Assembly: GCF_003071365.1 (NCBI RefSeq)
Contig: NZ_CP028960.1
Location: 930,001-994,000, forward strand
Direction of reading: 5' to 3'
From: Methyloceanibacter sp. wino2
Lineage (GTDB): Bacteria; Pseudomonadota; Alphaproteobacteria; Rhizobiales; Methyloligellaceae
DNA length: 64,000 bases
The notes under the pieces are model-generated. The model did not search any database and was not told the DNA's origin. It saw only the letters and a program-made list of their open reading frames with translations. A program made the translations under genes and the position numbers. Of this stretch, positions 1 through 64,000 are shown piece by piece; the first letter of the stretch is position 1, and the number at the start of each line of letters is the position of its first letter.

Positions 1-539
1 TCGCTCTTGATCGGCGGCTCGTCGACCGATAGCGACCCAACAATCTCCATTGCGGTGTCGAACTTCTTCTGATTGTCACCCGCCGTGAGGGCGTCGTACC
101 ACCGTTTTCCGATCTCGGTGGACAGGATCTCCTGATCACCGCTCAGCAATTGCGGCATCAGCCCGTACATCTCCGCGTGATCGGCAATCACGAGGAAGTC
201 GAGCGGACGGGAAAGCTTCGCGCGCAGCCCGTGGGTCGTGGTGACCTCCTCGCCCCGCGCAAAGCGAAAGGCGTCCTCCTGGCCGATGCGATTCATGGTT
301 CCGGCATCGACCGAGACAGCCGTGTGCAGATGGGTGTCACCCCAATAGACCTTGGTGGGAAAGTTGCGGCCCGCATAGGGAGAGAATTGAGGCGGCGTGA
401 TCTCTGCCACGCCTTCCTTCGTCGGGAGTTGAATGACCTCCCGCGTGACCGATTCCGGCTCGGCGAGAGTCGCCCCGGCAAACAAGCATCCTGCGAACAG
501 TGCGAGCCCGGATGTGATCAATGATGCATTTGACTTCAT
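1..539 (-). CDS. DUF3604 family protein (N-terminal part, cut by window edge)
   Basis: Only the first 179 codons lie in the window; the reading frame is still open at base 1. The start is the ATG at 539. The first 30 or so residues look like a Sec signal peptide (MKSNASLITSGLALFAGCLF... then a LAEPES-like processing region), so the protein is probably exported. Two motifs identify the family: VYWGDTHLHT near residue 80 and DFLVIADHAEMYGLM near residue 130. Both are characteristic of DUF3604 proteins, which resemble PHP-type metal-dependent phosphoesterases; their histidines and aspartates are likely metal ligands. The substrate is unknown. The gene starts 45 bases after the stop of the beta-barrel gene on the same strand, so the two are probably cotranscribed. 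Confidence 0.85.
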   Translation of the reverse strand, partial: MKSNASLITSGLALFAGCLFAGATLAEPESVTREVIQLPTKEGVAEITPPQFSPYAGRNFPTKVYWGDTHLHTAVSVDAGTMNRIGQEDAFRFARGEEVTTTHGLRAKLSRPLDFLVIADHAEMYGLMPQLLSGDQEILSTEIGKRWYDALTAGDNQKKFDTAMEIVGSLSVDEPPIKS

Positions 540-584
540 GATCTCCTCCTCAGATGTACGGTCGATTATTTTTTGGGGGTCCGT

Positions 585-1391
585 TTATCCTCCCGTGGGA
601 AACAGCAGTTGCACCTGGAAGCGGGCCTGCCAGTCGGGACCGCCTTCCGGCGTGATGACGTTGTCGTAGGCCTGGAGCGACATGTTCACGGGCTGGGAGC
701 CGATGTTGAACACGCGGCCCATGCCGCCGCCGAGCGGCACCGTCCACTGATTGTCCGCTGACGCCTCCCAATTGGCGGTCATGATCGGCGCGGAGGTGAG
801 ATACCAGCCGTGCTTCAAATTGTAGTTCACGAAGTACTGGAACAGGAACGCGTTCACGTCCGGATCGCTCGAGTCGCCGGCGAACGACCAGATGTTGTTG
901 ACGAGCGCGCCGACCACCCATTTGCCCGGTGTCCAAACGATGGCCGCCGTCGGCCCCGCGCCCCACTTCTCAGGCCCGAGGCTGCTATCCGTGGCCGTCG
1001 GCAGCAGGAACGTTGGACCGGCGCCGACCATGAGCGTCGGGCTGACCTGATTGACGAAGAAGAAGCTCGGATTGAAGTTGCCGAGACCGAAATCGCTTTC
1101 GTCGCCTTGATAGACCGCCGGCTGATACACCACCGGCAAGATCCAGCGCGTCACCAGATTCCAGTCCTCGTTCAGCTCAAACGGGATCACCGGCTGGATG
1201 TTCAGGATGTTCTGGTCGTAGTCGTACGGCCCGACATTGAAATTCGTGTTGTTCTGGAACGGGACCGAGATCAGGTTGGCGATGGGGTTCTGAGCTTGCT
1301 GCGCGAGGTTGCCGCCATCTTGAGCAGCTGCGGGCAAGGACAGCAAAACGACGCTTGCGGCAATGGCCGCATAGCTACGGAACCCCACCAT
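585..1391 (-). CDS. Putative outer-membrane beta-barrel protein (transporter / phenol MetA-pathway-like family)
   Basis: About 268 residues. I chose the ATG at 1391 because GGAGG lies just upstream of it; a GTG at 1403 in the same frame overlaps that ribosome binding site. Residues 1-24 form a signal peptide ending in LPAAAQ. The mature part has alternating hydrophobic and aromatic strands (for example NPSFFFVNQVSP, LMVGAGPTFLLPTAT, MSLQAYDNV) and ends in QVQLLFPTGG. This resembles the outer-membrane family often annotated as transporter, neuromedin U or MetA-pathway of phenol degradation (PF13557-like). No cargo can be read from the sequence. It is the first gene of a likely two-gene unit with the DUF3604 gene downstream. 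Confidence 0.7.
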   Translation of the reverse strand: MVGFRSYAAIAASVVLLSLPAAAQDGGNLAQQAQNPIANLISVPFQNNTNFNVGPYDYDQNILNIQPVIPFELNEDWNLVTRWILPVVYQPAVYQGDESDFGLGNFNPSFFFVNQVSPTLMVGAGPTFLLPTATDSSLGPEKWGAGPTAAIVWTPGKWVVGALVNNIWSFAGDSSDPDVNAFLFQYFVNYNLKHGWYLTSAPIMTANWEASADNQWTVPLGGGMGRVFNIGSQPVNMSLQAYDNVITPEGGPDWQARFQVQLLFPTGG

Positions 1392-1735
1392 CGACGCCTC
1401 CACGTTCTTAGACTTGGCTCCCGTGGGAACCCTTTGACTCTACCATACTCCGGCGTAGGTGCACACGAACAGGCTGATGAAATGCAGCATGTTGGTCCCA
1501 AGACCGGGCGGGCACTGGCGGGACGTGGTGGTTACTGACCCCAGCCCAGGCCTACCTTTAGCGGCGGTGGGGGAGCCCGAGCGACTTGGCACGAGTCCTG
1601 AGATCGTTATGTAACGGCACGGTCGATACGTGGCAGGCAGGCTGCCAAGAACCGACTTAGGTCAGAGAAAACAACGCCCTGTGTCAAAACGTCTCATTGT
1701 TGCAGACTTAAGCAACACTGCAATCTTAACGAACT
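1392..1735. other. Intergenic region between divergent genes
   Basis: 344 bases separate the beta-barrel gene (leftward) from the DUF2946 copper-associated gene (rightward), so promoters for both must lie here. I checked for a cobalamin riboswitch because a TonB receptor lies downstream and saw no convincing B12 box. The only feature I can support is a short inverted repeat just before the DUF2946 start, listed separately. No open frame of credible length is present. Confidence 0.5.
1699..1716 (+). promoter_or_regulatory. Inverted repeat GTTGC-N8-GCAAC upstream of the DUF2946 / copper-receptor genes
   Basis: The arms GTTGC (1699-1703) and GCAAC (1712-1716) are perfect inverted repeats around AGACTTAA, and end 19 bases before the DUF2946 ATG. 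The size and position fit an operator for a dimeric regulator. It does not match a CueR-type motif that I recognise, so the regulator is unknown. A five-base arm can occur by chance. Confidence 0.35.
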
Positions 1736-2110
1736 ATGGGGGGATTTAGAAAAGGGAACTGGCGTCGCGTCGCCGGAGCTTTAGGGCTTCTGGGCGTACT
1801 TGTTTATGCCAGCCTCATCCCTGGCCACCTCGTTTCGCAGACTCTCACCGTCCTGGTCCAAGCGGAACTAGGCGTTGTCCCGTTCTGCCATCGCGGCGGC
1901 GGGGAACCCACGGACCAAACCAACAAAGACAAGAACTGTCCGTTCTGTCACGGCTACGCCAGCTTCATGGCCGCCGCGCCCACCGTCGCGGTCGCTTTCG
2001 TCGTGCCACCTCGCGTGGCCGAACGTGTCGCACCGGTTCAAGACGCTTTCCGTCTGCGACGCGCTGCGCTGACGCCGCAAAGCCGCGGCCCTCCTCAACT
2101 CTCCATCTGA
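1736..2110 (+). CDS. DUF2946 family protein (copper-associated)
   Basis: 124 residues. The N-terminus has one hydrophobic segment (about residues 12-32), consistent with a signal or anchor sequence. Two Cys-His pairs, PFCHRGG and CPFCHGYASF, bracket a hydrophilic loop; this Cys/His arrangement is typical of DUF2946 proteins and suggests metal binding. Such genes often sit beside TonB-dependent copper receptor genes, and here the receptor starts 64 bases downstream on the same strand. The biochemical role is not established; a periplasmic accessory to copper uptake is an inference from context. The Shine-Dalgarno sequence is weak. Confidence 0.75.
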   Translation: MGGFRKGNWRRVAGALGLLGVLVYASLIPGHLVSQTLTVLVQAELGVVPFCHRGGGEPTDQTNKDKNCPFCHGYASFMAAAPTVAVAFVVPPRVAERVAPVQDAFRLRRAALTPQSRGPPQLSI

Positions 2111-2174
2111 CATCGCGTGTTTCTTCGTGCCGGTGCGCCGGCGCGACCCACCTTGTTTGAATGGAGACATCATC

Positions 2175-4670
2175 ATGTCGGCTCATTGCCGTGCCGCGCT
2201 CCTATGCGCGTACCTAATCGGCTGCACCGCAGCACCTGCTCTCGCGCAGGAAACGACCACATCTGAAACATCGGGCACCGGGGAACCTGACTCTCTCCCC
2301 ACGGTGGAAGTGATCCAAGCGCCCGAGGCGCCGGCCACGCCGGCACGCCCTACGTCGACATCCAACCGGCCCGCGCCGGCGTCTACCCGGGGGACCGCGA
2401 CGGCGCGCAAGCCTGCGTCCACGCCAACGCGTACTCCGTCGCGCGCCCCGGCCGTGCCCGTGATGGCCGCGCCGTCACGCCCGAGCTTTGAGGAGGCGAC
2501 GGCGATCAGCCGTCCCGCCGCCATCTCGTCCAGCGTGCCGAGCGTCTCGACCGCTTGGCCGGTGACCAGCGACACCGCCTCCATGATGAGCCGCCTGCCA
2601 GGCGGTGACATCTACAGCGCAGGAGGCGTCTCGGGCCTCCCCGTGCTGAACGGGCTGGCCGCGGACCGGCTGAACTCGCAGATCGACGGTATGAGCCTGA
2701 TCGCGGCGTGCGCCAATCAGATGAACCCGCCGCTCTCCTACATCTCGCCGTCCCAGATCGGCAGCATCGACGTGTACTCCAACGTGGTGCCCGTCAGCGT
2801 CGGCGGCGACAGCATCGGCGGCGCCATCCTGGTGGAGCGGGCCCCGCCCGTCTTCGCCGCGCCTGGACAAGGGGTGATCACAAACGCCGAGGTCGGCGCC
2901 TATTACCGCAGCAATGGCGACGCCTTCGGCGGTAATGCCGCGGCCAGCGCAGCCGTACAGAATTTGGCGATCAGCTATACCGGATCCTACGAGAAGTCCG
3001 GCAACTACTCGGCCGGCGGCAACTTCAAAGACGCCGGTCCCGCCTTCATGTCGGTACCGAAGCATCCAGTCAAAGCGCCCTGGCTCGCGGCCGATGAAGT
3101 CGGTTCGACCGCTTACGAGGCGCAGAACCACAACATTGCCGTCGCTGCGCGCAATGAGAACCACCTGCTGCAATTCGATCTCGGCATCCAGAACATCCCG
3201 TACCAGAACTACCCGAACCAGCGGATGGACATGACCGAGAACGAAAGCATCATCGGCAACCTTCGCTATACCGGCGACTATGACTGGGGTGTGTTCGAGG
3301 CGCAGGTCTATCACCAGGACGTTCGCCACGAGATGAACTTCGGCGACGACAAACAGTTCTACTATCAGAACATGATGACGGGGATCGTTGCGCCGGGCAT
3401 GCCGATGAACACCGAAGCGCAGGACACCGGCGTCAAGCTCAAAGCCAGCATCGAGATGAACGAGCGGGACACGCTGCGTATCGGCGCCGAGTATCAGAAC
3501 TTCGACTACAGCGATAAGTGGCCAGCCTCACCGCGTAACCTTCCGCCCATGACGATGGCCATGATGGCACCGGACACGTTCTACAGCATCAACGACGGAC
3601 GGCGTGACCGCTACGACGTCTTTGCCGAGTGGGAAGCGCGGTGGAACCCGCAATGGACCACCGAGCTCGGCGTGCGCAGCGACACGGTTCAGACGGATAC
3701 CGGCCGAGTGCAAGGCTACAACGCCATGTACAACGCCGCGCCCCTGTTCCCTGCGACCACGTTCAACGACGCCGACCGCGAACGCACCGACCAGAACTGG
3801 GACGTGACGGCGGAGGCCATCTATACGCCGGACGAAACCAAGACCTATTCGTTCGGCTATTCGAAGAAGAGCCGCTCGCCCAATCTCTACGAGCGTTACT
3901 CTTGGTCGAACGTCACGATGGCCATGGAAATGATCGGGTGGTTCGGTGACGGCAACTACTATATCGGCAATCTCGACCTCGACCCGGAGGATGCGCATAC
4001 GTTCAGCGCCACCGCCGACTGGCACGATGCCAACGGCAAGAACCGCCTGGCCGTTACGCCGTACTACACGTACATCTCGAACTACATCGACGTACGCCGC
4101 TGTCCGACGTCTGTCTGCGGCGCCTCGCAGGCGGTCATCGACAGCCTGACGGCGACGGAGGGCTTCGTCTACCTTCAGTTCGTCAACCAGGATGCGCACA
4201 TGTACGGCGTCAATGTCTCCGGACACATGCTCCTGGCGGAGAACACGCCGTTCGGCTCGTTCACGGTGCGTGGACTTGCCGCCTATGTCGACGGCGTGAA
4301 CACCGTGACCGACGACGACCTCTACCACATCATGCCGATCAACGGGACGGTGGCGCTCGAGCAGACACTCGGCCGCTGGACCAACACGATCGAAGCGGAA
4401 ATGGTCGGGGCAAAAACGAAAGTCTCGCAGGTCCACAACGAGGTGGAGACCGGAGCCTATACGCTCTGGAACATCCGTAGCTCCTACGCGTGGAACAACT
4501 TCCGTGTCGATGTCGGCGTCGAGAACCTCTTTGACGAGTTCTACGACCTGCCGCTCGGCGGGCTCTATCTCGGACAGGGGGCAACCATGTCGGCCGATGG
4601 CGTTCCGTGGGGCATCGCGCTCCCGGGCCAGGGCCGGTCGTTCTACGTCGCGGCCAACATGAAGTTCTAG
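2175..4670 (+). CDS. oprC: TonB-dependent copper receptor, OprC-like
   Basis: 831 residues from the ATG at 2175, chosen because GGAG precedes it and because it opens a clean signal peptide (MSAHCRAALLCAYLIG to PALAQ). A Pro/Thr/Ala-rich linker (about residues 35-105) precedes the plug domain, which contains LPGGDIYSAGG, LNGLAADRLNSQIDGM, CANQMNPPLSYI and GGDSIGGAI. The barrel follows and ends in an aromatic-terminated strand (YVAANMKF). The plug motif C179-ANQ-M183 matches the CxxxM of the Pseudomonas OprC copper site, and H385-E-M387 in the barrel offers the partner HxM. Met clusters (MTMAMMAP, MTGIVAPGMPM, VTMAMEM) support a copper role. It most likely imports copper across the outer membrane using TonB energy. 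The DUF2946 gene lies directly upstream. Confidence 0.88.
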   Translation: MSAHCRAALLCAYLIGCTAAPALAQETTTSETSGTGEPDSLPTVEVIQAPEAPATPARPTSTSNRPAPASTRGTATARKPASTPTRTPSRAPAVPVMAAPSRPSFEEATAISRPAAISSSVPSVSTAWPVTSDTASMMSRLPGGDIYSAGGVSGLPVLNGLAADRLNSQIDGMSLIAACANQMNPPLSYISPSQIGSIDVYSNVVPVSVGGDSIGGAILVERAPPVFAAPGQGVITNAEVGAYYRSNGDAFGGNAAASAAVQNLAISYTGSYEKSGNYSAGGNFKDAGPAFMSVPKHPVKAPWLAADEVGSTAYEAQNHNIAVAARNENHLLQFDLGIQNIPYQNYPNQRMDMTENESIIGNLRYTGDYDWGVFEAQVYHQDVRHEMNFGDDKQFYYQNMMTGIVAPGMPMNTEAQDTGVKLKASIEMNERDTLRIGAEYQNFDYSDKWPASPRNLPPMTMAMMAPDTFYSINDGRRDRYDVFAEWEARWNPQWTTELGVRSDTVQTDTGRVQGYNAMYNAAPLFPATTFNDADRERTDQNWDVTAEAIYTPDETKTYSFGYSKKSRSPNLYERYSWSNVTMAMEMIGWFGDGNYYIGNLDLDPEDAHTFSATADWHDANGKNRLAVTPYYTYISNYIDVRRCPTSVCGASQAVIDSLTATEGFVYLQFVNQDAHMYGVNVSGHMLLAENTPFGSFTVRGLAAYVDGVNTVTDDDLYHIMPINGTVALEQTLGRWTNTIEAEMVGAKTKVSQVHNEVETGAYTLWNIRSSYAWNNFRVDVGVENLFDEFYDLPLGGLYLGQGATMSADGVPWGIALPGQGRSFYVAANMKF

Positions 4671-4696
4671 GCAAGAGTCCGAGAGAAGCCTCGAAG

Positions 4697-4726
4697 GCGC
4701 CCGCGTCGGACACCCGCCGCGGGCGC
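4697..4726 (+). terminator. Hairpin downstream of the copper receptor gene
   Basis: The arms GCGCCCGCG (4697-4705) and CGCGGGCGC (4718-4726) form a perfect 9-bp GC stem with a 12-base loop, followed by TTCT. It begins 27 bases after the receptor stop codon. The T-run is short, so termination may be weak. Confidence 0.55.
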
Positions 4727-4904
4727 TTCTCATCACGGCCAGACTGCGGCAAAGCGCCGGAATTCAGTCATATTTTGCGCAAGAACCGGTGTGAGCTTGG
4801 CCGCCCCATAAGGGGGCGCGGCCCGTTGGCCGTTCTGCTATCTTCCGGCTCCCCTGCGGTTGCCCCCGCTGGTTCGCACCGAAACATCAATCAGTACCCA
4901 ATTC

Positions 4905-5840
4905 ATGTCAGCCGAGCTCGCATTCAATCGAAACGCCGATGTCGACTATGGCGTGGCCGAAGACGTCGCCCCGGGCGTTCGGCGCATTGTGGCCAACAAT
5001 CCCGGCCCCTACACGTTTCTCGGCACGAACACCTATCTCGTCGGCACCGACGAGGTCGCGGTCATTGATCCAGGCCCCACGGACGAGGCCCATCTCGACG
5101 CCATCGCGCGCGCCACACGCGGCCAGCGCGTCAGCCACATCCTCATTACACACAGTCACCGGGACCACTGCGATGGCGCCCTGCCGTTGCAGCAGCGGCT
5201 CGGTGGCGAGATCGTCGCTTACGGCCCGACCGGGACCACGCGCGGTGCGGTCGCGCCGGGACTTGGCGACGGCTTCGTCGACGCCGCCTTCAAACCGGAC
5301 ACGCCCGTCGCGGACGGCGACACGATCAAGGGCCGCGGCTTCGCCCTGGACGTGCTGCATATGCCCGGACACGCGCCCGACCATTTGTGCTTCGCCCTGA
5401 TCGGTGAGCGCACCGTCTTTACCGGCGATCATGTGATGGGGTGGAACACGACGGTCATCGCGCCGCCCGAAGGCAGCATGGCGGACTTCCTCGGGTCGCT
5501 TCAGCGCCTAGCGCAACGGCACGACAAGGTCTTCTTCCCGGGGCACGGCGGACGCATCGAAACCCCGCGCCGGGTCGTGCGGGCGTACATGACTCACAGG
5601 CTGTGGCGTGAGCAGACGATCCTCGCCTGCGTCGATGAGGGCGTGAACACGATCCCCCGCATCGTGGCGCGGCTGTATGGCGGGCTCGATGCGAACCTGA
5701 AGGTTGCCGCCGCGCTGTCGGTTCTGGCGCATCTGGAATTCTTGAAGGAGCGTGGCATCGTCACGGCCGAGGGCGCGACCGAAGGGCTTAGCGCCTTCTA
5801 TATACGCGCCGCTTCCGGCTCCGACGCTTCTTCTTCTTGA
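4905..5840 (+). CDS. MBL-fold metallo-hydrolase
   Basis: 311 residues from the ATG at 4905 (an earlier in-frame start at 4860 is possible). The metal-binding signature HSHRDH (HxHxDH) lies near residue 85. Further metallo-beta-lactamase-fold elements follow: DVLHMPGHAPDHLCF, FTGDHVMGWN and FFPGHGG. The C-terminal 80 or so residues (from RVVRAYMTHRLWREQ) resemble the winged-helix extension of LACTB2-like proteins. It is probably a cytoplasmic two-metal hydrolase; the substrate could be a thioester or a nucleic acid and cannot be fixed from sequence. The last 53 bases overlap the convergent DUF1499 gene. Confidence 0.85.
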   Translation: MSAELAFNRNADVDYGVAEDVAPGVRRIVANNPGPYTFLGTNTYLVGTDEVAVIDPGPTDEAHLDAIARATRGQRVSHILITHSHRDHCDGALPLQQRLGGEIVAYGPTGTTRGAVAPGLGDGFVDAAFKPDTPVADGDTIKGRGFALDVLHMPGHAPDHLCFALIGERTVFTGDHVMGWNTTVIAPPEGSMADFLGSLQRLAQRHDKVFFPGHGGRIETPRRVVRAYMTHRLWREQTILACVDEGVNTIPRIVARLYGGLDANLKVAAALSVLAHLEFLKERGIVTAEGATEGLSAFYIRAASGSDASSS

Positions 5841-6705
5841 CCTGTTTCGCCGGCGCCGCGACGGGCTCTTCCTCGGGCTCTGCCGCGGTCTGTTCGAGAA
5901 CCGTCGTCTCGCCCTTCTCCAGCGCGGTGTTGACCTCGTCCTCGAAGGCCCTGATGCGCTCCGCGTTGGCGCCGAGGTCGCTGCGGCCGTAGCGCGAGGC
6001 GGAGCGGATATCGACGACCGCCGACGTGTCGTCGCCCTTGACCCGCACCACCAGATCGTCGGTGAAGCCCATGATCAGCGACGTGTCGGTCGCCTCGATG
6101 CGGCCGACGCCGCTCTCCCCCGGCGCCTCGTTGACGACGACGGTCCAGCCGAGCTGCTTCACCGCTTCGTTCACGACGGTAAAGACGGCGCCCGCGGGCC
6201 GGTCCACGATGATCGGACCGATATCCTCGTACGCCTCCGCCTGAAGCTGCACCTGCTCGGCCGATGGGTTCCCAAGGGGGTTGGCGTCGCGCGGCCGCTG
6301 TTCCAGAAGCACCGTGTACTGCAGCGGATCCTCCGGCGATGTCTGGATGTCGGTAAGTTCCGGCAGGAGAAACGCCTGCGACAGGAAATAGGCCGGCAGC
6401 GCCAGTCCGATCAGGCCGACGATGATCGCCGCGAAGTCGTTGGTCGCACCGGTCTGTCCGCCAAACCAGATGCGGATCAATGAGACGACCGCGATCAAAA
6501 CCGCCAGCCCGAGGCCAACGATGCACACGGCGATCAGATTGATGGCCGCCGGCGTGCTCAGTTCGAAAAAGCGATGCAGAATGGCCGTGAGAATCAGGAG
6601 CTGCAGGAAGAACACGGCGATCCGGCGCGCCCAGCGGGCCTCGTGCGCTTCCTTCACCACGTAGCGCGCGGTGGCAAAGCGTTCGATTGTGTCTTCCGCG
6701 GTCAC
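5788..6705 (-). CDS. DUF1499 domain-containing membrane protein
   Basis: 305 residues. Three hydrophobic segments lie in the first 130 residues (IAVFFLQLLILTAIL, INLIAVCIVGLGLAVLIAVV, FAAIIVGLIGLALPAYFL). A soluble DUF1499 domain follows (about residues 140-260, with YTVLLEQRP, GWTVVVNEAPGESGVGRIEATDT and DIRSASRYGRSDLGANAERIRAF). The tail is acidic and then very basic (KKKKRRSRKRR). The family function is unknown; the soluble part probably faces the periplasm or cytoplasm next to the membrane. The 3' end overlaps the convergent hydrolase gene by 53 bases, and pdxH lies upstream on the same strand with a 50-base gap. Confidence 0.85.
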   Translation of the reverse strand: MTAEDTIERFATARYVVKEAHEARWARRIAVFFLQLLILTAILHRFFELSTPAAINLIAVCIVGLGLAVLIAVVSLIRIWFGGQTGATNDFAAIIVGLIGLALPAYFLSQAFLLPELTDIQTSPEDPLQYTVLLEQRPRDANPLGNPSAEQVQLQAEAYEDIGPIIVDRPAGAVFTVVNEAVKQLGWTVVVNEAPGESGVGRIEATDTSLIMGFTDDLVVRVKGDDTSAVVDIRSASRYGRSDLGANAERIRAFEDEVNTALEKGETTVLEQTAAEPEEEPVAAPAKQVKKKKRRSRKRRVYRRR

Positions 6706-6755
6706 GTTATGTCGTCCTCATGCGCATCCGGCTTGCTGCGATAACACAATTCGGC

Positions 6756-7364
6756 TCACGGATTGAGGCGCGTTTTTGTCCAGGCGCCGTCCAGCGTGTC
6801 CCGGCGGAACACGATCCGGTCGTGCAGCCGGTACTCCCCGTTCTGCCAGAACTCGATCTCCACCGGGCGCACTCGGTAGCCGCGCCAATACTCTGGCCGC
6901 GTCACCTCGCGTCCGTCAAATTCGTCCGTATAGCGCGCCACCGCTTCTTCCAACGCCGCGCGGCTCTCCAGGGGTCGCGATTGCTGAGATGCCCAGGCGC
7001 CGACACGGCTCTGCGGATGACGGGTCGCGAAATAGGCGTCCGCTTCGGCCTCTGTCGTAGGCTCGACGGGCCCGCGCACGCGGATCTGCCGGCCGAGGCT
7101 CTTCCAGTAGAAAAGCAGCGCTGCCTTCGGGTTGACGGCAAGTTCGCCGCCCTTGGCGCTGCCGCAGTTCGTGTAGAACACGAAGCCGCGCTCGTCGGCG
7201 CCCTTCAAGAGAATCATCCGAACATTCGGAAGCCCGTCCGCGTCTGCCGTGGCCACTGCCATCGCCTCCGGATCGGCAGGTTCGGTTTTTTCTGCCTCCG
7301 TGAGCCAGGTCTGGAACAGGGCGAAAGGGTCGTTTGCGACCGTGAAGTCTTGATTGTCCATCAT
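6756..7364 (-). CDS. pdxH: Pyridoxamine 5'-phosphate oxidase
   Basis: 202 residues, the usual size. This FMN enzyme oxidises pyridoxine or pyridoxamine 5'-phosphate to pyridoxal 5'-phosphate in the cytoplasm. Family motifs are clear: NVRMILLKGADERGFVFYTN (FMN and substrate contacts), AALLFYWKSLGRQIRVRGPVE, ATRHPQSRVGAWASQQSRPL, and the C-terminal block EYWRGYRVRP..IEFWQ..YRLHDRIVFRR. It is the first gene of a leftward pair with the DUF1499 gene. Confidence 0.95.
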   Translation of the reverse strand: MMDNQDFTVANDPFALFQTWLTEAEKTEPADPEAMAVATADADGLPNVRMILLKGADERGFVFYTNCGSAKGGELAVNPKAALLFYWKSLGRQIRVRGPVEPTTEAEADAYFATRHPQSRVGAWASQQSRPLESRAALEEAVARYTDEFDGREVTRPEYWRGYRVRPVEIEFWQNGEYRLHDRIVFRRDTLDGAWTKTRLNP

Positions 7365-7522
7365 ATTTTGCCAGTCACTCCGCCCGGCCGCGCCGCCGAA
7401 AAACTTCCCAGCACGATACGGGCATTTACGTTTTCCTCACCCTGATAGGCCAGGATCGGTCGTGTTGATAGTGGGCGCGGGGGGATTTCAGTATCCGCGT
7501 CAGTATTTGGGGACGGTTTGTT

Positions 7523-7969
7523 ATGCGTACGTTCCATTGGAACGCCCCTATCAAGGGGGCGGGGGCTCTCGTGTTGTGTGTATTGCTCCCCGCCCTCATT
7601 CCTCTCAAGGCAGAGGATCGCGGGGCACATGTCGTGGTGCCGGTCTTCAAGACCGTGACGCCGAAAACCGTGACGGAGCCGAACAGCCCGCTCACGGAAC
7701 TTAAAACCACTCTTGATCGTTCAGATAGGGAAGTCGCGCTTCGGGCCCTGCAAATGGCCCTGACGGAGCTTGGCGACGGGGCGACCCTCGTATGGCGGCG
7801 GCAAGCCACCAAACTCGCGGGCCGGATCAAGCCCCTCTCCGTGTTCCGGGACGAGCACGGCCGCTTGTGCCGCACGGTTCTCTATTCGTTGAGCCGCAGC
7901 GGCAAGGAAAACGAGATCGAAGGCGTTGCCTGCCGGTCGCCAGACGGTCACTGGGCCATCGCCGGATAG
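7523..7969 (+). CDS. Exported surface-antigen-like protein
   Basis: 148 residues with an N-terminal signal peptide (about residues 1-30, ALVLCVLLPALIPLKAED). The C-terminal half, with RDEHGRLCR, GKENEIEGVACR and SPDGHWAIAG, resembles the C-terminal domain of alphaproteobacterial surface-antigen proteins (COG4520 / 17 kDa antigen relatives). The two cysteines in that domain could form a disulfide. It has no lipobox that I can see. The function is unknown; a role at the cell envelope is inferred. A 62-residue gene follows after 8 bases, so the two are probably cotranscribed. Confidence 0.65.
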   Translation: MRTFHWNAPIKGAGALVLCVLLPALIPLKAEDRGAHVVVPVFKTVTPKTVTEPNSPLTELKTTLDRSDREVALRALQMALTELGDGATLVWRRQATKLAGRIKPLSVFRDEHGRLCRTVLYSLSRSGKENEIEGVACRSPDGHWAIAG

Positions 7970-7977
7970 AGGGTTTT

Positions 7978-8166
7978 ATGTCCGAGAGTTACGTCGTTAC
8001 CGAAACCACCACGCCGCTTCGCGCCGAAGCGGTCACGGAAAAACCAAAAGCGGGCGCTCGCTTCACCCCGCTGCGGTCCGCAATCGTCGTGCGGGACCGC
8101 GACGTTCCCGCGGATGCCGGAGAGACGCTTTCCCCGCTCGTGCCGGTAAGGCGCGACCACACCTAA
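7978..8166 (+). CDS. Hypothetical small protein (62 aa)
   Basis: The ATG at 7978 follows the stop of the surface-antigen-like gene by 8 bases. The protein is hydrophilic, with no membrane segment and no cysteines, and starts MSESYVVTETTTPL. I do not recognise a family. The tight spacing to the upstream gene and its codon usage favour a real gene, but the size makes this uncertain. Confidence 0.45.
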   Translation: MSESYVVTETTTPLRAEAVTEKPKAGARFTPLRSAIVVRDRDVPADAGETLSPLVPVRRDHT

Positions 8167-8191
8167 GACTTCGCCCCCCCCCGCCCGTCAG

Positions 8192-8247
8192 CACCGGGCT
8201 GGTCCTGCCGAATCGGCGAAAGCCCTTTCGGCGAGGCCAGCCCGGTG
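8192..8247. repeat. Long imperfect hairpin between the 62-aa gene and fabI
   Basis: Outer arms CACCGGGCTGG (8192-8202) and CCAGCCCGGTG (8237-8247) are perfect 11-bp inverted repeats. Inside, CCTGCCGAA (8204-8212) pairs with TTCGGCGAGG (8227-8236) with a small bulge, which gives a stem of about 20 bp around TCGGCGAAAGCCC. There is no T-run, so this is not a classical terminator. It could be a Rho-independent-like stop, a processing site or a dispersed repeat. A run of nine C lies just upstream. Confidence 0.55.
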
Positions 8248-8283
8248 TATAAGAGGCCCCCAGATTAGTCTGAAGGAGGGCTT

Positions 8284-9102
8284 ATGGCGGACGGCGGAAA
8301 TCTCATGGCGGGCAAGCGTGGCATCGTTTTCGGTGTCGCCAACAATCGCTCGATCGCTTGGGGCATCACCAAGGCAGTCGCCGGCCAGGGTGCCGAAGTC
8401 GCGCTGACCTACCAGGGCGATGCCTTGAAGAAGCGCGTCGAGCCGCTCGCCGCCGAGGTTGGCGCGAAGCTGGTTCTCCCCTGCGACGTCACCGACACGG
8501 CCTCGATGGACGCCGTCTTCGCGGCTGTCGAGAAGGAATGGGGCAGCCTCGACTTCATCGTCCACGCCGTCGCCTTTTCGGACAAGGATCAGCTCGACGG
8601 CCGCTACGTCGACACGACCGAAGAAAACTTCGCCAAGACGATGAATATCTCCTGCTTCTCGCTGACGGCCATGGCGAAGCGGGCCGAACCGCTGATGAAA
8701 AATGGCGGCTCGATCGTCACTCTCACCTATTACGGCGCCGAGAAGGTCATGCCCCATTACAACGTGATGGGCGTTGCGAAGGCTGCGCTGGAAACGAGCG
8801 TGCAGTATCTCGCCGCCGATCTCGGCAAGAACAATATCCGCGTGAACGCGATCTCGGCCGGGCCGATCAAGACGCTGGCTGCGTCGGGCATTTCCGACTT
8901 CCGCTATATTCTGAAGTGGAACGAGTACAACTCGCCGCTGCGCCGGACCGTCACCATCGAGGACGTGGGCGGCGGCGGCCTGTACCTTCTGTCCGAACTT
9001 TCCGCCGGCGTCACAGGTGAAGTCCTGCACATCGATGCGGGCTACCACGTGGTCGGCATGAAGAATGAGGACGCCCCGGACATTTCGGTGGCGAAGGAAT
9101 AG
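8284..9102 (+). CDS. fabI: Enoyl-[acyl-carrier-protein] reductase, FabI type
   Basis: 272 residues. It reduces trans-2-enoyl-ACP with NAD(P)H in the last step of type II fatty-acid elongation. The short-chain dehydrogenase fold is clear: GKRGIVFGVANNRSIAWGI at the nucleotide site, DVTDTASMD, and the catalytic pair Y159-x6-K166 (YNVMGVAK). The ISAGPIKTLAASGI segment is typical of FabI. AAGGAGG at 8273-8279 supports the ATG at 8284 rather than a second Met 21 bases later. It appears to be a single-gene unit closed by a strong hairpin. Confidence 0.95.
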   Translation: MADGGNLMAGKRGIVFGVANNRSIAWGITKAVAGQGAEVALTYQGDALKKRVEPLAAEVGAKLVLPCDVTDTASMDAVFAAVEKEWGSLDFIVHAVAFSDKDQLDGRYVDTTEENFAKTMNISCFSLTAMAKRAEPLMKNGGSIVTLTYYGAEKVMPHYNVMGVAKAALETSVQYLAADLGKNNIRVNAISAGPIKTLAASGISDFRYILKWNEYNSPLRRTVTIEDVGGGGLYLLSELSAGVTGEVLHIDAGYHVVGMKNEDAPDISVAKE

Positions 9103-9122
9103 GGCGGGACGTATCCCGCCCT
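9101..9122 (+). terminator. fabI terminator hairpin
   Basis: AGGGCGGGA (9101-9109) and TCCCGCCCT (9114-9122) form a perfect 9-bp stem with a CGTA loop, overlapping the fabI stop codon. A short T-rich stretch (CAGATTTT) follows. It sits between convergent genes and may act in both directions. Confidence 0.7.
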
Positions 9123-9144
9123 TCCCCATTCAGATTTTGCCCAC

Positions 9145-9588
9145 CTAAATCTTTCGGAAGACGGCGCCGGCGACTGAGCGCGGACGTTCGCGCACGCGGC
9201 CCCCGTCATTGCCGGACCGGACGATCCATTGGCCGTCTTTGGTCTTGCCCGTGATCAGGCCCACATGATGCGACCACACGACCACGGCGCCGACGCGTGG
9301 ACCGTTCAGCGGCCGGCCGCGTTTGGCCCAATTGCGCGCGAGATTGTATTCGGGGCCGCCCCCGAGCTGGGTGCGCATGTACCAGCCGCACCAGCGCGCG
9401 GGGCGTGGTCCCACGCCGTGCCGGGCCGCCGTGGCCGCATTGGCCCGCTTCACGATTGATTTGGAGGGGGCGCTGCCGGACGCAGTCATCGAGAAGTTCA
9501 ACGGCATGGAAGAGGCAGGCGAGAGCGTCATCGCGCTCGACAGAAAGACGACAGTCAACGTCAACAGACGTGCATGCACCGCACGCAT
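9145..9588 (-). CDS. Exported CHAP / TIGR02594-like protein
   Basis: 147 residues with a signal peptide (about residues 1-28, LLTLTVVFLSSAMTLSPASS). The body has a conserved Cys in RPARWCGWYMRTQLG and a His in VVVWSHHVGLITGK, the arrangement of papain-like NlpC/P60 or CHAP amidases seen in the TIGR02594 family. This suggests an exported peptidoglycan-acting hydrolase, but the domain is short and activity is not proven. It is convergent with fabI. Confidence 0.65.
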   Translation of the reverse strand: MRAVHARLLTLTVVFLSSAMTLSPASSMPLNFSMTASGSAPSKSIVKRANAATAARHGVGPRPARWCGWYMRTQLGGGPEYNLARNWAKRGRPLNGPRVGAVVVWSHHVGLITGKTKDGQWIVRSGNDGGRVRERPRSVAGAVFRKI

Positions 9589-9790
9589 CGGCGACTCCTT
9601 TTACTATTGTGTCTTGGGAGGGTGCGGCCAGCGAAGGATCGAACTGGCCGGCGCGAGAAACCGCGCGACGTGCAAGCTAAGGAAAATTAAGACGAAAACA
9701 GGCTCGCGCCGTGACCCGTGCGCGTCAATTTCGTGACCTGAACGACGTTGCCCGATGGACGCTTCGGCGAGAAGCGAGTACAGAAAGGCC

Positions 9791-10936
9791 ATGTCGCATA
9801 ACAGTTTCGGCCATCTTTTCCGCATCACGACCTGGGGCGAGAGCCACGGGCCCGCGATCGGCTGCGTGGTCGACGGATGCCCGCCCGGCATTCCGATCAC
9901 GGAAGGCGAGATCCAGGCCTATCTGGACAAGCGCCGGCCGGGCCAATCGAAATACACGACCCAGCGGAAAGAACCCGACACGGTCGAGATCCTCTCCGGC
10001 GTGTTCACGAACGACGACGGCGAGCAGGTCACGACGGGCACGCCCATCGCGCTCCAGATCAAGAATGTCGATGCCCGCTCGAAGGACTACGGGGACATCA
10101 AGGACAAGTTCCGTCCCGGCCACGCGGACTACACCTATGCCGAAAAATACGGTGTGCGGGACTATCGCGGGTCCGGGCGTGCATCGGCGCGCGAGACGGC
10201 GACCCGTGTGGCTGCCGGCGCGGTGGCGCGCAAGGTCGTGCCGGGATTGCGTGTGCGCGGCGCCCTGGTTCAGGTAGGTCCCCACAAGATCGATCGCGCC
10301 AATTGGAACTGGGACGCGGTGGGCGAGAACCCGTTCTTCTGTCCCGATCCTAAGGCCGCCGAGATTTGGGCCGATTTCCTCGACGAGGTGCGCAAGTCCG
10401 GGTCGTCTACCGGCGCCGTCATCGAGATCGTGGCCGACGGTGTGCCTGTCGGTCTCGGCGCGCCGCTCTACGCCAAGCTCGACCAGGACATCTGCTCGGG
10501 GCTCATGAGCATTAATGCCGTGAAGGGCGTGGAGATCGGGTCCGGCTTTGAGGCGGCGGCTCTGTCCGGCGAAGAGAACGCCGACGAGATACGCAACGGC
10601 CCGCCCGGCTGGCCGACCTTCCTATCCAATCACGCGGGCGGAATCCTCGGCGGCATCTCTACGGGCCAGCCGGTGGTCGCGCGCTTCGCGGTCAAGCCCA
10701 CCTCGTCGATCCTCACCCCGCGCAACACGATCGACAAAGAGGGCAACAACACCGAGGTCGTGACCAAAGGGCGCCACGATCCGTGCGTGGGCATTCGCGC
10801 CGTGCCGATCGGCGAGGCCATGGTGGCCATCGTGTTGGCCGACCACTATCTGCGTCATCGGGGCCAAACCGGCCAGGACGCCGCCCAGGACATCGACGCG
10901 GATTTGGAATGGCTTCCGACCGAATCGTCATCCTGA
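9791..10936 (+). CDS. aroC: Chorismate synthase
   Basis: 381 residues from the ATG at 9791 ([10 protein letters not shown]); an upstream in-frame ATG at 9755 would add 12 unconserved residues. It converts 5-enolpyruvylshikimate 3-phosphate to chorismate using reduced FMN. Signatures: [24 protein letters not shown] at the N-terminus, [29 protein letters not shown], and [29 protein letters not shown]. The 3' end overlaps the sirtuin gene by 28 bases, so the two are probably translationally coupled. Confidence 0.96.
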
Positions 10937-11616
10937 CCGGCGCAGGGCTCTCCGCCGAGAGCGGGCTCGGCACGTTCCGCGGCAAGGACGGGCTGTGGGA
11001 CACGTACAATGTCGAAGAGCTCGCGACGCCCGAAGGCTTCGCGCGCAATCCCACCAAGGTCCACGACTTCTACAACATGCGCCGGGGCTGGCTGGCGGAT
11101 GTCCGCCCCAATGCCGCGCATTTCGCTCTCGCCAAACTCGAGCGCGAGTATGGCGGCGAGGTCCTGACCGTCACGCAGAACATCGACCCGCTGCATGAGG
11201 ACGCCGGCAGCTCATCGCTGGTCCACATGCATGGTGAACTGGCCCGCGCCCTGTGCGCGGCTTGCGGCGCGAGCCGCGCCTGGACCGAGGACCTCTCGCT
11301 CGCGACCGACTGCCCTGCCTGCGGCGAGTCCGGCTATATGCGACCGGACGTGGTGTGGTTCGGCGAGATGCCCCGCGATATGGAGCGCATCTATGCGGCG
11401 CTCGGCGCATGCGATCTGTTCGTCTCCATCGGGACCAGCGGCACGGTCTATCCAGCGGCAGGATTCGTGGCCGAGGCCCATCGCGCAGGCGCGCATACGG
11501 TCGAACTCAATCTCGAGCCGTCCGAAGGCGCGAGCCTCTTCGCGGAAACCCATTACGGCCCGGCGACGGAGATCGTGCCAGCCTACGTCGACACTCTTTT
11601 GCAAGACGACACGTAA
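10909..11616 (+). CDS. cobB: NAD-dependent protein deacylase, class III sirtuin (CobB/Sir2 family)
   Basis: 235 residues. It removes acyl groups from lysines using NAD. Seen in the sequence: the NAD-site [27 protein letters not shown] with the catalytic histidine in HMHGE, and a zinc ribbon at C116-x2-C119 and C135-x2-C138. The FYNMR segment provides the Tyr-x2-Arg pair that class III sirtuins use to bind succinyl or malonyl groups, so desuccinylase activity is plausible. The start overlaps the end of aroC by 28 bases in another frame. Confidence 0.88.
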
Positions 11617-11634
11617 CCCGCCGGGCGCGAACAC

Positions 11635-12861
11635 CTATCGTTCCAGATGCGCGACCACCTCCACGTGGCTTGAATAGAGGAACTGATCGATCGGCACCAC
11701 GCGGATGATCTTGTAGCCGCCATCCACAAGGAGCCGTAGGTCTCGCGCCAAGGTGCCGGGATTGCACGACACGGCGACGAGACGCTTCACCTTCGACTTC
11801 GCCAACTGCTCGGCCTGGGCGGACGCACCCGCGCGCGGCGGATCGAAGACGACCGCGTCGTACGGCTTCAGCTCCTGCCAGCCCAACGGATCGCGAAACA
11901 GATCGCGTCTGTGGCCGTGTATCGGCTTGAGTTTGGGCGTATGCCGGGCGGCATCACCAAGGGCGGCGAGCGCCTCGACGTTCGACTCGTAGCCGTCGAC
12001 CGTCGCACGCTCGGCGAGTGCGAACGAGAACGTCCCCAGTCCGCAAAACAGATCCGCCACGCGTTTCGCCTTGCCGACGCCATCGCGGACCAGCGCAACC
12101 ATCTCCGCTTCGGCCGCAGGTGAGGCTTGTAGAAAGCTGCCTGCTGGCAGGCGCACTTGCGCGCGGCCAAGCTGCAGCATCGGCGGGGTAAGCATGACGA
12201 TCTCGGAGCCCGCGGTCAGCCGCGCGATGCCTTGCGCTTCCGCCGCGCCTGCCAGCTTTCCGAGCGCCGTCTCCGGCGGCTGCACGCCGTCAATCGCCAC
12301 GTCGAGCCCCGTGTCGGTTTCGGTGACGGCGATGCGGGCCTCATGCGCGCCGCCCAGCAATGGCGCCAACAGCGCCTTGAGAGCCGGGAGGACCGAGAGG
12401 ACCCTCGGCGACAGGATCGGGCAGGTGTCGATCTCGATCGTGTCGTGCGACCGGGCGCGGCGATAGCCGAGCACGACATTTTTGCCCCGCCGCTCCAGAC
12501 TGAAGGTGGCCCGGCGACGGCTTCCGAGCGGGACGGCGCGCGTTGGCTCGACCGCCACGTCGAGCCCGCGCGACTGCAAGGCGGTGACCACAAGTTCCCT
12601 CTTCCAGGCCAGATAGCTTGGCGTATCGAGGTGCTGCAGGGCGCAGCCGCCACATAGGCCGAAATGCGGGCAGACCGGCTCGATACGGTCGGGGCTGGGA
12701 TCGAGAACGTCGATACAGTCGGCGTGCTTTCCGTCCGGCGCCATCTCCGCCTGGACGCGCTCGCCGGGGAGCGTGAACGGCACGAAGACCGGCCCGTCCG
12801 CTGTTTCGGCAATGCCGTCGCCCTGGGCGCCAAGGCGGTCGATGGTCAGGTCAACGGTCAT
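11635..12861 (-). CDS. Class I SAM-dependent RNA (uracil-C5) methyltransferase, RlmD/RumA family
   Basis: 408 residues from the ATG at 12861. An N-terminal TRAM-like segment (LTIDRLGAQGDGIAETADG) precedes a Cys cluster (CPHFGLCGGCALQH) of the kind that binds a 4Fe-4S cluster. The methyltransferase domain has VADLFCGLGTFSFALAE, the FDPPRAGA motif and the catalytic cysteine in VSCNPGTLARD. It probably methylates a uridine in 23S rRNA; the exact position cannot be read. It overlaps the 3' end of tlyA by 11 bases, so translation is probably coupled. Confidence 0.88.
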   Translation of the reverse strand: MTVDLTIDRLGAQGDGIAETADGPVFVPFTLPGERVQAEMAPDGKHADCIDVLDPSPDRIEPVCPHFGLCGGCALQHLDTPSYLAWKRELVVTALQSRGLDVAVEPTRAVPLGSRRRATFSLERRGKNVVLGYRRARSHDTIEIDTCPILSPRVLSVLPALKALLAPLLGGAHEARIAVTETDTGLDVAIDGVQPPETALGKLAGAAEAQGIARLTAGSEIVMLTPPMLQLGRAQVRLPAGSFLQASPAAEAEMVALVRDGVGKAKRVADLFCGLGTFSFALAERATVDGYESNVEALAALGDAARHTPKLKPIHGHRRDLFRDPLGWQELKPYDAVVFDPPRAGASAQAEQLAKSKVKRLVAVSCNPGTLARDLRLLVDGGYKIIRVVPIDQFLYSSHVEVVAHLER

Positions 12862-13597
12862 TCCGTGCACCGATCAAATACTCCACGTTGCCGCTGCCGC
12901 CGGCGATAGGCGATGGGATCACACCGAGCACATGCCAGCCCTCCGCCGTGAGGAAATCCTGCACGCGCACGATCGCACGCTGCCGGTCCGCATCGTCGCG
13001 CACTAGACCGCCCTTCCCGACCGCGTCGCGGCCCGCCTCGAATTGCGGCTTTACCAGCGCGGCCAGCCAGGCACCGGGCGCGGCGCGCCGAAGCGCGGCA
13101 GGCAGCGCCTGGGTGAGACTGATGAAGCTGACATCAGCTGTGATCGCCGCGACCGCCTCGGGAATCAGCGCCTCGTCGATCGTGCGCGCATCGGTGGCTT
13201 CGAGAGAGAGCACGCGCGGGTCGGCTCGCAGGCTTGCATGGAGTTGATCGCGGCCCACATCGACCGCGTAGACCCGCGCCGCGCCGCGGGCGAGCAGGAC
13301 TTCAGTGAAGCCGCCCGTGGACGCCCCGACATCGAGCGCCACACACCCCTCCGGCGACAGGCCGAAGGCCTCCAGCGCCGCCGCGAGCTTCAGCGCCCCA
13401 CGGGAGACGTGAGCGTCGGTGCCGGGAACCAGCGCCAGTGCCGCGTCGTCCGCAACGGTCGCTCCGGGCTTGGCCGCGATCGCGCCGTCGACCAGGACAC
13501 AGCCCCGCCGGACGAGGTCAGCGGCCTGGGCGCGCGAGGGCGCCATCCCCTCCTCCACCAAGCGCTGGTCGATGCGTTTTTTTCTGTAGCTGGCCAA
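12851..13597 (-). CDS. tlyA: TlyA family RNA methyltransferase
   Basis: 248 residues. An N-terminal S4 RNA-binding domain (RIDQRLVEEGMAPSRAQAADLVRRG) is followed by an FtsJ-like methyltransferase domain with ALDVGASTGGFTEVLLARGA, YAVDVGRDQL and DVSFISL. Relatives 2'-O-methylate ribosomal RNA. No ATG fits the N-terminus, so I use the TTG at 13597. tlyA usually follows dxs directly; here three genes on the other strand lie between them. Confidence 0.85.
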   Translation of the reverse strand: MASYRKKRIDQRLVEEGMAPSRAQAADLVRRGCVLVDGAIAAKPGATVADDAALALVPGTDAHVSRGALKLAAALEAFGLSPEGCVALDVGASTGGFTEVLLARGAARVYAVDVGRDQLHASLRADPRVLSLEATDARTIDEALIPEAVAAITADVSFISLTQALPAALRRAAPGAWLAALVKPQFEAGRDAVGKGGLVRDDADRQRAIVRVQDFLTAEGWHVLGVIPSPIAGGSGNVEYLIGARNDR

Positions 13598-13731
13598 TTT
13601 GCATTCTCATATGCTCTGCGTCGCGACGAGAGTCCTCGCGCGCGGCTGGGCCCGTGAAACGGCAGCCGCATCGCATTTCGCCCGCGCCACATTAGGTTTG
13701 AGACGCGGATGCTTCGTGAGGCAAGACCTGA

Positions 13732-14277
13732 TTGAGCCAAGATTCTCTCAGCCGAGAAAAGACGGCCTACCTAACTGAAAAATGTGAAGTTCGAAATCGA
13801 GACGTGACCGGCGGGTTCGGCGTCTACGCCAAGTCCGTGATCGAGATGGGCGAGCTGATCGGCATCTGGAGCGGCCGCATTGTCGGCACCGAGGAACTCG
13901 ACGGCCTGCCGGCCGAGGTCCGGAGCCATACGGTTCAGGTCGAGGATGACCTTTTCCTGGTCTCTCTCCTCCCGGACGATCCGCCCGACTTCATCAATCA
14001 TTCGTGCGACCCGAATGCGGGACTGAGCGGCCAGATCACCCTGGTGGCGTTGCGGTGCATCCTCCCCGGCGAAGAGGTGACGATCGACTATGCCATGTGC
14101 GACGGCTCGCCCTACGACGAGTTTCCATGCGCCTGCGGCGCGGCGACGTGCCGTGGCCGCGTGACCGGAAACGACTGGCGCAACCCCGCGCTGTGGGAGC
14201 GCTATTCGGGACACTTTTCTCCATATCTCCAGCGGCGGATCGATGCGCTGAAATGCGCAAAGGCCGAATTGGTCTAG
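13732..14277 (+). CDS. SET domain-containing protein (putative protein-lysine methyltransferase)
   Basis: 181 residues from a TTG at 13732; GAGG lies about nine bases upstream and the next in-frame ATG would remove conserved sequence. SET elements are visible: GGFGVYAKSVIEMGELIGIW, the SAM-site NHSCDPN (FINHSCDPNAGL, about residues 89-98), and GEEVTIDYAMCDG with the pseudoknot tyrosine. A post-SET cysteine cluster follows (FPCACGAATCRG, CxC-x4-C), as in eukaryotic-type histone methyltransferases. The substrate is unknown. A second, shorter SET gene follows after 10 bases. Confidence 0.82.
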   Translation: MSQDSLSREKTAYLTEKCEVRNRDVTGGFGVYAKSVIEMGELIGIWSGRIVGTEELDGLPAEVRSHTVQVEDDLFLVSLLPDDPPDFINHSCDPNAGLSGQITLVALRCILPGEEVTIDYAMCDGSPYDEFPCACGAATCRGRVTGNDWRNPALWERYSGHFSPYLQRRIDALKCAKAELV

Positions 14278-14287
14278 GACACACGCC

Positions 14288-14716
14288 ATGCTGCTCATCA
14301 GCACCTTTGTGGCTCCGAGTTCAATCGAGGGGCTTGGGGTCTTCGCGGATGAATTCGTGCCGCGCGGCACGATCATCTGGCAGTACAATCCGAAATTCGA
14401 CGTTCTGGTCGACGACACCGAACTCGGTGCACTGCCGCCGCCCATGCAGAGCCACATCGCCCGGTATGGCTATCCGCACCTCGACAGGCCCAGCTTCCGT
14501 GTGATCGACGTCGACAACGGCAAGTACATGAACCACAGCCTTAACCCGAATACGGACTTCCGCCTGTTCGACCGGGGCATCGCGTTGACGGACATCGCAC
14601 GGGGCGACGAGATCACCTGCAACTATCGTGAGTTCGATCCTGCCTTCGTGGATTTCGGGACGGTGGCGTTCGCGGACCCCCCGGAATTGCCGGCGCTCGG
14701 GCCGCCCGCGCTCTAG
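14288..14716 (+). CDS. SET domain-containing protein without post-SET motif
   Basis: 142 residues. The core SET elements are present: IEGLGVFADEFVPRGTIIWQY, YMNHSLNPNTDF (the NHS-x-NPN SAM site, with Leu where many have Cys) and GDEITCNYREFD. The post-SET cysteine cluster of its upstream neighbour is missing, and the protein ends in a Pro/Leu/Ala tail. It starts 10 bases after the first SET gene, so the two are cotranscribed and may form a pair. The target is unknown. Confidence 0.8.
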   Translation: MLLISTFVAPSSIEGLGVFADEFVPRGTIIWQYNPKFDVLVDDTELGALPPPMQSHIARYGYPHLDRPSFRVIDVDNGKYMNHSLNPNTDFRLFDRGIALTDIARGDEITCNYREFDPAFVDFGTVAFADPPELPALGPPAL

Positions 14717-14829
14717 GATCGCAGGGCACCAAAGGGACGACAACCCATCGGCGCGCCGGGAGGACGACATTGCCAAATCTTCCCGGCTCGACTAAGCCAG
14801 TGCCACCCAATCTCGTGCTGGAGCCTTCC

Positions 14830-15318
14830 ATGCCGTTCAGATCCCTGCCGATTTTTCTGTCCCTCGCGCTTCTCGCAGGCGCGGTCGCTCTTCCGGTGAC
14901 GTCCGCCCATGCCGCCAACATTTGGCAGGCAAAGACGAACGGCAGCTTCATCACGCTCCGCTACGGCCCCCTCGACGAGCGGGAGAATGCGCCCTTTCTT
15001 CTGTCCTGCCTGAACGGCATCGGGATCGCGGTCCTGTCGGTCCATATGGACTTTCCGCAGGAGGAGACGGGAGAAGCGCTCACCATCGAATTCAGCGCCG
15101 GCGACAAGACGGCGCCGGTGGCCGGAGAGACGGCCGCCGAGGACGGTACGGGTATCATTTACGGAGAGGCCGGCGACATTGCCGTGACGCCCATTCTCAA
15201 GGTTCTCGAAGAGAAGGGACCGGTCACCATGAAGTCAGGCGCGAATGCGGTCGAGTTGTCGGACGCGGGCCGGGCCGAGACCGTCGCGGAGTTCGCCAAG
15301 AACTGTTCGCTCGACTAA
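14830..15318 (+). CDS. Hypothetical exported protein
   Basis: 162 residues from the ATG at 14830, chosen because it starts a good signal peptide (MPFRSLPIFLSLALLAGAVA, cut after AHA). An upstream in-frame ATG at 14770 is possible. The mature protein has LRYGPLDERENAPFLLSCLNGIG, a beta-rich middle, and a C-terminal FAKNCSLD; its two cysteines could form a disulfide. I do not recognise a family. It lies 113 bases after the SET pair on the same strand and converges on dxs. Confidence 0.6.
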   Translation: MPFRSLPIFLSLALLAGAVALPVTSAHAANIWQAKTNGSFITLRYGPLDERENAPFLLSCLNGIGIAVLSVHMDFPQEETGEALTIEFSAGDKTAPVAGETAAEDGTGIIYGEAGDIAVTPILKVLEEKGPVTMKSGANAVELSDAGRAETVAEFAKNCSLD

Positions 15319-15332
15319 TACTGTTCGCTGGA

Positions 15333-17275
15333 TTAGGCGCGCTGCGCCGAGCCCGCCTTCGCATTTTTGCCGATATCGTTCTTGCCGAGCGCGGTGAAGA
15401 CCGCCTTCACGATCCCGTCCGCATCGAGGCCCGCCGCCGCGTACATCGCGGCGGGCTTGCCTTGATCGATATAGCGATCGGGCAAAACGAGCGTCCGAAC
15501 CTTTAGCGTGCCGTCGAGCAATCCGTCCGACGCAAGCTGGTGGAGCACATGGCCGCCGAAACCGCCGGTCGAGCCTTCCTCGACAGTGAGAAGGACTTCG
15601 TGGTTCCTGGCGAGGTCGCGGATGAGATCCACGTCCAGCGGCTTCGCGAAGCGGGCATCGGCCACGGTCGTCGACAGGCCGAACCCGGACAATTCGTCGG
15701 CGGCAGCCAGGCACTCGCCGAGCCGCGCTCCAAACGATAGGAGCGCAACGGCAGAACCTTCGCGGACGATGCGGCCCTTGCCGATCTCGAGCGGTATGCC
15801 GCGCTCGGCAGATCCACGCCAAGCCCTTCGCCGCGCGGATAGCGGAACGCCGTCGGCCTGTCGTCGATCGCGGCAGCGGTCGCCGTCATGTGCATGAGCT
15901 CGGCTTCGTCGCCGGCCGCCATCACGATCATGTTCGGCAGGCAGGTCAGAAACGCCGTGTCGAACGAACCCGCGTGGGTGGGACCGTCCGCACCGACGAG
16001 ACCGGCCCGGTCGATCGCGAAGCGCACGGGCAGTTTCTGCACCGCCACGTCGTGCACGACCTGATCGTAGGCGCGCTGCAGGAAGGTCGAGTAGATCGCG
16101 GCGAACGGCTTGTAGCCTTCGGACGCGAGGCCCGCCGCGAAGGTCACCGCGTGCTGCTCGGCAATGCCGACGTCGAAGCAGCGATCGGGAAAGGCTTCGC
16201 CGAACTTGTCGAGCCCGGTTCCGGACGGCATCGCAGCCGTGATGGCGACGACCTTGTCGTCGGCCTTCGCCTCCTCGATGAGAGCGTTGGCGAATACCTT
16301 GGTGTAGCTGGGCGGGCCACCCGGCGCCGCCTTCTCCTGGGTGCCGGTGACGACGTTGAAGCGGCTGACGCCGTGATATTTGTCGGCAGATTCCTCCGCC
16401 GGCGCATAGCCCTTGCCCTTCTGGGTCACCACATGGACGAGGATCGGTCCGTTCTGCATCTTCTTCACATTGCGCAGCACGGGCAGGAGATGATCGAGAT
16501 TGTGTCCGTCGATCGGCCCCACATAGTAGAAGCCGAGCTCCTCGAACAATGTCCCGCCGGTCCAGAAACCACGGCCGAACTCCTCCACACGGGCCGCCTG
16601 GCGCTGCCAGCGCCCCGGCAGCAGCTTGTGCGCCGCTTCCTTCATCCAGCGGCGGAAACGGCGATAGGTGCCGCCTGAAATAATCCGCGCCAGATGCGCG
16701 CTCATGGCACCCACGGGCGGCGCGATCGACATGTCGTTGTCGTTGAGAATCACGATCAGCCGCGAGTCCATCGCGCCCGCGTTGTTCATGGCCTCATAGG
16801 CCATGCCCGCGCTCATGGCGCCGTCGCCGATCACGGCGACCACATTGTTCGCGCCGCCCGACAGATCCCGGGCCACGGCCATGCCGAGTCCCGCCGAGAT
16901 CGAGGTCGACGAATGGCCCGCGCCGAACGGGTCGTATTCACTCTCCGCGCGCTTGCAGAAGCCGGACAGGCCGCCAGGCGCACGCAAGGTACGGATGCGA
17001 TCGCGGCGACCCGTGAGAATCTTATGGGGATAGCACTGGTGGCCGACATCCCAGATCAGCCGGTCGTCCGGCGTGTCGAAGACGTGATGGAGCGCCACCG
17101 TCAGTTCGACCACGCCAAGGCCGGCACCCAGGTGACCGCCGGTCACCGAAACGGCGCTGATCGTCTCTTGGCGAAGTTCGTCCGCGAGGCGCTTGAGCTC
17201 GTCATCGGTGAGCTGACGCAAATCCTTCGGCGTGTGAATTCGGTCTAGTAGTGGCGTGGCGTTCTCGGCGCTCAT
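15333..17275 (-). CDS. dxs: 1-deoxy-D-xylulose-5-phosphate synthase (frameshifted by one apparent base deletion)
   Basis: This is the first enzyme of the MEP isoprenoid pathway; it joins pyruvate and glyceraldehyde 3-phosphate using thiamine diphosphate. The N-terminal frame runs from the ATG at 17275 and has [52 protein letters not shown] and [15 protein letters not shown]. After [12 protein letters not shown] the frame breaks near 15806. The other frame then continues with the expected [17 protein letters not shown]... and [13 protein letters not shown] to the stop at 15333. Restoring one base gives about 647 residues, the normal length, with no other damage. dxs is essential unless duplicated, so a sequencing or assembly error is more likely than decay. 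xseB and an HDAC-family gene lie upstream on the same strand. Confidence 0.9.
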
Positions 17276-17425
17276 TCGCTTTCCTGTCGGAGGACTTTCT
17301 CCGCGACGGTTTTAGTCTTGAAATTTCTCGTCGTATCAATGCGTTACAGCAAGCTTACCGGGCCGACCTCACGCTGGCAACGTCTACAACCTTACCTCAA
17401 AACCGGCCCTGCCCAAGTTTGCCGG

Positions 17426-17683
17426 TCAGTCCTCCACATCGAGCGGCTCGACGCCGTTTGGCGTGCCGTCCTGATTGAGGGTGATTTTTTCCACGCGCGC
17501 CTCGGCGCTGCGGAGCAATTTATCGCAATGAGCGCGCAGGGCCTCGCCCCGCTCGTAGATCGAAATCGACGCTTCGAGTTCGACATCGCCCTTTTCGAGG
17601 CGGTCGACGATGGTCTCGAGCTCTTTCAGCGCGTCTTCGAAGCTCAATGTGGAGATATCAGCAGTGCCGGACGATTTAGCCAT
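17426..17683 (-). CDS. xseB: Exodeoxyribonuclease VII small subunit
   Basis: 85 residues, the usual size. Together with XseA (not in this window) it degrades single-stranded DNA. The family core is clear: [45 protein letters not shown]. It lies between the HDAC-family gene (31-base gap) and dxs (150-base gap), an order common in Hyphomicrobiales. Confidence 0.95.
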
Positions 17684-17714
17684 AGTTTTGAATTAGCGGT
17701 TTCCCTTCTCTGCC

Positions 17715-18641
17715 TCAAGCGCCCATCAGAGTCTTGACGTGGACAGCGGCGGACGAGGCCAGGGCATCGAGATCGTAACCGCCCTCCAGAGTAGAAACGA
17801 GTTTGCCGCCCGAATGTTTCGCCGCGACCTCCAGCAACTGCTCCGTGATCCAAGCAAAATCCTCCTCCTGCAGGCGGAGTTGGGCCAACGGGTCCCTCAG
17901 ATGGGCATCGAAACCGGCCGAGACAAGCACGAAGTCAGGGGCAAAGGCGTCGAGCGCCGGGGCAATCTGCGTCGAGTAGGCCGCCCGGAAGTCCTCGCCG
18001 TCGTCTCCAGGGGCGAGTGGCGCATTCCAGATATTGCCGACCCCCGTCTCGTCCTTGGCCCCTGTCCCCGGAAACAAGGGCATCTGATGGGTCGAGCCGT
18101 AGAAAAGGTCCTCGTCGGTCCAGAACGCGGCCTGGGTGCCGTTGCCATGATGGACGTCGAAGTCGATCACGGCCACGCGCTCGGCGCCGTGGGCCTCGCG
18201 TGCATGCAGCGCCGCGACGGCGACGGAATTGAAGAGGCAGAAGCCCATGGCGCGGGACGGCTCGGCATGGTGACCCGGCGGGCGCACGGCACAGAAAGCA
18301 TTGTCCGCCTTGCCGGCCACCACCTGGTCCACTCCGTGGAGCACCGCCCCCGTGGCCCGCAGGGCCGCCTCCCAGCTCCCCGGCGACACCACCGTGTCCG
18401 GGTCCAGCCAGCTATGGAGTTGTTTGGGAATCGCGGCACGAACGTCGGTGACATAGGCCTTGGGGTGCAGGCGTTCGATCGCAGAAAGCTCGGCTAGCGG
18501 GGCCTCTTCCCGCTTCAGATCCGCGAAGTCCTCGGCGCTAAGGGCTCGCTCGATGGCGCGCAAGCGGTCGGCCTGCTCCGGATGGCCGTAGCCCGTGTCG
18601 TGCTCAAGGCAGGCCGGGTGCGTGAGAAGCAGCGTCGTCAT
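17715..18641 (-). CDS. Histone deacetylase family protein (acetylpolyamine amidohydrolase-like)
   Basis: 308 residues from the ATG at 18641; a start at 18668 would add nine residues. The zinc-hydrolase signatures of the arginase/deacetylase fold are present: RPPGHHAEPSRAMGFCLFN with the tandem catalytic histidines, DFDVHHGNGTQ, SAGFDAH, and the C-terminal TLEGGYDLDAL. Bacterial members deacetylate small amines such as polyamines or, less often, proteins; the substrate here is unknown. It heads the unit that continues with xseB and dxs. Confidence 0.9.
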   Translation of the reverse strand: MTTLLLTHPACLEHDTGYGHPEQADRLRAIERALSAEDFADLKREEAPLAELSAIERLHPKAYVTDVRAAIPKQLHSWLDPDTVVSPGSWEAALRATGAVLHGVDQVVAGKADNAFCAVRPPGHHAEPSRAMGFCLFNSVAVAALHAREAHGAERVAVIDFDVHHGNGTQAAFWTDEDLFYGSTHQMPLFPGTGAKDETGVGNIWNAPLAPGDDGEDFRAAYSTQIAPALDAFAPDFVLVSAGFDAHLRDPLAQLRLQEEDFAWITEQLLEVAAKHSGGKLVSTLEGGYDLDALASSAAVHVKTLMGA

Positions 18642-18766
18642 GCGGTCCTTGGTGTCTCCCGCCCCCATGATACCCCGTTTGAAGCGCCGGGCCAGTGCGA
18701 CCGCACACGCTCGCTTGACCTCACCGGACGGACACGCGACATGGAGCCAGAGAAATCGGACGCACC

Positions 18767-19717
18767 ATGCCTGTTCTTCCCGCCACAGACGAAACCATCG
18801 CCAGCGCGGCTCAAGCGCTCGCCGCCGGCGGCCTCGTCGCCTTCCCCACCGAGACCGTCTATGGCCTCGGCGCCGACGCCCGGGAGGCGAGCGCCGTTGG
18901 CAAGATCTTCGCCGCGAAGGAACGGCCTCAATTCAACCCGCTGATCGTGCATGTGCCGGATCTGGAAACGGCCGAGAGCTTGGCCGAGTTCGGCACCGAG
19001 GCACGGGCGCTTGCCGCCGCCTTCTGGCCCGGGCCATTGACGATCGTGGCGCCGAAACGGCCCGAAGGTGGGATTGCCGATTTGGTCACGGCGGGGCTCG
19101 GCACGGTCGCGTTGCGGGTTCCCGCCCACCCTGTCGCGCGCGCGCTACTCGAGAAGGCGCGCCTGCCGATTGCCGCGCCCAGCGCCAACCGTTCGGGACG
19201 CATCAGCCCGACGGAAGCCGGCCATGTGGCGGCGGAGCTCGGCGAGGTTCCGGACATCATCCTGGATGGCGGTCCTTGCGCGCGCGGCCTTGAATCGACC
19301 GTCGTGAGAGTGGTGGGGGATACCCCGACTTTGCTCCGCCTCGGCGCGGTGCCGCGGGCCGAGATCGAGGCGGTCTTGGGTCACACCATCGACCTTGCGG
19401 CGCAAGACGCGCCGATCGCCTCACCCGGTCAGCTCGAACGCCACTACGCGCCGCAAACGCCCGTACGGCTCAATGCAACGACCATCGCGCCCGGCGAGGC
19501 GCTGCTTGCCTTCGGTCCCGATATTCCGGACGGCGCGGATACAACGATCAATCTCAGCCCCGCGGGCGACCTCACCGAGGCCGCGACGCGCCTCTTCGCG
19601 GCGATGCGCACACTCGACGAAAGCGGGGCGCGCGCCATCGCCGTGATGCCCATTCCCGAAGAAGGACTTGGGGAAGCGATCAACGACCGCTTGCGGCGGG
19701 CCGCCAAGGCGCGGTAG
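18767..19717 (+). CDS. sua5: L-threonylcarbamoyladenylate synthase, Sua5 type
   Basis: 316 residues, longer than TsaC and matching two-domain Sua5. It makes threonylcarbamoyl-AMP for the t6A37 modification of ANN-decoding tRNAs. The YrdC domain has GGLVAFPTETVYGLGADA, KIFAAKERPQFNPLIVHV, FWPGPLTIV, and PIAAPSANRSGRISPT. The Sua5 C-terminal domain begins after the linker SPGQLERHYAPQTPVRL. It starts a likely operon with the FAD dehydrogenase gene (9-base gap) and the O-methyltransferase gene. Confidence 0.93.
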   Translation: MPVLPATDETIASAAQALAAGGLVAFPTETVYGLGADAREASAVGKIFAAKERPQFNPLIVHVPDLETAESLAEFGTEARALAAAFWPGPLTIVAPKRPEGGIADLVTAGLGTVALRVPAHPVARALLEKARLPIAAPSANRSGRISPTEAGHVAAELGEVPDIILDGGPCARGLESTVVRVVGDTPTLLRLGAVPRAEIEAVLGHTIDLAAQDAPIASPGQLERHYAPQTPVRLNATTIAPGEALLAFGPDIPDGADTTINLSPAGDLTEAATRLFAAMRTLDESGARAIAVMPIPEEGLGEAINDRLRRAAKAR

Positions 19718-19726
19718 CCCTGTGCC

Positions 19727-21178
19727 ATGAGCCCTGACGCACGCCCCTCGACGACGAAGCTTCAGCCGCCTTCGGCGGAGACGCTGACCGCGCTTGAGAC
19801 CATTGTCGGCGAAGAACATGCCCTACGCGATCCCAAAGACATGGCGCCCTACCTCACCGAGTGGCGCGACAGGTATCGCGGCAAGGCGGCAATCGTCGTC
19901 AAGCCCGGCTCGACGGACGAGGTCGCGGCGGTACTGAAATGCGCCAACGAGGCGCGGGCCGCCGTCGTGCCGCAAGGCGGCAATACGGGCCTCGTGGGCG
20001 CGCAGATCCCTGATGAGAGCGGGAGCCAGATCGTGCTCTCGCTGGAGCGTCTCACGCATATTCGCGACGTGGATCTGGCCAGCAATACGATGACGGTTGA
20101 AGCCGGACTGACGCTGGCCGATGCCCAGCAACGGGCCGAAACGGTCGGGCGCTTGTTTCCCTTGAGCCTTGCCTCCGAGGGCAGCTGCCAAATCGGCGGC
20201 GTCCTTTCGACCAACGCCGGCGGTCTGGCCGTGCTTGCCTATGGAAACGCGCGGGATCTCGCGCTTGGGCTCGAAGTCGTTCTCGCGGACGGGCGCGTGT
20301 GGCACGGCCTCAAAGCCTTGCGCAAAGACAACACGGGCTACGACCTAAAGAATCTCTTCATCGGCGCGGAGGGAACGCTCGGCGTGATCACGGCGGTGGT
20401 CTTGCGCCTGTTTCCCCGTCCCGCCGAGAGGGTCACCTGTATGGCGGGTTTGCGCGACCTTGAAAGCGCAACCGAGCTTCTGGCCCGGATGCGCGACGCG
20501 GCCGGCCCCATGCTCACCGCTTTCGAGATCCTGCCGCGCATCGGCCTCGACTTCGCGATCAAGCACGGTACGGGCCTTCATGATCCGCTCAGAGCGCCCC
20601 ACGCCTGGTACGTGCTCCTCGAGGTTTCGAGCCCCCTCGCCGGCGAAACGGTCCATGACCTCGTGCAGACGCAACTCGCCGGCGCCATCGAAACCGGGGT
20701 GATCGAAGACGCCGTCCTGACGACGTCCGACCGGCAGACGGGCGAGCTGTGGAAGCTGCGCGAGGTCATGAGCGAAGTTCAGAAATACGAAGGCGGCAGC
20801 ATCAAGCACGACGTGTCGGTTCCCATCGCGCATGTGCCGGAGTTCATCGTCCGGGCCAACGATATCGTTGAGTTGATGATCCCCGGCGCACGGCCCGTTC
20901 CCTTCGGCCACCTCGGCGACGGCAACATCCACTACAATGTCAGCCAGCCCGTCGGCATGGACAAGGATGTGTATCTCGCGAATTGGGAGGCGCTCAACGC
21001 TGCAGTCCACGAGATCGTTCTCGATCTCGGCGGCTCGATCAGTGCCGAACACGGGATCGGGCGCATGAAGCGCGACCTCCTTCCCCACGCGAAAGGCGCC
21101 GTCGCGATCGACCTGATGAAATCGATCAAGGCCAGCTTCGATCCAAACGGCATCCTCAATCCAGGGAAACTTCTATGA
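19727..21178 (+). CDS. FAD-linked D-2-hydroxyacid dehydrogenase (GlcD / D2HGDH-like)
   Basis: 483 residues. The PCMH-type FAD domain has VVPQGGNTGLVGAQIP and SEGSCQIGGVLSTNAGGLAVLAYGNARDLALGLEVVLADG. The C-terminal FAD-linked oxidase domain has HLGDGNIHYNVSQP and ISAEHGIGRMKRDLL, with the histidines used for metal and substrate. Relatives oxidise D-2-hydroxyglutarate, D-lactate or glycolate. The stop overlaps the start of the O-methyltransferase gene (ATGA), so translation is coupled. Confidence 0.88.
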   Translation: MSPDARPSTTKLQPPSAETLTALETIVGEEHALRDPKDMAPYLTEWRDRYRGKAAIVVKPGSTDEVAAVLKCANEARAAVVPQGGNTGLVGAQIPDESGSQIVLSLERLTHIRDVDLASNTMTVEAGLTLADAQQRAETVGRLFPLSLASEGSCQIGGVLSTNAGGLAVLAYGNARDLALGLEVVLADGRVWHGLKALRKDNTGYDLKNLFIGAEGTLGVITAVVLRLFPRPAERVTCMAGLRDLESATELLARMRDAAGPMLTAFEILPRIGLDFAIKHGTGLHDPLRAPHAWYVLLEVSSPLAGETVHDLVQTQLAGAIETGVIEDAVLTTSDRQTGELWKLREVMSEVQKYEGGSIKHDVSVPIAHVPEFIVRANDIVELMIPGARPVPFGHLGDGNIHYNVSQPVGMDKDVYLANWEALNAAVHEIVLDLGGSISAEHGIGRMKRDLLPHAKGAVAIDLMKSIKASFDPNGILNPGKLL

Positions 21179-21894
21179 CTCAATCCGCGCCGCCCGAGAA
21201 ACCGCCCTACATGACCCAGGACGACAAGTGGCTCGCGATCGACGACTACATCGTCGAGAACTTCCTGGAGGCCGACCCGGTCCTCGAGGCGGCGCAAGCT
21301 GCCTGCGACGCGGCGGGTCTGCCGCCGATTCAGGTCGCGCCGCTCCAAGGCAAGCTGATGATGATGCTCGCGAGGGCTCTTAACGCACGCAAGATCCTGG
21401 AAGTGGGAACGCTCGGCGGCTACAGCACGATCTGGCTCGCGCGCGGCCTTGCGGAAGACGGCCACGTGACGACGCTCGAACTGGATCCGCGCCATGCCGA
21501 AATCGCCGAAGGCAATTTCGAGAACGCCGGCCTCGGCGACAAGATCACCGTCCGCGTCGGCCCCGCGCTCGATTCCATGGCCGCGTTGCACACGGAAGGT
21601 GCCGGGCCGTTCGATCTCATCTTCATCGACGCCGACAAGCCGAGTACGCCGGACTATTTCGACTGGGCGGTGAAGCTCGCCCGGCCCGGGTCGTTCATCG
21701 TGGTGGACAATGTGGTGCGCGAAGGTGCGATCCTCGCTGCGCAAAGCGACAACAAGCACGTCAAAGGTTTACGTGCGTTCTATGCGCGTGCGGCAGCCAA
21801 TCCACACGTGACCGCGACCGCGTTTCAAACCGTCGGACACAAAGGCCATGACGGCCTCGCGATCGTGCAGGTGATAGAGGCCCCCTCGGACTAA
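21175..21894 (+). CDS. O-methyltransferase (class I SAM-dependent, COMT-like family 3)
   Basis: 239 residues from the ATG at 21175, which overlaps the previous stop by four bases. SAM-binding motif ARKILEVGTLGGYSTIWLA is followed by the acidic strand VTTLELDPRHAEIAEGN. The metal-binding segment DLIFIDADKPSTPDYFDWA and FIVVDNVVREG match cation-dependent catechol-type O-methyltransferases. The natural substrate is unknown. It closes the sua5 unit and converges on the PPK2 gene with a 3-base gap. Confidence 0.88.
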   Translation: MTQSAPPEKPPYMTQDDKWLAIDDYIVENFLEADPVLEAAQAACDAAGLPPIQVAPLQGKLMMMLARALNARKILEVGTLGGYSTIWLARGLAEDGHVTTLELDPRHAEIAEGNFENAGLGDKITVRVGPALDSMAALHTEGAGPFDLIFIDADKPSTPDYFDWAVKLARPGSFIVVDNVVREGAILAAQSDNKHVKGLRAFYARAAANPHVTATAFQTVGHKGHDGLAIVQVIEAPSD

Positions 21895-21897
21895 GGG

Positions 21898-22782
21898 CTA
21901 CTTCTCCTCGTCCAACAGTTCCTTGTGCGCGGCATCAATCTCCGCCGCGTCCTCGCTGGACATCTTCGGGAAGCTGGGATCGAGCGCCTTGATGTGTTCG
22001 GACAGCACCCCCGCGACGACAAGCCGGGCAAACCACTTCTTGTTACAGGGCACCACGTACCAGGGAGAGTGCTCCGTCGCCGTGCTGCGGATCATGTCCT
22101 CATAGACGCTCTGGTACTTATCCCACAGCCGGCGCTCGGCGACGTCGGCGGCTGAAAACTTCCAGATCTTGTCGGGATCCTCCAAGCGCGCGAGCAGGCG
22201 CTCCCGCTGCTCCTTCCTTGAGATGTTCAGGAAGAACTTGATCGGCAGCGTTCCGTTTCGCGACAAGTGCCGCTCGAAATCGTTGATGTCCTGATAGCGC
22301 TCTTTCCAAATGTCCTTCGTGACGAGTTCGGGGGGCAGGTTCTGGTTCTGAAGCAGATCCGGATGCACGCGCACGACGAGCACGTCTTCGTAGTAGGACC
22401 GATTGAAGATGCCGATATGGCCGCGCTGGGGCAACGCGCGATAGGCGCGCCACAGATAATCATGCGCCAACTCCAAGTGACTCGGCTGCTTGAAGGAATG
22501 CACCGTGACCCCTTGCGGATTCACGCCCGTGAGCACGTGTTTGATGATGCCGTCCTTGCCGGCCGTATCGATCCCCTGCAGCACCATAAGCACCGCCCAG
22601 CGGCCTTCCGCGTAAAGGCGCTGCTGGAGTCGAGACAAACGTTTGACGCCGAGCTCGAGCAGTTCCTCGCCGTCCTTCTTGCTGAAGTCGACATTGCCCG
22701 AATCGTCGGGGTCGTAGTCCTTAAGCTTGAAACTGTCGCCCTTGGTGACGCGGTACCGATCGAGAATCTTGTCTGGCAGCAT
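21898..22782 (-). CDS. ppk2: Polyphosphate kinase 2 family protein
   Basis: 294 residues. PPK2 enzymes move phosphate between polyphosphate and nucleotides. The Walker A loop (QGIDTAGKDGIIKHV), the Walker B region (GIFNRSYYEDVLVVRVHP) and the lid (FFLNISRKEQRERLLARLEDPDKIWKF) are all present. A one-domain protein of this size could use AMP, ADP or GDP; the sequence alone does not tell which. Confidence 0.92.
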   Translation of the reverse strand: MLPDKILDRYRVTKGDSFKLKDYDPDDSGNVDFSKKDGEELLELGVKRLSRLQQRLYAEGRWAVLMVLQGIDTAGKDGIIKHVLTGVNPQGVTVHSFKQPSHLELAHDYLWRAYRALPQRGHIGIFNRSYYEDVLVVRVHPDLLQNQNLPPELVTKDIWKERYQDINDFERHLSRNGTLPIKFFLNISRKEQRERLLARLEDPDKIWKFSAADVAERRLWDKYQSVYEDMIRSTATEHSPWYVVPCNKKWFARLVVAGVLSEHIKALDPSFPKMSSEDAAEIDAAHKELLDEEK

Positions 22783-22809
22783 TTTCTTCCCCCCTTATCG
22801 CGTAACCGC

Positions 22810-23508
22810 CTAAAGCAACGGCGGCTGTGACGACTTCTTCTTGTCGTCTTTTCCCGATCCCTTCGTTCCAGACTTCGGCTTTGCGCCGACTTTTCCATGC
22901 AAGGGAATCGCCTCCAGCAGATCGTCGGGTGCCGGGCCCGTCATGGCAAGGGCTTCCTCGGCGCTGACATCCTTCGTGTCGAGCCACGCATCGTAGCAGT
23001 CGGGCGCGAGAATGACGGGCATCCGGTTGTGCAGCGAGGCAACCGTCGCATTCGGTTCGCAGGTGAGGATCGTCGCCGTATCGATCACGCCGCCTTCCGG
23101 TTCGCTCCAACTTTCGTACAGCCCGGCAAAGGCGAACAGATGCGGCGGCTCCGGCCGCAGATAGTACGGACGGCGCTGTCCCTTGGGGCCGGTCCATTCG
23201 TAAAAGCCGTCGGCGGGGATCAAGCAACGGCGACGGCGCGCGGCATTGCGAAACGACGGCTTGGAGAGAAGCTCCTCGGACCTGGCATTGAACAGTGTCG
23301 GGAACGTCTTCGGATCCTTGACGAAGTGCGGCAGCAATCCCCAGCGCATCAAACGAAAGCGCCGCTCGCCTTCCGCATCCAGAAGCACGACGGCGATCGG
23401 TTCAGTCGGCCGGATGTTGTCGCGCGGCGGAAAGTTCGGCTTGTCGCGATAGCCGAAAAAGGCGCGGACGGCCTCCGGTGGCGTGGTCAGATCGTAACGA
23501 GAGCACAT
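22810..23508 (-). CDS. SRAP domain protein (YedK / HMCES family)
   Basis: 232 residues. The start must be the ATG at 23508 because the family's catalytic residue is Cys2 (MCSRYDL); an in-frame start at 23556 would bury it. SRAP proteins cross-link covalently to abasic sites in single-stranded DNA and shield them. The other active-site residues are visible: FNARSEEL, the Glu of ADGFYEW, and the His of LHNRMPVIL. The C-terminal tail is Lys/Ser/Gly-rich and probably disordered. Confidence 0.93.
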   Translation of the reverse strand: MCSRYDLTTPPEAVRAFFGYRDKPNFPPRDNIRPTEPIAVVLLDAEGERRFRLMRWGLLPHFVKDPKTFPTLFNARSEELLSKPSFRNAARRRRCLIPADGFYEWTGPKGQRRPYYLRPEPPHLFAFAGLYESWSEPEGGVIDTATILTCEPNATVASLHNRMPVILAPDCYDAWLDTKDVSAEEALAMTGPAPDDLLEAIPLHGKVGAKPKSGTKGSGKDDKKKSSQPPLL

Positions 23509-23587
23509 GGTGACGCGCCGATGAGTCCCAACCGTTGTTAACCAGATGGAAACCATAATGCCGCAACTCTAGATCGAGGAGCGACAC

Positions 23588-24184
23588 ATGATTTTGCCAA
23601 GGAAAAGAGAGCCTAACGTGACCCGCCCGGAAATCCAGGAAGACGTGAGCCGCGACGCGATCGCCGCCGCATTTCAGAACGCCATGGCCAGCCACCTGCG
23701 CTCCCATGTCCCCGGCACGAACATCAACGAACAGACCTTTCTGGCCTCGGACTACCTCAATCAATTCCACGAACTGGTGATGCTGTTGGAAGCGCTCCCG
23801 GTCGACCCGTCCGCGTTCGGACCGGACCTGCACCGCTGGCAGGCGGTGGACTACGAGGAGCATTTCAACCGCTCCGCGCTCGACAACAAGGACCTTGCGA
23901 TTGCAGCCTATCGCCGGGCGCCGGAAAAGGTGCGCGAACAGTTCGATTCCGCGGTCGCGCGCCTCCAGGCCGAGGCGCTGAGGGTCGTGGCCGCGGTCGG
24001 TCAGACGCTCGACAACCAGAACGACCTCACAATGACCTGCTCGGGAGCGGCATCGCGCCTGCGGGTTCTCATCGACGACGCCAATGCCATCGCCAACGGC
24101 TATGTCTCGGACGGCGATGGCGGCCAGGGCGCGAAACGCGGCCAGATCACGATCGATACGCTGTTCCGGCTGCGCAAGCGCTAG
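23588..24184 (+). CDS. Conserved-looking hypothetical protein
   Basis: 198 residues, no signal peptide and no membrane segment. It is mostly helical in appearance, with NINEQTFLASDYLNQFHELVMLLEALP and a long Ala/Glu/Arg-rich middle (RAPEKVREQFDSAVARLQAEALRV). A single Cys lies in LTMTCSGAAS. I do not recognise a family. It is divergent from the SRAP gene with an 79-base gap, and the start at 23588 has GAGGAG upstream. Confidence 0.6.
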   Translation: MILPRKREPNVTRPEIQEDVSRDAIAAAFQNAMASHLRSHVPGTNINEQTFLASDYLNQFHELVMLLEALPVDPSAFGPDLHRWQAVDYEEHFNRSALDNKDLAIAAYRRAPEKVREQFDSAVARLQAEALRVVAAVGQTLDNQNDLTMTCSGAASRLRVLIDDANAIANGYVSDGDGGQGAKRGQITIDTLFRLRKR

Positions 24185-24260
24185 GGTCCGCCGCCTTCAG
24201 GGCGGGCCGCGCCGCACGGCGTGGCTAGATTTCACCATGAATTGGCGTTAGTCAGACCTT

Positions 24261-24848
24261 ATGGGACGGCTGGCGAAACCTTTGGCACTGCTTCTGTGCG
24301 GGCTCTTTTGGGCCGGTACGGGCACGCTGGCCTATGTTCCGCCTGCAAATGCTCAGTTTTTCTGGTTCTTCGACAAGCAAAAGCCGAAGAAGCAGCGCCG
24401 TGCCGCACCGCGCCGCGGTTACGACCTCCCGAAAGTGACGCCGCCGGCGGAAGAAGTGCTGGCCCCGCCGCCGCCCGACGATCGGCCCTATGACGAAAAT
24501 CTGATGCGTTTGGCAGAAATTCTCGGCGCGGTTCACTACCTGCGCGAACTCTGCGGCGCCGGCGAGGGACAACTCTGGCGCGATCAGATGAACGAGATCC
24601 TGCGGAACGAAGGGACGACCGCCGTCCGCCGCGCCAAGCTGGTCAACAAGTTCAACGACGGCTACCGGGGCTACCGCCGAACCTACCGGACCTGCACCGA
24701 GTCGGCCACGCGGGCCGCGAGCCGTTTCTCGACGGAAGGCGCCGAACTCGCGACTGCGTTGTCGCAGACATCCGTGTTTGCGAGCGCTTCTCAGCCGCGG
24801 GTTCAGGCCACGCAGTCTGACGACGGCCCGAACGCGGCCAGAAATTAA
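24261..24848 (+). CDS. TIGR02301 family exported protein
   Basis: 195 residues with a signal peptide (about residues 1-32, ending PPANAQ). A basic and Pro-rich linker precedes the family core: YDENLMRLAEILGAVHYLRELCG, LWRDQMNEIL, KLVNKFNDGYRGYRRTYRTCTESATRAASRFSTEG. The two core cysteines (LRELCG and RTCTE) are conserved and may pair. TIGR02301 is an alphaproteobacterial family of unknown function, probably periplasmic. Confidence 0.82.
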   Translation: MGRLAKPLALLLCGLFWAGTGTLAYVPPANAQFFWFFDKQKPKKQRRAAPRRGYDLPKVTPPAEEVLAPPPPDDRPYDENLMRLAEILGAVHYLRELCGAGEGQLWRDQMNEILRNEGTTAVRRAKLVNKFNDGYRGYRRTYRTCTESATRAASRFSTEGAELATALSQTSVFASASQPRVQATQSDDGPNAARN

Positions 24849-24895
24849 CCGTTAGTTTACTCTCCTCGAAAGGACGGGCGGCACGCGTTGTAAGT

Positions 24896-25198
24896 GTGTC
24901 GGGCGAAATGGTTTCGCCTTTCGAGGGAGTCCCGCGCTTGAGCACTGAATTCGGCATCGAACAGCACGGAGAAGACGGAGAGGTCCACAAGCAAGCGGCT
25001 CTGCGCTATATCCTCGATGCTTGGGAGGACGCGCTCCATGATGGCATCGAGCCCGAGATGCTGGCCAATGCGGCTCTGTTCGCTGCTCTAACGGATCTGA
25101 TCGACGTCTACGGCGAGAACGCCGTCGCCGAGATGACGTCCCGGCTCCCGCGCCGCATTCACCACGGCGAGTTCACCTTGCGGCGCACGGCGCAATAG
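24896..25198 (+). CDS. Conserved hypothetical protein
   Basis: 100 residues from a GTG at 24896, or 96 from the ATG at 24908; neither has a clear ribosome binding site. The protein is soluble and helical, with AALRYILDAWEDALHDGIEPEMLANAALFAALTDLIDVYGE, and has no cysteine. I do not recognise the family with certainty. It is convergent with the LysE-type exporter gene, with an 11-base gap. Confidence 0.55.
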   Translation: MSGEMVSPFEGVPRLSTEFGIEQHGEDGEVHKQAALRYILDAWEDALHDGIEPEMLANAALFAALTDLIDVYGENAVAEMTSRLPRRIHHGEFTLRRTAQ

Positions 25199-25209
25199 CC
25201 CGCCACGCT

Positions 25210-25878
25210 CTAGCGGAAATACCGGACGCCGATCTCGACGATCAGAGCGACCCCGAAACCGAGCAGAACAAGACCGGCGATCCGATTTATCAGTTTCAAG
25301 CGGTTGTCCGTCAGCTTGTGGCGGATCGTGGCGATCAGTTCGGACAGGCCGAGCCACCACAACAAGCTGCCGCCCATCACCGCCGCGACGAGAATCAGCG
25401 CCTCCAGATTGGTGTTGAGGCCGCCGATGAGCGATCCCAGACCGCCGATCATGGCCGCCATGCCCAACACCGCGCCGGGATTTGTGACGGTCAGGATGAA
25501 CGTCTGGGGGATGATGCCCATGTGCTCGAGGATGTGGGAGCGCTCGTGGGGCGGGGTTGTCATCACCGGCCGCGTCACAAGGAGCGCGACGCCGAACGCC
25601 ACGAGAAGCACGCCACCGATCAATTGAATCGTATCGCCGTAGGCGAGGATCACATCCGAGATCGCCGCGATACTGAACGCGCCCGCAGCCGCGAGGAGGC
25701 CATCGCCAAGAACAGCGCCGATGCCTGCTGCGAGACCACCCCAAAAGCCGTTGGCCACGGCCCGCTGGATCACAAGGACATTCACGGGCCCGATCGGCGC
25801 CGCCATCAACAAGCCTATTCCCAGCCCGGCAAGCACGAGCTGGATGGCGGACAGCACAATTTGCGCGCCTGCTTCCAA
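25210..25878 (-). CDS. LysE family translocator
   Basis: 222 residues with six hydrophobic segments. The family N-terminus is present: GIGLLMAAPIGPVNVLVIQRAVANGFWGGLAAGIGAVLGD. LysE/RhtB proteins export amino acids or related compounds using the proton gradient. The middle FILTVTNPGAVLGMAAMIGG fits the conserved NP segment of the family. The substrate is not predictable. Confidence 0.88.
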   Translation of the reverse strand: MEAGAQIVLSAIQLVLAGLGIGLLMAAPIGPVNVLVIQRAVANGFWGGLAAGIGAVLGDGLLAAAGAFSIAAISDVILAYGDTIQLIGGVLLVAFGVALLVTRPVMTTPPHERSHILEHMGIIPQTFILTVTNPGAVLGMAAMIGGLGSLIGGLNTNLEALILVAAVMGGSLLWWLGLSELIATIRHKLTDNRLKLINRIAGLVLLGFGVALIVEIGVRYFR

Positions 25879-26007
25879 AGTCCAAGGACCTATTCGCTGA
25901 CTATCGATCGGGCTCGATCGCCACGATCCCGCACCTGATTCTCAGCGACCCGAACTTGCAACTGACCGCGGTTCTGCGAGATTGACCCCAATTGTATGGA
26001 GTCTGGC

Positions 26008-26607
26008 ATGAACGTGCGGAAAAACGTGGTCATGGTCGCCCTCGCGGCATTGGTAACGGGCGGCGCGTTGCTTGTCTACGGCTCGGGGAACACGGTGGCC
26101 GCGAGCGACAAACTGCCCGACCCCGAGGCCGAAGCGGCCCAGGCCCGCACCGGACCCGAGGTGCTGTACGACACCACCGCCACCCCGAAACTGGTCCGGC
26201 GCATCCTCAAAATGATCGTCCTTGCGGCCGAGACCGGCGACATCGAGGAGATGCGGGCCGTGCTCGAATCGAACGAATTGAAGCCGATGGTCGCGGCCAA
26301 GCATGTCGACGACCCGATCGCCTATTGGAAGGCGCAGTCCGTGGACGGGACCGGGCGCGATGTTCTCGCAAACATGCTGGACATGCTGAGCACCGGCTTC
26401 GTCCTGACGGGCAAAGGCGATACCGGAATGTATGTCTGGCCGTATTTCGCCGAGATCGATCTCACCACGCTCACGCCGAAGGAACAGGTGGAGCTCTACC
26501 GGCTGGTCCCACCCAAGCAGGCCAAAGCCATGATGGCGTCGGGCAAGTACACCGGCTACCGCCTCGGGGTCGCGCCGAACGGCATTTGGCACTACTTCAT
26601 GAAATAA
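26008..26607 (+). CDS. Hypothetical exported protein
   Basis: 199 residues from the ATG at 26008, preferred over 25996 because GGAG lies seven bases before it. A signal peptide or single anchor covers residues 1-28 (VVMVALAALVTGGALLVYG). The remainder is soluble, with KLVRRILKMIVLAAETGDIEEMRAVLESNELKPMV and a C-terminal Tyr-rich YTGYRLGVAPNGIWHYFMK. No family is recognised. It sits alone between the exporter gene and the convergent dihydroorotase gene. Confidence 0.6.
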   Translation: MNVRKNVVMVALAALVTGGALLVYGSGNTVAASDKLPDPEAEAAQARTGPEVLYDTTATPKLVRRILKMIVLAAETGDIEEMRAVLESNELKPMVAAKHVDDPIAYWKAQSVDGTGRDVLANMLDMLSTGFVLTGKGDTGMYVWPYFAEIDLTTLTPKEQVELYRLVPPKQAKAMMASGKYTGYRLGVAPNGIWHYFMK

Positions 26608-26622
26608 GCGCGCCGCCTGACG

Positions 26623-27966
26623 CTAGTTCGTCCCGCCTTGCGGGAATCCCTCGTCGAAGCGCACGGCCTGACCGCGTGCCGCGCCGAGTTCGCCTTCCCA
26701 CATGGCCAGATGCCCCCGGATCACGGTGCCGATCGGCCAGCCTTGCACCTTTCGGCCCGCGAAGGGCGTCCAGCCGGCCTTGCTGCCGATCCACGCATCC
26801 TCGATGACGCGTTCGGCCTTCAAATCAACGACCGTGAAGTCGGCATCGTACCCGACGGCGATGCGGCCCTTGCACGTGGTTCCGAACAGGCGCTGCGCCC
26901 CGGCACTGGTGAGGTCGACAAAGCGGGCAAGGCTGAGGCGGCCTGCGTTGACGTGATCGAGCATGATCGGCACCAGCGTCTGCACGCCGGGCATGCCGGA
27001 CGGTGTCGCGGGATAGGTGGCCGCCTTCTCTTCGAGCGTATGCGGGGCGTGGTCCGATCCCAGGATATCGACGACGCCCTGCTCCAGTCCCCACCACAAC
27101 AGGTCCTGATGTGCCCGGTCCCGGATCGGCGGGTTCTGCTGAACCTTGGTCCCGAGGCGCTCATAGTCCTCCGGGCCGGCGAGCGTCAGATGTTGCGGCG
27201 TGACCTCCACCGTCGCCACGTCCTTGTGGTGCGACAACAGCTCCATCTCGGCGCCTGTCGACACGTGCAGGATATGGATTCGCGCGCCCGTCGCCTGGGC
27301 CAGCCGAATAAGTCGCTGCGTCGACTCGAGGGCAGCCACTTCGTCCCGCCACTCGTAATGACTGGTCGGGTCGCCCACGCGGCGGATCGGGAGCCTTTCC
27401 CGCAAGCGGGACTCGAGCTCCGAATGAATCGAACAGCGGCGGCGAATGGTGGAGAACACCTGTGTGAGGGTTTCGTCGTCCTCGACCAGAAGGTCGCCCG
27501 TGGAGGAACCCGCGAAGATCTTGATGCCGGCCGCGCCCGGAAGCCGCTCGAGTTCCGCGAGATCGGCGGCGTTCTCGCGCGTCGCACCGACGAAAAACGC
27601 AAAGTCGCAACACATGCGATTGGTGCCCGCGGCGACCTTTGCTGCCAGAGCCTCGGCGCTCGTGGTGGGTGGGCTCGTGTTCGGCATCTCGAAAACAGCC
27701 GTGACACCGCCCAGAACCGCGGCGCGGCTTCCCGTTTCCAGATCCTCCTTGTGCTCCATGCCCGGCTCGCGGAAATGGACCTGGGTATCGATGACGCCCG
27801 GCAGAATATGGAGGCCATGCGCGTCGACCGTCTGGTCCGCGCGACTTGCGTCGATCTCGCCGATCGCGCGAATTCGCCCATCGCGCACACCGATATCGAC
27901 AGGCGCTTCGCCAGTGTGGTTTACTACTGTTCCGCCCTTGAAAAGGATGTCGAACGTCTCAGCCAT
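26623..27966 (-). CDS. pyrC: Dihydroorotase
   Basis: 447 residues from the ATG at 27966 (MAETFDILFKGG). It closes carbamoyl-aspartate to dihydroorotate in pyrimidine synthesis, though the fold is shared with allantoinase and hydantoinase. Metal motifs: VIDTQVHFREPG, the lysine in AGIKIFAGSSTGDLL that would be carboxylated, CSIHSELE, ARIHILHVSTG, and DILGSDHAPHT. The length and the HFREPG motif fit class I dihydroorotases. No pyrB or pyrE lies nearby. Confidence 0.85.
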   Translation of the reverse strand: MAETFDILFKGGTVVNHTGEAPVDIGVRDGRIRAIGEIDASRADQTVDAHGLHILPGVIDTQVHFREPGMEHKEDLETGSRAAVLGGVTAVFEMPNTSPPTTSAEALAAKVAAGTNRMCCDFAFFVGATRENAADLAELERLPGAAGIKIFAGSSTGDLLVEDDETLTQVFSTIRRRCSIHSELESRLRERLPIRRVGDPTSHYEWRDEVAALESTQRLIRLAQATGARIHILHVSTGAEMELLSHHKDVATVEVTPQHLTLAGPEDYERLGTKVQQNPPIRDRAHQDLLWWGLEQGVVDILGSDHAPHTLEEKAATYPATPSGMPGVQTLVPIMLDHVNAGRLSLARFVDLTSAGAQRLFGTTCKGRIAVGYDADFTVVDLKAERVIEDAWIGSKAGWTPFAGRKVQGWPIGTVIRGHLAMWEGELGAARGQAVRFDEGFPQGGTN

Positions 27967-28042
27967 TGCGTTTCGGCTTCTCCTTGTGGGGCAACCGCCC
28001 GGCACCTAGATAGTCATCGCTTTGGTAGCAGAAGGGCACCCC

Positions 28043-28927
28043 ATGAGTCATCGCGAACAAGAAATCTGCCACACAACCTCCCTGACCGATCGCGGGGTGT
28101 TGCGCGTTTCCGGCGCCGACGCCAAGACATTCCTGCAGGGCTTGGTCACCAACGACTTGAACAAGACCGATGACGGCGGCGCCATCTTCGCGGGGTTCTT
28201 GTCGCCGCAAGGAAAAATCCTGTTCGATTTCTTCGTTGTGCCGGACGGGGAAGGTTTTCTGCTCGAGGCGCCCACGGAAAGTCTCGAAGCCCTCGCGAAA
28301 CGCCTGTCATTCTACAAGTTGCGCTCGGCCGTCACGGTCGAAGCAGAGCCTGCCTGGACCGTCGCGGCGGCCTGGGGCGGCACGCCCACCCTGCCCGATG
28401 GCGCCCTCGCCTTCGCAGACCCCCGGCTGCCGGAGCTTGGCCTGCGTCTCCTTCTGCCCGACGGCGTTGCCCTGGACGAAGCGGCCTGCTCGCCCGCGAG
28501 CGAAGCCGACTACCACGCCCACCGCATCGCGCTCGGCGTTCCCGAAGGCGGCCCGGATTACGCCTATGGCGATACCTTTCCGCACGAGGCTCTCTACGAT
28601 CAGCTGGAAGGCGTCGACTTCAAGAAGGGCTGCTATGTGGGCCAGGAGGTCGTCTCCCGCATGCAGCATCGCAGCACCGCGCGAAAACGCGTGGTCCCCG
28701 TCGACGGCGATGCTCCCTTGGAGCCGGGCGCCGAGGTGGTGGCCGGCGCGGTGCAATTGGGCACCATCGGTTCCGCGCACGGATCCCATGGGCTCGCCTT
28801 GCTCCGGCTCGACCGGCTGGCTTCGGCCAAGGCGAAGGGCACGACCCCGCAGGCCGGAAGCACGACGATCACCGTCCGCCTTCCCGCTTTCGCGACATTC
28901 GAGTTGCCGGTGGCCGAGAGCGCATGA
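28043..28927 (+). CDS. ygfZ: Folate-binding protein YgfZ (iron-sulfur cluster repair)
   Basis: 294 residues from the ATG at 28043. YgfZ/IBA57 proteins use tetrahydrofolate and help assemble or repair some Fe-S enzymes. The hallmark motif KGCYVGQEVVSRMQHR (K-G-C-Y-x-G-Q-E) is present near residue 195. N-terminal folate-domain features include GVLRVSGADAKTFLQGLVTND. It overlaps the tag start by four bases (ATGA) and is probably coupled with it. Confidence 0.93.
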   Translation: MSHREQEICHTTSLTDRGVLRVSGADAKTFLQGLVTNDLNKTDDGGAIFAGFLSPQGKILFDFFVVPDGEGFLLEAPTESLEALAKRLSFYKLRSAVTVEAEPAWTVAAAWGGTPTLPDGALAFADPRLPELGLRLLLPDGVALDEAACSPASEADYHAHRIALGVPEGGPDYAYGDTFPHEALYDQLEGVDFKKGCYVGQEVVSRMQHRSTARKRVVPVDGDAPLEPGAEVVAGAVQLGTIGSAHGSHGLALLRLDRLASAKAKGTTPQAGSTTITVRLPAFATFELPVAESA

Positions 28928-29505
28928 GCACCGGCGTTCCCTCCCGCTGTCCTTGGCCCGGGACCGATCCGCTCTACGTGGCCTATCACGACGAGGAATG
29001 GGGCGTGCCCGAGTACGATGACCGGGCGCTCTACGAGAAACTGATCCTCGATGGGTTCCAGGCGGGCCTCGCCTGGATCACGATCTTGCGCAAGCGCGAC
29101 GCCTTCCGGGAAGCCTTCGACGGCTTCGCGCCGGAAAAGATCGCGCGCTACAACACCAAGAAGGTGGAAGCGCTGATGAGCGACGCGGGCATTGTCCGCA
29201 ACCGCCTCAAGATCGAAGGCGCCATCAAGTCCGCGCAAGTCTGGCTCGACATGATGGAGAACGGCCCCGGCTTCTCGGCCTTCCTCTGGGACTTCGTGGA
29301 CGGAAAGCCGGTAATCAACCGCTTCAAGTCAATGCGCGACGTCCCCGCCGAAACGCCCTTGTCGCGCGCGATGTCGAAGGAACTGAAAGCGCGGGGCTTC
29401 AAGTTCTGCGGCCCCACCATCGTCTATGCGTTCATGCAAGCGACCGGGCTCGTCAACGATCACTTGACGAGTTGCCACCGGCACAAGGAATGCGCCGCCC
29501 TTTAA
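28924..29505 (+). CDS. tag: DNA-3-methyladenine glycosylase I
   Basis: 193 residues. It excises 3-methyladenine from alkylated DNA. Family features: RCPWPGTDPLYVAYHDEEWGVP at the N-terminus, FQAGLAWITILRKRDAFREAF, and the C-terminal LVNDHLTSCHRHKEC with zinc ligands. Length matches the family. It follows ygfZ in the same unit with ATGA overlap. Confidence 0.95.
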   Translation: MSTGVPSRCPWPGTDPLYVAYHDEEWGVPEYDDRALYEKLILDGFQAGLAWITILRKRDAFREAFDGFAPEKIARYNTKKVEALMSDAGIVRNRLKIEGAIKSAQVWLDMMENGPGFSAFLWDFVDGKPVINRFKSMRDVPAETPLSRAMSKELKARGFKFCGPTIVYAFMQATGLVNDHLTSCHRHKECAAL

Positions 29506-29518
29506 ATTGCCCTGAGGA

Positions 29519-29758
29519 CTAGCCGCGTCCGCGCGGGTCCATGCTGCGCGGGTAGGTACGCTCTTCTTGAATCTTGCCGTCGCGTTTTCTGATCCGTACC
29601 GAGCCCATCTTCTTGACGGCCCGCTCCAACACGCCGCCCTTGGTCGCGTCGGCCTTGGTCTTGAATCGTTTTACGACTTCTCCAGAACCCTCACGCTTCA
29701 GCTCCCACTTCTTGTTCTTGTCGTTGTAGCTGAGCGAGAATCTCGGCAACTTCGCCAT
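29519..29758 (-). CDS. DUF2188 domain-containing protein
   Basis: 79 residues from the ATG at 29758; an in-frame start at 29773 is less likely. The sequence matches the DUF2188 pattern: NDKNKKWELKREGSGEVVKRFKTKADATKGG, then MGSVRIRKRDGKIQEERTYP and a DPRGRG end. It is very basic and soluble. The function of the family is unknown. It converges on tag with a 13-base gap. Confidence 0.8.
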   Translation of the reverse strand: MAKLPRFSLSYNDKNKKWELKREGSGEVVKRFKTKADATKGGVLERAVKKMGSVRIRKRDGKIQEERTYPRSMDPRGRG

Positions 29759-29950
29759 GTCGCGTTCTCCCAATCGTGCTTGGTCGTTCCTCTAAATATT
29801 CGCGAGGCCGTTATGATTGGCATCCATGCGTTGCATCGTCCATGTCTTTTTTGGTCGGCCCTCGTCCAGTAGCGGCGATCGTTCGGCAGGACCTGTTTGA
29901 CTTGTGCGCCGCGTTGCGATCAGTTCGCGCCGAACAACGAAGAGAGAGCA

Positions 29951-30565
29951 TTGAACGCCGCGTCCAACACTCCACTGCCCCGCGCTTGGCAGCGCATGCT
30001 GAGCGGACGGCGGCTGGATCTTCTCGATCCCTCTCCGCTCGACATCGAGATCGAGGACATCGCGCATGGGCTCGCGCGCGTCGCGCGCTGGAACGGCCAG
30101 ACCCGGGGCGACCACACGTTCTCGGTGGCCGAGCACAGCCTTCTCGTGGAGGCGATCGTGCGGGACCTCTCACCGTCTGAGCCCGCCGCGCATCAGCTCG
30201 CCGCGCTGCTTCACGATGCACCCGAATATGTCATCGGCGACCTGATCAGCCCCTTCAAGGCGGCCTTGTCGCTGGACTACCGCGTCTTCGAATCGCGGCT
30301 CCTCACGGCGATCCATGTCCGTTTCGGGCTTCCGACCGAGCTTCCCGACGAGGCCGGCCAGCTCATCAAGCGCGCCGATAGGATCGCCGCCTATTACGAG
30401 GCGGTTGGACTTGCGGGCTTCTCCCAGGCCGAAGCCCGGAAATTTTTCGGCCAGCCAAAGGGCCTAAGCCCTGGTCTTGTCACGACTCTGACCGGGTTGC
30501 GCCCAGTTCCGGCGTCAGAAGGTGAGGAGAGGTTCTTGAAACGGTTTCACGAGCTTGCCAGATGA
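29951..30565 (+). CDS. HD domain-containing phosphohydrolase (YfbR-like)
   Basis: 204 residues from a TTG at 29951, which has GAAGAGAG just upstream; a TTG at 29897 would add 18 residues. The HD metal ligands are clear: GDHTFSVAEHSLLVEAIV, AALLHDAPEYVIGDLISPFK, and a downstream Asp in KRADRIAAYYEA. Relatives dephosphorylate deoxynucleoside monophosphates. The conserved block PRAWQRMLSGRRLDLLDPSPLDIEIEDIAHGL is shared with many alphaproteobacterial members. Confidence 0.85.
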   Translation: MNAASNTPLPRAWQRMLSGRRLDLLDPSPLDIEIEDIAHGLARVARWNGQTRGDHTFSVAEHSLLVEAIVRDLSPSEPAAHQLAALLHDAPEYVIGDLISPFKAALSLDYRVFESRLLTAIHVRFGLPTELPDEAGQLIKRADRIAAYYEAVGLAGFSQAEARKFFGQPKGLSPGLVTTLTGLRPVPASEGEERFLKRFHELAR

Positions 30566-30608
30566 ATAGCGTACAGACGGTAGGCGAATCGCTACAGTAG
30601 AGAGGCTC

Positions 30609-31184
30609 ATGGATACTCTGACGTTCGACAGTGATCACCAGGTGGAGCCGGAGACGATGTCCCCGGATACCGTCCTTGTGTGCCCCTTGAGCCATGTTCA
30701 GGCGACCGTCGCGACAGCGCGCGTGAGCCATTTGGTGACGCTGATCAATGGGGAGACCCTGATCGACACGCCCGAAACCATCGTCCACGAGCGGCATTTG
30801 CGCCTGGCCATGAACGATATCGCCGAACCGCGCGATGGCCTCGTGGTCCCGAGCGAGGACCATGTCGCCAAGCTCATCGAGTTTGCCGGCGACTGGGATC
30901 AAAAGGCGCCGCTGCTCATTCACTGCTGGGCCGGCATCAGCCGCTCCACCGCCGGCGCCTTCGTCGTTCTCTGCGCTCTCAATCCGCATGCGGATGAGCA
31001 TTCCCTGGCGCGCGCCCTGCGCCGCGCCTCCCCTACCGCCTATCCCAACCGGCGGATCGTCGCGATCGCCGACGAGGTTCTTAGCCGCGGCGGCCGCATG
31101 AACGCCGCAGTGGAACATATCGGGCGCGGCCTATTGGCCGAAGAAGGCAAAGTGTTTTCACTACCCGCCAGACACGCGGTCTAG
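30609..31184 (+). CDS. Dual-specificity / tyrosine phosphatase-like protein
   Basis: 191 residues. The phosphatase loop HCWAGISRST (C-x5-R) lies near residue 104, with LLIHCWAG as the strand before it. A general-acid Asp could be in NDIAEPRDG. It resembles alphaproteobacterial protein tyrosine phosphatase-like proteins of unknown substrate. nadQ begins three bases after its stop codon, so the two are cotranscribed. Confidence 0.82.
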   Translation: MDTLTFDSDHQVEPETMSPDTVLVCPLSHVQATVATARVSHLVTLINGETLIDTPETIVHERHLRLAMNDIAEPRDGLVVPSEDHVAKLIEFAGDWDQKAPLLIHCWAGISRSTAGAFVVLCALNPHADEHSLARALRRASPTAYPNRRIVAIADEVLSRGGRMNAAVEHIGRGLLAEEGKVFSLPARHAV

Positions 31185-31187
31185 CCC

Positions 31188-32213
31188 ATGGCGAGCGGGC
31201 GGCGCCATAACGCGGCTGCCGAGACCCATTCGGACGGCAACCCGTCCGCGACCAATCCGCAGATCGAACTCGGCCTCAACGCGGCGATCGTCATGGTCCA
31301 GGACCAGCAGCCGCATATTCTGGTGGTGCGGCCGGGCATAGCGGGCGCGGATCGCCGGGACGCCCTTCCCTTCGGTCCTTTTGCGCCGCGCGCCCATCGC
31401 ACGCTTGAAATCGGGCTGCGTGAATGGGTCGAGTGGCAGACGGGCATCGAGCTCGGCTACGTCGAACAGCTCTACACATTCGGCGACCGCGGCCGGCATG
31501 CGGAGCCGGGCGGTGCCCACACGCTTTCGGTCGGGTATCTGGCCCTAACCCGCGGAACGTCCGCAGACATGCGCGGCGCGCACTGGTCTCCCTGGTACAC
31601 CTATTTCCCGTGGGAAGATTGGCGCGAGGGGAAGCCTCAAATACTCACCGAGGAGATCGAACCGCGCCTGAAGGCCTGGGCCGAACGGCCCCCTTCCCCC
31701 GGCGAGCCGGACCGGCCCTTGCGCCGTCCCGAGCGCCTCAAGATCGGCTTCGGCATCGGCGGCGGCTGGGACGAAGAGAAGGTTCTGGAACGCTACGAGC
31801 TGCTCTACGAAGCGGGCCTCGTGGAGGAAGCCCGGCGTGACGGCCGATCGGCGGCGAACCGCTGGGGCGATCTGCCCGAACTCGGCCGCTCCATGGCGCT
31901 CGACCACAGGCGCATTCTCGCAACCGCCATGGGCCGCGTCCGCGGCAAGCTGAAATACCGGCCTGTGGTGTTCGAACTGCTCCCGCCGGAGTTTACCCTT
32001 TACGACCTGCAAAAAACGGTGGAGTCGATCTCCGGCAGGCTGCTGCACAAGCAGAACTTCCGGCGGCTCGTCGAAAAAGGCGGGCTCGTCGAGCCGACCG
32101 GGAATGTCTCGACCGAGACGGGCGGACGCCCGGCCAAGCTTTACCGCTTTCGCCGCGAGGTCGTCCTGGAGCGTCCCGCTCCCGGGCTGCGCGTGAGCGC
32201 GGGCCGGAGCTAG
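31188..32213 (+). CDS. nadQ: NadQ-type transcriptional regulator of NAD synthesis (Nudix-like plus winged helix, COG4111)
   Basis: 341 residues. The N-terminal half is a Nudix-like fold, but its Nudix box is degenerate: LREWVEWQTG replaces the catalytic REUxEExG, so it likely senses a ligand rather than hydrolyses. The C-terminal half ends with a winged-helix segment: LLHKQNFRRLVEKGGLVEPTG and GGRPAKLYRFRREVV. This architecture matches the alphaproteobacterial COG4111/NadQ family, which represses nadABC. Two matching palindromes lie before nadA about 7 kb away. It is cotranscribed with the phosphatase-like gene upstream. Confidence 0.82.
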   Translation: MASGRRHNAAAETHSDGNPSATNPQIELGLNAAIVMVQDQQPHILVVRPGIAGADRRDALPFGPFAPRAHRTLEIGLREWVEWQTGIELGYVEQLYTFGDRGRHAEPGGAHTLSVGYLALTRGTSADMRGAHWSPWYTYFPWEDWREGKPQILTEEIEPRLKAWAERPPSPGEPDRPLRRPERLKIGFGIGGGWDEEKVLERYELLYEAGLVEEARRDGRSAANRWGDLPELGRSMALDHRRILATAMGRVRGKLKYRPVVFELLPPEFTLYDLQKTVESISGRLLHKQNFRRLVEKGGLVEPTGNVSTETGGRPAKLYRFRREVVLERPAPGLRVSAGRS

Positions 32214-32310
32214 CCCTGAGGCCGCACCTTGGCCCCCTTGAACGGGGGGCCTGGAACAGCGACATTGCAAACGAGACGTTCCGAGCCCCTTTTTCGAGTA
32301 TTGGCCACCG

Positions 32311-33492
32311 ATGACACCGCCTCGCCTCACAGGCCTCCGCAAGACCGCTGCGCACTACGCCCTTGCCGGACTGATCGCCGTCCTGGCCCTCGACTTGGGA
32401 CCTGCCGCTGCCCAGCAGCATACAATCGACACTGAAGCCGGCCCGATCAGGGTCGAGACCGTGGCGGAGGGGCTGAAACACCCCTGGGGCATGGCATTCT
32501 TGCCGGACGGCCGCATGCTGGTGACCGAACGGCCGGGAACGCTGCGTTTGGTCGATGCTGACGGGACCCTGTCCGAACCCCTGTCCGGCGTGCCCGAGGT
32601 CGTGGCCCAGGGCCAGGGCGGCCTGCTCGACGTGGCGCTCGATCCCACGTTTATGACCAACAAGCTCATTTATCTGTCCTATGCGGAAGCTGGAGACGAT
32701 GGAGTCGGCACGACCGTTGCCCGAGGCCGGCTCGAAGACGGCGGGCTGACGGACCTCAAGGTGATTTTTCAGCAGACTCCGAAGGTGAAGGGCCCCAATC
32801 ATTTCGGGGGCCGCCTGGCGTTCGCTCCCGACGGCACGCTCTTCATCACGCTCGGCGACCGCTTCAAGTTCGAACCCGCGCAGGATCTTTCCAGCCACCT
32901 TGGAAAAGTCGTCCGGATCAACCCGGATGGGTCGGTGCCGCAGGACAATCCCTTCATCGGGCAGAAGGACGCACAGCCCGAGATCTGGTCCCTCGGTCAC
33001 CGCAACGTGGAGAGCGCGTCGATCGACCCGCAGACGGGCAAGCTTTGGACACTGGAGTTTGGTCCCAAAGGGGGCGACGAGTTGAACCGCCCCGCTCCGG
33101 GCGAGAATTACGGCTGGCCGCTGGTCAGCTGGGGTACGCATTACGACGGGAAGGACATTCCCAATCCGCCGACGCGGCCGGAATTCGCCGATGCCGTCCG
33201 CCAGTGGACGCCCGTGATCTCGCCGTCCGGCGCGACGTTCTATACGGCCGAGCCCGTTCCCGGTTGGACCTCGGAAGCCATTGCCGCCTGGGCAGGCGAT
33301 CTGCTGGTCGGCGGGCTGTCCTCCGAGAGCATCGTCCGGCTCAGCATCGATGGCGACAAGGTCACCGGCGAGGAACGGATTCCGCTCGGCATCCGCATTC
33401 GCAACGTGGTGCAAGGGCCTGATGGCGCCGTCTATGCTCTCACCGACGAAGATGACGGGAAGATCCTGCGCCTTACGACAGAGGATCAATGA
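32311..33492 (+). CDS. PQQ-dependent sugar dehydrogenase (aldose sugar dehydrogenase-like, exported)
   Basis: 393 residues with a signal peptide (about residues 1-36, ending GPAAAQQ). The beta-propeller signatures are present: GLKHPWGMAFLPDGRMLVTERPGTLRLV, GQGGLLDVALDP, NHFGGRLAFAPDGTLFITLGDR, and SLGHRNVESASIDPQTGKLW..EFGPKGGDELN. The family (YliI/Asd, GSDH) oxidises aldoses with PQQ in the periplasm. No PQQ-synthesis gene lies in the window. The stop overlaps the next start (ATGA). Confidence 0.9.
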   Translation: MTPPRLTGLRKTAAHYALAGLIAVLALDLGPAAAQQHTIDTEAGPIRVETVAEGLKHPWGMAFLPDGRMLVTERPGTLRLVDADGTLSEPLSGVPEVVAQGQGGLLDVALDPTFMTNKLIYLSYAEAGDDGVGTTVARGRLEDGGLTDLKVIFQQTPKVKGPNHFGGRLAFAPDGTLFITLGDRFKFEPAQDLSSHLGKVVRINPDGSVPQDNPFIGQKDAQPEIWSLGHRNVESASIDPQTGKLWTLEFGPKGGDELNRPAPGENYGWPLVSWGTHYDGKDIPNPPTRPEFADAVRQWTPVISPSGATFYTAEPVPGWTSEAIAAWAGDLLVGGLSSESIVRLSIDGDKVTGEERIPLGIRIRNVVQGPDGAVYALTDEDDGKILRLTTEDQ

Positions 33493-33893
33493 TCCCGCCT
33501 CTTTCGATCGGCTTTATGGGTCTTTTTGGCCGTTCGCCGGCATTGCGGACATTCGATGCGGATTTGCGCGCGCTCGACCTGCATCCGAAGCTGGTGCCCG
33601 AAGCCGTCAAACTCGCCGCCCTGCGCATCCTGATGGCGAAGACGGATGGCATGAGCCTGTCGGACAAGGACAGCCGGGCGGCGGCCGAACTCCTCGCCTA
33701 CTGCATGGTGGGGGACGAGCCCTTCGCCACCGCCAACGGCGTGCATCTCACGCAGTCAGTCGAGAAGCGGATTGACCTGGCGCTCGACGATGATACGAGT
33801 TCCGACGCAAAGCTTATCCTCTTGGCTCTTCATGCAAATGTGATCCAGCCGAGCGTCATCGAACGCTATAGGTTGGAAGCCGATTCCGGGTGA
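33489..33893 (+). CDS. Conserved-looking hypothetical protein
   Basis: 134 residues, translationally coupled to the sugar dehydrogenase gene by a 4-base overlap. It is soluble, with an amphipathic N-terminus ([20 protein letters not shown]) and helices such as [16 protein letters not shown] and [20 protein letters not shown] do not recognise a family. The single Cys is not in a metal motif. Confidence 0.6.
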
Positions 33894-33978
33894 GTCGGCC
33901 CGACGCCCAGCCCTAGACACCACAGCACGCAGTTTCGCTCTGCACGCTCCCACCCTCAACGCACACCTGCCTCCAACC

Positions 33979-34905
33979 ATGTCGCAGATCATCTCTATTC
34001 AAGGCCTGTCGAAGACCTACAAGTCGGGCTTTCACGCGCTCAAGAGCATCGATCTCGAGATCGAGAAGGGCGAGATATTCGCGCTGCTTGGACCGAATGG
34101 GGCGGGCAAGACCACGCTCATCAGCATCATCTGCGGCATCGTCACCCCGAGTGCCGGCACGGTCGCGGTCGACGGACACGACATCATCACGGACTATCGC
34201 GCCACGCGGTCCATGATCGGCCTGGTTCCGCAGGAACTCACGGCCGACATGTTCGAAACCGTCTGGGCCACGGTATCCCACAGCCGCGGTCTGTTCGGAA
34301 AATGGCCGAATCCCGCCCACATCGAAAAGGTGCTCAAGGATCTCACTCTCTGGGACAAGAAGGATTCGAGGCTGATCACGCTCTCGGGCGGCATGAAGCG
34401 CCGAGTCCTGATCGCAAAGGCGCTCTCCCATGAACCGCAAATCCTGTTCCTGGACGAGCCGACGGCCGGCGTGGATGTGGAACTGCGCAACGAGATGTGG
34501 GCGCTCGTCAAGCAGCTGCGGGACTCGGGTGTGACCATCATCCTGACGACGCACTACATCCAGGAGGCCGAGGACATGGCCGACAGGATCGGCGTGATCA
34601 ACAAAGGCGAACTCGTTCTCGTCGAGAACAAGAATGAGCTGATGCACAAGCTCGGCCAGAAGCAACTGACGCTCCAGCTGCACGAGGCAATCGACACTGT
34701 TCCCGCCGCGCTGAAACAGCATCAACTCGTGCTCGCGAAGGACGGGCACGAACTGATCTACACCTATGACAGCCAGGGCGAGCGCACCGGTATCACCCAT
34801 CTGCTGACGGACCTCTCCGACGCCGGCATCCGCTTCAAGGATCTCGACACGTCGCAGAGCTCGCTCGAAGAAATCTTCGTCGACCTGGTGAGGCGCGACC
34901 AATGA
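33979..34905 (+). CDS. yadG: ABC transporter ATP-binding protein, YadG-like
   Basis: 308 residues, the same length as E. coli YadG, which it resembles throughout. Walker A is [13 protein letters not shown], the signature is [15 protein letters not shown], Walker B is [12 protein letters not shown], and the switch histidine is in [12 protein letters not shown]-terminal extension ends in [13 protein letters not shown]. With the permease encoded next it forms an ABC-2 type exporter; the substrate is unknown. Overlap with the permease gene is four bases. Confidence 0.93.
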
Positions 34906-35663
34906 ACCTTCCCGCCATCGTCGCGATCTACAAATTCGAAATGGCGCGCTGGGTCCGCACGCTGCTGCAGAGCCTGGTCTCGCCCGTTATCGCCACCTCG
35001 CTCTACTTCGTGGTGTTCGGCGCGGCGATCGGCAGCCGCATCAGCGAGATCGACGGTGTTCCCTATGGCGCGTTCATCGTGCCGGGCCTCATCATGCTGA
35101 ACCTGCTGACCCAGAGCGTGGCCAACGCCTCCTTCGGCATCTATTTCCCGCGCTTCACGGGGACGATCTACGAGCAGCTGTCGGCGCCATTGTCGCCGGT
35201 CGAGATCGTCTCCGGCTATGTGGGGGCGGCCGCGACGAAATCTATCATTCTCGGGCTCATCATTCTCGCGACGGCAACCCTGTTCGTCGATATCAGGATC
35301 GACCATCCCGCATGGATGGTGTTCTTCCTCGTGCTGACCGCTATCACCTTCAGCCTACTGGGCTTCGTGATCGGGCTTTGGGCCGAAGGTTTCGAGCAGC
35401 TTCAGCTCGTTCCACTCCTTGTGATCACGCCACTGACGTTTCTTGGCGGAACCTTTTACTCGCTCGACGTGCTGCCCCCGGTTTGGCAGAAAATCTCGCT
35501 GCTCAACCCGGTCGTCTATCTCGTCAGCGCATTCCGCTGGAGTTTCTACAGCACTTCGGATGTCCGCGTTGAGGTGAGCCTTGCCATGATCGGCCTGTTC
35601 CTGGCCCTGTGCCTCGCTGCGGTCTGGTGGGTGTTCAAGACCGGCTACCGTCTCAAGAGCTAG
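34902..35663 (+). CDS. yadH: ABC-2 type transporter permease, YadH-like
   Basis: 253 residues with six membrane segments, typical for ABC-2 permeases. [45 protein letters not shown] matches the conserved cytoplasmic stretch before the third helix; [22 protein letters not shown] is also typical. It pairs with the preceding ATP-binding gene through an ATGA overlap. Confidence 0.92.
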
Positions 35664-35781
35664 CCGGGCAACATGTGCTCCTGGCCGTCTACCGGTGAAT
35701 CCTGTGGAGCGCGACGCATCACGCAACCCAGCGCACCCGCCGCCATAGGCGATGGGTCGTGGCCATGGTACTGAACGAACC

Positions 35782-37173
35782 ATGGCGGACCTTCAGCCCG
35801 AAACGGACCAAGACGGTGACCCGACACTGAATCGGTCGATCGGACCGGTTCAGATGGCACTTTATGGGCTCGGCAGCATGCTGGGCGCAGGCATCTACGG
35901 CCTGATCGGCAAGGCCGCGGGCGAAGTCGGCAACGCCGTTTGGCTCGCCTTCGTCGTCGCACTCATCGCTGCCCTGCTGACGGCCCTGTCCTATGCTTCG
36001 CTAGGCTCACGCTACCCGCGCGCGGCGGGCGCCGTCTACGTGGCGCAACGGGCTTACGGCTTTCCGCTTCTGAGCTTCATGGTCGGACTGGCGCTGGTCT
36101 GTTCGGGACTGACGTCGATCGCCACACAATCCCGGGTGTTCGGCGCGAACTTCCTTGAGCTTTTCGGCCTGAACGGCCTGCCCGTCGCCGCCATCGCCCT
36201 GTGCTATCTGTTCGGGACGACCGCGATCATCTTCCGCGGCATCCAGGAAGCCATGTGGGTGAACGTGCTGTGCACCGTGGTGTCGGTCGCCGGCCTGCTT
36301 CTCGTGGTGGCGGTGGGACTGCCCTATTGGGGCTCGGTCGACTATTTCGAAACGCCGCCCGTGGCGGATGGCGACTTGACGTTCCTCATCGTCATTCAAG
36401 GCGCCGTGCTGGCCTTCTTCGCCTTTATCGGCTTCGAGGACATGTACAACGTCGCCGAAGAAGTGCGCGAGCCGGAGAAGACGATCCCATTCGGGCTGAT
36501 ATCGGCCATGGTGATCGCCGCTGTCGTTTACATTGCCGTGGCGATCACGGCCGTGTCGGTGGTGCCCTGGGACGAGCTGGCCGCGGCGCCCGGCCCCATC
36601 ACCGAGGTCATGGCGCGCGCGGCGCCGATTGTTCCACCCATCCTGTTTACGGCCATCACCATCTTCGCCGTCGCCAACACAGGGTTGGTGAATTTCGTCA
36701 CGTCCTCACGCCTGCTCTACGGCATGGCGCGGCAGAACCTCTTGCCCGATCACCTGGGCAAGGTGCACCGCCAGCGCCGCACACCCCATATCGCCATCCT
36801 GGTCTTGTTCTTGATCCTGGTCCCCTTGGCCCTTGTGGGCACGATCGCCGAGCTTGCCGCCGCCACGGTGCTGCTGCTGCTCACCGTGTTCGCGGTGGTG
36901 AACGGTTCGCTGTTCATCTTAAAGGGGCGCAAAGGCGAGCCGCCGGGCCGCTTCGAAATCCCGCGCATCATCCCGGCGCTGGGGTTCCTCGTGTGCCTCG
37001 GGTTGATCGTCGTGCGCGTGTCGAGCGGCGATTGGGAAGCGCCGGCCATCGCCGGCGGGCTCCTGCTCGCCTCTTTCCTGATTTACCTGCTGATGCGGTG
37101 GCTCGATCCTGACGCCATCAGCGAAATTGGCGAGGACGCGGCCGACGCGGAAGCATCTACCAAAAGCGCTTAA
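35782..37173 (+). CDS. APC family amino acid permease
   Basis: 463 residues from the ATG at 35782; an in-frame start at 35752 is possible. About twelve hydrophobic segments are present. The first helix carries YGLGSMLGAGIYGLIGKAAGEVG, the conserved unwound substrate site of the family. Helix 6 has FFAFIGFEDMYNVAEEVREPEKTIPFG, also typical. It probably takes up amino acids by proton symport; specificity is unknown. Its stop overlaps the convergent L,D-transpeptidase-like gene by four bases. Confidence 0.9.
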   Translation: MADLQPETDQDGDPTLNRSIGPVQMALYGLGSMLGAGIYGLIGKAAGEVGNAVWLAFVVALIAALLTALSYASLGSRYPRAAGAVYVAQRAYGFPLLSFMVGLALVCSGLTSIATQSRVFGANFLELFGLNGLPVAAIALCYLFGTTAIIFRGIQEAMWVNVLCTVVSVAGLLLVVAVGLPYWGSVDYFETPPVADGDLTFLIVIQGAVLAFFAFIGFEDMYNVAEEVREPEKTIPFGLISAMVIAAVVYIAVAITAVSVVPWDELAAAPGPITEVMARAAPIVPPILFTAITIFAVANTGLVNFVTSSRLLYGMARQNLLPDHLGKVHRQRRTPHIAILVLFLILVPLALVGTIAELAAATVLLLLTVFAVVNGSLFILKGRKGEPPGRFEIPRIIPALGFLVCLGLIVVRVSSGDWEAPAIAGGLLLASFLIYLLMRWLDPDAISEIGEDAADAEASTKSA

Positions 37174-38747
37174 GGGCTCGTGGTCGCAAGGCTGCCGTTG
37201 ATCGGCTTGCGCGCGGACTCGGGCGCCTCGGTGGACGGCGCACCCGCCGCTGGAGCCGACGAGGCGTCTTCGGCCGGGGCTGCCGCCGGAAGATTGTCCA
37301 GTTCGTAGACGTCCCCGAACGTCTTTACCGTGCCGTCATCACCGACCACGGCCGTGAAATAGGTCATGTGCACCGGGATCGGCTTCTTGAGGCTGACCCG
37401 GCTCGTCCTGCCGCTTGCGATTTGCTGACGGACGGTCGCGCTGCTGGTGTCATTGCTGGCCGCCAAGATACGCGCGGCAAGGTCTTCCGCGTTGTCGACA
37501 CGGGGGTCCTTGGCGCCATCGGCGCGGTTGTCACGGGCGAACTTGCCGCCAAACGTCGTGGCCCGCATGAAGACCTTCCGGTCGTTCGGAAAGAGGAACT
37601 GCACGTTGCCCATGATGTTCGTCCGGCCGGGCTTCTGCACGAAGGTGAGACCGGACAGGTTGGTCTTCCTCCAGTCAATCGTCTTGGGGTCGACGGTCTT
37701 GCCGCCCTTCTTCACCGTGATGCCGTATTGATCCAGAACGGCCGTGTTGGCGGTGCCGCCGAAGAACGACCCGCTGCCACGCAGCTTGGGCAGCACGTCC
37801 CGGCGGATCACGGCGGATGGCACGATACGTTCCGGATTGAACACGATCTCCGTCATAGCCGCCGAAAGCACCGGGGTCGGCGATCCCGTGGCGCCGACGA
37901 TGGCCTTTTCGGACTCGACCGTCTTGCCGTCTTCGACGGCGTACACCATGAACTCGGGAATGTTCAGCCAAACGTAGGTCGCGCCGAGGTCTTCTGGCAT
38001 CCAGCGCCAGCGATCCATGTTCCGCCGCAGAAGCAGGTCCTCGTTCTCGGACTTGGCATTGGCGAGCGCTTTGCGCAGCCGGACGAACTGCTCGTGTTTC
38101 GGATGAAGCTCCACAAGTACCTCATCCGGTGCAGAGGCGGTCGAGAGTGCCTTCAGCACCTCGGCCGGCGGGCGAATGATGGGCTCGTGGCTATAAATAG
38201 CATTGATGCTCTTCGGTTCGGCGAGACCACCACGGGCCGCGCGCGCATATTTCAATGCAGCGAGGCTGATCGCCAATTCCGTGGCTGCCTGGTCCTCCGC
38301 CGTCCCCGGCTTGTAGTCTTTCGGCGGCACGGGGAAAGCGGTTGGGTCGAGCCCCCAGCTATCCGCTTTTCCGATGAACTCCAGCAGCGCCGCGCCGCGC
38401 TCCGAGAATCCAACGGTCGTCAGCCACAATGCCGGGCCGGTTCGCGTCCGATAGAATTCGGTGAGCGCCGCAACATCGTCCGCATGCTGTCCTTTTTCCA
38501 AGCTGGGCTTGTTGAGCTGCACCTTGATCGCATCCGCGATCATCAATTCTTCCGCCGGCGGCTCGGCGTCTTCTTCCTCGACCTGCACGTCAACCGTGCC
38601 GGTGCCCGGATGATCGGGTATTTCGAGAATGACGGTGTCGTCCGCGCGAGAGGATTGCGGCAAGGAAACTGTCAGGAGGCCGAGTGGGAGCGCGAGGGCG
38701 CATGGCCCCAGCCGTTTAAGGATCGCGAATGAAGCATGCCCACGCAT
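37170..38747 (-). CDS. L,D-transpeptidase (YcbB/LdtD)-like protein lacking the catalytic residues
   Basis: 525 residues with a signal peptide (about residues 1-35, ending SSRAD). The layout is that of E. coli LdtD/YcbB: an N-terminal scaffold (QHADDVAALTEFYRTRTGPALWL), then MDRWRWMPEDLGATYVWLNIPEFMVYAVEDG, VIRRDVLPKLRGSG and NIMGNVQFLFPND. The active-site block differs. Aligned without a gap to LdtD, the catalytic His (YLHDTP) is Arg395 (VFMRATT) and the catalytic Cys (SSGCVRV) is Asp414 (GAKDPRV). The 19-residue spacing and the following RV are kept. It is therefore probably inactive as a transpeptidase and may bind peptidoglycan or regulate another enzyme. Confidence 0.85.
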   Translation of the reverse strand: MRGHASFAILKRLGPCALALPLGLLTVSLPQSSRADDTVILEIPDHPGTGTVDVQVEEEDAEPPAEELMIADAIKVQLNKPSLEKGQHADDVAALTEFYRTRTGPALWLTTVGFSERGAALLEFIGKADSWGLDPTAFPVPPKDYKPGTAEDQAATELAISLAALKYARAARGGLAEPKSINAIYSHEPIIRPPAEVLKALSTASAPDEVLVELHPKHEQFVRLRKALANAKSENEDLLLRRNMDRWRWMPEDLGATYVWLNIPEFMVYAVEDGKTVESEKAIVGATGSPTPVLSAAMTEIVFNPERIVPSAVIRRDVLPKLRGSGSFFGGTANTAVLDQYGITVKKGGKTVDPKTIDWRKTNLSGLTFVQKPGRTNIMGNVQFLFPNDRKVFMRATTFGGKFARDNRADGAKDPRVDNAEDLAARILAASNDTSSATVRQQIASGRTSRVSLKKPIPVHMTYFTAVVGDDGTVKTFGDVYELDNLPAAAPAEDASSAPAAGAPSTEAPESARKPINGSLATTSP

Positions 38748-38906
38748 CCTACAAGTCCCCGCTTACCGCCTTCAGGGTAATCCGGGATGCCCCTATCTGC
38801 CAACCACAACTGGTCTACCCGCCCAACCCTCGCCCGAACCGGTTTTTCGGGGTCTCGGAGTAACGTCTTGATAGGCCCCATGAAAATTGTGCAAAGCAGC
38901 GACGCC

Positions 38907-38948
38907 TTGAAGAATAAGGATAAAATGCTATACTCAGTATGAGAATAG
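38907..38948 (+). promoter_or_regulatory. Upstream nadA promoter with NadQ-type operator
   Basis: The -35-like TTGAAG (38907-38912) and the -10-like TATACT (38929-38934) are 16 bases apart. The operator overlaps this -10: CTATACTCA (38928-38936), a 3-base spacer GTA, and TGAGAATAG (38940-38948), a 21-base palindrome with one mismatch. The same half-site recurs downstream. A repressor bound here would block the promoter. Confidence 0.62.
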
Positions 38949-38982
38949 CGCTGATGTGCGCGGTCGAGGAAACGCGCCGGCC

Positions 38983-39029
38983 TTGAGCCGGACCTTTTTA
39001 CACCCTATATATACTCATATTGAGTATAT
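38983..39029 (+). promoter_or_regulatory. Proximal nadA promoter with perfect NadQ-type operator
   Basis: TTGAGC (38983-38988) and TATATA (39006-39011) are 17 bases apart, a good sigma-70 layout. Overlapping the -10 is the perfect 21-base palindrome ATATACTCA-TAT-TGAGTATAT (39009-39029). It ends 19 bases before the nadA ATG, and AGGAGG (39034-39039) lies between. The centre is 81 bases from that of the upstream operator. Repression by the encoded NadQ is inferred. Confidence 0.72.
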
Positions 39030-39048
39030 CATCAGGAGGCCGATAGAG

Positions 39049-40116
39049 ATGGAATCCGTTCAAATTGGGAGTGAGGCCTGGGAGGCCAAGGCACAGGCCG
39101 TGCTGCCTTCCGAGCTCGTTCCCGATCTCACGTATACGCCCGAAGTGGCCCGCGAGACCGCGCATCTGTATGAGCGTGTCGCGCGCGTGATTCCGCCTGT
39201 CGAATGGCCCCAATTCGCGCCTTACGTGAAGGCCATCAACGATCTGAAGCAGGTCCGCAACGCGGTTGTCCTGGCGCATAACTATATGACGCCGGAGATC
39301 TACAATTGCGTGGCCGACGTGGTCGGCGACTCCTTGCAGCTTGCGCGCGAGGCCGCGAAGGCCGACGCCGAGGTGATCGTCCAGTGCGGCGTACACTTCA
39401 TGGCGGAGACGTCGAAGCTGCTCAATCCCGACAAGAAAGTTCTGATCCCCGATAGCCGCGCCGGCTGTTCGCTGGCGGAATCGATCACGGGTGAGGATGT
39501 CCGCGCGTTGCGCGAGGCCTATCCCGGTGTTCCCGTGGTCACGTACGTGAACACGTCAGCCGATGTGAAAGCCGAGTCCGACATTTGCTGCACGTCGTCG
39601 AATGCCGTGCGCGTGGTTGAGTCTCTCGGCGCGAAACGGGTAATCATGATCCCCGACGAATTTCTCGCCAAATGGGTTCAAACCCAGACGGATGTCGAGA
39701 TCATCACCTGGAAGGGTCACTGCGAAGTGCATGAGCGCTTCACCGCCGAGGAGCTTCGCGTCTATCGGGAGAGTGATCCGGGCGTGAAGATTATCGCGCA
39801 CCCCGAGTGTCCGCCCGAGGTGATCAACGAGTCCGACTTCACGGGTTCGACCTCCGGCATGATCAAATGGGTCGAGGATAATCAGCCTTCCAAGGTGCTG
39901 CTCGTGACCGAGTGCTCAATGAGCGACAACGTCGCGGTCGAAGCGCCGAACACCCAGTTCGTGCGGCCCTGTAACCTCTGCCCGCATATGAAGCGCATCA
40001 CGCTGCCGAAGATCCTCGATAGCCTCATCTTCATGAAGGAAGAGGTGACCGTCGATCCGGCCGTGGTGGAGCCCGCCCGCGCCGCCGTCGAGCGGATGAT
40101 CAATCTCAACCACTAG
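39049..40116 (+). CDS. nadA: Quinolinate synthase
   Basis: 355 residues from the ATG at 39049, which has AGGAGG nine bases upstream. It condenses iminoaspartate and dihydroxyacetone phosphate to quinolinate using a 4Fe-4S cluster. Key segments: [62 protein letters not shown]-type [11 protein letters not shown], and [16 protein letters not shown] with the last cluster cysteine. nadB and nadC follow on the same strand. Confidence 0.97.
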
Positions 40117-40149
40117 CGTGTGCGTCAGTACGACGTCGAAAGGACAGCG

Positions 40150-41772
40150 ATGACGAACGGCAGTCCATCCTTTGTGCCGAGAAACGCCGCTGACAGCGTG
40201 GTAGTTGTCGGCGCCGGCCTTGCGGGTCTCTTTACGGCCCTCAAGCTTGCGCCGCTGAACGTCACCGTCATCTCGCCCGCGCCGATCGGCGAAGGTGCGT
40301 CCAGCGTTTGGGCGCAAGCCGGTATCGCGGCGGCGCTGTCCGAAGGCGACACGCCCGAGGACCATGCGGCCGATACCGTGCGCGCCGGGGCCGGGATCGT
40401 GGATGAAGCCGTGGCGCTTCTGATGGCACGAGAGGCCCGGGCCCGGATCGAGGATTTGCTGCGTTACGGCGTGCCCTTCGACAAGGACCTCGAAGGCAAG
40501 CTGACCTTCGGCCACGAAGCCGCTCACCGCACCAACCGCATTCTGCATGTCAAAGGCGACACGGCCGGCCGTTCCATCATGAGCGCCATCATCGCCGCGG
40601 TGCGCAAGACGCCGTCGATCACCGTGCTCGAGGGCGTGGCCGCGCGCGATTTGGTCGTCCACAAGGGACGCGTCCGGGGCATCGTCCTTGCGCCTACCAC
40701 AGAGGAATCTCAAACGGACACCTTTGTCCTGCCCGCGCGGGCGGTGGTGCTCGCGACCGGCGGCGCCGGTCACCTTTACTCGGTCACCACCAATCCGGTC
40801 GAGGCGCGTGGCGAAGGTGTCGCCATCGCCGCGCGCGCCGGCGCAGTGATCGCCGACGCTGAATTCGTGCAATTCCATCCCACCGCGATCGATATCGGCC
40901 GCGATCCGGCGCCGCTCGCCACCGAAGCGCTTCGGGGCGCGGGGGCACTGCTCATTAACCGCAAGGGCGAGCGCTTCATGCGCGCCGTTCACCAGGATGC
41001 CGAGCTCGGCCCGCGCGACGTGGTCGCGCGCGCCGTCCATCGCGAGGTCGTGAGCGGGCGCGGCGCGTTTCTCGATTGCCGTCCGATCGGCCCCGGTATC
41101 GCAGAGAAGTTTCCCACGGTCGCGTCGACCTGCCGTTCGGCTGGGATCGACCCGGCGCAGGAGCCCATCCCGGTGGCGCCGGCGGCGCATTATCACATGG
41201 GTGGCGTTCTGGTCGACGTACAAGGACGCAGCACCGTCGACGGCTTGTGGGCCTGCGGCGAGGTAACCTCGACGGGCGCGCACGGCGCGAACCGTCTTGC
41301 CTCGAACTCGCTTCTCGAAGCCGTCGTATTCGGCGCCCGTGTCGCAGAGGACATCACCGCTGGCCTGCCCCCGCTGCCGCCTCAGGATCTGCACGCGGTC
41401 GCGCGCGCCAGCGGCGGGATCTACCGCAACAGCCAGGCGGAGCGGACGCTCCGCGAGACCATGTCGGCCAATGTGGGCGTTGTCCGCGATGCTGACGGGC
41501 TGTCGGAGGCCCTCGGGACAATCATCGCTCTCGAGCGCGAGAACGAAGGCGATCCGCAGCTTGCGAACATGCTGACGACGGCCAAGTTCGTGGCCACGGC
41601 TGCCTTTGCCCGGACCGAAAGCCGCGGGGCGAATTTCCGCAGCGACTATCCTGCGCCCGAAGAGGCTCAGGCCAGACGTAGCTTCCTGACCCTGGATCAG
41701 GCTGACGAGTTTGCCCGCGAGGCCGCCGGCATCGCCAGTCCGCCGCGTCTGCGCGTCGTCAGCCAGGCGTAG
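40150..41772 (+). CDS. nadB: L-aspartate oxidase
   Basis: 540 residues from the ATG at 40150, which has AAAGGA upstream. It is an FAD enzyme that oxidises aspartate to iminoaspartate for NadA. The nucleotide-binding VVVVGAGLAGLFTALKLAP is at the N-terminus; ILHVKGDTAGRSIM, LATGGAGHLYSVTTNP and EFVQFHPTAID are typical, as is GEVTSTGAHGANRLASNSLLEAVVFG. It follows nadA by 33 bases. Confidence 0.97.
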   Translation: MTNGSPSFVPRNAADSVVVVGAGLAGLFTALKLAPLNVTVISPAPIGEGASSVWAQAGIAAALSEGDTPEDHAADTVRAGAGIVDEAVALLMAREARARIEDLLRYGVPFDKDLEGKLTFGHEAAHRTNRILHVKGDTAGRSIMSAIIAAVRKTPSITVLEGVAARDLVVHKGRVRGIVLAPTTEESQTDTFVLPARAVVLATGGAGHLYSVTTNPVEARGEGVAIAARAGAVIADAEFVQFHPTAIDIGRDPAPLATEALRGAGALLINRKGERFMRAVHQDAELGPRDVVARAVHREVVSGRGAFLDCRPIGPGIAEKFPTVASTCRSAGIDPAQEPIPVAPAAHYHMGGVLVDVQGRSTVDGLWACGEVTSTGAHGANRLASNSLLEAVVFGARVAEDITAGLPPLPPQDLHAVARASGGIYRNSQAERTLRETMSANVGVVRDADGLSEALGTIIALERENEGDPQLANMLTTAKFVATAAFARTESRGANFRSDYPAPEEAQARRSFLTLDQADEFAREAAGIASPPRLRVVSQA

Positions 41773-41816
41773 TCCCTGCTTCGCGTGAGCGGACATCGCA
41801 CCTTGAAGGGCGTCTC

Positions 41817-42680
41817 ATGAATACCCCGGAACTGCTCACCCCGCTGCCACGGCGCCTCGTGGAAACGGCCGTGCGCACGGCTCTCGAAGAGGACCTTGGC
41901 CTCGTGGGCGACATCACCACGGATCCCATTATTCCCGCCGATGCGCGCGGTGCCGCCTCGATTGTCGTCCGTGAACCGGCCTGCATTGCGGGCCTCGATC
42001 TCGCGGAGGCCGCATTCCGTGCGCTCGATGCGGATGTGAATTTCGAGCGGCTGGTTGAGGACGGCGGCACGGCCGAAGCAGGCACGGCCATCGGCCGGGT
42101 GGAAGGATTGACGCGCGCGCTGCTGACCGGGGAGCGCACGGCGCTGAACTTCCTCGGGCGCCTCTGCGGAATCGCGACGCTGACGGCCGCCTATGTCGCG
42201 GCGGTCGACGGCACCGGCGCGCGGATCGCCGATACCCGCAAGACGACGCCCGGTTTGCGGGGGCTGGAGAAATACGCGGTGCGCTGCGGCGGCGGCGTGA
42301 ACCACCGTTTTGGCCTCTATGACGCGGTGCTGGTCAAGGACAACCACATCGCCGCGGCCGGCGGGATCGGCGCGGCGCTCTCACACTTGCGCGCGCGCGG
42401 CGGTCACATGGTCAAGATCGAAGTGGAAGTGGATACGCTCGACCAGCTGCGCGAGGCGCTCGCCCACCCGATCGACGCAGTCTTGCTGGACAATATGGAT
42501 CCGGCGACCCTCAAAGAGGCCGTGACAATTGCAGACGGTCAGGTGGTGACCGAAGCGTCGGGCGGCGTGACGTTGGAGAGTGTCGCGGAAATCGCGCGGA
42601 CGGGCGTCGACCTGATCTCAGTCGGAGCCCTTACTCACTCGCCCCGTAACCTAGACTCATCACTTGAGTGGGAGCGGTAG
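41817..42680 (+). CDS. nadC: Nicotinate-nucleotide diphosphorylase (carboxylating)
   Basis: 287 residues. It converts quinolinate and PRPP to nicotinate mononucleotide. Signatures: EDLGLVGDITTDPIIP at the N-terminus, GERTALNFLGRLCGIATLTAAYV, IADTRKTTPGLRGLEKYAVRCGGGVNHRFGLYDAVLVKDNHI, and VLLDNMDPATLKEAV. It completes the nadABC unit, and its last 50 bases overlap the 3' end of the convergent cell-wall hydrolase gene. Confidence 0.97.
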   Translation: MNTPELLTPLPRRLVETAVRTALEEDLGLVGDITTDPIIPADARGAASIVVREPACIAGLDLAEAAFRALDADVNFERLVEDGGTAEAGTAIGRVEGLTRALLTGERTALNFLGRLCGIATLTAAYVAAVDGTGARIADTRKTTPGLRGLEKYAVRCGGGVNHRFGLYDAVLVKDNHIAAAGGIGAALSHLRARGGHMVKIEVEVDTLDQLREALAHPIDAVLLDNMDPATLKEAVTIADGQVVTEASGGVTLESVAEIARTGVDLISVGALTHSPRNLDSSLEWER

Positions 42681-43776
42681 CGCTCGTTCCAGTAACGGCA
42701 TCGACGGACCCGGTTACGGCTTGCACGGCCCAGGCAAGGGACGTCGTCGGCAAGTCGTCGCTACCCTCGGCGTCGCCTTCTGTCCCCGATTCGTCGGTAA
42801 GGGAGGCCTCGACCAGATAGGGCTGCTCGCCGCGCTTCTTGTAGAAGATGTGCCGACCGATCTTATCGATCTTGTTCATGCGGTACGACCAGCGCGGCCG
42901 CACATAGTCCGCATGGTAGAAGGTCGAGTAGCCGACTTCGGGCAGCCAATGCTCGCCCGCCATGAAGCTCTTGGAGAGCTCTTGCGCGCGCGCCCAAAGG
43001 GCCTTGTCACGCGGATTGTCGGAATTGCCGTCACAGGTAAAGGAGAACTGGCACCCTTTGCGGTGCTGCCCTTGGTAGACGACGCCGCAGATCGTCTGCG
43101 GGAACTTCGGGCTGCGGACGCGGTTCAAGATCACCTGCGATACGGCAATCTGCCCCTTGAGAGGCTCGCCCCGCGCTTCGAAATAGATAGCGGTGGCCAG
43201 ACAATGACGCTCGCGTTCCTCGAACTCGGCCTGGGTCTCGCCCTTGTAGCGGAACTTCAGAGCTTCCTCCGAAGGGCGATAGGCGATGTCGTAGGGGTCG
43301 GGCCGGAAGCCATCGACCTCGTAGCCGGCATCGAAGAGCGCCGCATAACCCGCCGTCGGGAGGACGGCGCTGCCGATGTCTTGATCCTGCTGCGATGGGG
43401 TGAACGCGACGGGAATGATAGCCCCGCCCTCATCGTCCTTTTTCTCGGTGAAGAACCCGGGCAGCGCGGGCAACTTCGCGATGCTGGCCATGACCGAGGC
43501 CCTGGCCGGCTTCGAGGCGGAAACCGCAAAGCGATCCGCGCGAGGACCCTTGCCGTCTTCGTAGAACAGACGGGCGGCGGCAGTCGAAACCTCTCTGGGC
43601 TCGGCGTCGTCTTCGATCCGAATTGCGGTGGAAATAGTGCCGGGAGCGGGCAGGTACAGCTCAACCTCGGCGCCAAACAGGCTGCCGTACGCGGCTGCAT
43701 AACCCACACCGATTGACGGGAGCGATACGAGCGCAGCGGCGGCGTACCACATCCGACGAAACGAGCGTCGGCCCAT
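42631..43776 (-). CDS. Cell wall hydrolase, SleB family
   Basis: 381 residues. A hydrophobic N-terminal segment (about residues 9-30) suggests export or anchoring. The SleB hydrolase domain occupies about residues 190-310: CLATAIYFEARGEPLKGQIAVSQVILNRVRSPKFPQTICGVVYQG, with the catalytic Glu in YFEARGE, then GCQFSFTCDG and STFYHADYVRPRW. It probably cleaves peptidoglycan between MurNAc and GlcNAc. A consensus EcfG-type promoter lies upstream, so stress control is likely. Confidence 0.88.
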   Translation of the reverse strand: MGRRSFRRMWYAAAALVSLPSIGVGYAAAYGSLFGAEVELYLPAPGTISTAIRIEDDAEPREVSTAAARLFYEDGKGPRADRFAVSASKPARASVMASIAKLPALPGFFTEKKDDEGGAIIPVAFTPSQQDQDIGSAVLPTAGYAALFDAGYEVDGFRPDPYDIAYRPSEEALKFRYKGETQAEFEERERHCLATAIYFEARGEPLKGQIAVSQVILNRVRSPKFPQTICGVVYQGQHRKGCQFSFTCDGNSDNPRDKALWARAQELSKSFMAGEHWLPEVGYSTFYHADYVRPRWSYRMNKIDKIGRHIFYKKRGEQPYLVEASLTDESGTEGDAEGSDDLPTTSLAWAVQAVTGSVDAVTGTSATAPTQVMSLGYGASE

Positions 43777-43869
43777 TATCCCTCCAAGGTCCCCGTACGG
43801 CCGACTTGCCAGCTGCCCGCCTTGGCGAGCATCCCCCTGGTAAGCCTCCGAAACTTCTTACCCCGTTCA

Positions 43870-43894
43870 AACGTGCGGACGAACCACGCGTTCC
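43870..43894 (-). promoter_or_regulatory. EcfG (general stress sigma) promoter for the SleB-type hydrolase
   Basis: On the minus strand the sequence reads GGAAC (43894-43890), 16 bases, then CGTT (43873-43870). This equals the alphaproteobacterial EcfG consensus GGAAC-N16/17-CGTT. The start codon of the hydrolase gene lies about 90 bases downstream. No EcfG, PhyR or NepR gene is in the window, so regulation is inferred from the motif alone. Confidence 0.62.
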
Positions 43895-43901
43895 CTAGGG
43901 T

Positions 43902-43930
43902 GTCCCCAAAATTGGGGCGTCCCCAAAATT
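43902..43930. repeat. Tandem 12-base repeat
   Basis: GTCCCCAAAATT occurs at 43902-43913 and again at 43919-43930, a 17-base period, just upstream of the EcfG-type promoter as read on the minus strand. It may be a binding site for an activator or a chance duplication. Confidence 0.45.
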
Positions 43931-43953
43931 TTCCAAGCTGCTGGCTGGAAGAT

Positions 43954-43972
43954 CACCGACGGAAAGTCGGTG
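43954..43972. other. Perfect hairpin between ppdK and the SleB-type gene
   Basis: CACCGAC (43954-43960) and GTCGGTG (43966-43972) form a 7-bp stem with a GGAAA loop. It lies about 115 bases after the ppdK stop on the minus strand but has no T-run on either side, so it is a doubtful terminator. Confidence 0.4.
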
Positions 43973-44086
43973 TAAAGCCCCCCTGCCGGATTGAGCCCGG
44001 ACCCCGTTGTTTGCCTTAACGAGCAGTGATTATTCTAGATCAATCTGTGCATATCGGCAACGCCCAACACTTTCGGCGCAGACTGG

Positions 44087-46774
44087 CTAACGATCCGTTA
44101 CTGCAGGGTTTTTCACGGCTGCCTGGGCCGCGGCGAGGCGCGCGACAGGCACCCGATAGGGCGAGCAGGACACGTAGCTCAGCCCAATTTTCTCGCAAAA
44201 ACCAATGGTTTCCGGGTCGCCGCCATGTTCGCCGCAAATGCCGATCTTGAGGTCCGGGCGGACGGCCCGGCCGCGTTCCACACCGATTTCCATGAGCTCT
44301 CCGACTGCAGCGTCGAGCGTCATAAATGGATCGTGGTTAATGATCCCTTTGTCGGCGTATTCCCCGAGGAAACGGCCCGCATCGTCGCGGCTGAGGCCGA
44401 ACGTGGTCTGGGTTAGATCATTGGTTCCAAAAGAGAAAAACTCCGCCGACTCCGCGATCTCGCCGGCGACAAGACAGGCGCGGGGCAGTTCCACCATGGA
44501 TCCGACCTGAAACGCGAGCGTCGTCTCGCGTTCCTTCTCCACCGCACGCGCCGTCTCCGCGATGCGCTCCTTGATGAGGTCGAGTTCCCGCTTGGTGGCC
44601 ACGAGCGGCACCATGATCTCGGGACGGACGCGGTCATGCAGTTCCTTCCCGGACTCGATGGCGGCCTCGAAGATCGCGCGCGCCTGCATGTCGACGATCT
44701 CCGGGTAAGCGACGAGCAGCCGCGCGCCGCGCTGACCGAGCATGGGATTGAACTCGCTGAGCACCGCGATGCGGCGCTTGAGACGCGCTATTTCCACCCC
44801 CATGGCTTCCGCCACATCGGCAATCGCGTCTTCCTCGTGCGGCAGGAACTCGTGGAGCGGCGGATCGAATAGCCGGATCGTCACCGGCAGTCCCTTCATG
44901 ATCTCGAAGAGCGCCATGAAGTCTTGCCGCTGCTCCGGCAAGAGCTCGGCAAGTGCGGTGCGGCGCGCCTCCTTCGTCTCCGCCAGGATCATCTCGCGCA
45001 TGGCGACGATGCGGTTGTCCTGGAAAAACATGTGCTCGGTCCGGCACAGGCCTATCCCCTCGGCGCCGAAGTCCCGCGCATGCCGGGCGTCGGCCGGCGT
45101 ATCGGCGTTCGCCCGCACCTCCATGCGCCGCAGTCCGTCGGCCCACTCCATCAGCGTGGCGAAGTCGGGCGACAGATCGGGCTGCCGCATGGTCACTCGC
45201 CCTTTGATGATCTTTCCGGAAGACCCGTCGATGGTGACGATATCGCCCTTACGCAGCACGACGCCGGACGCTTCCAGAGTTTCGCGTTCGAGATCGATAT
45301 GAGCCGCAGCGACGCCGGCCACGCAAGGGCGCCCCATACCGCGCGCCACCACGGCGGCGTGGCTCGTCATGCCCCCGCGGGTGGTCAGGATGCCCGCGGC
45401 CGCATGCATGCCTTGCACGTCCTCGGGCGAGGTCTCGATGCGCGCCAGAATGACCGTGTGCCCCTGGCTCTTCAGATGGACCGCTTCGTCCGCATCGAAG
45501 ACGATCTCACCGGACGCGGCGCCCGGCGACGCCGGGAGCCCCTTCGCCAGCACGGTCATTTCCGCGTTGGGATCGAGCGTCGGATGCAGCAGCTGGTCGA
45601 GATGTGCCGGGTCGATCCGCATCACGGCTTCTTCCTGGGTGATGATGCCCTCGCCCGCCATGTCGACGGCGATCTTCAGCGCGGCCTGCGTGGAGCGCTT
45701 GCCGGTGCGGGTCTGCAGCATGAAGAGTTCGCCCGCCTCGATCGTGAACTCGATGTCCTGCAGGTCGCGGAAGTGCCGTTCCAAGGCGGCGCAATTGTGC
45801 TTCAGCTTGGCGAAGGCCTCCGGCATCGCCTCTTCGAGAGAGACCTTGCCATTGCCATTGGCCGCGCTGGCTTGCTTGGTCAGGGGCTGGGGCGTGCGGA
45901 GGCCCGCAACAACGTCCTCGCCTTGCGCATTCAAGAGAAACTCGCCGAACAGTTCGTTCTCACCGGTCGAGGGATTGCGCGTGAACACGACGCCGGTGGC
46001 GCTGTTGTCGCCCTTGTTGCCGAACACCATGGTTTGCACGGTGACGGCGGTGCCCCAATCGTCCGGAATGTCGTGAAGCCGCCGATAGGCGATGGCCCGC
46101 GCGTTCTGCCAGGACCCGAACACGGCGGCGATCGCGCCCCAAAGCTGGTCGCGGAGGCTTTGCGGGAACCTGAGGCCCAACTCCTTTTCCACCAACGACT
46201 TGAACCGGGCGACGATCTCGATCCAGTCCTCCGCCTGGAGTTCGGGGTCGAGTTCGTAGCCCTTCAGCGCCTTGTAGTTCTCGAGGATATCCTCGAACAG
46301 GCCGTGATCGACGCCCAGCACCACATCGGCGTACATCTGGATGAAGCGCCGATAAGTGTCGTAGGCGAAGCGCCGGTCTCCGGTGCGGCGGGCAAGGCCT
46401 TCGACGGTGTCGTCGTTGAGGCCTAGATTGAGGACCGTATCCATCATGCCGGGCATGGAGGCGCGCGCGCCGGAGCGGACAGACACGAGCAGCGGATGCT
46501 CGACATCGCCGAAATGCGCGCCGGAGTAGGACGCCATCTGCACAAGCGCCTCGTCCACCATGGGCCTCAGGGCGTCGGGGAGCTTGCGGCCGTTCTCGTA
46601 ATAAGCCGCGCACATATCCGTGGCGATGGTGAAACCAGGGGGAACGGGCAGGCCGATACGCGACATCTCGGCAAGGTGTGCGCCCTTGCCGCCGAGACGA
46701 TCCTTGTCCGCGGCGGAACCATCGGCGTGTCCACCGCCGAAGCTGTACACCCATTTGGGCGTCTGTCCCGCCAT
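44087..46774 (-). CDS. ppdK: Pyruvate, phosphate dikinase
   Basis: 895 residues from the ATG at 46774, which has AGGAGG ten bases upstream; starts at 46795 and 46861 are in frame but lack such a site. It interconverts pyruvate, ATP and phosphate with phosphoenolpyruvate, AMP and diphosphate. The ATP-grasp domain opens with DKDRLGGKGAHLAEMSRIGLPVPPGFTI. The phosphohistidine loop is in TRGGMTSHAAVVARGMGRPCVAG, and the PEP-binding barrel has GIGLCRTEHMFF and FFSFGTNDLTQTTFG. It follows the glyS region on the same strand. Confidence 0.97.
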   Translation of the reverse strand: MAGQTPKWVYSFGGGHADGSAADKDRLGGKGAHLAEMSRIGLPVPPGFTIATDMCAAYYENGRKLPDALRPMVDEALVQMASYSGAHFGDVEHPLLVSVRSGARASMPGMMDTVLNLGLNDDTVEGLARRTGDRRFAYDTYRRFIQMYADVVLGVDHGLFEDILENYKALKGYELDPELQAEDWIEIVARFKSLVEKELGLRFPQSLRDQLWGAIAAVFGSWQNARAIAYRRLHDIPDDWGTAVTVQTMVFGNKGDNSATGVVFTRNPSTGENELFGEFLLNAQGEDVVAGLRTPQPLTKQASAANGNGKVSLEEAMPEAFAKLKHNCAALERHFRDLQDIEFTIEAGELFMLQTRTGKRSTQAALKIAVDMAGEGIITQEEAVMRIDPAHLDQLLHPTLDPNAEMTVLAKGLPASPGAASGEIVFDADEAVHLKSQGHTVILARIETSPEDVQGMHAAAGILTTRGGMTSHAAVVARGMGRPCVAGVAAAHIDLERETLEASGVVLRKGDIVTIDGSSGKIIKGRVTMRQPDLSPDFATLMEWADGLRRMEVRANADTPADARHARDFGAEGIGLCRTEHMFFQDNRIVAMREMILAETKEARRTALAELLPEQRQDFMALFEIMKGLPVTIRLFDPPLHEFLPHEEDAIADVAEAMGVEIARLKRRIAVLSEFNPMLGQRGARLLVAYPEIVDMQARAIFEAAIESGKELHDRVRPEIMVPLVATKRELDLIKERIAETARAVEKERETTLAFQVGSMVELPRACLVAGEIAESAEFFSFGTNDLTQTTFGLSRDDAGRFLGEYADKGIINHDPFMTLDAAVGELMEIGVERGRAVRPDLKIGICGEHGGDPETIGFCEKIGLSYVSCSPYRVPVARLAAAQAAVKNPAVTDR

Positions 46775-46939
46775 CTCGGCCTCGCCTCCTGTCATTCGTC
46801 GTTGATTGCCCAGTCCGCCCCCTCTTTTAGCCCGCCCAGCGCTTCGCACACAAACGGGCAAATCGACGTAGGGTGCGCGCGAGTTTAGGTGCGCGCAGTC
46901 AGGGCCGGATGGGACGCCGCGACTTGGCGTTCCAATGGG

Positions 46940-47326
46940 TCAAAAAATCGCCCCGGGGATCACGCGGCTGTTGGGCGGCTTGGACACGCCATAGGTCCAA
47001 ACCAGGACCGTACCGGTACCGACCAGCGATACATCGAGGGGGATCCGCGCGTAGTTCGGGTCGCCATGCTCATAGGCGTCGAGTTCCGCGAGAAGGCGCT
47101 CGCCTGGCGGCAACGCGAACACGTCGCCGATGATGCGGGTCGGCGCGCTCTCGTCGAACATCGCGGCCGGGTACCAGCCCATGTCGTAGAGCCTGCCGTT
47201 CGCGCGGGCCTGGCCCACGTACCGCGCCTGGGCGGAGAGACGCCGTGCCATCGGATGATTGCTGCCCTGGCGCAACGTCCCATAGACGAAGATGTGGCCG
47301 GGGTCGGTATCGGCCTTGTTACTCAC
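46940..47326 (-). CDS. Gamma-glutamylcyclotransferase family protein
   Basis: 128 residues. The substrate loop HIFVYGTLRQGSNHP (YGTLR) is at the N-terminus and the catalytic glutamate is likely in LLAELDAYEHGDP. Relatives act on gamma-glutamyl dipeptides or amines. It overlaps the preceding VOC gene by four bases and ends 165 bases before ppdK. Confidence 0.87.
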   Translation of the reverse strand: MSNKADTDPGHIFVYGTLRQGSNHPMARRLSAQARYVGQARANGRLYDMGWYPAAMFDESAPTRIIGDVFALPPGERLLAELDAYEHGDPNYARIPLDVSLVGTGTVLVWTYGVSKPPNSRVIPGAIF

Positions 47327-47748
47327 GCGGGTAACTCGACGCGGCCGGTTTCGTCCAGCGACCAGAACGGATTATGGGCGACCTCCCAGGCATGGCCGTC
47401 CGGGTCCGCGAAATAGCCGCTATACCCGCCCCAGAATACCTTCTCGGCGGGCTTGAGGATTTGCGCACCCGCGGCTTCCGCCTGCGCCATCATGACATCG
47501 ACTTGGCTTTCGTCGGCGCAGTTCATGGCGATGGCCGTGCCACCGTTTCCGTTCCAGATGTTGTCTGCCTTGGCGTCGTCCTTGAGGGCTTCGCGGCCAA
47601 AAAGCCCGAGCACCATCGCACCCGCCTGCATGAACGTCACCGCCTCCTGGCTTTGGCTCGACCGCTTGAAGCCCAGCCGCTCGTAGAACGCCGTCGCATC
47701 GGCAATGTCTCCAACGCCGAGTGTGATCATGCTGATGTGCGGACGCAT
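47323..47748 (-). CDS. VOC family protein (glyoxalase-like)
   Basis: 141 residues with the vicinal oxygen chelate fold: SMITLGVGDIADATAFYERLGFKRS at the start and WGGYSGYFADPDGHAWEVAHNPFW at the end, where His and Glu would bind metal. The function is unknown. The gene follows glyS by three bases and overlaps the gamma-glutamylcyclotransferase gene by four. Confidence 0.85.
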   Translation of the reverse strand: MRPHISMITLGVGDIADATAFYERLGFKRSSQSQEAVTFMQAGAMVLGLFGREALKDDAKADNIWNGNGGTAIAMNCADESQVDVMMAQAEAAGAQILKPAEKVFWGGYSGYFADPDGHAWEVAHNPFWSLDETGRVELPA

Positions 47749-47751
47749 GGG

Positions 47752-49803
47752 TTACCCCGCGATTTTGGAAAAATCTGCGACGGTCTTGGTCGTGTTGCGG
47801 ATGCGATTGAGCAGCCGCAAGCGGTTCTCGCGCAGCTTCGGATCGTCCGCGTTGACGGTGACCGTGTCGAAGAACGCATCGACCGGCGCGCGCAGCTTCG
47901 CCATGGCCGACATAGCCGCTTCGAAGTCCTCGTCCTGCACAGCTTTGGCGGCGGCCTTCTCGACATCGTCCACGGCGTTGGCCAGCGCCTTCTCTTCGGG
48001 CGCTTCGAGCAGCGCGGGGTCGGGCGCTTCGTCGTAGGTCTTCTTGTCCTTCTTCTCCTCGATGCGAAGGATGTTCGCCGCGCGCTTAGTGCCCGCCAGC
48101 AGGTTCGCGCCATCGTCCGTATCGAGAAAGCGGCCGAGCGCATCGACCCGCCGCACGATCATCAAGAGATCGTCGCCGCCAAGTGCGAAGACCGCATCCA
48201 CCAGATCGTGCCGCGCGCCCTGGTCGCGCAGATAAATCTTCAGACGGTCGGCGAAGAAATCGAGAAGGCTGCGCTCCGTCTCTTCCTTGCCCGCGGCGTC
48301 CGTCGGCAACTGCGCTTCAATTTGGGAGAGAAGCGCCAGCCGCACGTCACTCTCCAGAATGATCCGGATGACGCCGAGCGCCGCACGGCGCAGCGCATAG
48401 GGATCTTTCGAGCCCGTCGGCTTTTCGTCGATGGCCCAGAAGCCCACCAGCGTGTCGAGCTTGTCGGCAAGCGCGAGTGCAATCGAGACCGGCGCGCGCG
48501 GAACGTCGTCCGTCGGACCGACAGGCTTGTAGTGATCTGCGATGGCGTTGGCGACGGAGGGCCGCTCGTTCTGATCGAGCGCGTAGTAGCGGCCCATGGT
48601 GCCTTGTAGCTCGGGGAACTCGCCGACCATGTCGCTCACGAGATCGGCCTTGCAGAGAATGCCCGCGCGCTCCGCATCCTCCGCATCCGCGCCGACCAGC
48701 GGCGCCAAATCCCGCGCCAGCTTGAAGATGCGCTGCACGCGCTCGTATTGGGTGCCGAGCTTCTCATGGAAGGTGATGTCCTTGAGTTGCGGCACGCGCG
48801 TTTCGAGCGAGACCTTGAGATCCTGATCGAAGAAGAACTTAGCGTCCGACAAGCGCGCGGCGATCACGCGCTCATTGCCCTGGGTGATGGAGGTGCCGCC
48901 GTCGTCGGCTTCCAGGTTCGCGACGAGCACGAAGCGGTTCGCAAGATCGTCGCCCTTCGATACGGAGAAGCACTTCTGATGCGCCTTCATGGAGGTGGCG
49001 AGCACTTCCGGCGGGACGCTCAAGAATTCTTCATCGAACGCGCCCATGAGCGGCACGGGCCATTCGGTGAGCCCGGCATTCTCGGCGAGCAGACCAGCGT
49101 CCTCCACGAGCGCGAAGCCATGCTCGCCGGCCCGGGCTTGCGCCGCATCCTCAATCCGCGCCGCGCGCTCATCGCTATCGAGAATGACAAAGGCCTTGCG
49201 CAGCTTCGCCTCGTAGTCGGCGAAGCTCTTCACGTCGAAGTCTTTCGGCGCCATGAAGCGATGGCCGCGCGTGATCTTGCCGCTCTTGATGCCGTCGACT
49301 TCGAAGTCCACGACCTTGCCGCCCAGCACGCACAGAATGGAATGCAGCGGCCGCACCCAGCGCAGCTTACCGGCGCCCCAGCGCATGGCTTTCGGCCACG
49401 GGAACGTCTTCACCATCTCCGGGACGATCTCGGCGATCACATCGGCGGTGTCGCGGCCCGGCTTCTCGATGACCGCGACGTAGTAGCTGCCCTTCTTGTC
49501 CTCGCGGGTCTCCGCCTCGTTGACGGAGCCGAGCCCGGCCGATTTCAGAAACCCTTCGATGGCCTTGTCGGGTGCGCCGACGCGCGGCCCCTTGCGCTCT
49601 TCGCTGACGTCGGGCGAGCGCTTGGGAAGTCCCTCGACAACCGCCGTGATGCGGCGCGGCGTGGCAAAGGTCTTGATCGCATCGAAGTCGAGACCTGCGG
49701 CTTTGAGCTTGTCGTCCAGCAGGCGCGCGAGGTCTTCCCGCGCCCGCGTCTGCATGCGCGCCGGGATCTCCTCGGAGAAGAATTCGAGCAGGAGTTCCGT
49801 CAT
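47752..49803 (-). CDS. glyS: Glycine--tRNA ligase beta subunit
   Basis: 683 residues. With GlyQ it charges tRNA-Gly. The family N-terminus [29 protein letters not shown], the KMPWPK-like segment [25 protein letters not shown] and the HD-domain region [30 protein letters not shown] are present. It overlaps the VOC gene upstream by four bases and is separated from glyQ by that gene. Confidence 0.96.
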
Positions 49804-50231
49804 TGCGCACCAGCCTCGCCGCTCGGCGCAACATCTTGTTTGGGCGCAAGGTCTTGCCCAAAGCCGATGTCGTGATCATCGAGATCCTGGATTCCGAATT
49901 CGAGAACGCCGTAGGGCTTTTCGCCAAGGTGGTAGTCAATATGCGCGCCGCGTTCCGTCAGCTCGTCATACATGGCGCGCGCGTCGTCGACCCAGAAATA
50001 AGCGTTCCACATCTTGTCCTTGATCCGCCAATGGGGAACCACGTCGCACGCTTCAGGAACCTGTGTCAGCATGACGTGAGCGGTATCGCGCGCGGCGATG
50101 GCAAAGTCCGCCGGCTCGCCCCACACGCCGAGCGTCCGGAAACCCACCTTGTCGGCCCAATAGCCGATCGTCGCAGGCAGATCTCGCGCGAACAGCACCG
50201 GCGCTTGTTGCAGGATCTTGGCCTTGGTCAT
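49800..50231 (-). CDS. VOC family protein encoded between glyQ and glyS
   Basis: 143 residues from the ATG at 50231. The glyoxalase/bleomycin-resistance-like fold is suggested by [39 protein letters not shown] and [26 protein letters not shown]. The substrate is unknown. It overlaps glyQ by four bases at its start and glyS by four at its end, so all three are probably translated as a coupled set. Confidence 0.85.
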
Positions 50232-51160
50232 GCCGCCGCCCCGCCCGCGTCCGTCTTGAGCCAGGCCGCGCAGCACGCCTTCGCCAGATCGCGCACGCGC
50301 AAGATATAGGCCTGGCGCTCGGTGACCGAGATCACGCCGCGCGCATCCAGAAGATTGAAGATGTGGGAGGCTTTGATGGCCTGGTCGTAGGCGGGCAGCA
50401 CCATCAAATGCCGACCCCCGTTTTCGCCGGCCTCAAGCAGCGCCTTGCACTCGGCTTCGGCATCGCGGAAGTGCTCGAACAGCTTCGCGGTATTGGCGTG
50501 CTCAAAATTATGCCGGGAGTATTCCTGTTCGGCCTGCAGGAAGATGTCGCCATAGGTGACCTTGGCGTCCCCTTCCCCGCCGTTGAAGTTGAGGTCGTAG
50601 ACGTTGTCGACGCCCTGCACATACATCGCCAGGCGCTCGAGACCGTAGGTCAGTTCGCCGGAGACCGGGTCGCAGTCGAAACCGCCCACCTGCTGGAAGT
50701 ACGTGAACTGCGACACTTCCATGCCGTCGCACCACACTTCCCAGCCGAGACCCCAGGCGCCGAGCGTGGGACTTTCCCAGTCGTCCTCCACGAAGCGGAT
50801 GTCGTGGTTCTTGGGATCGATACCGATGGCGTAGAGGCTCTCCAGATACAGATCCTGGATGTCCGGGGGTGACGGCTTCAGAATGACCTGGAACTGATAA
50901 TAATGCTGGAGCCGGTTGGGGTTCTCGCCGTAGCGGCCGTCCTTGGGACGCCGCGAGGGCTGAACATAGGCCGCGCTCCAAGGTTTCGGGCCCAGCGACC
51001 GCAGCGTGGTGGCCGGATGAAACGTGCCGGCACCGATCTCCATGTCGTAGGGCTGGAGGATGACGCAGCCTTGGTCGGCCCAGAAGCGCTGAAGCCTCAA
51101 AATGAGGTCCTGGAACGACGGCGCGGCGGCCTTTCCGGCGGATTTTGCTTGCTTGGACAT
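50228..51160 (-). CDS. glyQ: Glycine--tRNA ligase alpha subunit
   Basis: 310 residues. The catalytic subunit of the tetrameric glycyl-tRNA synthetase, with [44 protein letters not shown] and the class II core segments [34 protein letters not shown] and [22 protein letters not shown]-like residues. It follows a 65-residue membrane protein gene and an S49 peptidase gene on the same strand, an order common in this group of bacteria. Confidence 0.97.
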
Positions 51161-51298
51161 ATTCGATTCGGGACGGGGCAGGTTTGCCGCCGCACGCTAT
51201 TGCGTTGCAGCCGACAATGGAAGCCAAGAAGGAGCCAGCGTTAAGCCGGGGCTCCGGTTTGCGGCCCCGCGGGGCTCCCCTCGGCACTCATCTCAGTG

Positions 51299-51496
51299 TC
51301 AGGGGCGCTCCTTGGGGCGGTAGACGCCGGTGACGGGGTCTTCTTCCAGCGGCACGGCGCTCTCGATATCGCGCCGCTCCATCGCCTCCTGCGCCTTGCG
51401 CAACTCGGCCCGGACGCGCTCCTGCTCCCTTTTGAAGTAGCGCCGGACCCAGAGCAGGCCCGCGCCGATTGCAGCCAAGAGAAGAACTTGGGGCAT
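51299..51496 (-). CDS. Small membrane protein, conserved next to glyQ
   Basis: 65 residues. One N-terminal membrane segment (VLLLAAIGAGLLWVRRYF), then a charged helix (KREQERVRAELRKAQEAMERRD) and a short tail DPVTGVYRPKERP. The function is unknown. It lies four bases after the S49 peptidase gene on the same strand and is probably cotranscribed with it. Confidence 0.75.
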   Translation of the reverse strand: MPQVLLLAAIGAGLLWVRRYFKREQERVRAELRKAQEAMERRDIESAVPLEEDPVTGVYRPKERP

Positions 51497-51500
51497 TGTT

Positions 51501-52388
51501 CTACAACCCGAACCTCGACCAGAGAGACCGCGCCTCGATCGCGGAGATCACGTCGGCGGCGAAGCCCTGCGGCCACCCACCGAGCTCGAAACCACCGGCC
51601 CCGGCCGAAACCGACTTCTTGTTGCGCCGGAGCAAGCCGCCGCCCGTCGAGACGAGCTTGAAACGCACGTCTTCGCCAAAGACGTCGCGCATCTTGGTGC
51701 GCAGATCCGACAGGCCGTCGATGAGACCGAGCTCCACCGCCACCTTGCCGGACCAGAACGCGCCCGTGAAGAGTTCGTCGTCGGACTTCGTCAGCTTGGC
51801 GCCCCGGCGCGACTTCACCATGTCGATAAAGGCCTCGTGCACGTCGACCTGAATGGCCTTGATGCGTTCCACATCGGCGGGCTTCTCGGGCAGGAACGGA
51901 TCGAGCGTGTCCTTGCTCTTGCCGGCCGTGTAGACGCGGCGCTCCACGCCGATCTTCTCCATCAGGCCGGGAAAGCCGAAGCCGGCGGCGATCACGCCGA
52001 TCGAGCCCACGATCGAGCTTTGATCCGCATAGATCTCGTCGCCCGCGAGCGACAGCATGTAGCCGCCGGAAGCCGCGACATCCTCGCAGAATGAGTAGAC
52101 CTTCAGGTCCTTCTCCTCGGCGAGGGCGCGGATGCGCTTGTGGATCAGCGTCGACTGGACGGCGGCGCCGCCCGGAGAATTGATCTGAATGGCGACCGCC
52201 TTCGCGCCACGCATGCCGAAGGCCTTGTCGATGGCGGCGGCGACCGTCGGCAGGGAGAGTTCCTGCTTGAACGGGGAGCTCATCCCGATGGGCCCGCTGA
52301 AGCGCAGAACTGGGACCAGAGGCCGGGGCTTGGTCCAGCTCTTCGGCAGCAGGGATTTCAAGACTGTCATCAAACCATTTTCGCTCAT
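51501..52388 (-). CDS. S49 family peptidase (SppA/SohB-like)
   Basis: 295 residues. The serine nucleophile is probably in EDVAASGGYMLSLAGDEIYAD, and the lysine base in YTAGKSKDTLDPF. Other family blocks are VLRFSGPIGM, AVAIQINSPGGAAVQS and SSIVGSIGVIAAGFG. There is no clear signal peptide; attachment to the membrane would have to be by the N-terminal region. Members degrade signal peptides or membrane proteins. Confidence 0.9.
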   Translation of the reverse strand: MSENGLMTVLKSLLPKSWTKPRPLVPVLRFSGPIGMSSPFKQELSLPTVAAAIDKAFGMRGAKAVAIQINSPGGAAVQSTLIHKRIRALAEEKDLKVYSFCEDVAASGGYMLSLAGDEIYADQSSIVGSIGVIAAGFGFPGLMEKIGVERRVYTAGKSKDTLDPFLPEKPADVERIKAIQVDVHEAFIDMVKSRRGAKLTKSDDELFTGAFWSGKVAVELGLIDGLSDLRTKMRDVFGEDVRFKLVSTGGGLLRRNKKSVSAGAGGFELGGWPQGFAADVISAIEARSLWSRFGL

Positions 52389-52626
52389 AAACGCACCGTA
52401 CCCGCAGGCCTATTCAGATCAAGAGTTGTCCACTAGATCGGTATCAATAAAGGCTAGACCGGGGCAATCCGCCCCGCCACCCGGTTAACCGCGCCCGTTA
52501 AGCAGATTCCGCAAACTGACATGAGCCGGTGCCAATTGGATGGTATACAATTAGTGTATCGCGGGCGCCCCGCTCGAAGCGGCGAGCCGGATTTACGCAG
52601 ACGCCGGTCCTCGGAGGACACCTCAG

Positions 52627-52923
52627 TTGAGAAAATTTGCGATCCTGGCGAGCTTGGCGGCGGCAGTCGCGTTTGTCGGTATCTCTCTTGCCCCCCAGCC
52701 GGCCGAGGCCGGTCTTTGCCGCAAGGTCTGGCGCAATGGCTACTACAGCAGCGGATATTGCGGCCGGCGCTTCGTCGGACCCGACCGCTACGGTTATGTC
52801 CGGCCGCGCGCGGCCTATTACCCGCCGCGGCGCTGCCGGTCCCGTTACGGCTGCGGCACCTACCCTTACGCTTACTACCCTTATTGGCGAAACCGGACCC
52901 AGGGCCGTTGGTACTACCGATAG
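52627..52923 (+). CDS. Small exported Tyr/Arg/Cys-rich protein
   Basis: 98 residues from a TTG at 52627, preceded by GGAGGA. The signal peptide is good (MRKFAILASLAAAVAFVGIS, cut near AEA). The mature part is rich in Tyr, Arg, Gly and Pro and has five cysteines (GLCRKV, GYCGRR, RRCRSRYGCG). I do not recognise a family. A strong terminator follows, so it is probably a single-gene unit. Confidence 0.65.
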   Translation: MRKFAILASLAAAVAFVGISLAPQPAEAGLCRKVWRNGYYSSGYCGRRFVGPDRYGYVRPRAAYYPPRRCRSRYGCGTYPYAYYPYWRNRTQGRWYYR

Positions 52924-52951
52924 CTCTCCCAATCCGTATCGCACTCCGGCG

Positions 52952-52985
52952 AAAAGCCGGCCTCCTAACCGGAGGCCGGCTTTTT
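52952..52985 (+). terminator. Rho-independent terminator of the Tyr-rich exported protein gene
   Basis: AAAAGCCGGCCTCC (52952-52965) and GGAGGCCGGCTTTT (52971-52984) form a perfect 14-bp stem with a 5-base loop, followed by TTGTTTTT. This is the clearest terminator in the window. Confidence 0.9.
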
Positions 52986-53126
52986 GTTTTTCCGGCCTGA
53001 ATACCCGATGAACGCGGCTCTCAGCCACGGTTCAGCCCCTCACCTCTAAGACCTGTTCTCAAGACCGAGGACTAGAGACCGAGCACTTGGAGCGGCCCGA
53101 CGGCCGCCGGAATAGAGGTAAGAACC

Positions 53127-53468
53127 ATGTTGAGAACGACTCTTCTTGCAGCAGCGACGCTGGTGGCGTTCGGGGCGACAGCCGCCTATGCGGGCTCCGA
53201 CGGCGGACACGGCCACAAGGGACACGATCGCCACGGTCACGGCGCCTACGAGCACAACTACGTGCCCGGGCCTCAAGCCGGCCGCTATCGCCACCATCGG
53301 GGGCACCACGGGGCGAAGCGCGATCACCGTTCCGGCCGTGGCTGGTTTGACTATCGCGGACGGTCCTACTGCCACCTCGCCCCGCGCAAGGTCCCGATCA
53401 AGGTCTGGGACCGCCGGGGAAATTCCTACCGCAAATGGGTTTGGAAGGACGTGAGAGTCTGCGCCTAG
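53127..53468 (+). CDS. Small exported His-rich protein
   Basis: 113 residues with GAGGTAAG as ribosome binding site. A signal peptide covers residues 1-22 (LLAAATLVAFGATAAYA). The mature N-terminal half is very rich in His, Gly and Arg (GGHGHKGHDRHGHGAYEHNY, then RHHRGHHG), suggesting metal binding. The C-terminal half (GWFDYRGRSYCHLAPRKVPIKVWDRRGNSYRKWVW) has two cysteines and may be a small folded domain. The function is unknown. Confidence 0.65.
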   Translation: MLRTTLLAAATLVAFGATAAYAGSDGGHGHKGHDRHGHGAYEHNYVPGPQAGRYRHHRGHHGAKRDHRSGRGWFDYRGRSYCHLAPRKVPIKVWDRRGNSYRKWVWKDVRVCA

Positions 53469-53512
53469 CCGGCCTTCTCATGCCCGGGGCTCCTCCCTAG
53501 ATCCGGGCACTC

Positions 53513-53558
53513 GCGGGGCTGCCGCCGATCCCCCCATGGCGGCAGCCCTCGCCTTTTT
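53513..53558 (+). terminator. Terminator of the His-rich protein gene
   Basis: GGGCTGCCGCC (53516-53526) pairs with GGCGGCAGCCC (53538-53548), a perfect 11-bp stem that extends by GCG/CGC with one bulge, followed by five T (53554-53558). A smaller hairpin TGCCCGG/CCGGGCA (53481-53509) precedes it. Confidence 0.8.
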
Positions 53559-53596
53559 GGGGAGTATCTCTGACTGCCTTGTCTGCCTTGGCGGCT

Positions 53597-54403
53597 CTAG
53601 ACGCCGGTCGCATCCAGATTGAGCGCAGCGCCGTTTCGCAAGACGGCTTCGGCCTCCGCCGTGTAGGCGCCCCCATCCTCATGCAGCACCAGCCCCGGCA
53701 AGAGACGCGCGCTTGCGCGGCTGTTCTTGCGCCCCTGGACGATGACGCGGGCCGCCGGGACACCGCGCCGGGGAAACAGCGGGTAGATGGCAAGGCCGCC
53801 GAAGCGGTCTTTCAGGACCTCGAGAAGCGGACAGAGAGACTCCGCCCGGTGGATCAAGGTCAGTGTCGCGTGCGGGCCCGCCATAGTGGTCAGAAACCGC
53901 ACCCAACGCTCCAACTCTCCATCCGGCATGACATGGGCGCTGGCGCGCGAGGCATCCGCCGCCGCCCGGACCGAGCCTGCGCCGTAGAAGGGTGGATTGG
54001 CGATGACCTGGTCATAACCCTCGCGGACGAGTCCCGCCGTGCCGAGGACCTTTCCCGGCGCGGTGACGTCGGCCTCGATCACGCGAAACCGGTCGCTGAA
54101 GCGGTTCCGCTCCGCATTCTGCCGCGCCAGGGCACACTGACTTTGGTCAATTTCGACCCCGGCGACATCGATGCCCGGCACACGGGCCAGGAGGCACAGA
54201 CCCGCGGTCCCGGCGCCCGTCCCCGCGTCCAGCACCGTTTCCCCCGCCCGGGCCGGCACGGCCGCGGCCAGGAAGACGGCATCGCTGCCGCCCCGGTGTC
54301 CCGTCTTGTACTGAATGATTTCGATCCGCCCGCCGAGAAAGGCATCGGCGGTCGTTCCGGGCTCCACGGAGCCGTTAGGACCGATTGTCGCGCTCGAGAT
54401 CAT
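53597..54403 (-). CDS. tRNA1(Val) (adenine37-N6)-methyltransferase family protein (TrmN6-like, COG4123)
   Basis: 268 residues from the ATG at 54403. The SAM motif is ETVLDAGTGAGTAGLCLLAR, followed by IDVAGVEIDQSQCALARQNAERN. The N6-adenine signature NPPF is in YDQVIANPPFYGAG. The N-terminal FLGGRIEIIQYKTGHRGGSDAVFLAAAVP is typical of the family. It overlaps the DUF2007 gene by 29 bases. Confidence 0.87.
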   Translation of the reverse strand: MISSATIGPNGSVEPGTTADAFLGGRIEIIQYKTGHRGGSDAVFLAAAVPARAGETVLDAGTGAGTAGLCLLARVPGIDVAGVEIDQSQCALARQNAERNRFSDRFRVIEADVTAPGKVLGTAGLVREGYDQVIANPPFYGAGSVRAAADASRASAHVMPDGELERWVRFLTTMAGPHATLTLIHRAESLCPLLEVLKDRFGGLAIYPLFPRRGVPAARVIVQGRKNSRASARLLPGLVLHEDGGAYTAEAEAVLRNGAALNLDATGV

Positions 54404-54608
54404 TTCCAACGCCCGCCTCGGTCAGCAGCGCACGCGCCTTGTCGACCGAGCCTCCGTCGACCAGCACACGTTGCGGCAATGCCCCGATCGAGCCCTCCAT
54501 GACGCTCATATTGGTGTCCAGCACCGTGAAGGCGATCCCCGCTTCTTTCAGGAGCGCGCTCACAAATGAAATGAGCACGGGATCGTTCGACCGTATCAGT
54601 TCTTTCAT
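54375..54608 (-). CDS. DUF2007 domain-containing protein
   Basis: 77 residues from the ATG at 54608. The pattern MKELIRSNDPVLISFVSALLKEAGI, then FVLD/TVLDTNMSVMEGS and RVLVDGGSVDKARALL, matches DUF2007, a small domain proposed to act in signalling. It ends inside the 5' part of the methyltransferase gene, so the pair is probably coupled. It is divergent from the polyprenyl synthase gene. Confidence 0.82.
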   Translation of the reverse strand: MKELIRSNDPVLISFVSALLKEAGIAFTVLDTNMSVMEGSIGALPQRVLVDGGSVDKARALLTEAGVGNDLERDNRS

Positions 54609-54725
54609 CGCCACAACCGCTCCCGAAAAGCCGCCCACGCCTGGTTCTTCATTTCGGGCCGCCGACAGTGCTATAAGCCCTCCGCACTGGAGGAAACGAA
54701 ACCCTTCACCAGAGGAGACTGGCCT

Positions 54726-55742
54726 GTGGGCATTGTCGTCAAGCTTTCCGACTCGCGCGACCCGAACGCGAGCCTCGCGCCACTCTTCGCGCTTGTCGAG
54801 GAGGACATGGCCCGTGTCAACCAGTTCATCCTGGACAAGGCACGTTCCAATGTCGACCTGATCCCGGAGCTTGCACGGCACCTGATCGATTCCGGCGGCA
54901 AGCGCCTGCGCCCCATGCTGACGATCGCCGCGTCCAAGCTGTGCGGCTACGAAGGCGACGGCCACCAATGGCTCGCGACCGCGGTGGAGTTCATGCACAC
55001 GGCGACGCTGCTCCACGACGACGTTGTCGACGAGAGCAGCCTGCGGCGCGGCAAGACCACCGCGCGGTTGTTGTGGGGCAACGAGGCATCCGTCCTCGTG
55101 GGCGACTATCTCCTCGGCCAGTCCTTCAAGATGATGGTCGATGTCGGCTCCTTGGGCGCCTTGCGCATCCTCTCCGATGCCGCGGCAATCATCGCCGAGG
55201 GCGAGGTGATGCAGCTCATCACCGCCAACAACACCGATACGACGGAAGACGACTATCTGGCGGTCATCGAGGCGAAGACCGCGGCGCTGTTCGCCGCCGC
55301 CGCCGAGGTGGGTGCCGTGATCGCCGACCGTCCGAAATCCGAAGCCGCGGCCTTGCGGTCCTTCGGTCGCAATCTCGGCGTCGCCTTCCAGCTTGTGGAC
55401 GACGCACTCGACTATTCGGGCGAGCAGTCCGAACTCGGCAAGAGCGTGGGCGACGATTTCCGCGACGGCAAGATCACGCTGCCGGTGGTGCTCAGCTACC
55501 GGCGCGGGAGCGCCGACGAGCGCGAGTTCTGGGAACGGACTCTCAAGCAGGGCGAGATTGGTGACGACGATCTGCAAACGGCCATCGATCTGATCGCCAA
55601 GCACAACGCGCTGGCAGACACGATGGAACGGGCGCGCCACTACGGGGCGATCGCCCGCGACGCGCTGGCGATCTTCCCCGACGGCGACGTCAAGTCGGCG
55701 CTCCTTGGGGCCATCGAGTTCTCGGTCAGCCGGCCCTACTAG
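54726..55742 (+). CDS. ispB: Polyprenyl diphosphate synthase (octaprenyl-type)
   Basis: 338 residues from a GTG at 54726; AGAGGAG lies just upstream. It elongates farnesyl diphosphate for ubiquinone side chains. The first Asp-rich motif is LLHDDVVDESSLRRGK, and the second is QLVDDALDYSG. The GGKRLRPMLTIAAS block that binds isopentenyl diphosphate is present. Chain length is not fixed by sequence alone. Confidence 0.92.
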   Translation: MGIVVKLSDSRDPNASLAPLFALVEEDMARVNQFILDKARSNVDLIPELARHLIDSGGKRLRPMLTIAASKLCGYEGDGHQWLATAVEFMHTATLLHDDVVDESSLRRGKTTARLLWGNEASVLVGDYLLGQSFKMMVDVGSLGALRILSDAAAIIAEGEVMQLITANNTDTTEDDYLAVIEAKTAALFAAAAEVGAVIADRPKSEAAALRSFGRNLGVAFQLVDDALDYSGEQSELGKSVGDDFRDGKITLPVVLSYRRGSADEREFWERTLKQGEIGDDDLQTAIDLIAKHNALADTMERARHYGAIARDALAIFPDGDVKSALLGAIEFSVSRPY

Positions 55743-55752
55743 CTTCGGGCGT

Positions 55753-56691
55753 CTATCGGCTCAGCGGAGCCTGAGGATCCCCTAGGATCCCGGCGGTGAT
55801 CCACCATTCCGGCTCTTGCTCGGCCAGCAGGATCGCGGCACGCAGCGCTTCGCGTGGGCTGGCGAACACGGCAAAACAGGTGGCGCCCGAGCCCGACAGC
55901 CGAACGAGCCGAGCACCGGCCAGTTCCTGCAGCTTCGACAGCACGCTCTCGATTTCCGCCGCGAGCTTCAACGCTGCGGGCTGGAGATCATTGGCGCGCG
56001 CGGACGCATAGGCGATCAGAACCTCGAAGTCCGCTCCAAAATCCGGCGGCGGCGCTTCTTGTGGGGGCGCTTTCAATGGCGCGGCGTCAAGCGCCCCGTA
56101 CACGGCGGCGGTTGCGAGCTCCACACCGGGATTGACCAGCAAGACACCACATTGGGGGAAGCCTGATACGGGCGCGACGATCTCACCACGGCCGGTCATG
56201 AATGCGGGCGCGCTCCGCAGACAAACGGCGACGTCGGACCCGAGGTCGGGCGCAAGCGCCGCGATGTCGTCGGTGCCAACCGTGCCGTCACTCGTCTGCA
56301 TCAGTAGTCGCAGCGCGGCGGCGGCGTCCGCGGAGCCGCCACCCAGACCCGCCGCGACAGGAAGCGTCTTGACGAGGCGGAACGTCCCTGGGCTCAGCGC
56401 GGGAAACCGAGCTCGTGCCGCCTGCGCAGCCTCCAGAATGAGGTTCCCCCCCTCCAACGCCTGGGCAAACGGCCCTTCCACGTCGAGCCCGAATGTTTCG
56501 GAATGGTTTTGCGAACCGGCATGCTCAGACACCAGCTTTGGCGTCCCGTGCCGGGCGGAGATGAACTCAAGGGTATCCCCCACGCCTGCGAAGGCGACGA
56601 GGCTTCTTAGCTCGTGAAAGCCGTCTTCGCGCCGGCCCAACACCTCAAGCGTGAGGTTGAGCTTCGCCCAAGCAATGTCCCGTGTGCGCAT
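55753..56691 (-). CDS. ispE: 4-(cytidine 5'-diphospho)-2-C-methyl-D-erythritol kinase
   Basis: 312 residues. It phosphorylates CDP-methylerythritol in the MEP pathway that Dxs starts. The GHMP-kinase elements are clear: AWAKLNLTLEVLGRREDGFHELRSLV at the N-terminus, LPVAAGLGGGSADAAAALRLL as the ATP loop, and RLSGSGATCFAVFAS at the C-terminus. The gene is convergent with the polyprenyl synthase gene and follows a TPR gene on the same strand. Confidence 0.95.
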   Translation of the reverse strand: MRTRDIAWAKLNLTLEVLGRREDGFHELRSLVAFAGVGDTLEFISARHGTPKLVSEHAGSQNHSETFGLDVEGPFAQALEGGNLILEAAQAARARFPALSPGTFRLVKTLPVAAGLGGGSADAAAALRLLMQTSDGTVGTDDIAALAPDLGSDVAVCLRSAPAFMTGRGEIVAPVSGFPQCGVLLVNPGVELATAAVYGALDAAPLKAPPQEAPPPDFGADFEVLIAYASARANDLQPAALKLAAEIESVLSKLQELAGARLVRLSGSGATCFAVFASPREALRAAILLAEQEPEWWITAGILGDPQAPLSR

Positions 56692-56721
56692 ATCGCGACA
56701 CGAGGTATCGCGAAACGTCGC

Positions 56722-58484
56722 CTAATGCGAGGTGTTCCGTTTGGCCTCGACCATTTCGGATGTCGACTTGGTCTCGCTCGCCGCGTCCAAGCCCGATGCG
56801 ATCTTCTTCGTCAGCATCTCTTTCAGGTCGTCCTCGGGCTCGAGCGTCATGGACTGGTACCACTGATATTTCGCTTCGAGCGTCCGACCCACGCGCCAAT
56901 ACGCATCGCCGAGATGGTCGTTGATGATCGGATCGTCCGGCCGCAATTCCACCGCCCGCTCCAGCTGCTCGACCGCCTGGGCATGTTCCCCAGCCGGTAG
57001 TAGGCCCAGCCAAGGCTGTCCACGTAGTAGCCGTCGTCAGGCTTCAAACTCACCGCTTTGCGGATGTAGTCCATGGCCTGATCGAGATTCATCCCCTGAT
57101 CGACCCAGGAGTAGCCGAGGTAGTTCAGGATGAGCGACTCGTCGGGGTTCAGTTCGAGGGCCTGTTTGAAATCGGCTTCCGCCGCAGGCCAATCCTTCAG
57201 ACGTTCGTTGGTCACGCCGCGCGCGTAGTAGAGCGCCCAGTTTCGCTGCGTCGGTTTGTCGATAAGGCCGATCGCCCGGGTGTAGTACTCGCGCGCCTCT
57301 TCGTGACGCTCCTTGGACCGGAGGATGCTGCCGAGCGCGTCGAGCGGACGGATATCGTCCGGGTTCTCGGCGATGATCTTGTCGAGCACGGCCTTCGCGT
57401 CATCGATACGCTCGAGCGAAGCCAGCGCAAACGCCTTCTGAATTTGCACATTGAGCCAGAGTGGCGATGACTCCGGAATATTGTCGAAGGCGGCGATCTC
57501 GTCCTCGTACTTCTCCGCCTCTGAATAGGCCTCCGCGAGCGCGACCTGGGCCAATGGGAAGTCCGGCTTGAGGAGCAGCGCGAATTTCAAGTACTGCGTG
57601 CCGGTTTCCAGATTTCCCTCGCCGACCGCGACACTGCCGATCCCATAAAAGACCTCGGCGAGGCCTTCCGCGGGCGTGCTGACAACCAGCTCCGGCGAAT
57701 CGCCCTTCTCGATGTCTTTCAGCAGGGCCTCGGTGATGGGGTGCGGAAGGGTTTTGGCCATGTGCAGCTTGAGCGCCGCGATCGCAAGGTCCTTCCGGTT
57801 CCCGCGCGCGGCGTGGCGCGCGTAGGCGTCGACGACCCGCAAGGTTCTGGGATTCCGCTTGAACGCCGCGTCATACGACTTGCTGGCAAGCTGATGGCGG
57901 CCCGCGACATCGGCAATGAGGGCACGATGGTACAGGAGGTAGAAATTCGCCCAATTGGCCGTGCTGAGCGCATCCAGCGTGTCGAAGGCCTTGGAGTGTT
58001 CGCCTTGTGCCTCCTGGGTCCAGGCCCGCGCCAGCGTCGAGGTCGGATCGACCGTCGGGCCCTGCCGCGCCTCGGAGAAGTGCTCCTCGGCCTCCTTGTA
58101 GTCGCCCGCCTTGAAGGCATTGATCGCCAGCAGGAACTGGGCAACGCGGTGCGAGGGCTCGACGTTGACCAGCTCACGGGCGAGTTCGGTCGCGCGCTTC
58201 CAGTGACCCGCACGGGCTTCCAGCAGGAATGCCTGCTCGAGGATGGCCTCGTTGGTCGGGTCGGCCTCCAAGGCTCTGGTATAGAACTTGGCAGCGGCTT
58301 CGATGTCGTGGTTATGGCGTGCGATGCGGCCGGCCAGGTAATTGCCGAGAAGGGTTTGAGCGCCCGCCGTCTCCGGCTTTCTTGCCACCACCTCGGAATA
58401 GGCGGTCGGGGCCGCGAGAATCGCGACCAGAAGCACCGATCGCAATGCCCATTTGCCCATACGTCCGCTGTCTGGATTCGTCAT
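56722..58484 (-). CDS. Exported TPR-repeat protein (frameshifted by one apparent base deletion)
   Basis: A start at 58484 gives a signal peptide (MGKWALRSVLLVAILAAPTA) near the N-terminus; starts at 58604, 58526 and 58460 are also possible. Many tetratricopeptide units follow (for example GDYKEAEEHFSEAR, PDDIRPLDALGSILRSKERHEEAREYYTRAIGL, ALELNPDESLILNYLGYSWVDQG). After DSLGWAYYRLGNM the frame breaks near 56980. The other frame then continues with the expected AVEQLERAVELRPDDPIINDHLGDAYW and ends at 56722 with EAKRNTSH. One missing base, in a run of G, would explain it. The protein is probably a periplasmic scaffold; its partner is unknown. Confidence 0.8.
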
Positions 58485-58653
58485 TTCGTCGGCCCGGCTT
58501 CCGCCGCCCCAAGCTTGTTGGTTCATCGCATCGAGACAGGCTAAGCGCTTTGTCCTGTCATGAAAACTATATTTGGGTTCAAACGCGGCGCGTTTGTGGC
58601 CCAATTGCTTGAGCTAGATGAGCATTCCGTAATGTTGGCCCGTCCGTGCCCCG

Positions 58654-60315
58654 CTACATGTTGGCGTAGTTTGGCCCGTCGCCGCCCTCCGGCACCACCC
58701 AGGTGATGTTCTGAGCCGGATCTTTGATGTCGCAGGTCTTACAGTGCACGCAGTTCTGCGCGTTGATCTGGAACCGCACCGAGCCGCCGTCCTCGACGAC
58801 CTCGTAGACATTCGCCGGGCAATAGCGCTGCGCGGGCTCGTCGTAGTGCGGCAGATTCTCTTCGATCGGGATATCGGGATCCGCAAGCTTCAGATGCACG
58901 GGCTCGTCCTCGTCGTGGTTGGTGTTTGAGAGGAACACCGACGAGAGGATGTCGAAGGTCAGCTTGTTGTCGGGCTTCGGGTAATCGATCGGCTTGCATT
59001 TAGCCGCCGACCGCAGGCTCGCATAGTCGGCTTTCTTGTGTTTCAGCGTGTGACCGAGGAACGGGAAAATCGTATTGAGCCACATGTCGAGGCCGCCCAG
59101 CATGACCCCGAGCCGCGTACCGAAACGCGACCAGAGCGGCTTCACGTTGCGAACCTTCTTCAACTCCTTGGCCAACGAGCTCGCCTCGTAGGCCTGGATG
59201 TATTCGAGCAGCGTATCCGCGGACCGTCCGGCCTCGAGGGCATCGAACGCGGCTTCCGCGGCCATCATGCCCGAGAGCATGGCGTTGTGAGATCCCTTGA
59301 TGCGGGGAACGTTCATGAAGCCGGCCGCGCAGCCCACCAGCGCCCCACCGGGGAACGCAAGCTGGGGAACCGCCTGATAGCCGCCCTCGGTGAGCGCCCG
59401 GGCGCCATAGGCCAGACGCTTGCCGCCCTCCAGGTGCCGCGCGATCACCGGGTTGGTCTTTGAGCGCTGAAATTCCTTGAACGGGTTGAGATAGGGATTG
59501 GCGTAATCGAGATGGACGACGAAGCCCACCGACACCAGGTTGTCGCCGAAATGATAGAGGAAGGAACCGCCGCCGGTGTTGTCGTCGAGCGGCCAGCCCA
59601 TCGTGTGCTGCACGAGACCCGGCTGGTGCTTCTCGGCCGGAATTTCCCAGAGCTCCTTCAGGCCGATGCCGAATTTCTGCGGGGCGCTGTCTTCATCCAG
59701 ACCGAACTTCTTGATGAGCTGTTTGGTGACCGAGCCCCGCGCGCCTTCGGCGAAGAAGGTGTACTTGCCCATCAGCGCCATACCCGGTGTGAAGCTGTCC
59801 TTCTGGCTGCCGTCGCGCGCGACGCCGAGATCGCCGGTGATGACGCCTTCGACGGCGCCTTCCGCGCCGATGATCACGTCGGCGACCGCGATGCCCGGAT
59901 AGACCTCGACGCCAAGCGCCTCGGCCTGCTCGCCGAGCCATTTGGTGAGATTGCTGAGGCTGCCCGCATAGCATCCGTGATTGTTCATCAACGGGGGCAT
60001 GAACAGGTTGGGCAGCCGGATCTCGCCCGCTTCGCCAAGATAATAGAACAGGTCCTTGGTCACCGCGTCCGTCAGCGGCGCGCCCTTTTCGCGCCAGTCC
60101 GGGATGAGCTTGTCGAGCCCGACGGGGTCGATCACCGCACCAGAAAGGATATGGGCGCCGATCTCCGACCCTTTTTCCAGAACGACGACGGAGATCTCCT
60201 TGTCGTTCTCGGCGGCAAGCTGCTTGAGCCTGATCGCAGCGGACAGACCCGCAGGCCCTCCGCCCACGATCACCACATCGAACTCCATCACGTCCCGTTC
60301 GACCTGATCGCTCAT
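58654..60315 (-). CDS. Electron transfer flavoprotein-ubiquinone oxidoreductase
   Basis: 553 residues. It passes electrons from ETF, which collects them from acyl-CoA and amine dehydrogenases, to ubiquinone. The FAD motif is EFDVVIVGGGPAGLSAAIRL and the quinone-site region includes VLEKGSEIGAHILSGAVID. The 4Fe-4S cluster lies at the C-terminus: YCPANVYEV and NCVHCKTCDIKDPAQNITWVVPEGGDGPNY. The length matches the family. An in-frame ATG at 60288 is an alternative start. Confidence 0.95.
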   Translation of the reverse strand: MSDQVERDVMEFDVVIVGGGPAGLSAAIRLKQLAAENDKEISVVVLEKGSEIGAHILSGAVIDPVGLDKLIPDWREKGAPLTDAVTKDLFYYLGEAGEIRLPNLFMPPLMNNHGCYAGSLSNLTKWLGEQAEALGVEVYPGIAVADVIIGAEGAVEGVITGDLGVARDGSQKDSFTPGMALMGKYTFFAEGARGSVTKQLIKKFGLDEDSAPQKFGIGLKELWEIPAEKHQPGLVQHTMGWPLDDNTGGGSFLYHFGDNLVSVGFVVHLDYANPYLNPFKEFQRSKTNPVIARHLEGGKRLAYGARALTEGGYQAVPQLAFPGGALVGCAAGFMNVPRIKGSHNAMLSGMMAAEAAFDALEAGRSADTLLEYIQAYEASSLAKELKKVRNVKPLWSRFGTRLGVMLGGLDMWLNTIFPFLGHTLKHKKADYASLRSAAKCKPIDYPKPDNKLTFDILSSVFLSNTNHDEDEPVHLKLADPDIPIEENLPHYDEPAQRYCPANVYEVVEDGGSVRFQINAQNCVHCKTCDIKDPAQNITWVVPEGGDGPNYANM

Positions 60316-60442
60316 CTCAGCCCTTTCTGTTCTTGTCGCACCCAGCCGCGCCCAGCTGTTTCCACGCCCGTGGCAAATTTGGTGCTAAAGTCTCGTTTAT
60401 TGCCTTGAACTGACAAATATCGGATCGGCTGTCCCCAAGCAA

Positions 60443-61270
60443 ATGAGTGAAAGCGCCGCAAAACAGTCCTCGAGCCTCCTCGACTGGTACGCCGCCATGG
60501 GTGTGGACGAGGCTATCGGCGATGCGCCGGTAGACCGTTTCGCCGCGTCAGCCGCTCCGCCACAGGCGAAAGAGCCGCTCGCCAAGACGCCGAGGCCCGA
60601 TCCCAGACCGGCCTCCAAGGCTCCACCAGCGACCCCACCCAAGGCCAAGCGGCCGGCCGCACCGCCGCCGCAAGCAAACACCCCTGCCCCTGCGCTGGAT
60701 GGGATTAAGACTCTTGCCGCCCTCGAAGAGGCCGCGGCGGCCTTTGACGGCTGCCCCCTGAAACGGACCGCGAAGACGACATGTTTCGCGCGCGGGAGCG
60801 AGCAGGCCAAGGTGATGCTGATCGGGGAGGCGCCGGGCCGCGACGAGGATCTCCAAGGAAAGCCCTTCGTGGGCCGGGCCGGCAAGCTCCTGGACAAGAT
60901 GCTGGCCTCGATCGGCCTCGACGACACGTCCGTCTACATCACCAACACGATCTATTGGCGCCCGCCGGGCAACCGCACACCGACACCCCAGGAGATCGCA
61001 TCCTGCGCGCCATTCCTGACACGCCAGATCGAATTGCTGGCGCCGGAGGTGATCGTGCTGCTCGGCGGCGCGGCGGCCAAATCCATGCTGCAAACGACCG
61101 AAGGCATCATGCGGCTGCGGGGCAAGTGGAAACTATATCACGCGAAAGACCGCGACATTCCTGTGCTTGCGACGTTACATCCTGCCTATCTGCTTCGCTC
61201 ACCTGAGGCGAAGCGCTATGCCTGGCGCGACCTGCTCATGCTCAAAGAAGGACTGAGCGCGCTCCAATAG
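60443..61270 (+). CDS. Uracil-DNA glycosylase family protein (type 4/5-like)
   Basis: 275 residues. A Pro/Ala/Lys-rich N-terminal linker (about residues 35-85) precedes the glycosylase domain. Motif 1 is [31 protein letters not shown], and motif 2 is [20 protein letters not shown]. The segments [28 protein letters not shown] and [14 protein letters not shown] are typical of the 4Fe-4S type, with Cys in [12 protein letters not shown]. It removes uracil from DNA. It is divergent from the ETF-QO gene. Confidence 0.9.
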
Positions 61271-61321
61271 AGCTGGTCAGCCCGTTGAGCCAATCAGCCA
61301 CAAGGCTGGAGGAATTTCACC

Positions 61322-61885
61322 ATGTCTGCCCGCATCGACTACACCCGCACCTTCGTTCCGCTGCGCATCGCCGTGCTCACGGTGTCCGACACGCGCACGC
61401 CCAAGACGGACAAGTCGGGTCCCCTCCTCGCGAAGATGATCGAAGACGCCGGCCACATCGTCGCCGACCGGATGGTGGTTTCGGACGACAAGAAGTCTAT
61501 CCGCAAGGGCGTGAAAGCCTGGGTAAAGGCGGATGACGTGGACGTTGTCATCACCACGGGCGGGACCGGGTTCACCGGGCGCGACGTGACGCCGGAGGCC
61601 GTGCGTCCGCTGTTCGATAAAGAGATCGACGGCTTCTCGGTGCTATTCCACATGCTCAGCTATCAAACGGTCGGCACGTCCACCGTGCAGAGCCGCGCCT
61701 GCGGCGGCCTCTCCGAGACGACGCTGATCTTCTCCGTGCCCGGATCGCCCGGCGCCTGCGAAGACGCTTGGAACGGCATTCTGAAATTCCAGCTCGACGC
61801 GCGCCATCGCCCTTGCTCCTTTGTCGAACTCCTGCCCCGCCTCGCCGAGGGCAAGAAGGAGAAGAAGGACAAGAAGAAGGGCTAG
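61322..61885 (+). CDS. moaB: Molybdenum cofactor biosynthesis protein B
   Basis: 187 residues. It adenylylates molybdopterin. Family motifs: RIAVLTVSDTRTPKTDKSGPLLAKMI, VDVVITTGGTGFTGRDVTPEAVRPLFDKEIDGF, FSVPGSPGACEDAWNGIL. The C-terminal tail is Lys-rich (KKEKKDKKKG). It follows the glycosylase gene by 51 bases on the same strand. Confidence 0.93.
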   Translation: MSARIDYTRTFVPLRIAVLTVSDTRTPKTDKSGPLLAKMIEDAGHIVADRMVVSDDKKSIRKGVKAWVKADDVDVVITTGGTGFTGRDVTPEAVRPLFDKEIDGFSVLFHMLSYQTVGTSTVQSRACGGLSETTLIFSVPGSPGACEDAWNGILKFQLDARHRPCSFVELLPRLAEGKKEKKDKKKG

Positions 61886-62105
61886 CGCACACGAAAGGGC
61901 GAGTTCTGACGGAATCCTTGGCGCTCGTATGTCCTATGCGGTTGCAACCGTCACTTGTGACTTTGCGGCAACAGCTCGTTGAAAAGCCACACCCATGCCC
62001 ACGCTAAGGTGTCCTATCGCTTGTTGGCGCGCCTAATTCCTGTGAAAAATTACGTTCCGAATAGGAAACAGGCTTGGCCCGGCCAGGCAGTGCCCCGGGG
62101 GGCAA

Positions 62106-64000
62106 ATGAGCGGGACTTCACGCCGCCGTCAGCTACTGCTGTCGACCGCGGCCCTCGCGGGCGCGCTTACCGGCTATGGGCGCGGCGCTTACGCGCAGTG
62201 CGCACCCGGTAGCGGCACCCAGTTCGTCTGCTCTGGCGCCAATATCGACACCCAAACGATCAATGCCGACAATGCCGCCGTCTTCACCACATATGGCTTT
62301 AGCGTCGACACCACGGCGGGCGGCGGGTCCGGCGGCAACGCGGTCACCATCTCCGGCGACGGCTTCCTCGCCTACACCGATGGCAACGCGTCGCCTCTGA
62401 CAGCCGACGACACGGCTCTCGATATCCATGCAACGGGCGATTATGCGGGGTCCGGGGGTATCAGCGTGCTTTTCGACGGTGCCTTGCAGGGCAGTAGTGG
62501 CGCCGTCTTTCAAAACGACAGCAGCGGCGGTCAAAACATCACTGCCAACGGCAGCGTGACCGGCACGTCCGGCAGCGGCATCTATGCGCATAACGGGAGC
62601 CTCGCGACCGGTATCACAATCAACACGGCGGCGGGACCACCGTGTCCGGCACGGTCAGCGGCATCAACGTGAACAACGAGGGCTCGGGCGCGACCAGCAT
62701 CACGACGGTCGGCGCCGTAACGGCCGGCCCCAATTCCGGCAATACCGGTATCCGCGTGGAAAATACCACCTCAGCGACGGGCGTCATGGAAATCACCACG
62801 GGCCCCGGCACCGTTTCCGGCGCCAACGGTATCGACGCCGAGAATAATGCGGGGGCGCTGATCATCGACGTTGGTGGCGACGTTACAGCCACAGGCGGCA
62901 ACGGCATCATTGCCGATAGCGGAAGTCTCGCGACCGATATCACGATCAGCACGGCGACAGGCACCAGCGTCTCCGGCACGGTTGTCGGCATTCTCGCTGA
63001 AAACACTGGTGTCGGCGACATCAGCATTACCACCAACGGCGATGTCACCGGCGGGATCGTGCAGGGCATCCGGGCGATCAATGGCGGCGGCGCGATCACG
63101 GTGAAGTCTTACGGCGACGTGACAACGGCCGCGACCGCGGACGGTATTTACGTCTATGGCCAGACGGGCTCGACCGGCGACATCACCATCATCACCGGCG
63201 AAAGCACGAACGGTGTCTCCGGCGGCTCGGCCGGTATCTCCATACGAGGCGACGGCTCGGGCGACGTGATCGTCAATGCCCAGGGCGACGTGAGCGGAGG
63301 CATCGGCGACGGCATCTTCGCGAACGTCTCCGGAGACAATCTGTCGATCACTACCGGGTCGAGCTCGGAGGTCAGCAGCACCAGCGATCACGGCATCAAT
63401 GGCCGCCTGCTCGGCGGCGGGCTGTTGGAGATGAGGGTCCGCGGCGACGTCACCGCCCTCGGCTCCGGCACCTTCGGCATCTTGGCAACGAGCGATGGGG
63501 ACACGCAGACGCTTTCGACTTATGCCGGCTCGACCGTCACGGCCGCCAGCAATGGCGTCAACGCGTCTCACAACGGCAGCGGCGCCATGACGATCAACGT
63601 CGGCGGGGTGATCGACTCCGGCAACAACGCGATCTATGCAACGAGCGGCACCGCGTCGGAGATCAACGTGACCACGGGCGTCGGCAGCATAGTCGGCATG
63701 ACGACCGGCGGACGCAGCAGCACCAACGGCATTCACGTCCGCAACACCGCCGGGACCTCCTCGAACATCATCGTCAATGGCGAGGTGACTGGATCGAGCT
63801 TCAACGGCATCTACGGCTTCTCGAATGGCGGCGCGATGAACGTCACGGTCAACAAGTCGGGAACGGTGAACGCCGATGGCAACGATGCAACGGATTCCGC
63901 AATTCGCATTGGTGCGGGCACGACAGGTGCCGCGAACCTGACCGTTGCCGGCACCTTGAACGCGCCGAACAGCGGTTACGCCGTGCGTTTCGATCAGTCG
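62106..64000 (+). CDS. Autotransporter-like repetitive exported protein (frameshifted, cut by window edge)
   Basis: From the ATG at 62106, preceded by GGGGGG, a twin-arginine-like signal (SGTSRRRQLLLSTAALAGALTG) leads into a Gly/Thr/Ser/Asn/Val-rich beta-helix passenger. The first frame breaks near 62635. The +1-shifted frame then continues with the same repeat style (GTTVSGTVSGINVNNEG...) without a stop to base 64000. Restoring one base gives an open frame of more than 630 residues. Repeats such as SLATGITINTA and SLATDITISTA recur about 109 residues apart. A C-terminal barrel would lie beyond the window. Adhesion or surface display is inferred from composition. Confidence 0.72.
62598..62960 (+). 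repeat. Internal repeat of the autotransporter-like gene
   Basis: The stretch starting at 62598 (SLATGITINTA, GTTVSGTVSGI) is repeated with changes from 62924 (SLATDITISTA, GTSVSGTVVGI). The distance is about 326 bases, or 109 codons if the missing base is restored. Shorter versions of the GxISITTxGDVT theme continue to the window end. It is a coding repeat, not CRISPR. Confidence 0.6.

Follow-up and report, generated by a model that had tools for sequence, protein, structure and literature searches.

The window that we analysed is a 64,000-nucleotide stretch of the genome of Methyloceanibacter sp. wino2 (contig NZ_CP028960.1, positions 930,001 to 994,000). It carries the genes nadA, nadB and nadC and, further upstream, the gene of the regulator NadQ (Table 1). 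Two NadQ palindromes lie between the start of nadA at 39049 and a divergent L,D-transpeptidase-like gene. Between these palindromes there is a hairpin followed by a T-run, which the first-pass annotation of this DNA had overlooked.

Table 1. Genes, operators and leader features of the nad region, in window coordinates
Feature	Positions	Strand	Details and basis
nadQ, NadQ (COG4111-type) repressor, 341 aa	31188-32213	+	phmmer to 7q91_A
L,D-transpeptidase-like gene	37170-38747	-	
P1 -35, TTGAAG	38907-38912	+	promoter scan
NadQ operator 1	38927-38949	.	core 38930-38946, ATACTCAGTATGAGAAT, one mismatch
P1 -10, TATACT	38929-38934	+	promoter scan; overlaps operator 1
Leader hairpin, CCGGC-CTTGA-GCCGG	38977-38991	+	-9.0 kcal/mol, 5-bp stem
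Candidate P2, CTTGAG-N17-CTATAT	38982-39010	+	-35 38982-38987 (overlaps hairpin loop), -10 39005-39010; by eye
T-run after hairpin (predicted release or stall zone)	38995-38999	+	sequence
NadQ operator 2	39009-39029	.	core 39011-39027, ATACTCATATTGAGTAT, 0 mismatches; 19 nt past stem
RBS, AGGAGG	39034-39039	+	sequence
nadA, quinolinate synthase	39049-40116	+	PF02445 378 bits; NF006878 above cut-off
nadB, L-aspartate oxidase	40120-41772	+	NF005701 716 bits vs cut-off 528
nadC, nicotinate-nucleotide diphosphorylase	41817-42680	+	TIGR00078 318 bits vs cut-off 198

The NadQ-type protein that had been proposed about 7 kb upstream of nadA was confirmed. Indeed, the nadQ product is a full-length homologue of PDB entries 7Q91-7Q94 (phmmer E 3.7e-85 to 7q91_A, over residues 30-339 of 341) and it is the single match in the genome. 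Among the matches listed, the best named relative is the NadQ of M. methanicus, with 92% identity. The C-terminal NrtR winged-helix domain (PF21906) scores 77.9 bits, over the cut-off of that model. While this DNA-binding domain is homologous to that of the NrtR/NtrR family, the protein differs from the family in scoring 66.9 bits against the NCBIfam NtrR equivalog, below its cut-off of 400. The canonical Nudix box has the form GX5EX7REXXEEXG; no match to this motif is present in NadQ, in line with the degenerate box that had been noted from the sequence. ATP reportedly weakens DNA binding by the characterised NadQ. In the title of Minazzato 2022, as cited in PMC11452294 and PMC12421817, the protein is called "Nudix-like, ATP-responsive", and the available text of PMC12421817 describes it as a repressor. 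This speaks against the initial proposal of a NAD-dependent repression; for the NadQ of Methyloceanibacter, both ATP binding and operator binding are predicted.

In many relatives nadQ lies directly upstream of nadA, whereas here it is 6.8 kb away, and no sign of nadQ autoregulation was found, as positions 30701-31200 hold no NadQ site with up to 4 mismatches. Among 55 loci with both genes, which were partly chosen for nadQ, 33 have nadQ within 800 nt upstream of nadA and on the same strand. In Methyloceanibacter the two genes are separated by 6.8-8.5 kb, with several genes in between.

The two ATACTCA-N3-TGAGTAT palindromes before nadA had been described as one perfect over 21 bases and one with a single mismatch, with centres 81 bases apart, and the coordinates bear this out. 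With its flanks, operator 1 consists of 10-base arms with one mismatch and operator 2 of two perfect 9-base arms around 3 bases, the centres being at 38938 and 39019. Palindromes with up to 3 mismatches are expected 0.48 times in the window, and at least two sites were obtained in 6 of 100 shuffles; the two observed have 0 and 1 mismatch. The scan for further sites that had been suggested was carried out on the whole 3.21-Mb genome with the published consensus, ATRCTCANNNTGAGYAT. With up to 1 mismatch it returned 4 places, namely both nadA sites and two sites within long ORFs. The latter, a perfect match at genome position 1260712 and a one-mismatch site at 32257, were rejected as further regulon members because they fall inside ORFs, and the nadA operators are the sole non-coding sites at this threshold in this Methyloceanibacter genome. 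The gene at 31188-32213 and both nadA palindromes are thus an ordinary member of the known NadQ regulon of alpha- and betaproteobacteria (PMC5343134; 7Q91-7Q94), with which they share the regulator family, the operator ttATRCTCannntGAGYATaa and the core targets nadABC. The regulation of nadABC by NadQ through two operators, as first proposed, agrees with this published consensus and with the match to 7Q91. The available text of PMC5343134 differs in describing sites and targets, with no leader hairpin, T-run or fixed spacing.

The hairpin between the operators has the GC-rich stem and following T-run that serve as criterion for an intrinsic terminator (ACCTTTTT). It is probably a weak one, at which release of the RNA is predicted. 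Taken in the window alone the hairpin is not unusual, since 2 terminator-like stems were found in 38400-39600 and 0.9 in shuffles. The 120-nt leader folds no better than its shuffles (z -1.11), and the hairpin is broken in the minimum free energy fold and kept in the centroid. Shorter stretches around the hairpin retain it when folded. A second hairpin is formed by the transcribed operator, and both fold in the leader RNA. A known riboswitch or leader element was rejected, as Rfam covariance models gave no match in 38700-39200 up to E 5. A leader-peptide attenuator was also rejected: an ORF ending in the hairpin occurs in 2 of the 15 leaders of the genus (L089 and L091) and is not conserved.

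We then turn to the position of the stem in the order (Rhizobiales). The set started from 204 nadA leaders, 183 of which have a NadQ site (up to 2 mismatches); 138 were non-redundant, 137 of these have 120 nt upstream and 136 are free of N, the broken nadA of one genome (L103-L106) being left out. To pass the strict test, a stem had to be fully paired over 5 bp or more, contain no fewer than 4 G-C pairs, enclose a loop of 3-9 and end 17-22 nt ahead of the last NadQ site. Such a stem is present in 72 of 137 leaders and absent from 65, against 0-4 in 20 dinucleotide-shuffle sets. The distance peaks at exactly 19 nt (38 leaders), and no 6-nt bin outside nt 13-24 rises above 9. A looser stem score is less clean (85 of 136, with 9-16 in shuffles). 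The mean folding energy in 24-nt windows points to the same place, with one sharp minimum of -7.9 kcal/mol for the window whose end lies 15 nt ahead of the site and values of -2.4 to -4.0 elsewhere. T is enriched at positions 2-7 past the stem (0.53-0.81); a clear T-run is missing after some Hyphomicrobium stems (L038, L054, L056).

The leader element is a paired stem and not a sequence motif, and its two arms covary. When the 5′ part was exchanged with that of other genomes, stems were seen in 34 leaders on average (maximum 46 in 200 rounds) instead of 74 of 136, and among leaders without the CCGGC...GCCGG core in 5.8 (maximum 12) instead of 21 of 83. In alignment A1, double changes are seen at 5/5 pairs, with 88.2% paired, in rows that were chosen for having a stem and are therefore biased to structure. 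Its 78 rows derive from 85 stem leaders, 80 of which passed a distance and loop filter, L183 and L228 being excluded as doubtful stems. Because of this selection, the swap test is fairer than the A1 pair counts.

The element is also specific to nadA. A covariance model of the hairpin, its tail and the operator (R1) was run on 199 whole genomes of the order. Its 81 matches come from 73 genomes and every one falls in the 600 nt upstream of nadA, 72 in sense and 9 on the opposite strand at nadA, as the operator is palindromic, with 0 elsewhere. Since R1 was trained on leaders from these and related genomes and strict filters were applied in the search, these counts tell of specificity and not of sensitivity. 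Of 185 leaders with a NadQ site, 89 have a terminator-like hairpin, compared with 1 of 42 that lack a site (rows not de-duplicated); in three of the 42 (L153, L167, L182) a site exists further upstream than the 300 nt covered. Another three leaders, with 3 mismatches in their best site, were counted separately and have no hairpin (0/3). The plain pattern CCGGCN{3,9}GCCGGN{16,20}ATRCTC matches in 167 of 387 genomes of the class and is useless as a discriminator. Within the genus, the hairpin core is kept in 14 of 15 leaders and a perfect site 2 in all 15 (the row that bears the label L103 shows the L017 leader). Two Methyloligella leaders (L019, L107) lack an upstream NadQ site with up to 3 mismatches; they have a perfect operator 2 and a longer hairpin, CCGGCACA...TGTGCCGG.

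Outside the order, 78 genera of the class with a strong nadA hit, none of which had served to discover the element, were each represented by a single genome, drawn among the matches listed and picked regardless of R1; six same-order genomes and weak nadA hits (<250 bits) were left out, and 57 genera have a NadQ site. Among the matches listed, a stem is found in 14 of 57 genera under the strict test (shuffles 0-2; the other 43 fail it) and in 24 of 57 under a relaxed one (shuffles 0-6). The minimum of the folding energy is shallower than in the order, at -5.5 against -1.9 to -3.9 kcal/mol elsewhere (24-nt windows). The hairpin goes with the two-operator layout: among the matches listed, the relaxed form is present in 19 of 25 leaders that have an upstream site (up to 3 mismatches, 40-100 nt away) and in 5 of 32 that do not (Fisher 7.7e-6), and the strict form in 11 of 25 and 3 of 32. 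A canonical promoter is seen at operator 1: in 17 of these 25 two-site leaders, again among the matches listed, TTGAC stands no more than 16 nt ahead of the upstream site. Over the class, R1 matches in 52 of 377 genomes, of which 50 do not belong to the order; 18 of these 50 genomes were inspected (L287-L304) and 18/18 matches are at nadA. An alternative layout has both sites at one promoter of TTGAC type (TTGACA); the two NadQ sites are separated by about 26-28 nt and a hairpin is missing (for example L208, L213, L216, L232 and L235; L327, L338 and L342). Looping between the operators, or helical phasing, was rejected, as all values of 59-70 occur among the operator spacings of the hairpin group, together with 55 and several of 74-90, so that no phase is kept.

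We give about an even chance to the reading in which nadABC has a NadQ-repressed leader made of P1 with operator 1, followed by a weak terminator coupled to a roadblock at operator 2, in other words a repressor-gated attenuation. The idea of a repressor-gated intrinsic terminator, whose fixed spacing would put the NadQ-stalled polymerase on the U-run and turn a roadblock into programmed termination, is held a little more tentatively, just short of even. The distance between stem and operator 2 is near-constant; something would have to measure from an RNA hairpin to a DNA-bound protein, and the elongating polymerase is the natural link. The hairpin itself, its base pairing and its place are established by the sequences, from which we infer termination, roadblocking and control by ATP as follows. 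Transcription would start mainly at P1 and would have to cross the hairpin. NadQ bound to operator 1 would block initiation, and NadQ bound to operator 2 would act as a roadblock to any polymerase that escaped. The spacing would set the RNA end of this stalled polymerase at the U-run just past the hairpin, and the hairpin, too weak for full termination alone, would release it, or at least stop it from sliding backwards and dislodging NadQ by repeated pushes. Once NadQ has come off the DNA, with ATP as the published type of effector, the polymerase would read through into nadABC.

Known geometry is compatible with this proposal. Intrinsic terminators generally release RNA 7-8 nt past the stem. 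A rigid DNA-bound roadblock was reported, in the available text, to halt E. coli polymerase 14 nt short of its site (PMC5499547), and the same offset here gives 39011-14 = 38997, which is, approximately, within the T-run and 6 nt past the stem, close to that release distance. At the same kind of roadblock, backtracking by 2-4 nt is described in the available part of a preprint (PMC13082048), which would bring the RNA end to the first bases of the T-run or immediately upstream of them. In the same preprint, where the obstacle is another polymerase, a nascent hairpin behind the stalled enzyme gave a more uniform stopping place, as would be the case here; it also made the collided complexes longer-lived, not shorter. 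Thus, the hairpin may serve both to hold and to release the polymerase, the T-run favouring release over holding.

The number of promoters bears directly on this proposal. It had been suggested that each operator overlaps the -10 of a promoter of its own, and for operator 1 this stood. P1, TTGAAG-N16-TATACT with TG ahead of its -10, is the sole promoter from a scan of 38400-39600 (1, with 0.4 expected in shuffles), and TTGA[AT]G-N15-17-TATACT is kept in 14 of the 15 genus leaders. For operator 2 the evidence is divided. P2 was not picked up by the same scan, and its -35 position is taken up by a hairpin whose conservation extends far outside the genus. Two independent promoters, each repressed by NadQ at its own -10, would leave the hairpin either to stop P1 transcripts, with P2 as the main promoter, or to be incidental. 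In favour of this reading, CTTGAG-N17-CTATAT, which we take to be near the alphaproteobacterial consensus, reads well as a promoter, and a P2-like pair is present in 13 of the 15 genus leaders. Moreover, 55 of the 85 leaders of the hairpin group in the order reach the promoter score threshold (9-20 of 85 in shuffles), and the best promoter of these 55 is at site 2 in 15. In the other 40 it is upstream of the hairpin, which counts for P1 as the main promoter. We regard two independent promoters as rather unlikely. Indeed, what stands at the -35 position in many other lineages is just the 3′ arm of the hairpin, whose sequence changes, and TTGAC within 40 nt before the last site is found in 3 of 85 leaders with a hairpin versus 11 of 51 without. 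This reading also leaves unexplained the locked distance and the near absence of hairpins where there is no NadQ site. P2 may exist in this genus, yet it would be neither general nor what holds the layout elsewhere, and the best reading of the sequences is a single main promoter, P1, with operator 1.

The hairpin could also act as a constitutive weak terminator, a basal attenuator or an insulator against upstream transcription, whatever NadQ does on operator 2. Stem and T-run do resemble an intrinsic terminator, and the 33 of 55 loci with nadQ just upstream on the same strand would offer a transcript to insulate from. In the window the gene before the leader is divergently oriented, which leaves the P1 transcript as the only one from upstream that could be stopped. 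Furthermore, the stem is locked to operator 2, with a standard deviation of the distance of 1.0 nt in 34 leaders of the order and 1.3 nt in 19 outside it (values bounded by the search window, unlike the strict-test histogram), while the gap between operator 1 and the stem varies (8.3 and 4.1, respectively). We therefore hold a constitutive role to be improbable. A post-transcriptional RNA element, in which the hairpin and the operator hairpin would be bound by a protein or would set mRNA stability or translation, fits with the folding of both hairpins in the leader RNA and with covariation, the mark of a base-paired stem. It appears very unlikely when set against the lack of any Rfam match up to E 5, the nearly constant company of a NadQ DNA site and the variable distance from the site to the nadA start. 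Finally, NadQ bound at the promoter could ride with the polymerase through the terminator, as AlpA does in antitermination; the succession of a promoter-proximal site and a terminator is that of AlpA systems, according to the available text of PMC9371919. NadQ is described as a repressor (PMC12421817, available text) and the distance lock is to the downstream operator, which makes this last reading scarcely credible.

Regulation by NadQ and roadblocking are already known; what is new is the hairpin between the sites, at a fixed distance before operator 2, and with it a repressor that may decide whether transcription stops in the leader. In roadblock repression by LacI, PurR, CcpA and CodY, a repressor site past the start blocks elongation, as is predicted here; the releasing factors named in the available text of a review are Mfd and possibly Rho (PMC10310618), whereas here a hairpin and a U-run lie at the predicted stall point. 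The attenuation of trpRBA by YtgR in Chlamydia is similar in that a metabolite-responsive repressor shuts down a promoter and, at its operator, also ends transcripts that began at another promoter further upstream (PMC6504234). It differs in the regulator and the operon, and no conserved fixed-distance hairpin with a T-run is described in the available text. In the parts of the open-access literature available to us, we came across no description of a NadQ operator coupled to a hairpin, nor of an intrinsic terminator with a repressor roadblock set at its U-run.

The proposal concerns how cells tighten repressor roadblocks: polymerase may force its way past the bound protein, and its release is commonly attributed to Mfd or Rho. 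With its conserved place at the predicted stall point, the hairpin with its U-run would give the leader a release or holding device of its own. If the proposal is true, several alphaproteobacterial families, within the order and beyond it, would share an ancient device for controlling NAD synthesis, and a second, elongation-level control step would join the NadQ regulon. It would perhaps be a general design that other repressors share, and the fixed spacing between hairpin and operator provides a search rule for them.

Two further stretches were noted beside the NadQ sites. Between the T-run and operator 2, a (C/G)GCCC stretch (39001-39005 in the window) is enriched order-wide at -10 to -6 before the site, with C at 0.54-0.76 in the last three positions. 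Six leaders of the order without a hairpin (L132, L137, L144, L150, L152 and L156) have in common a TATCATA(G/C)TT stretch immediately before the NadQ site.
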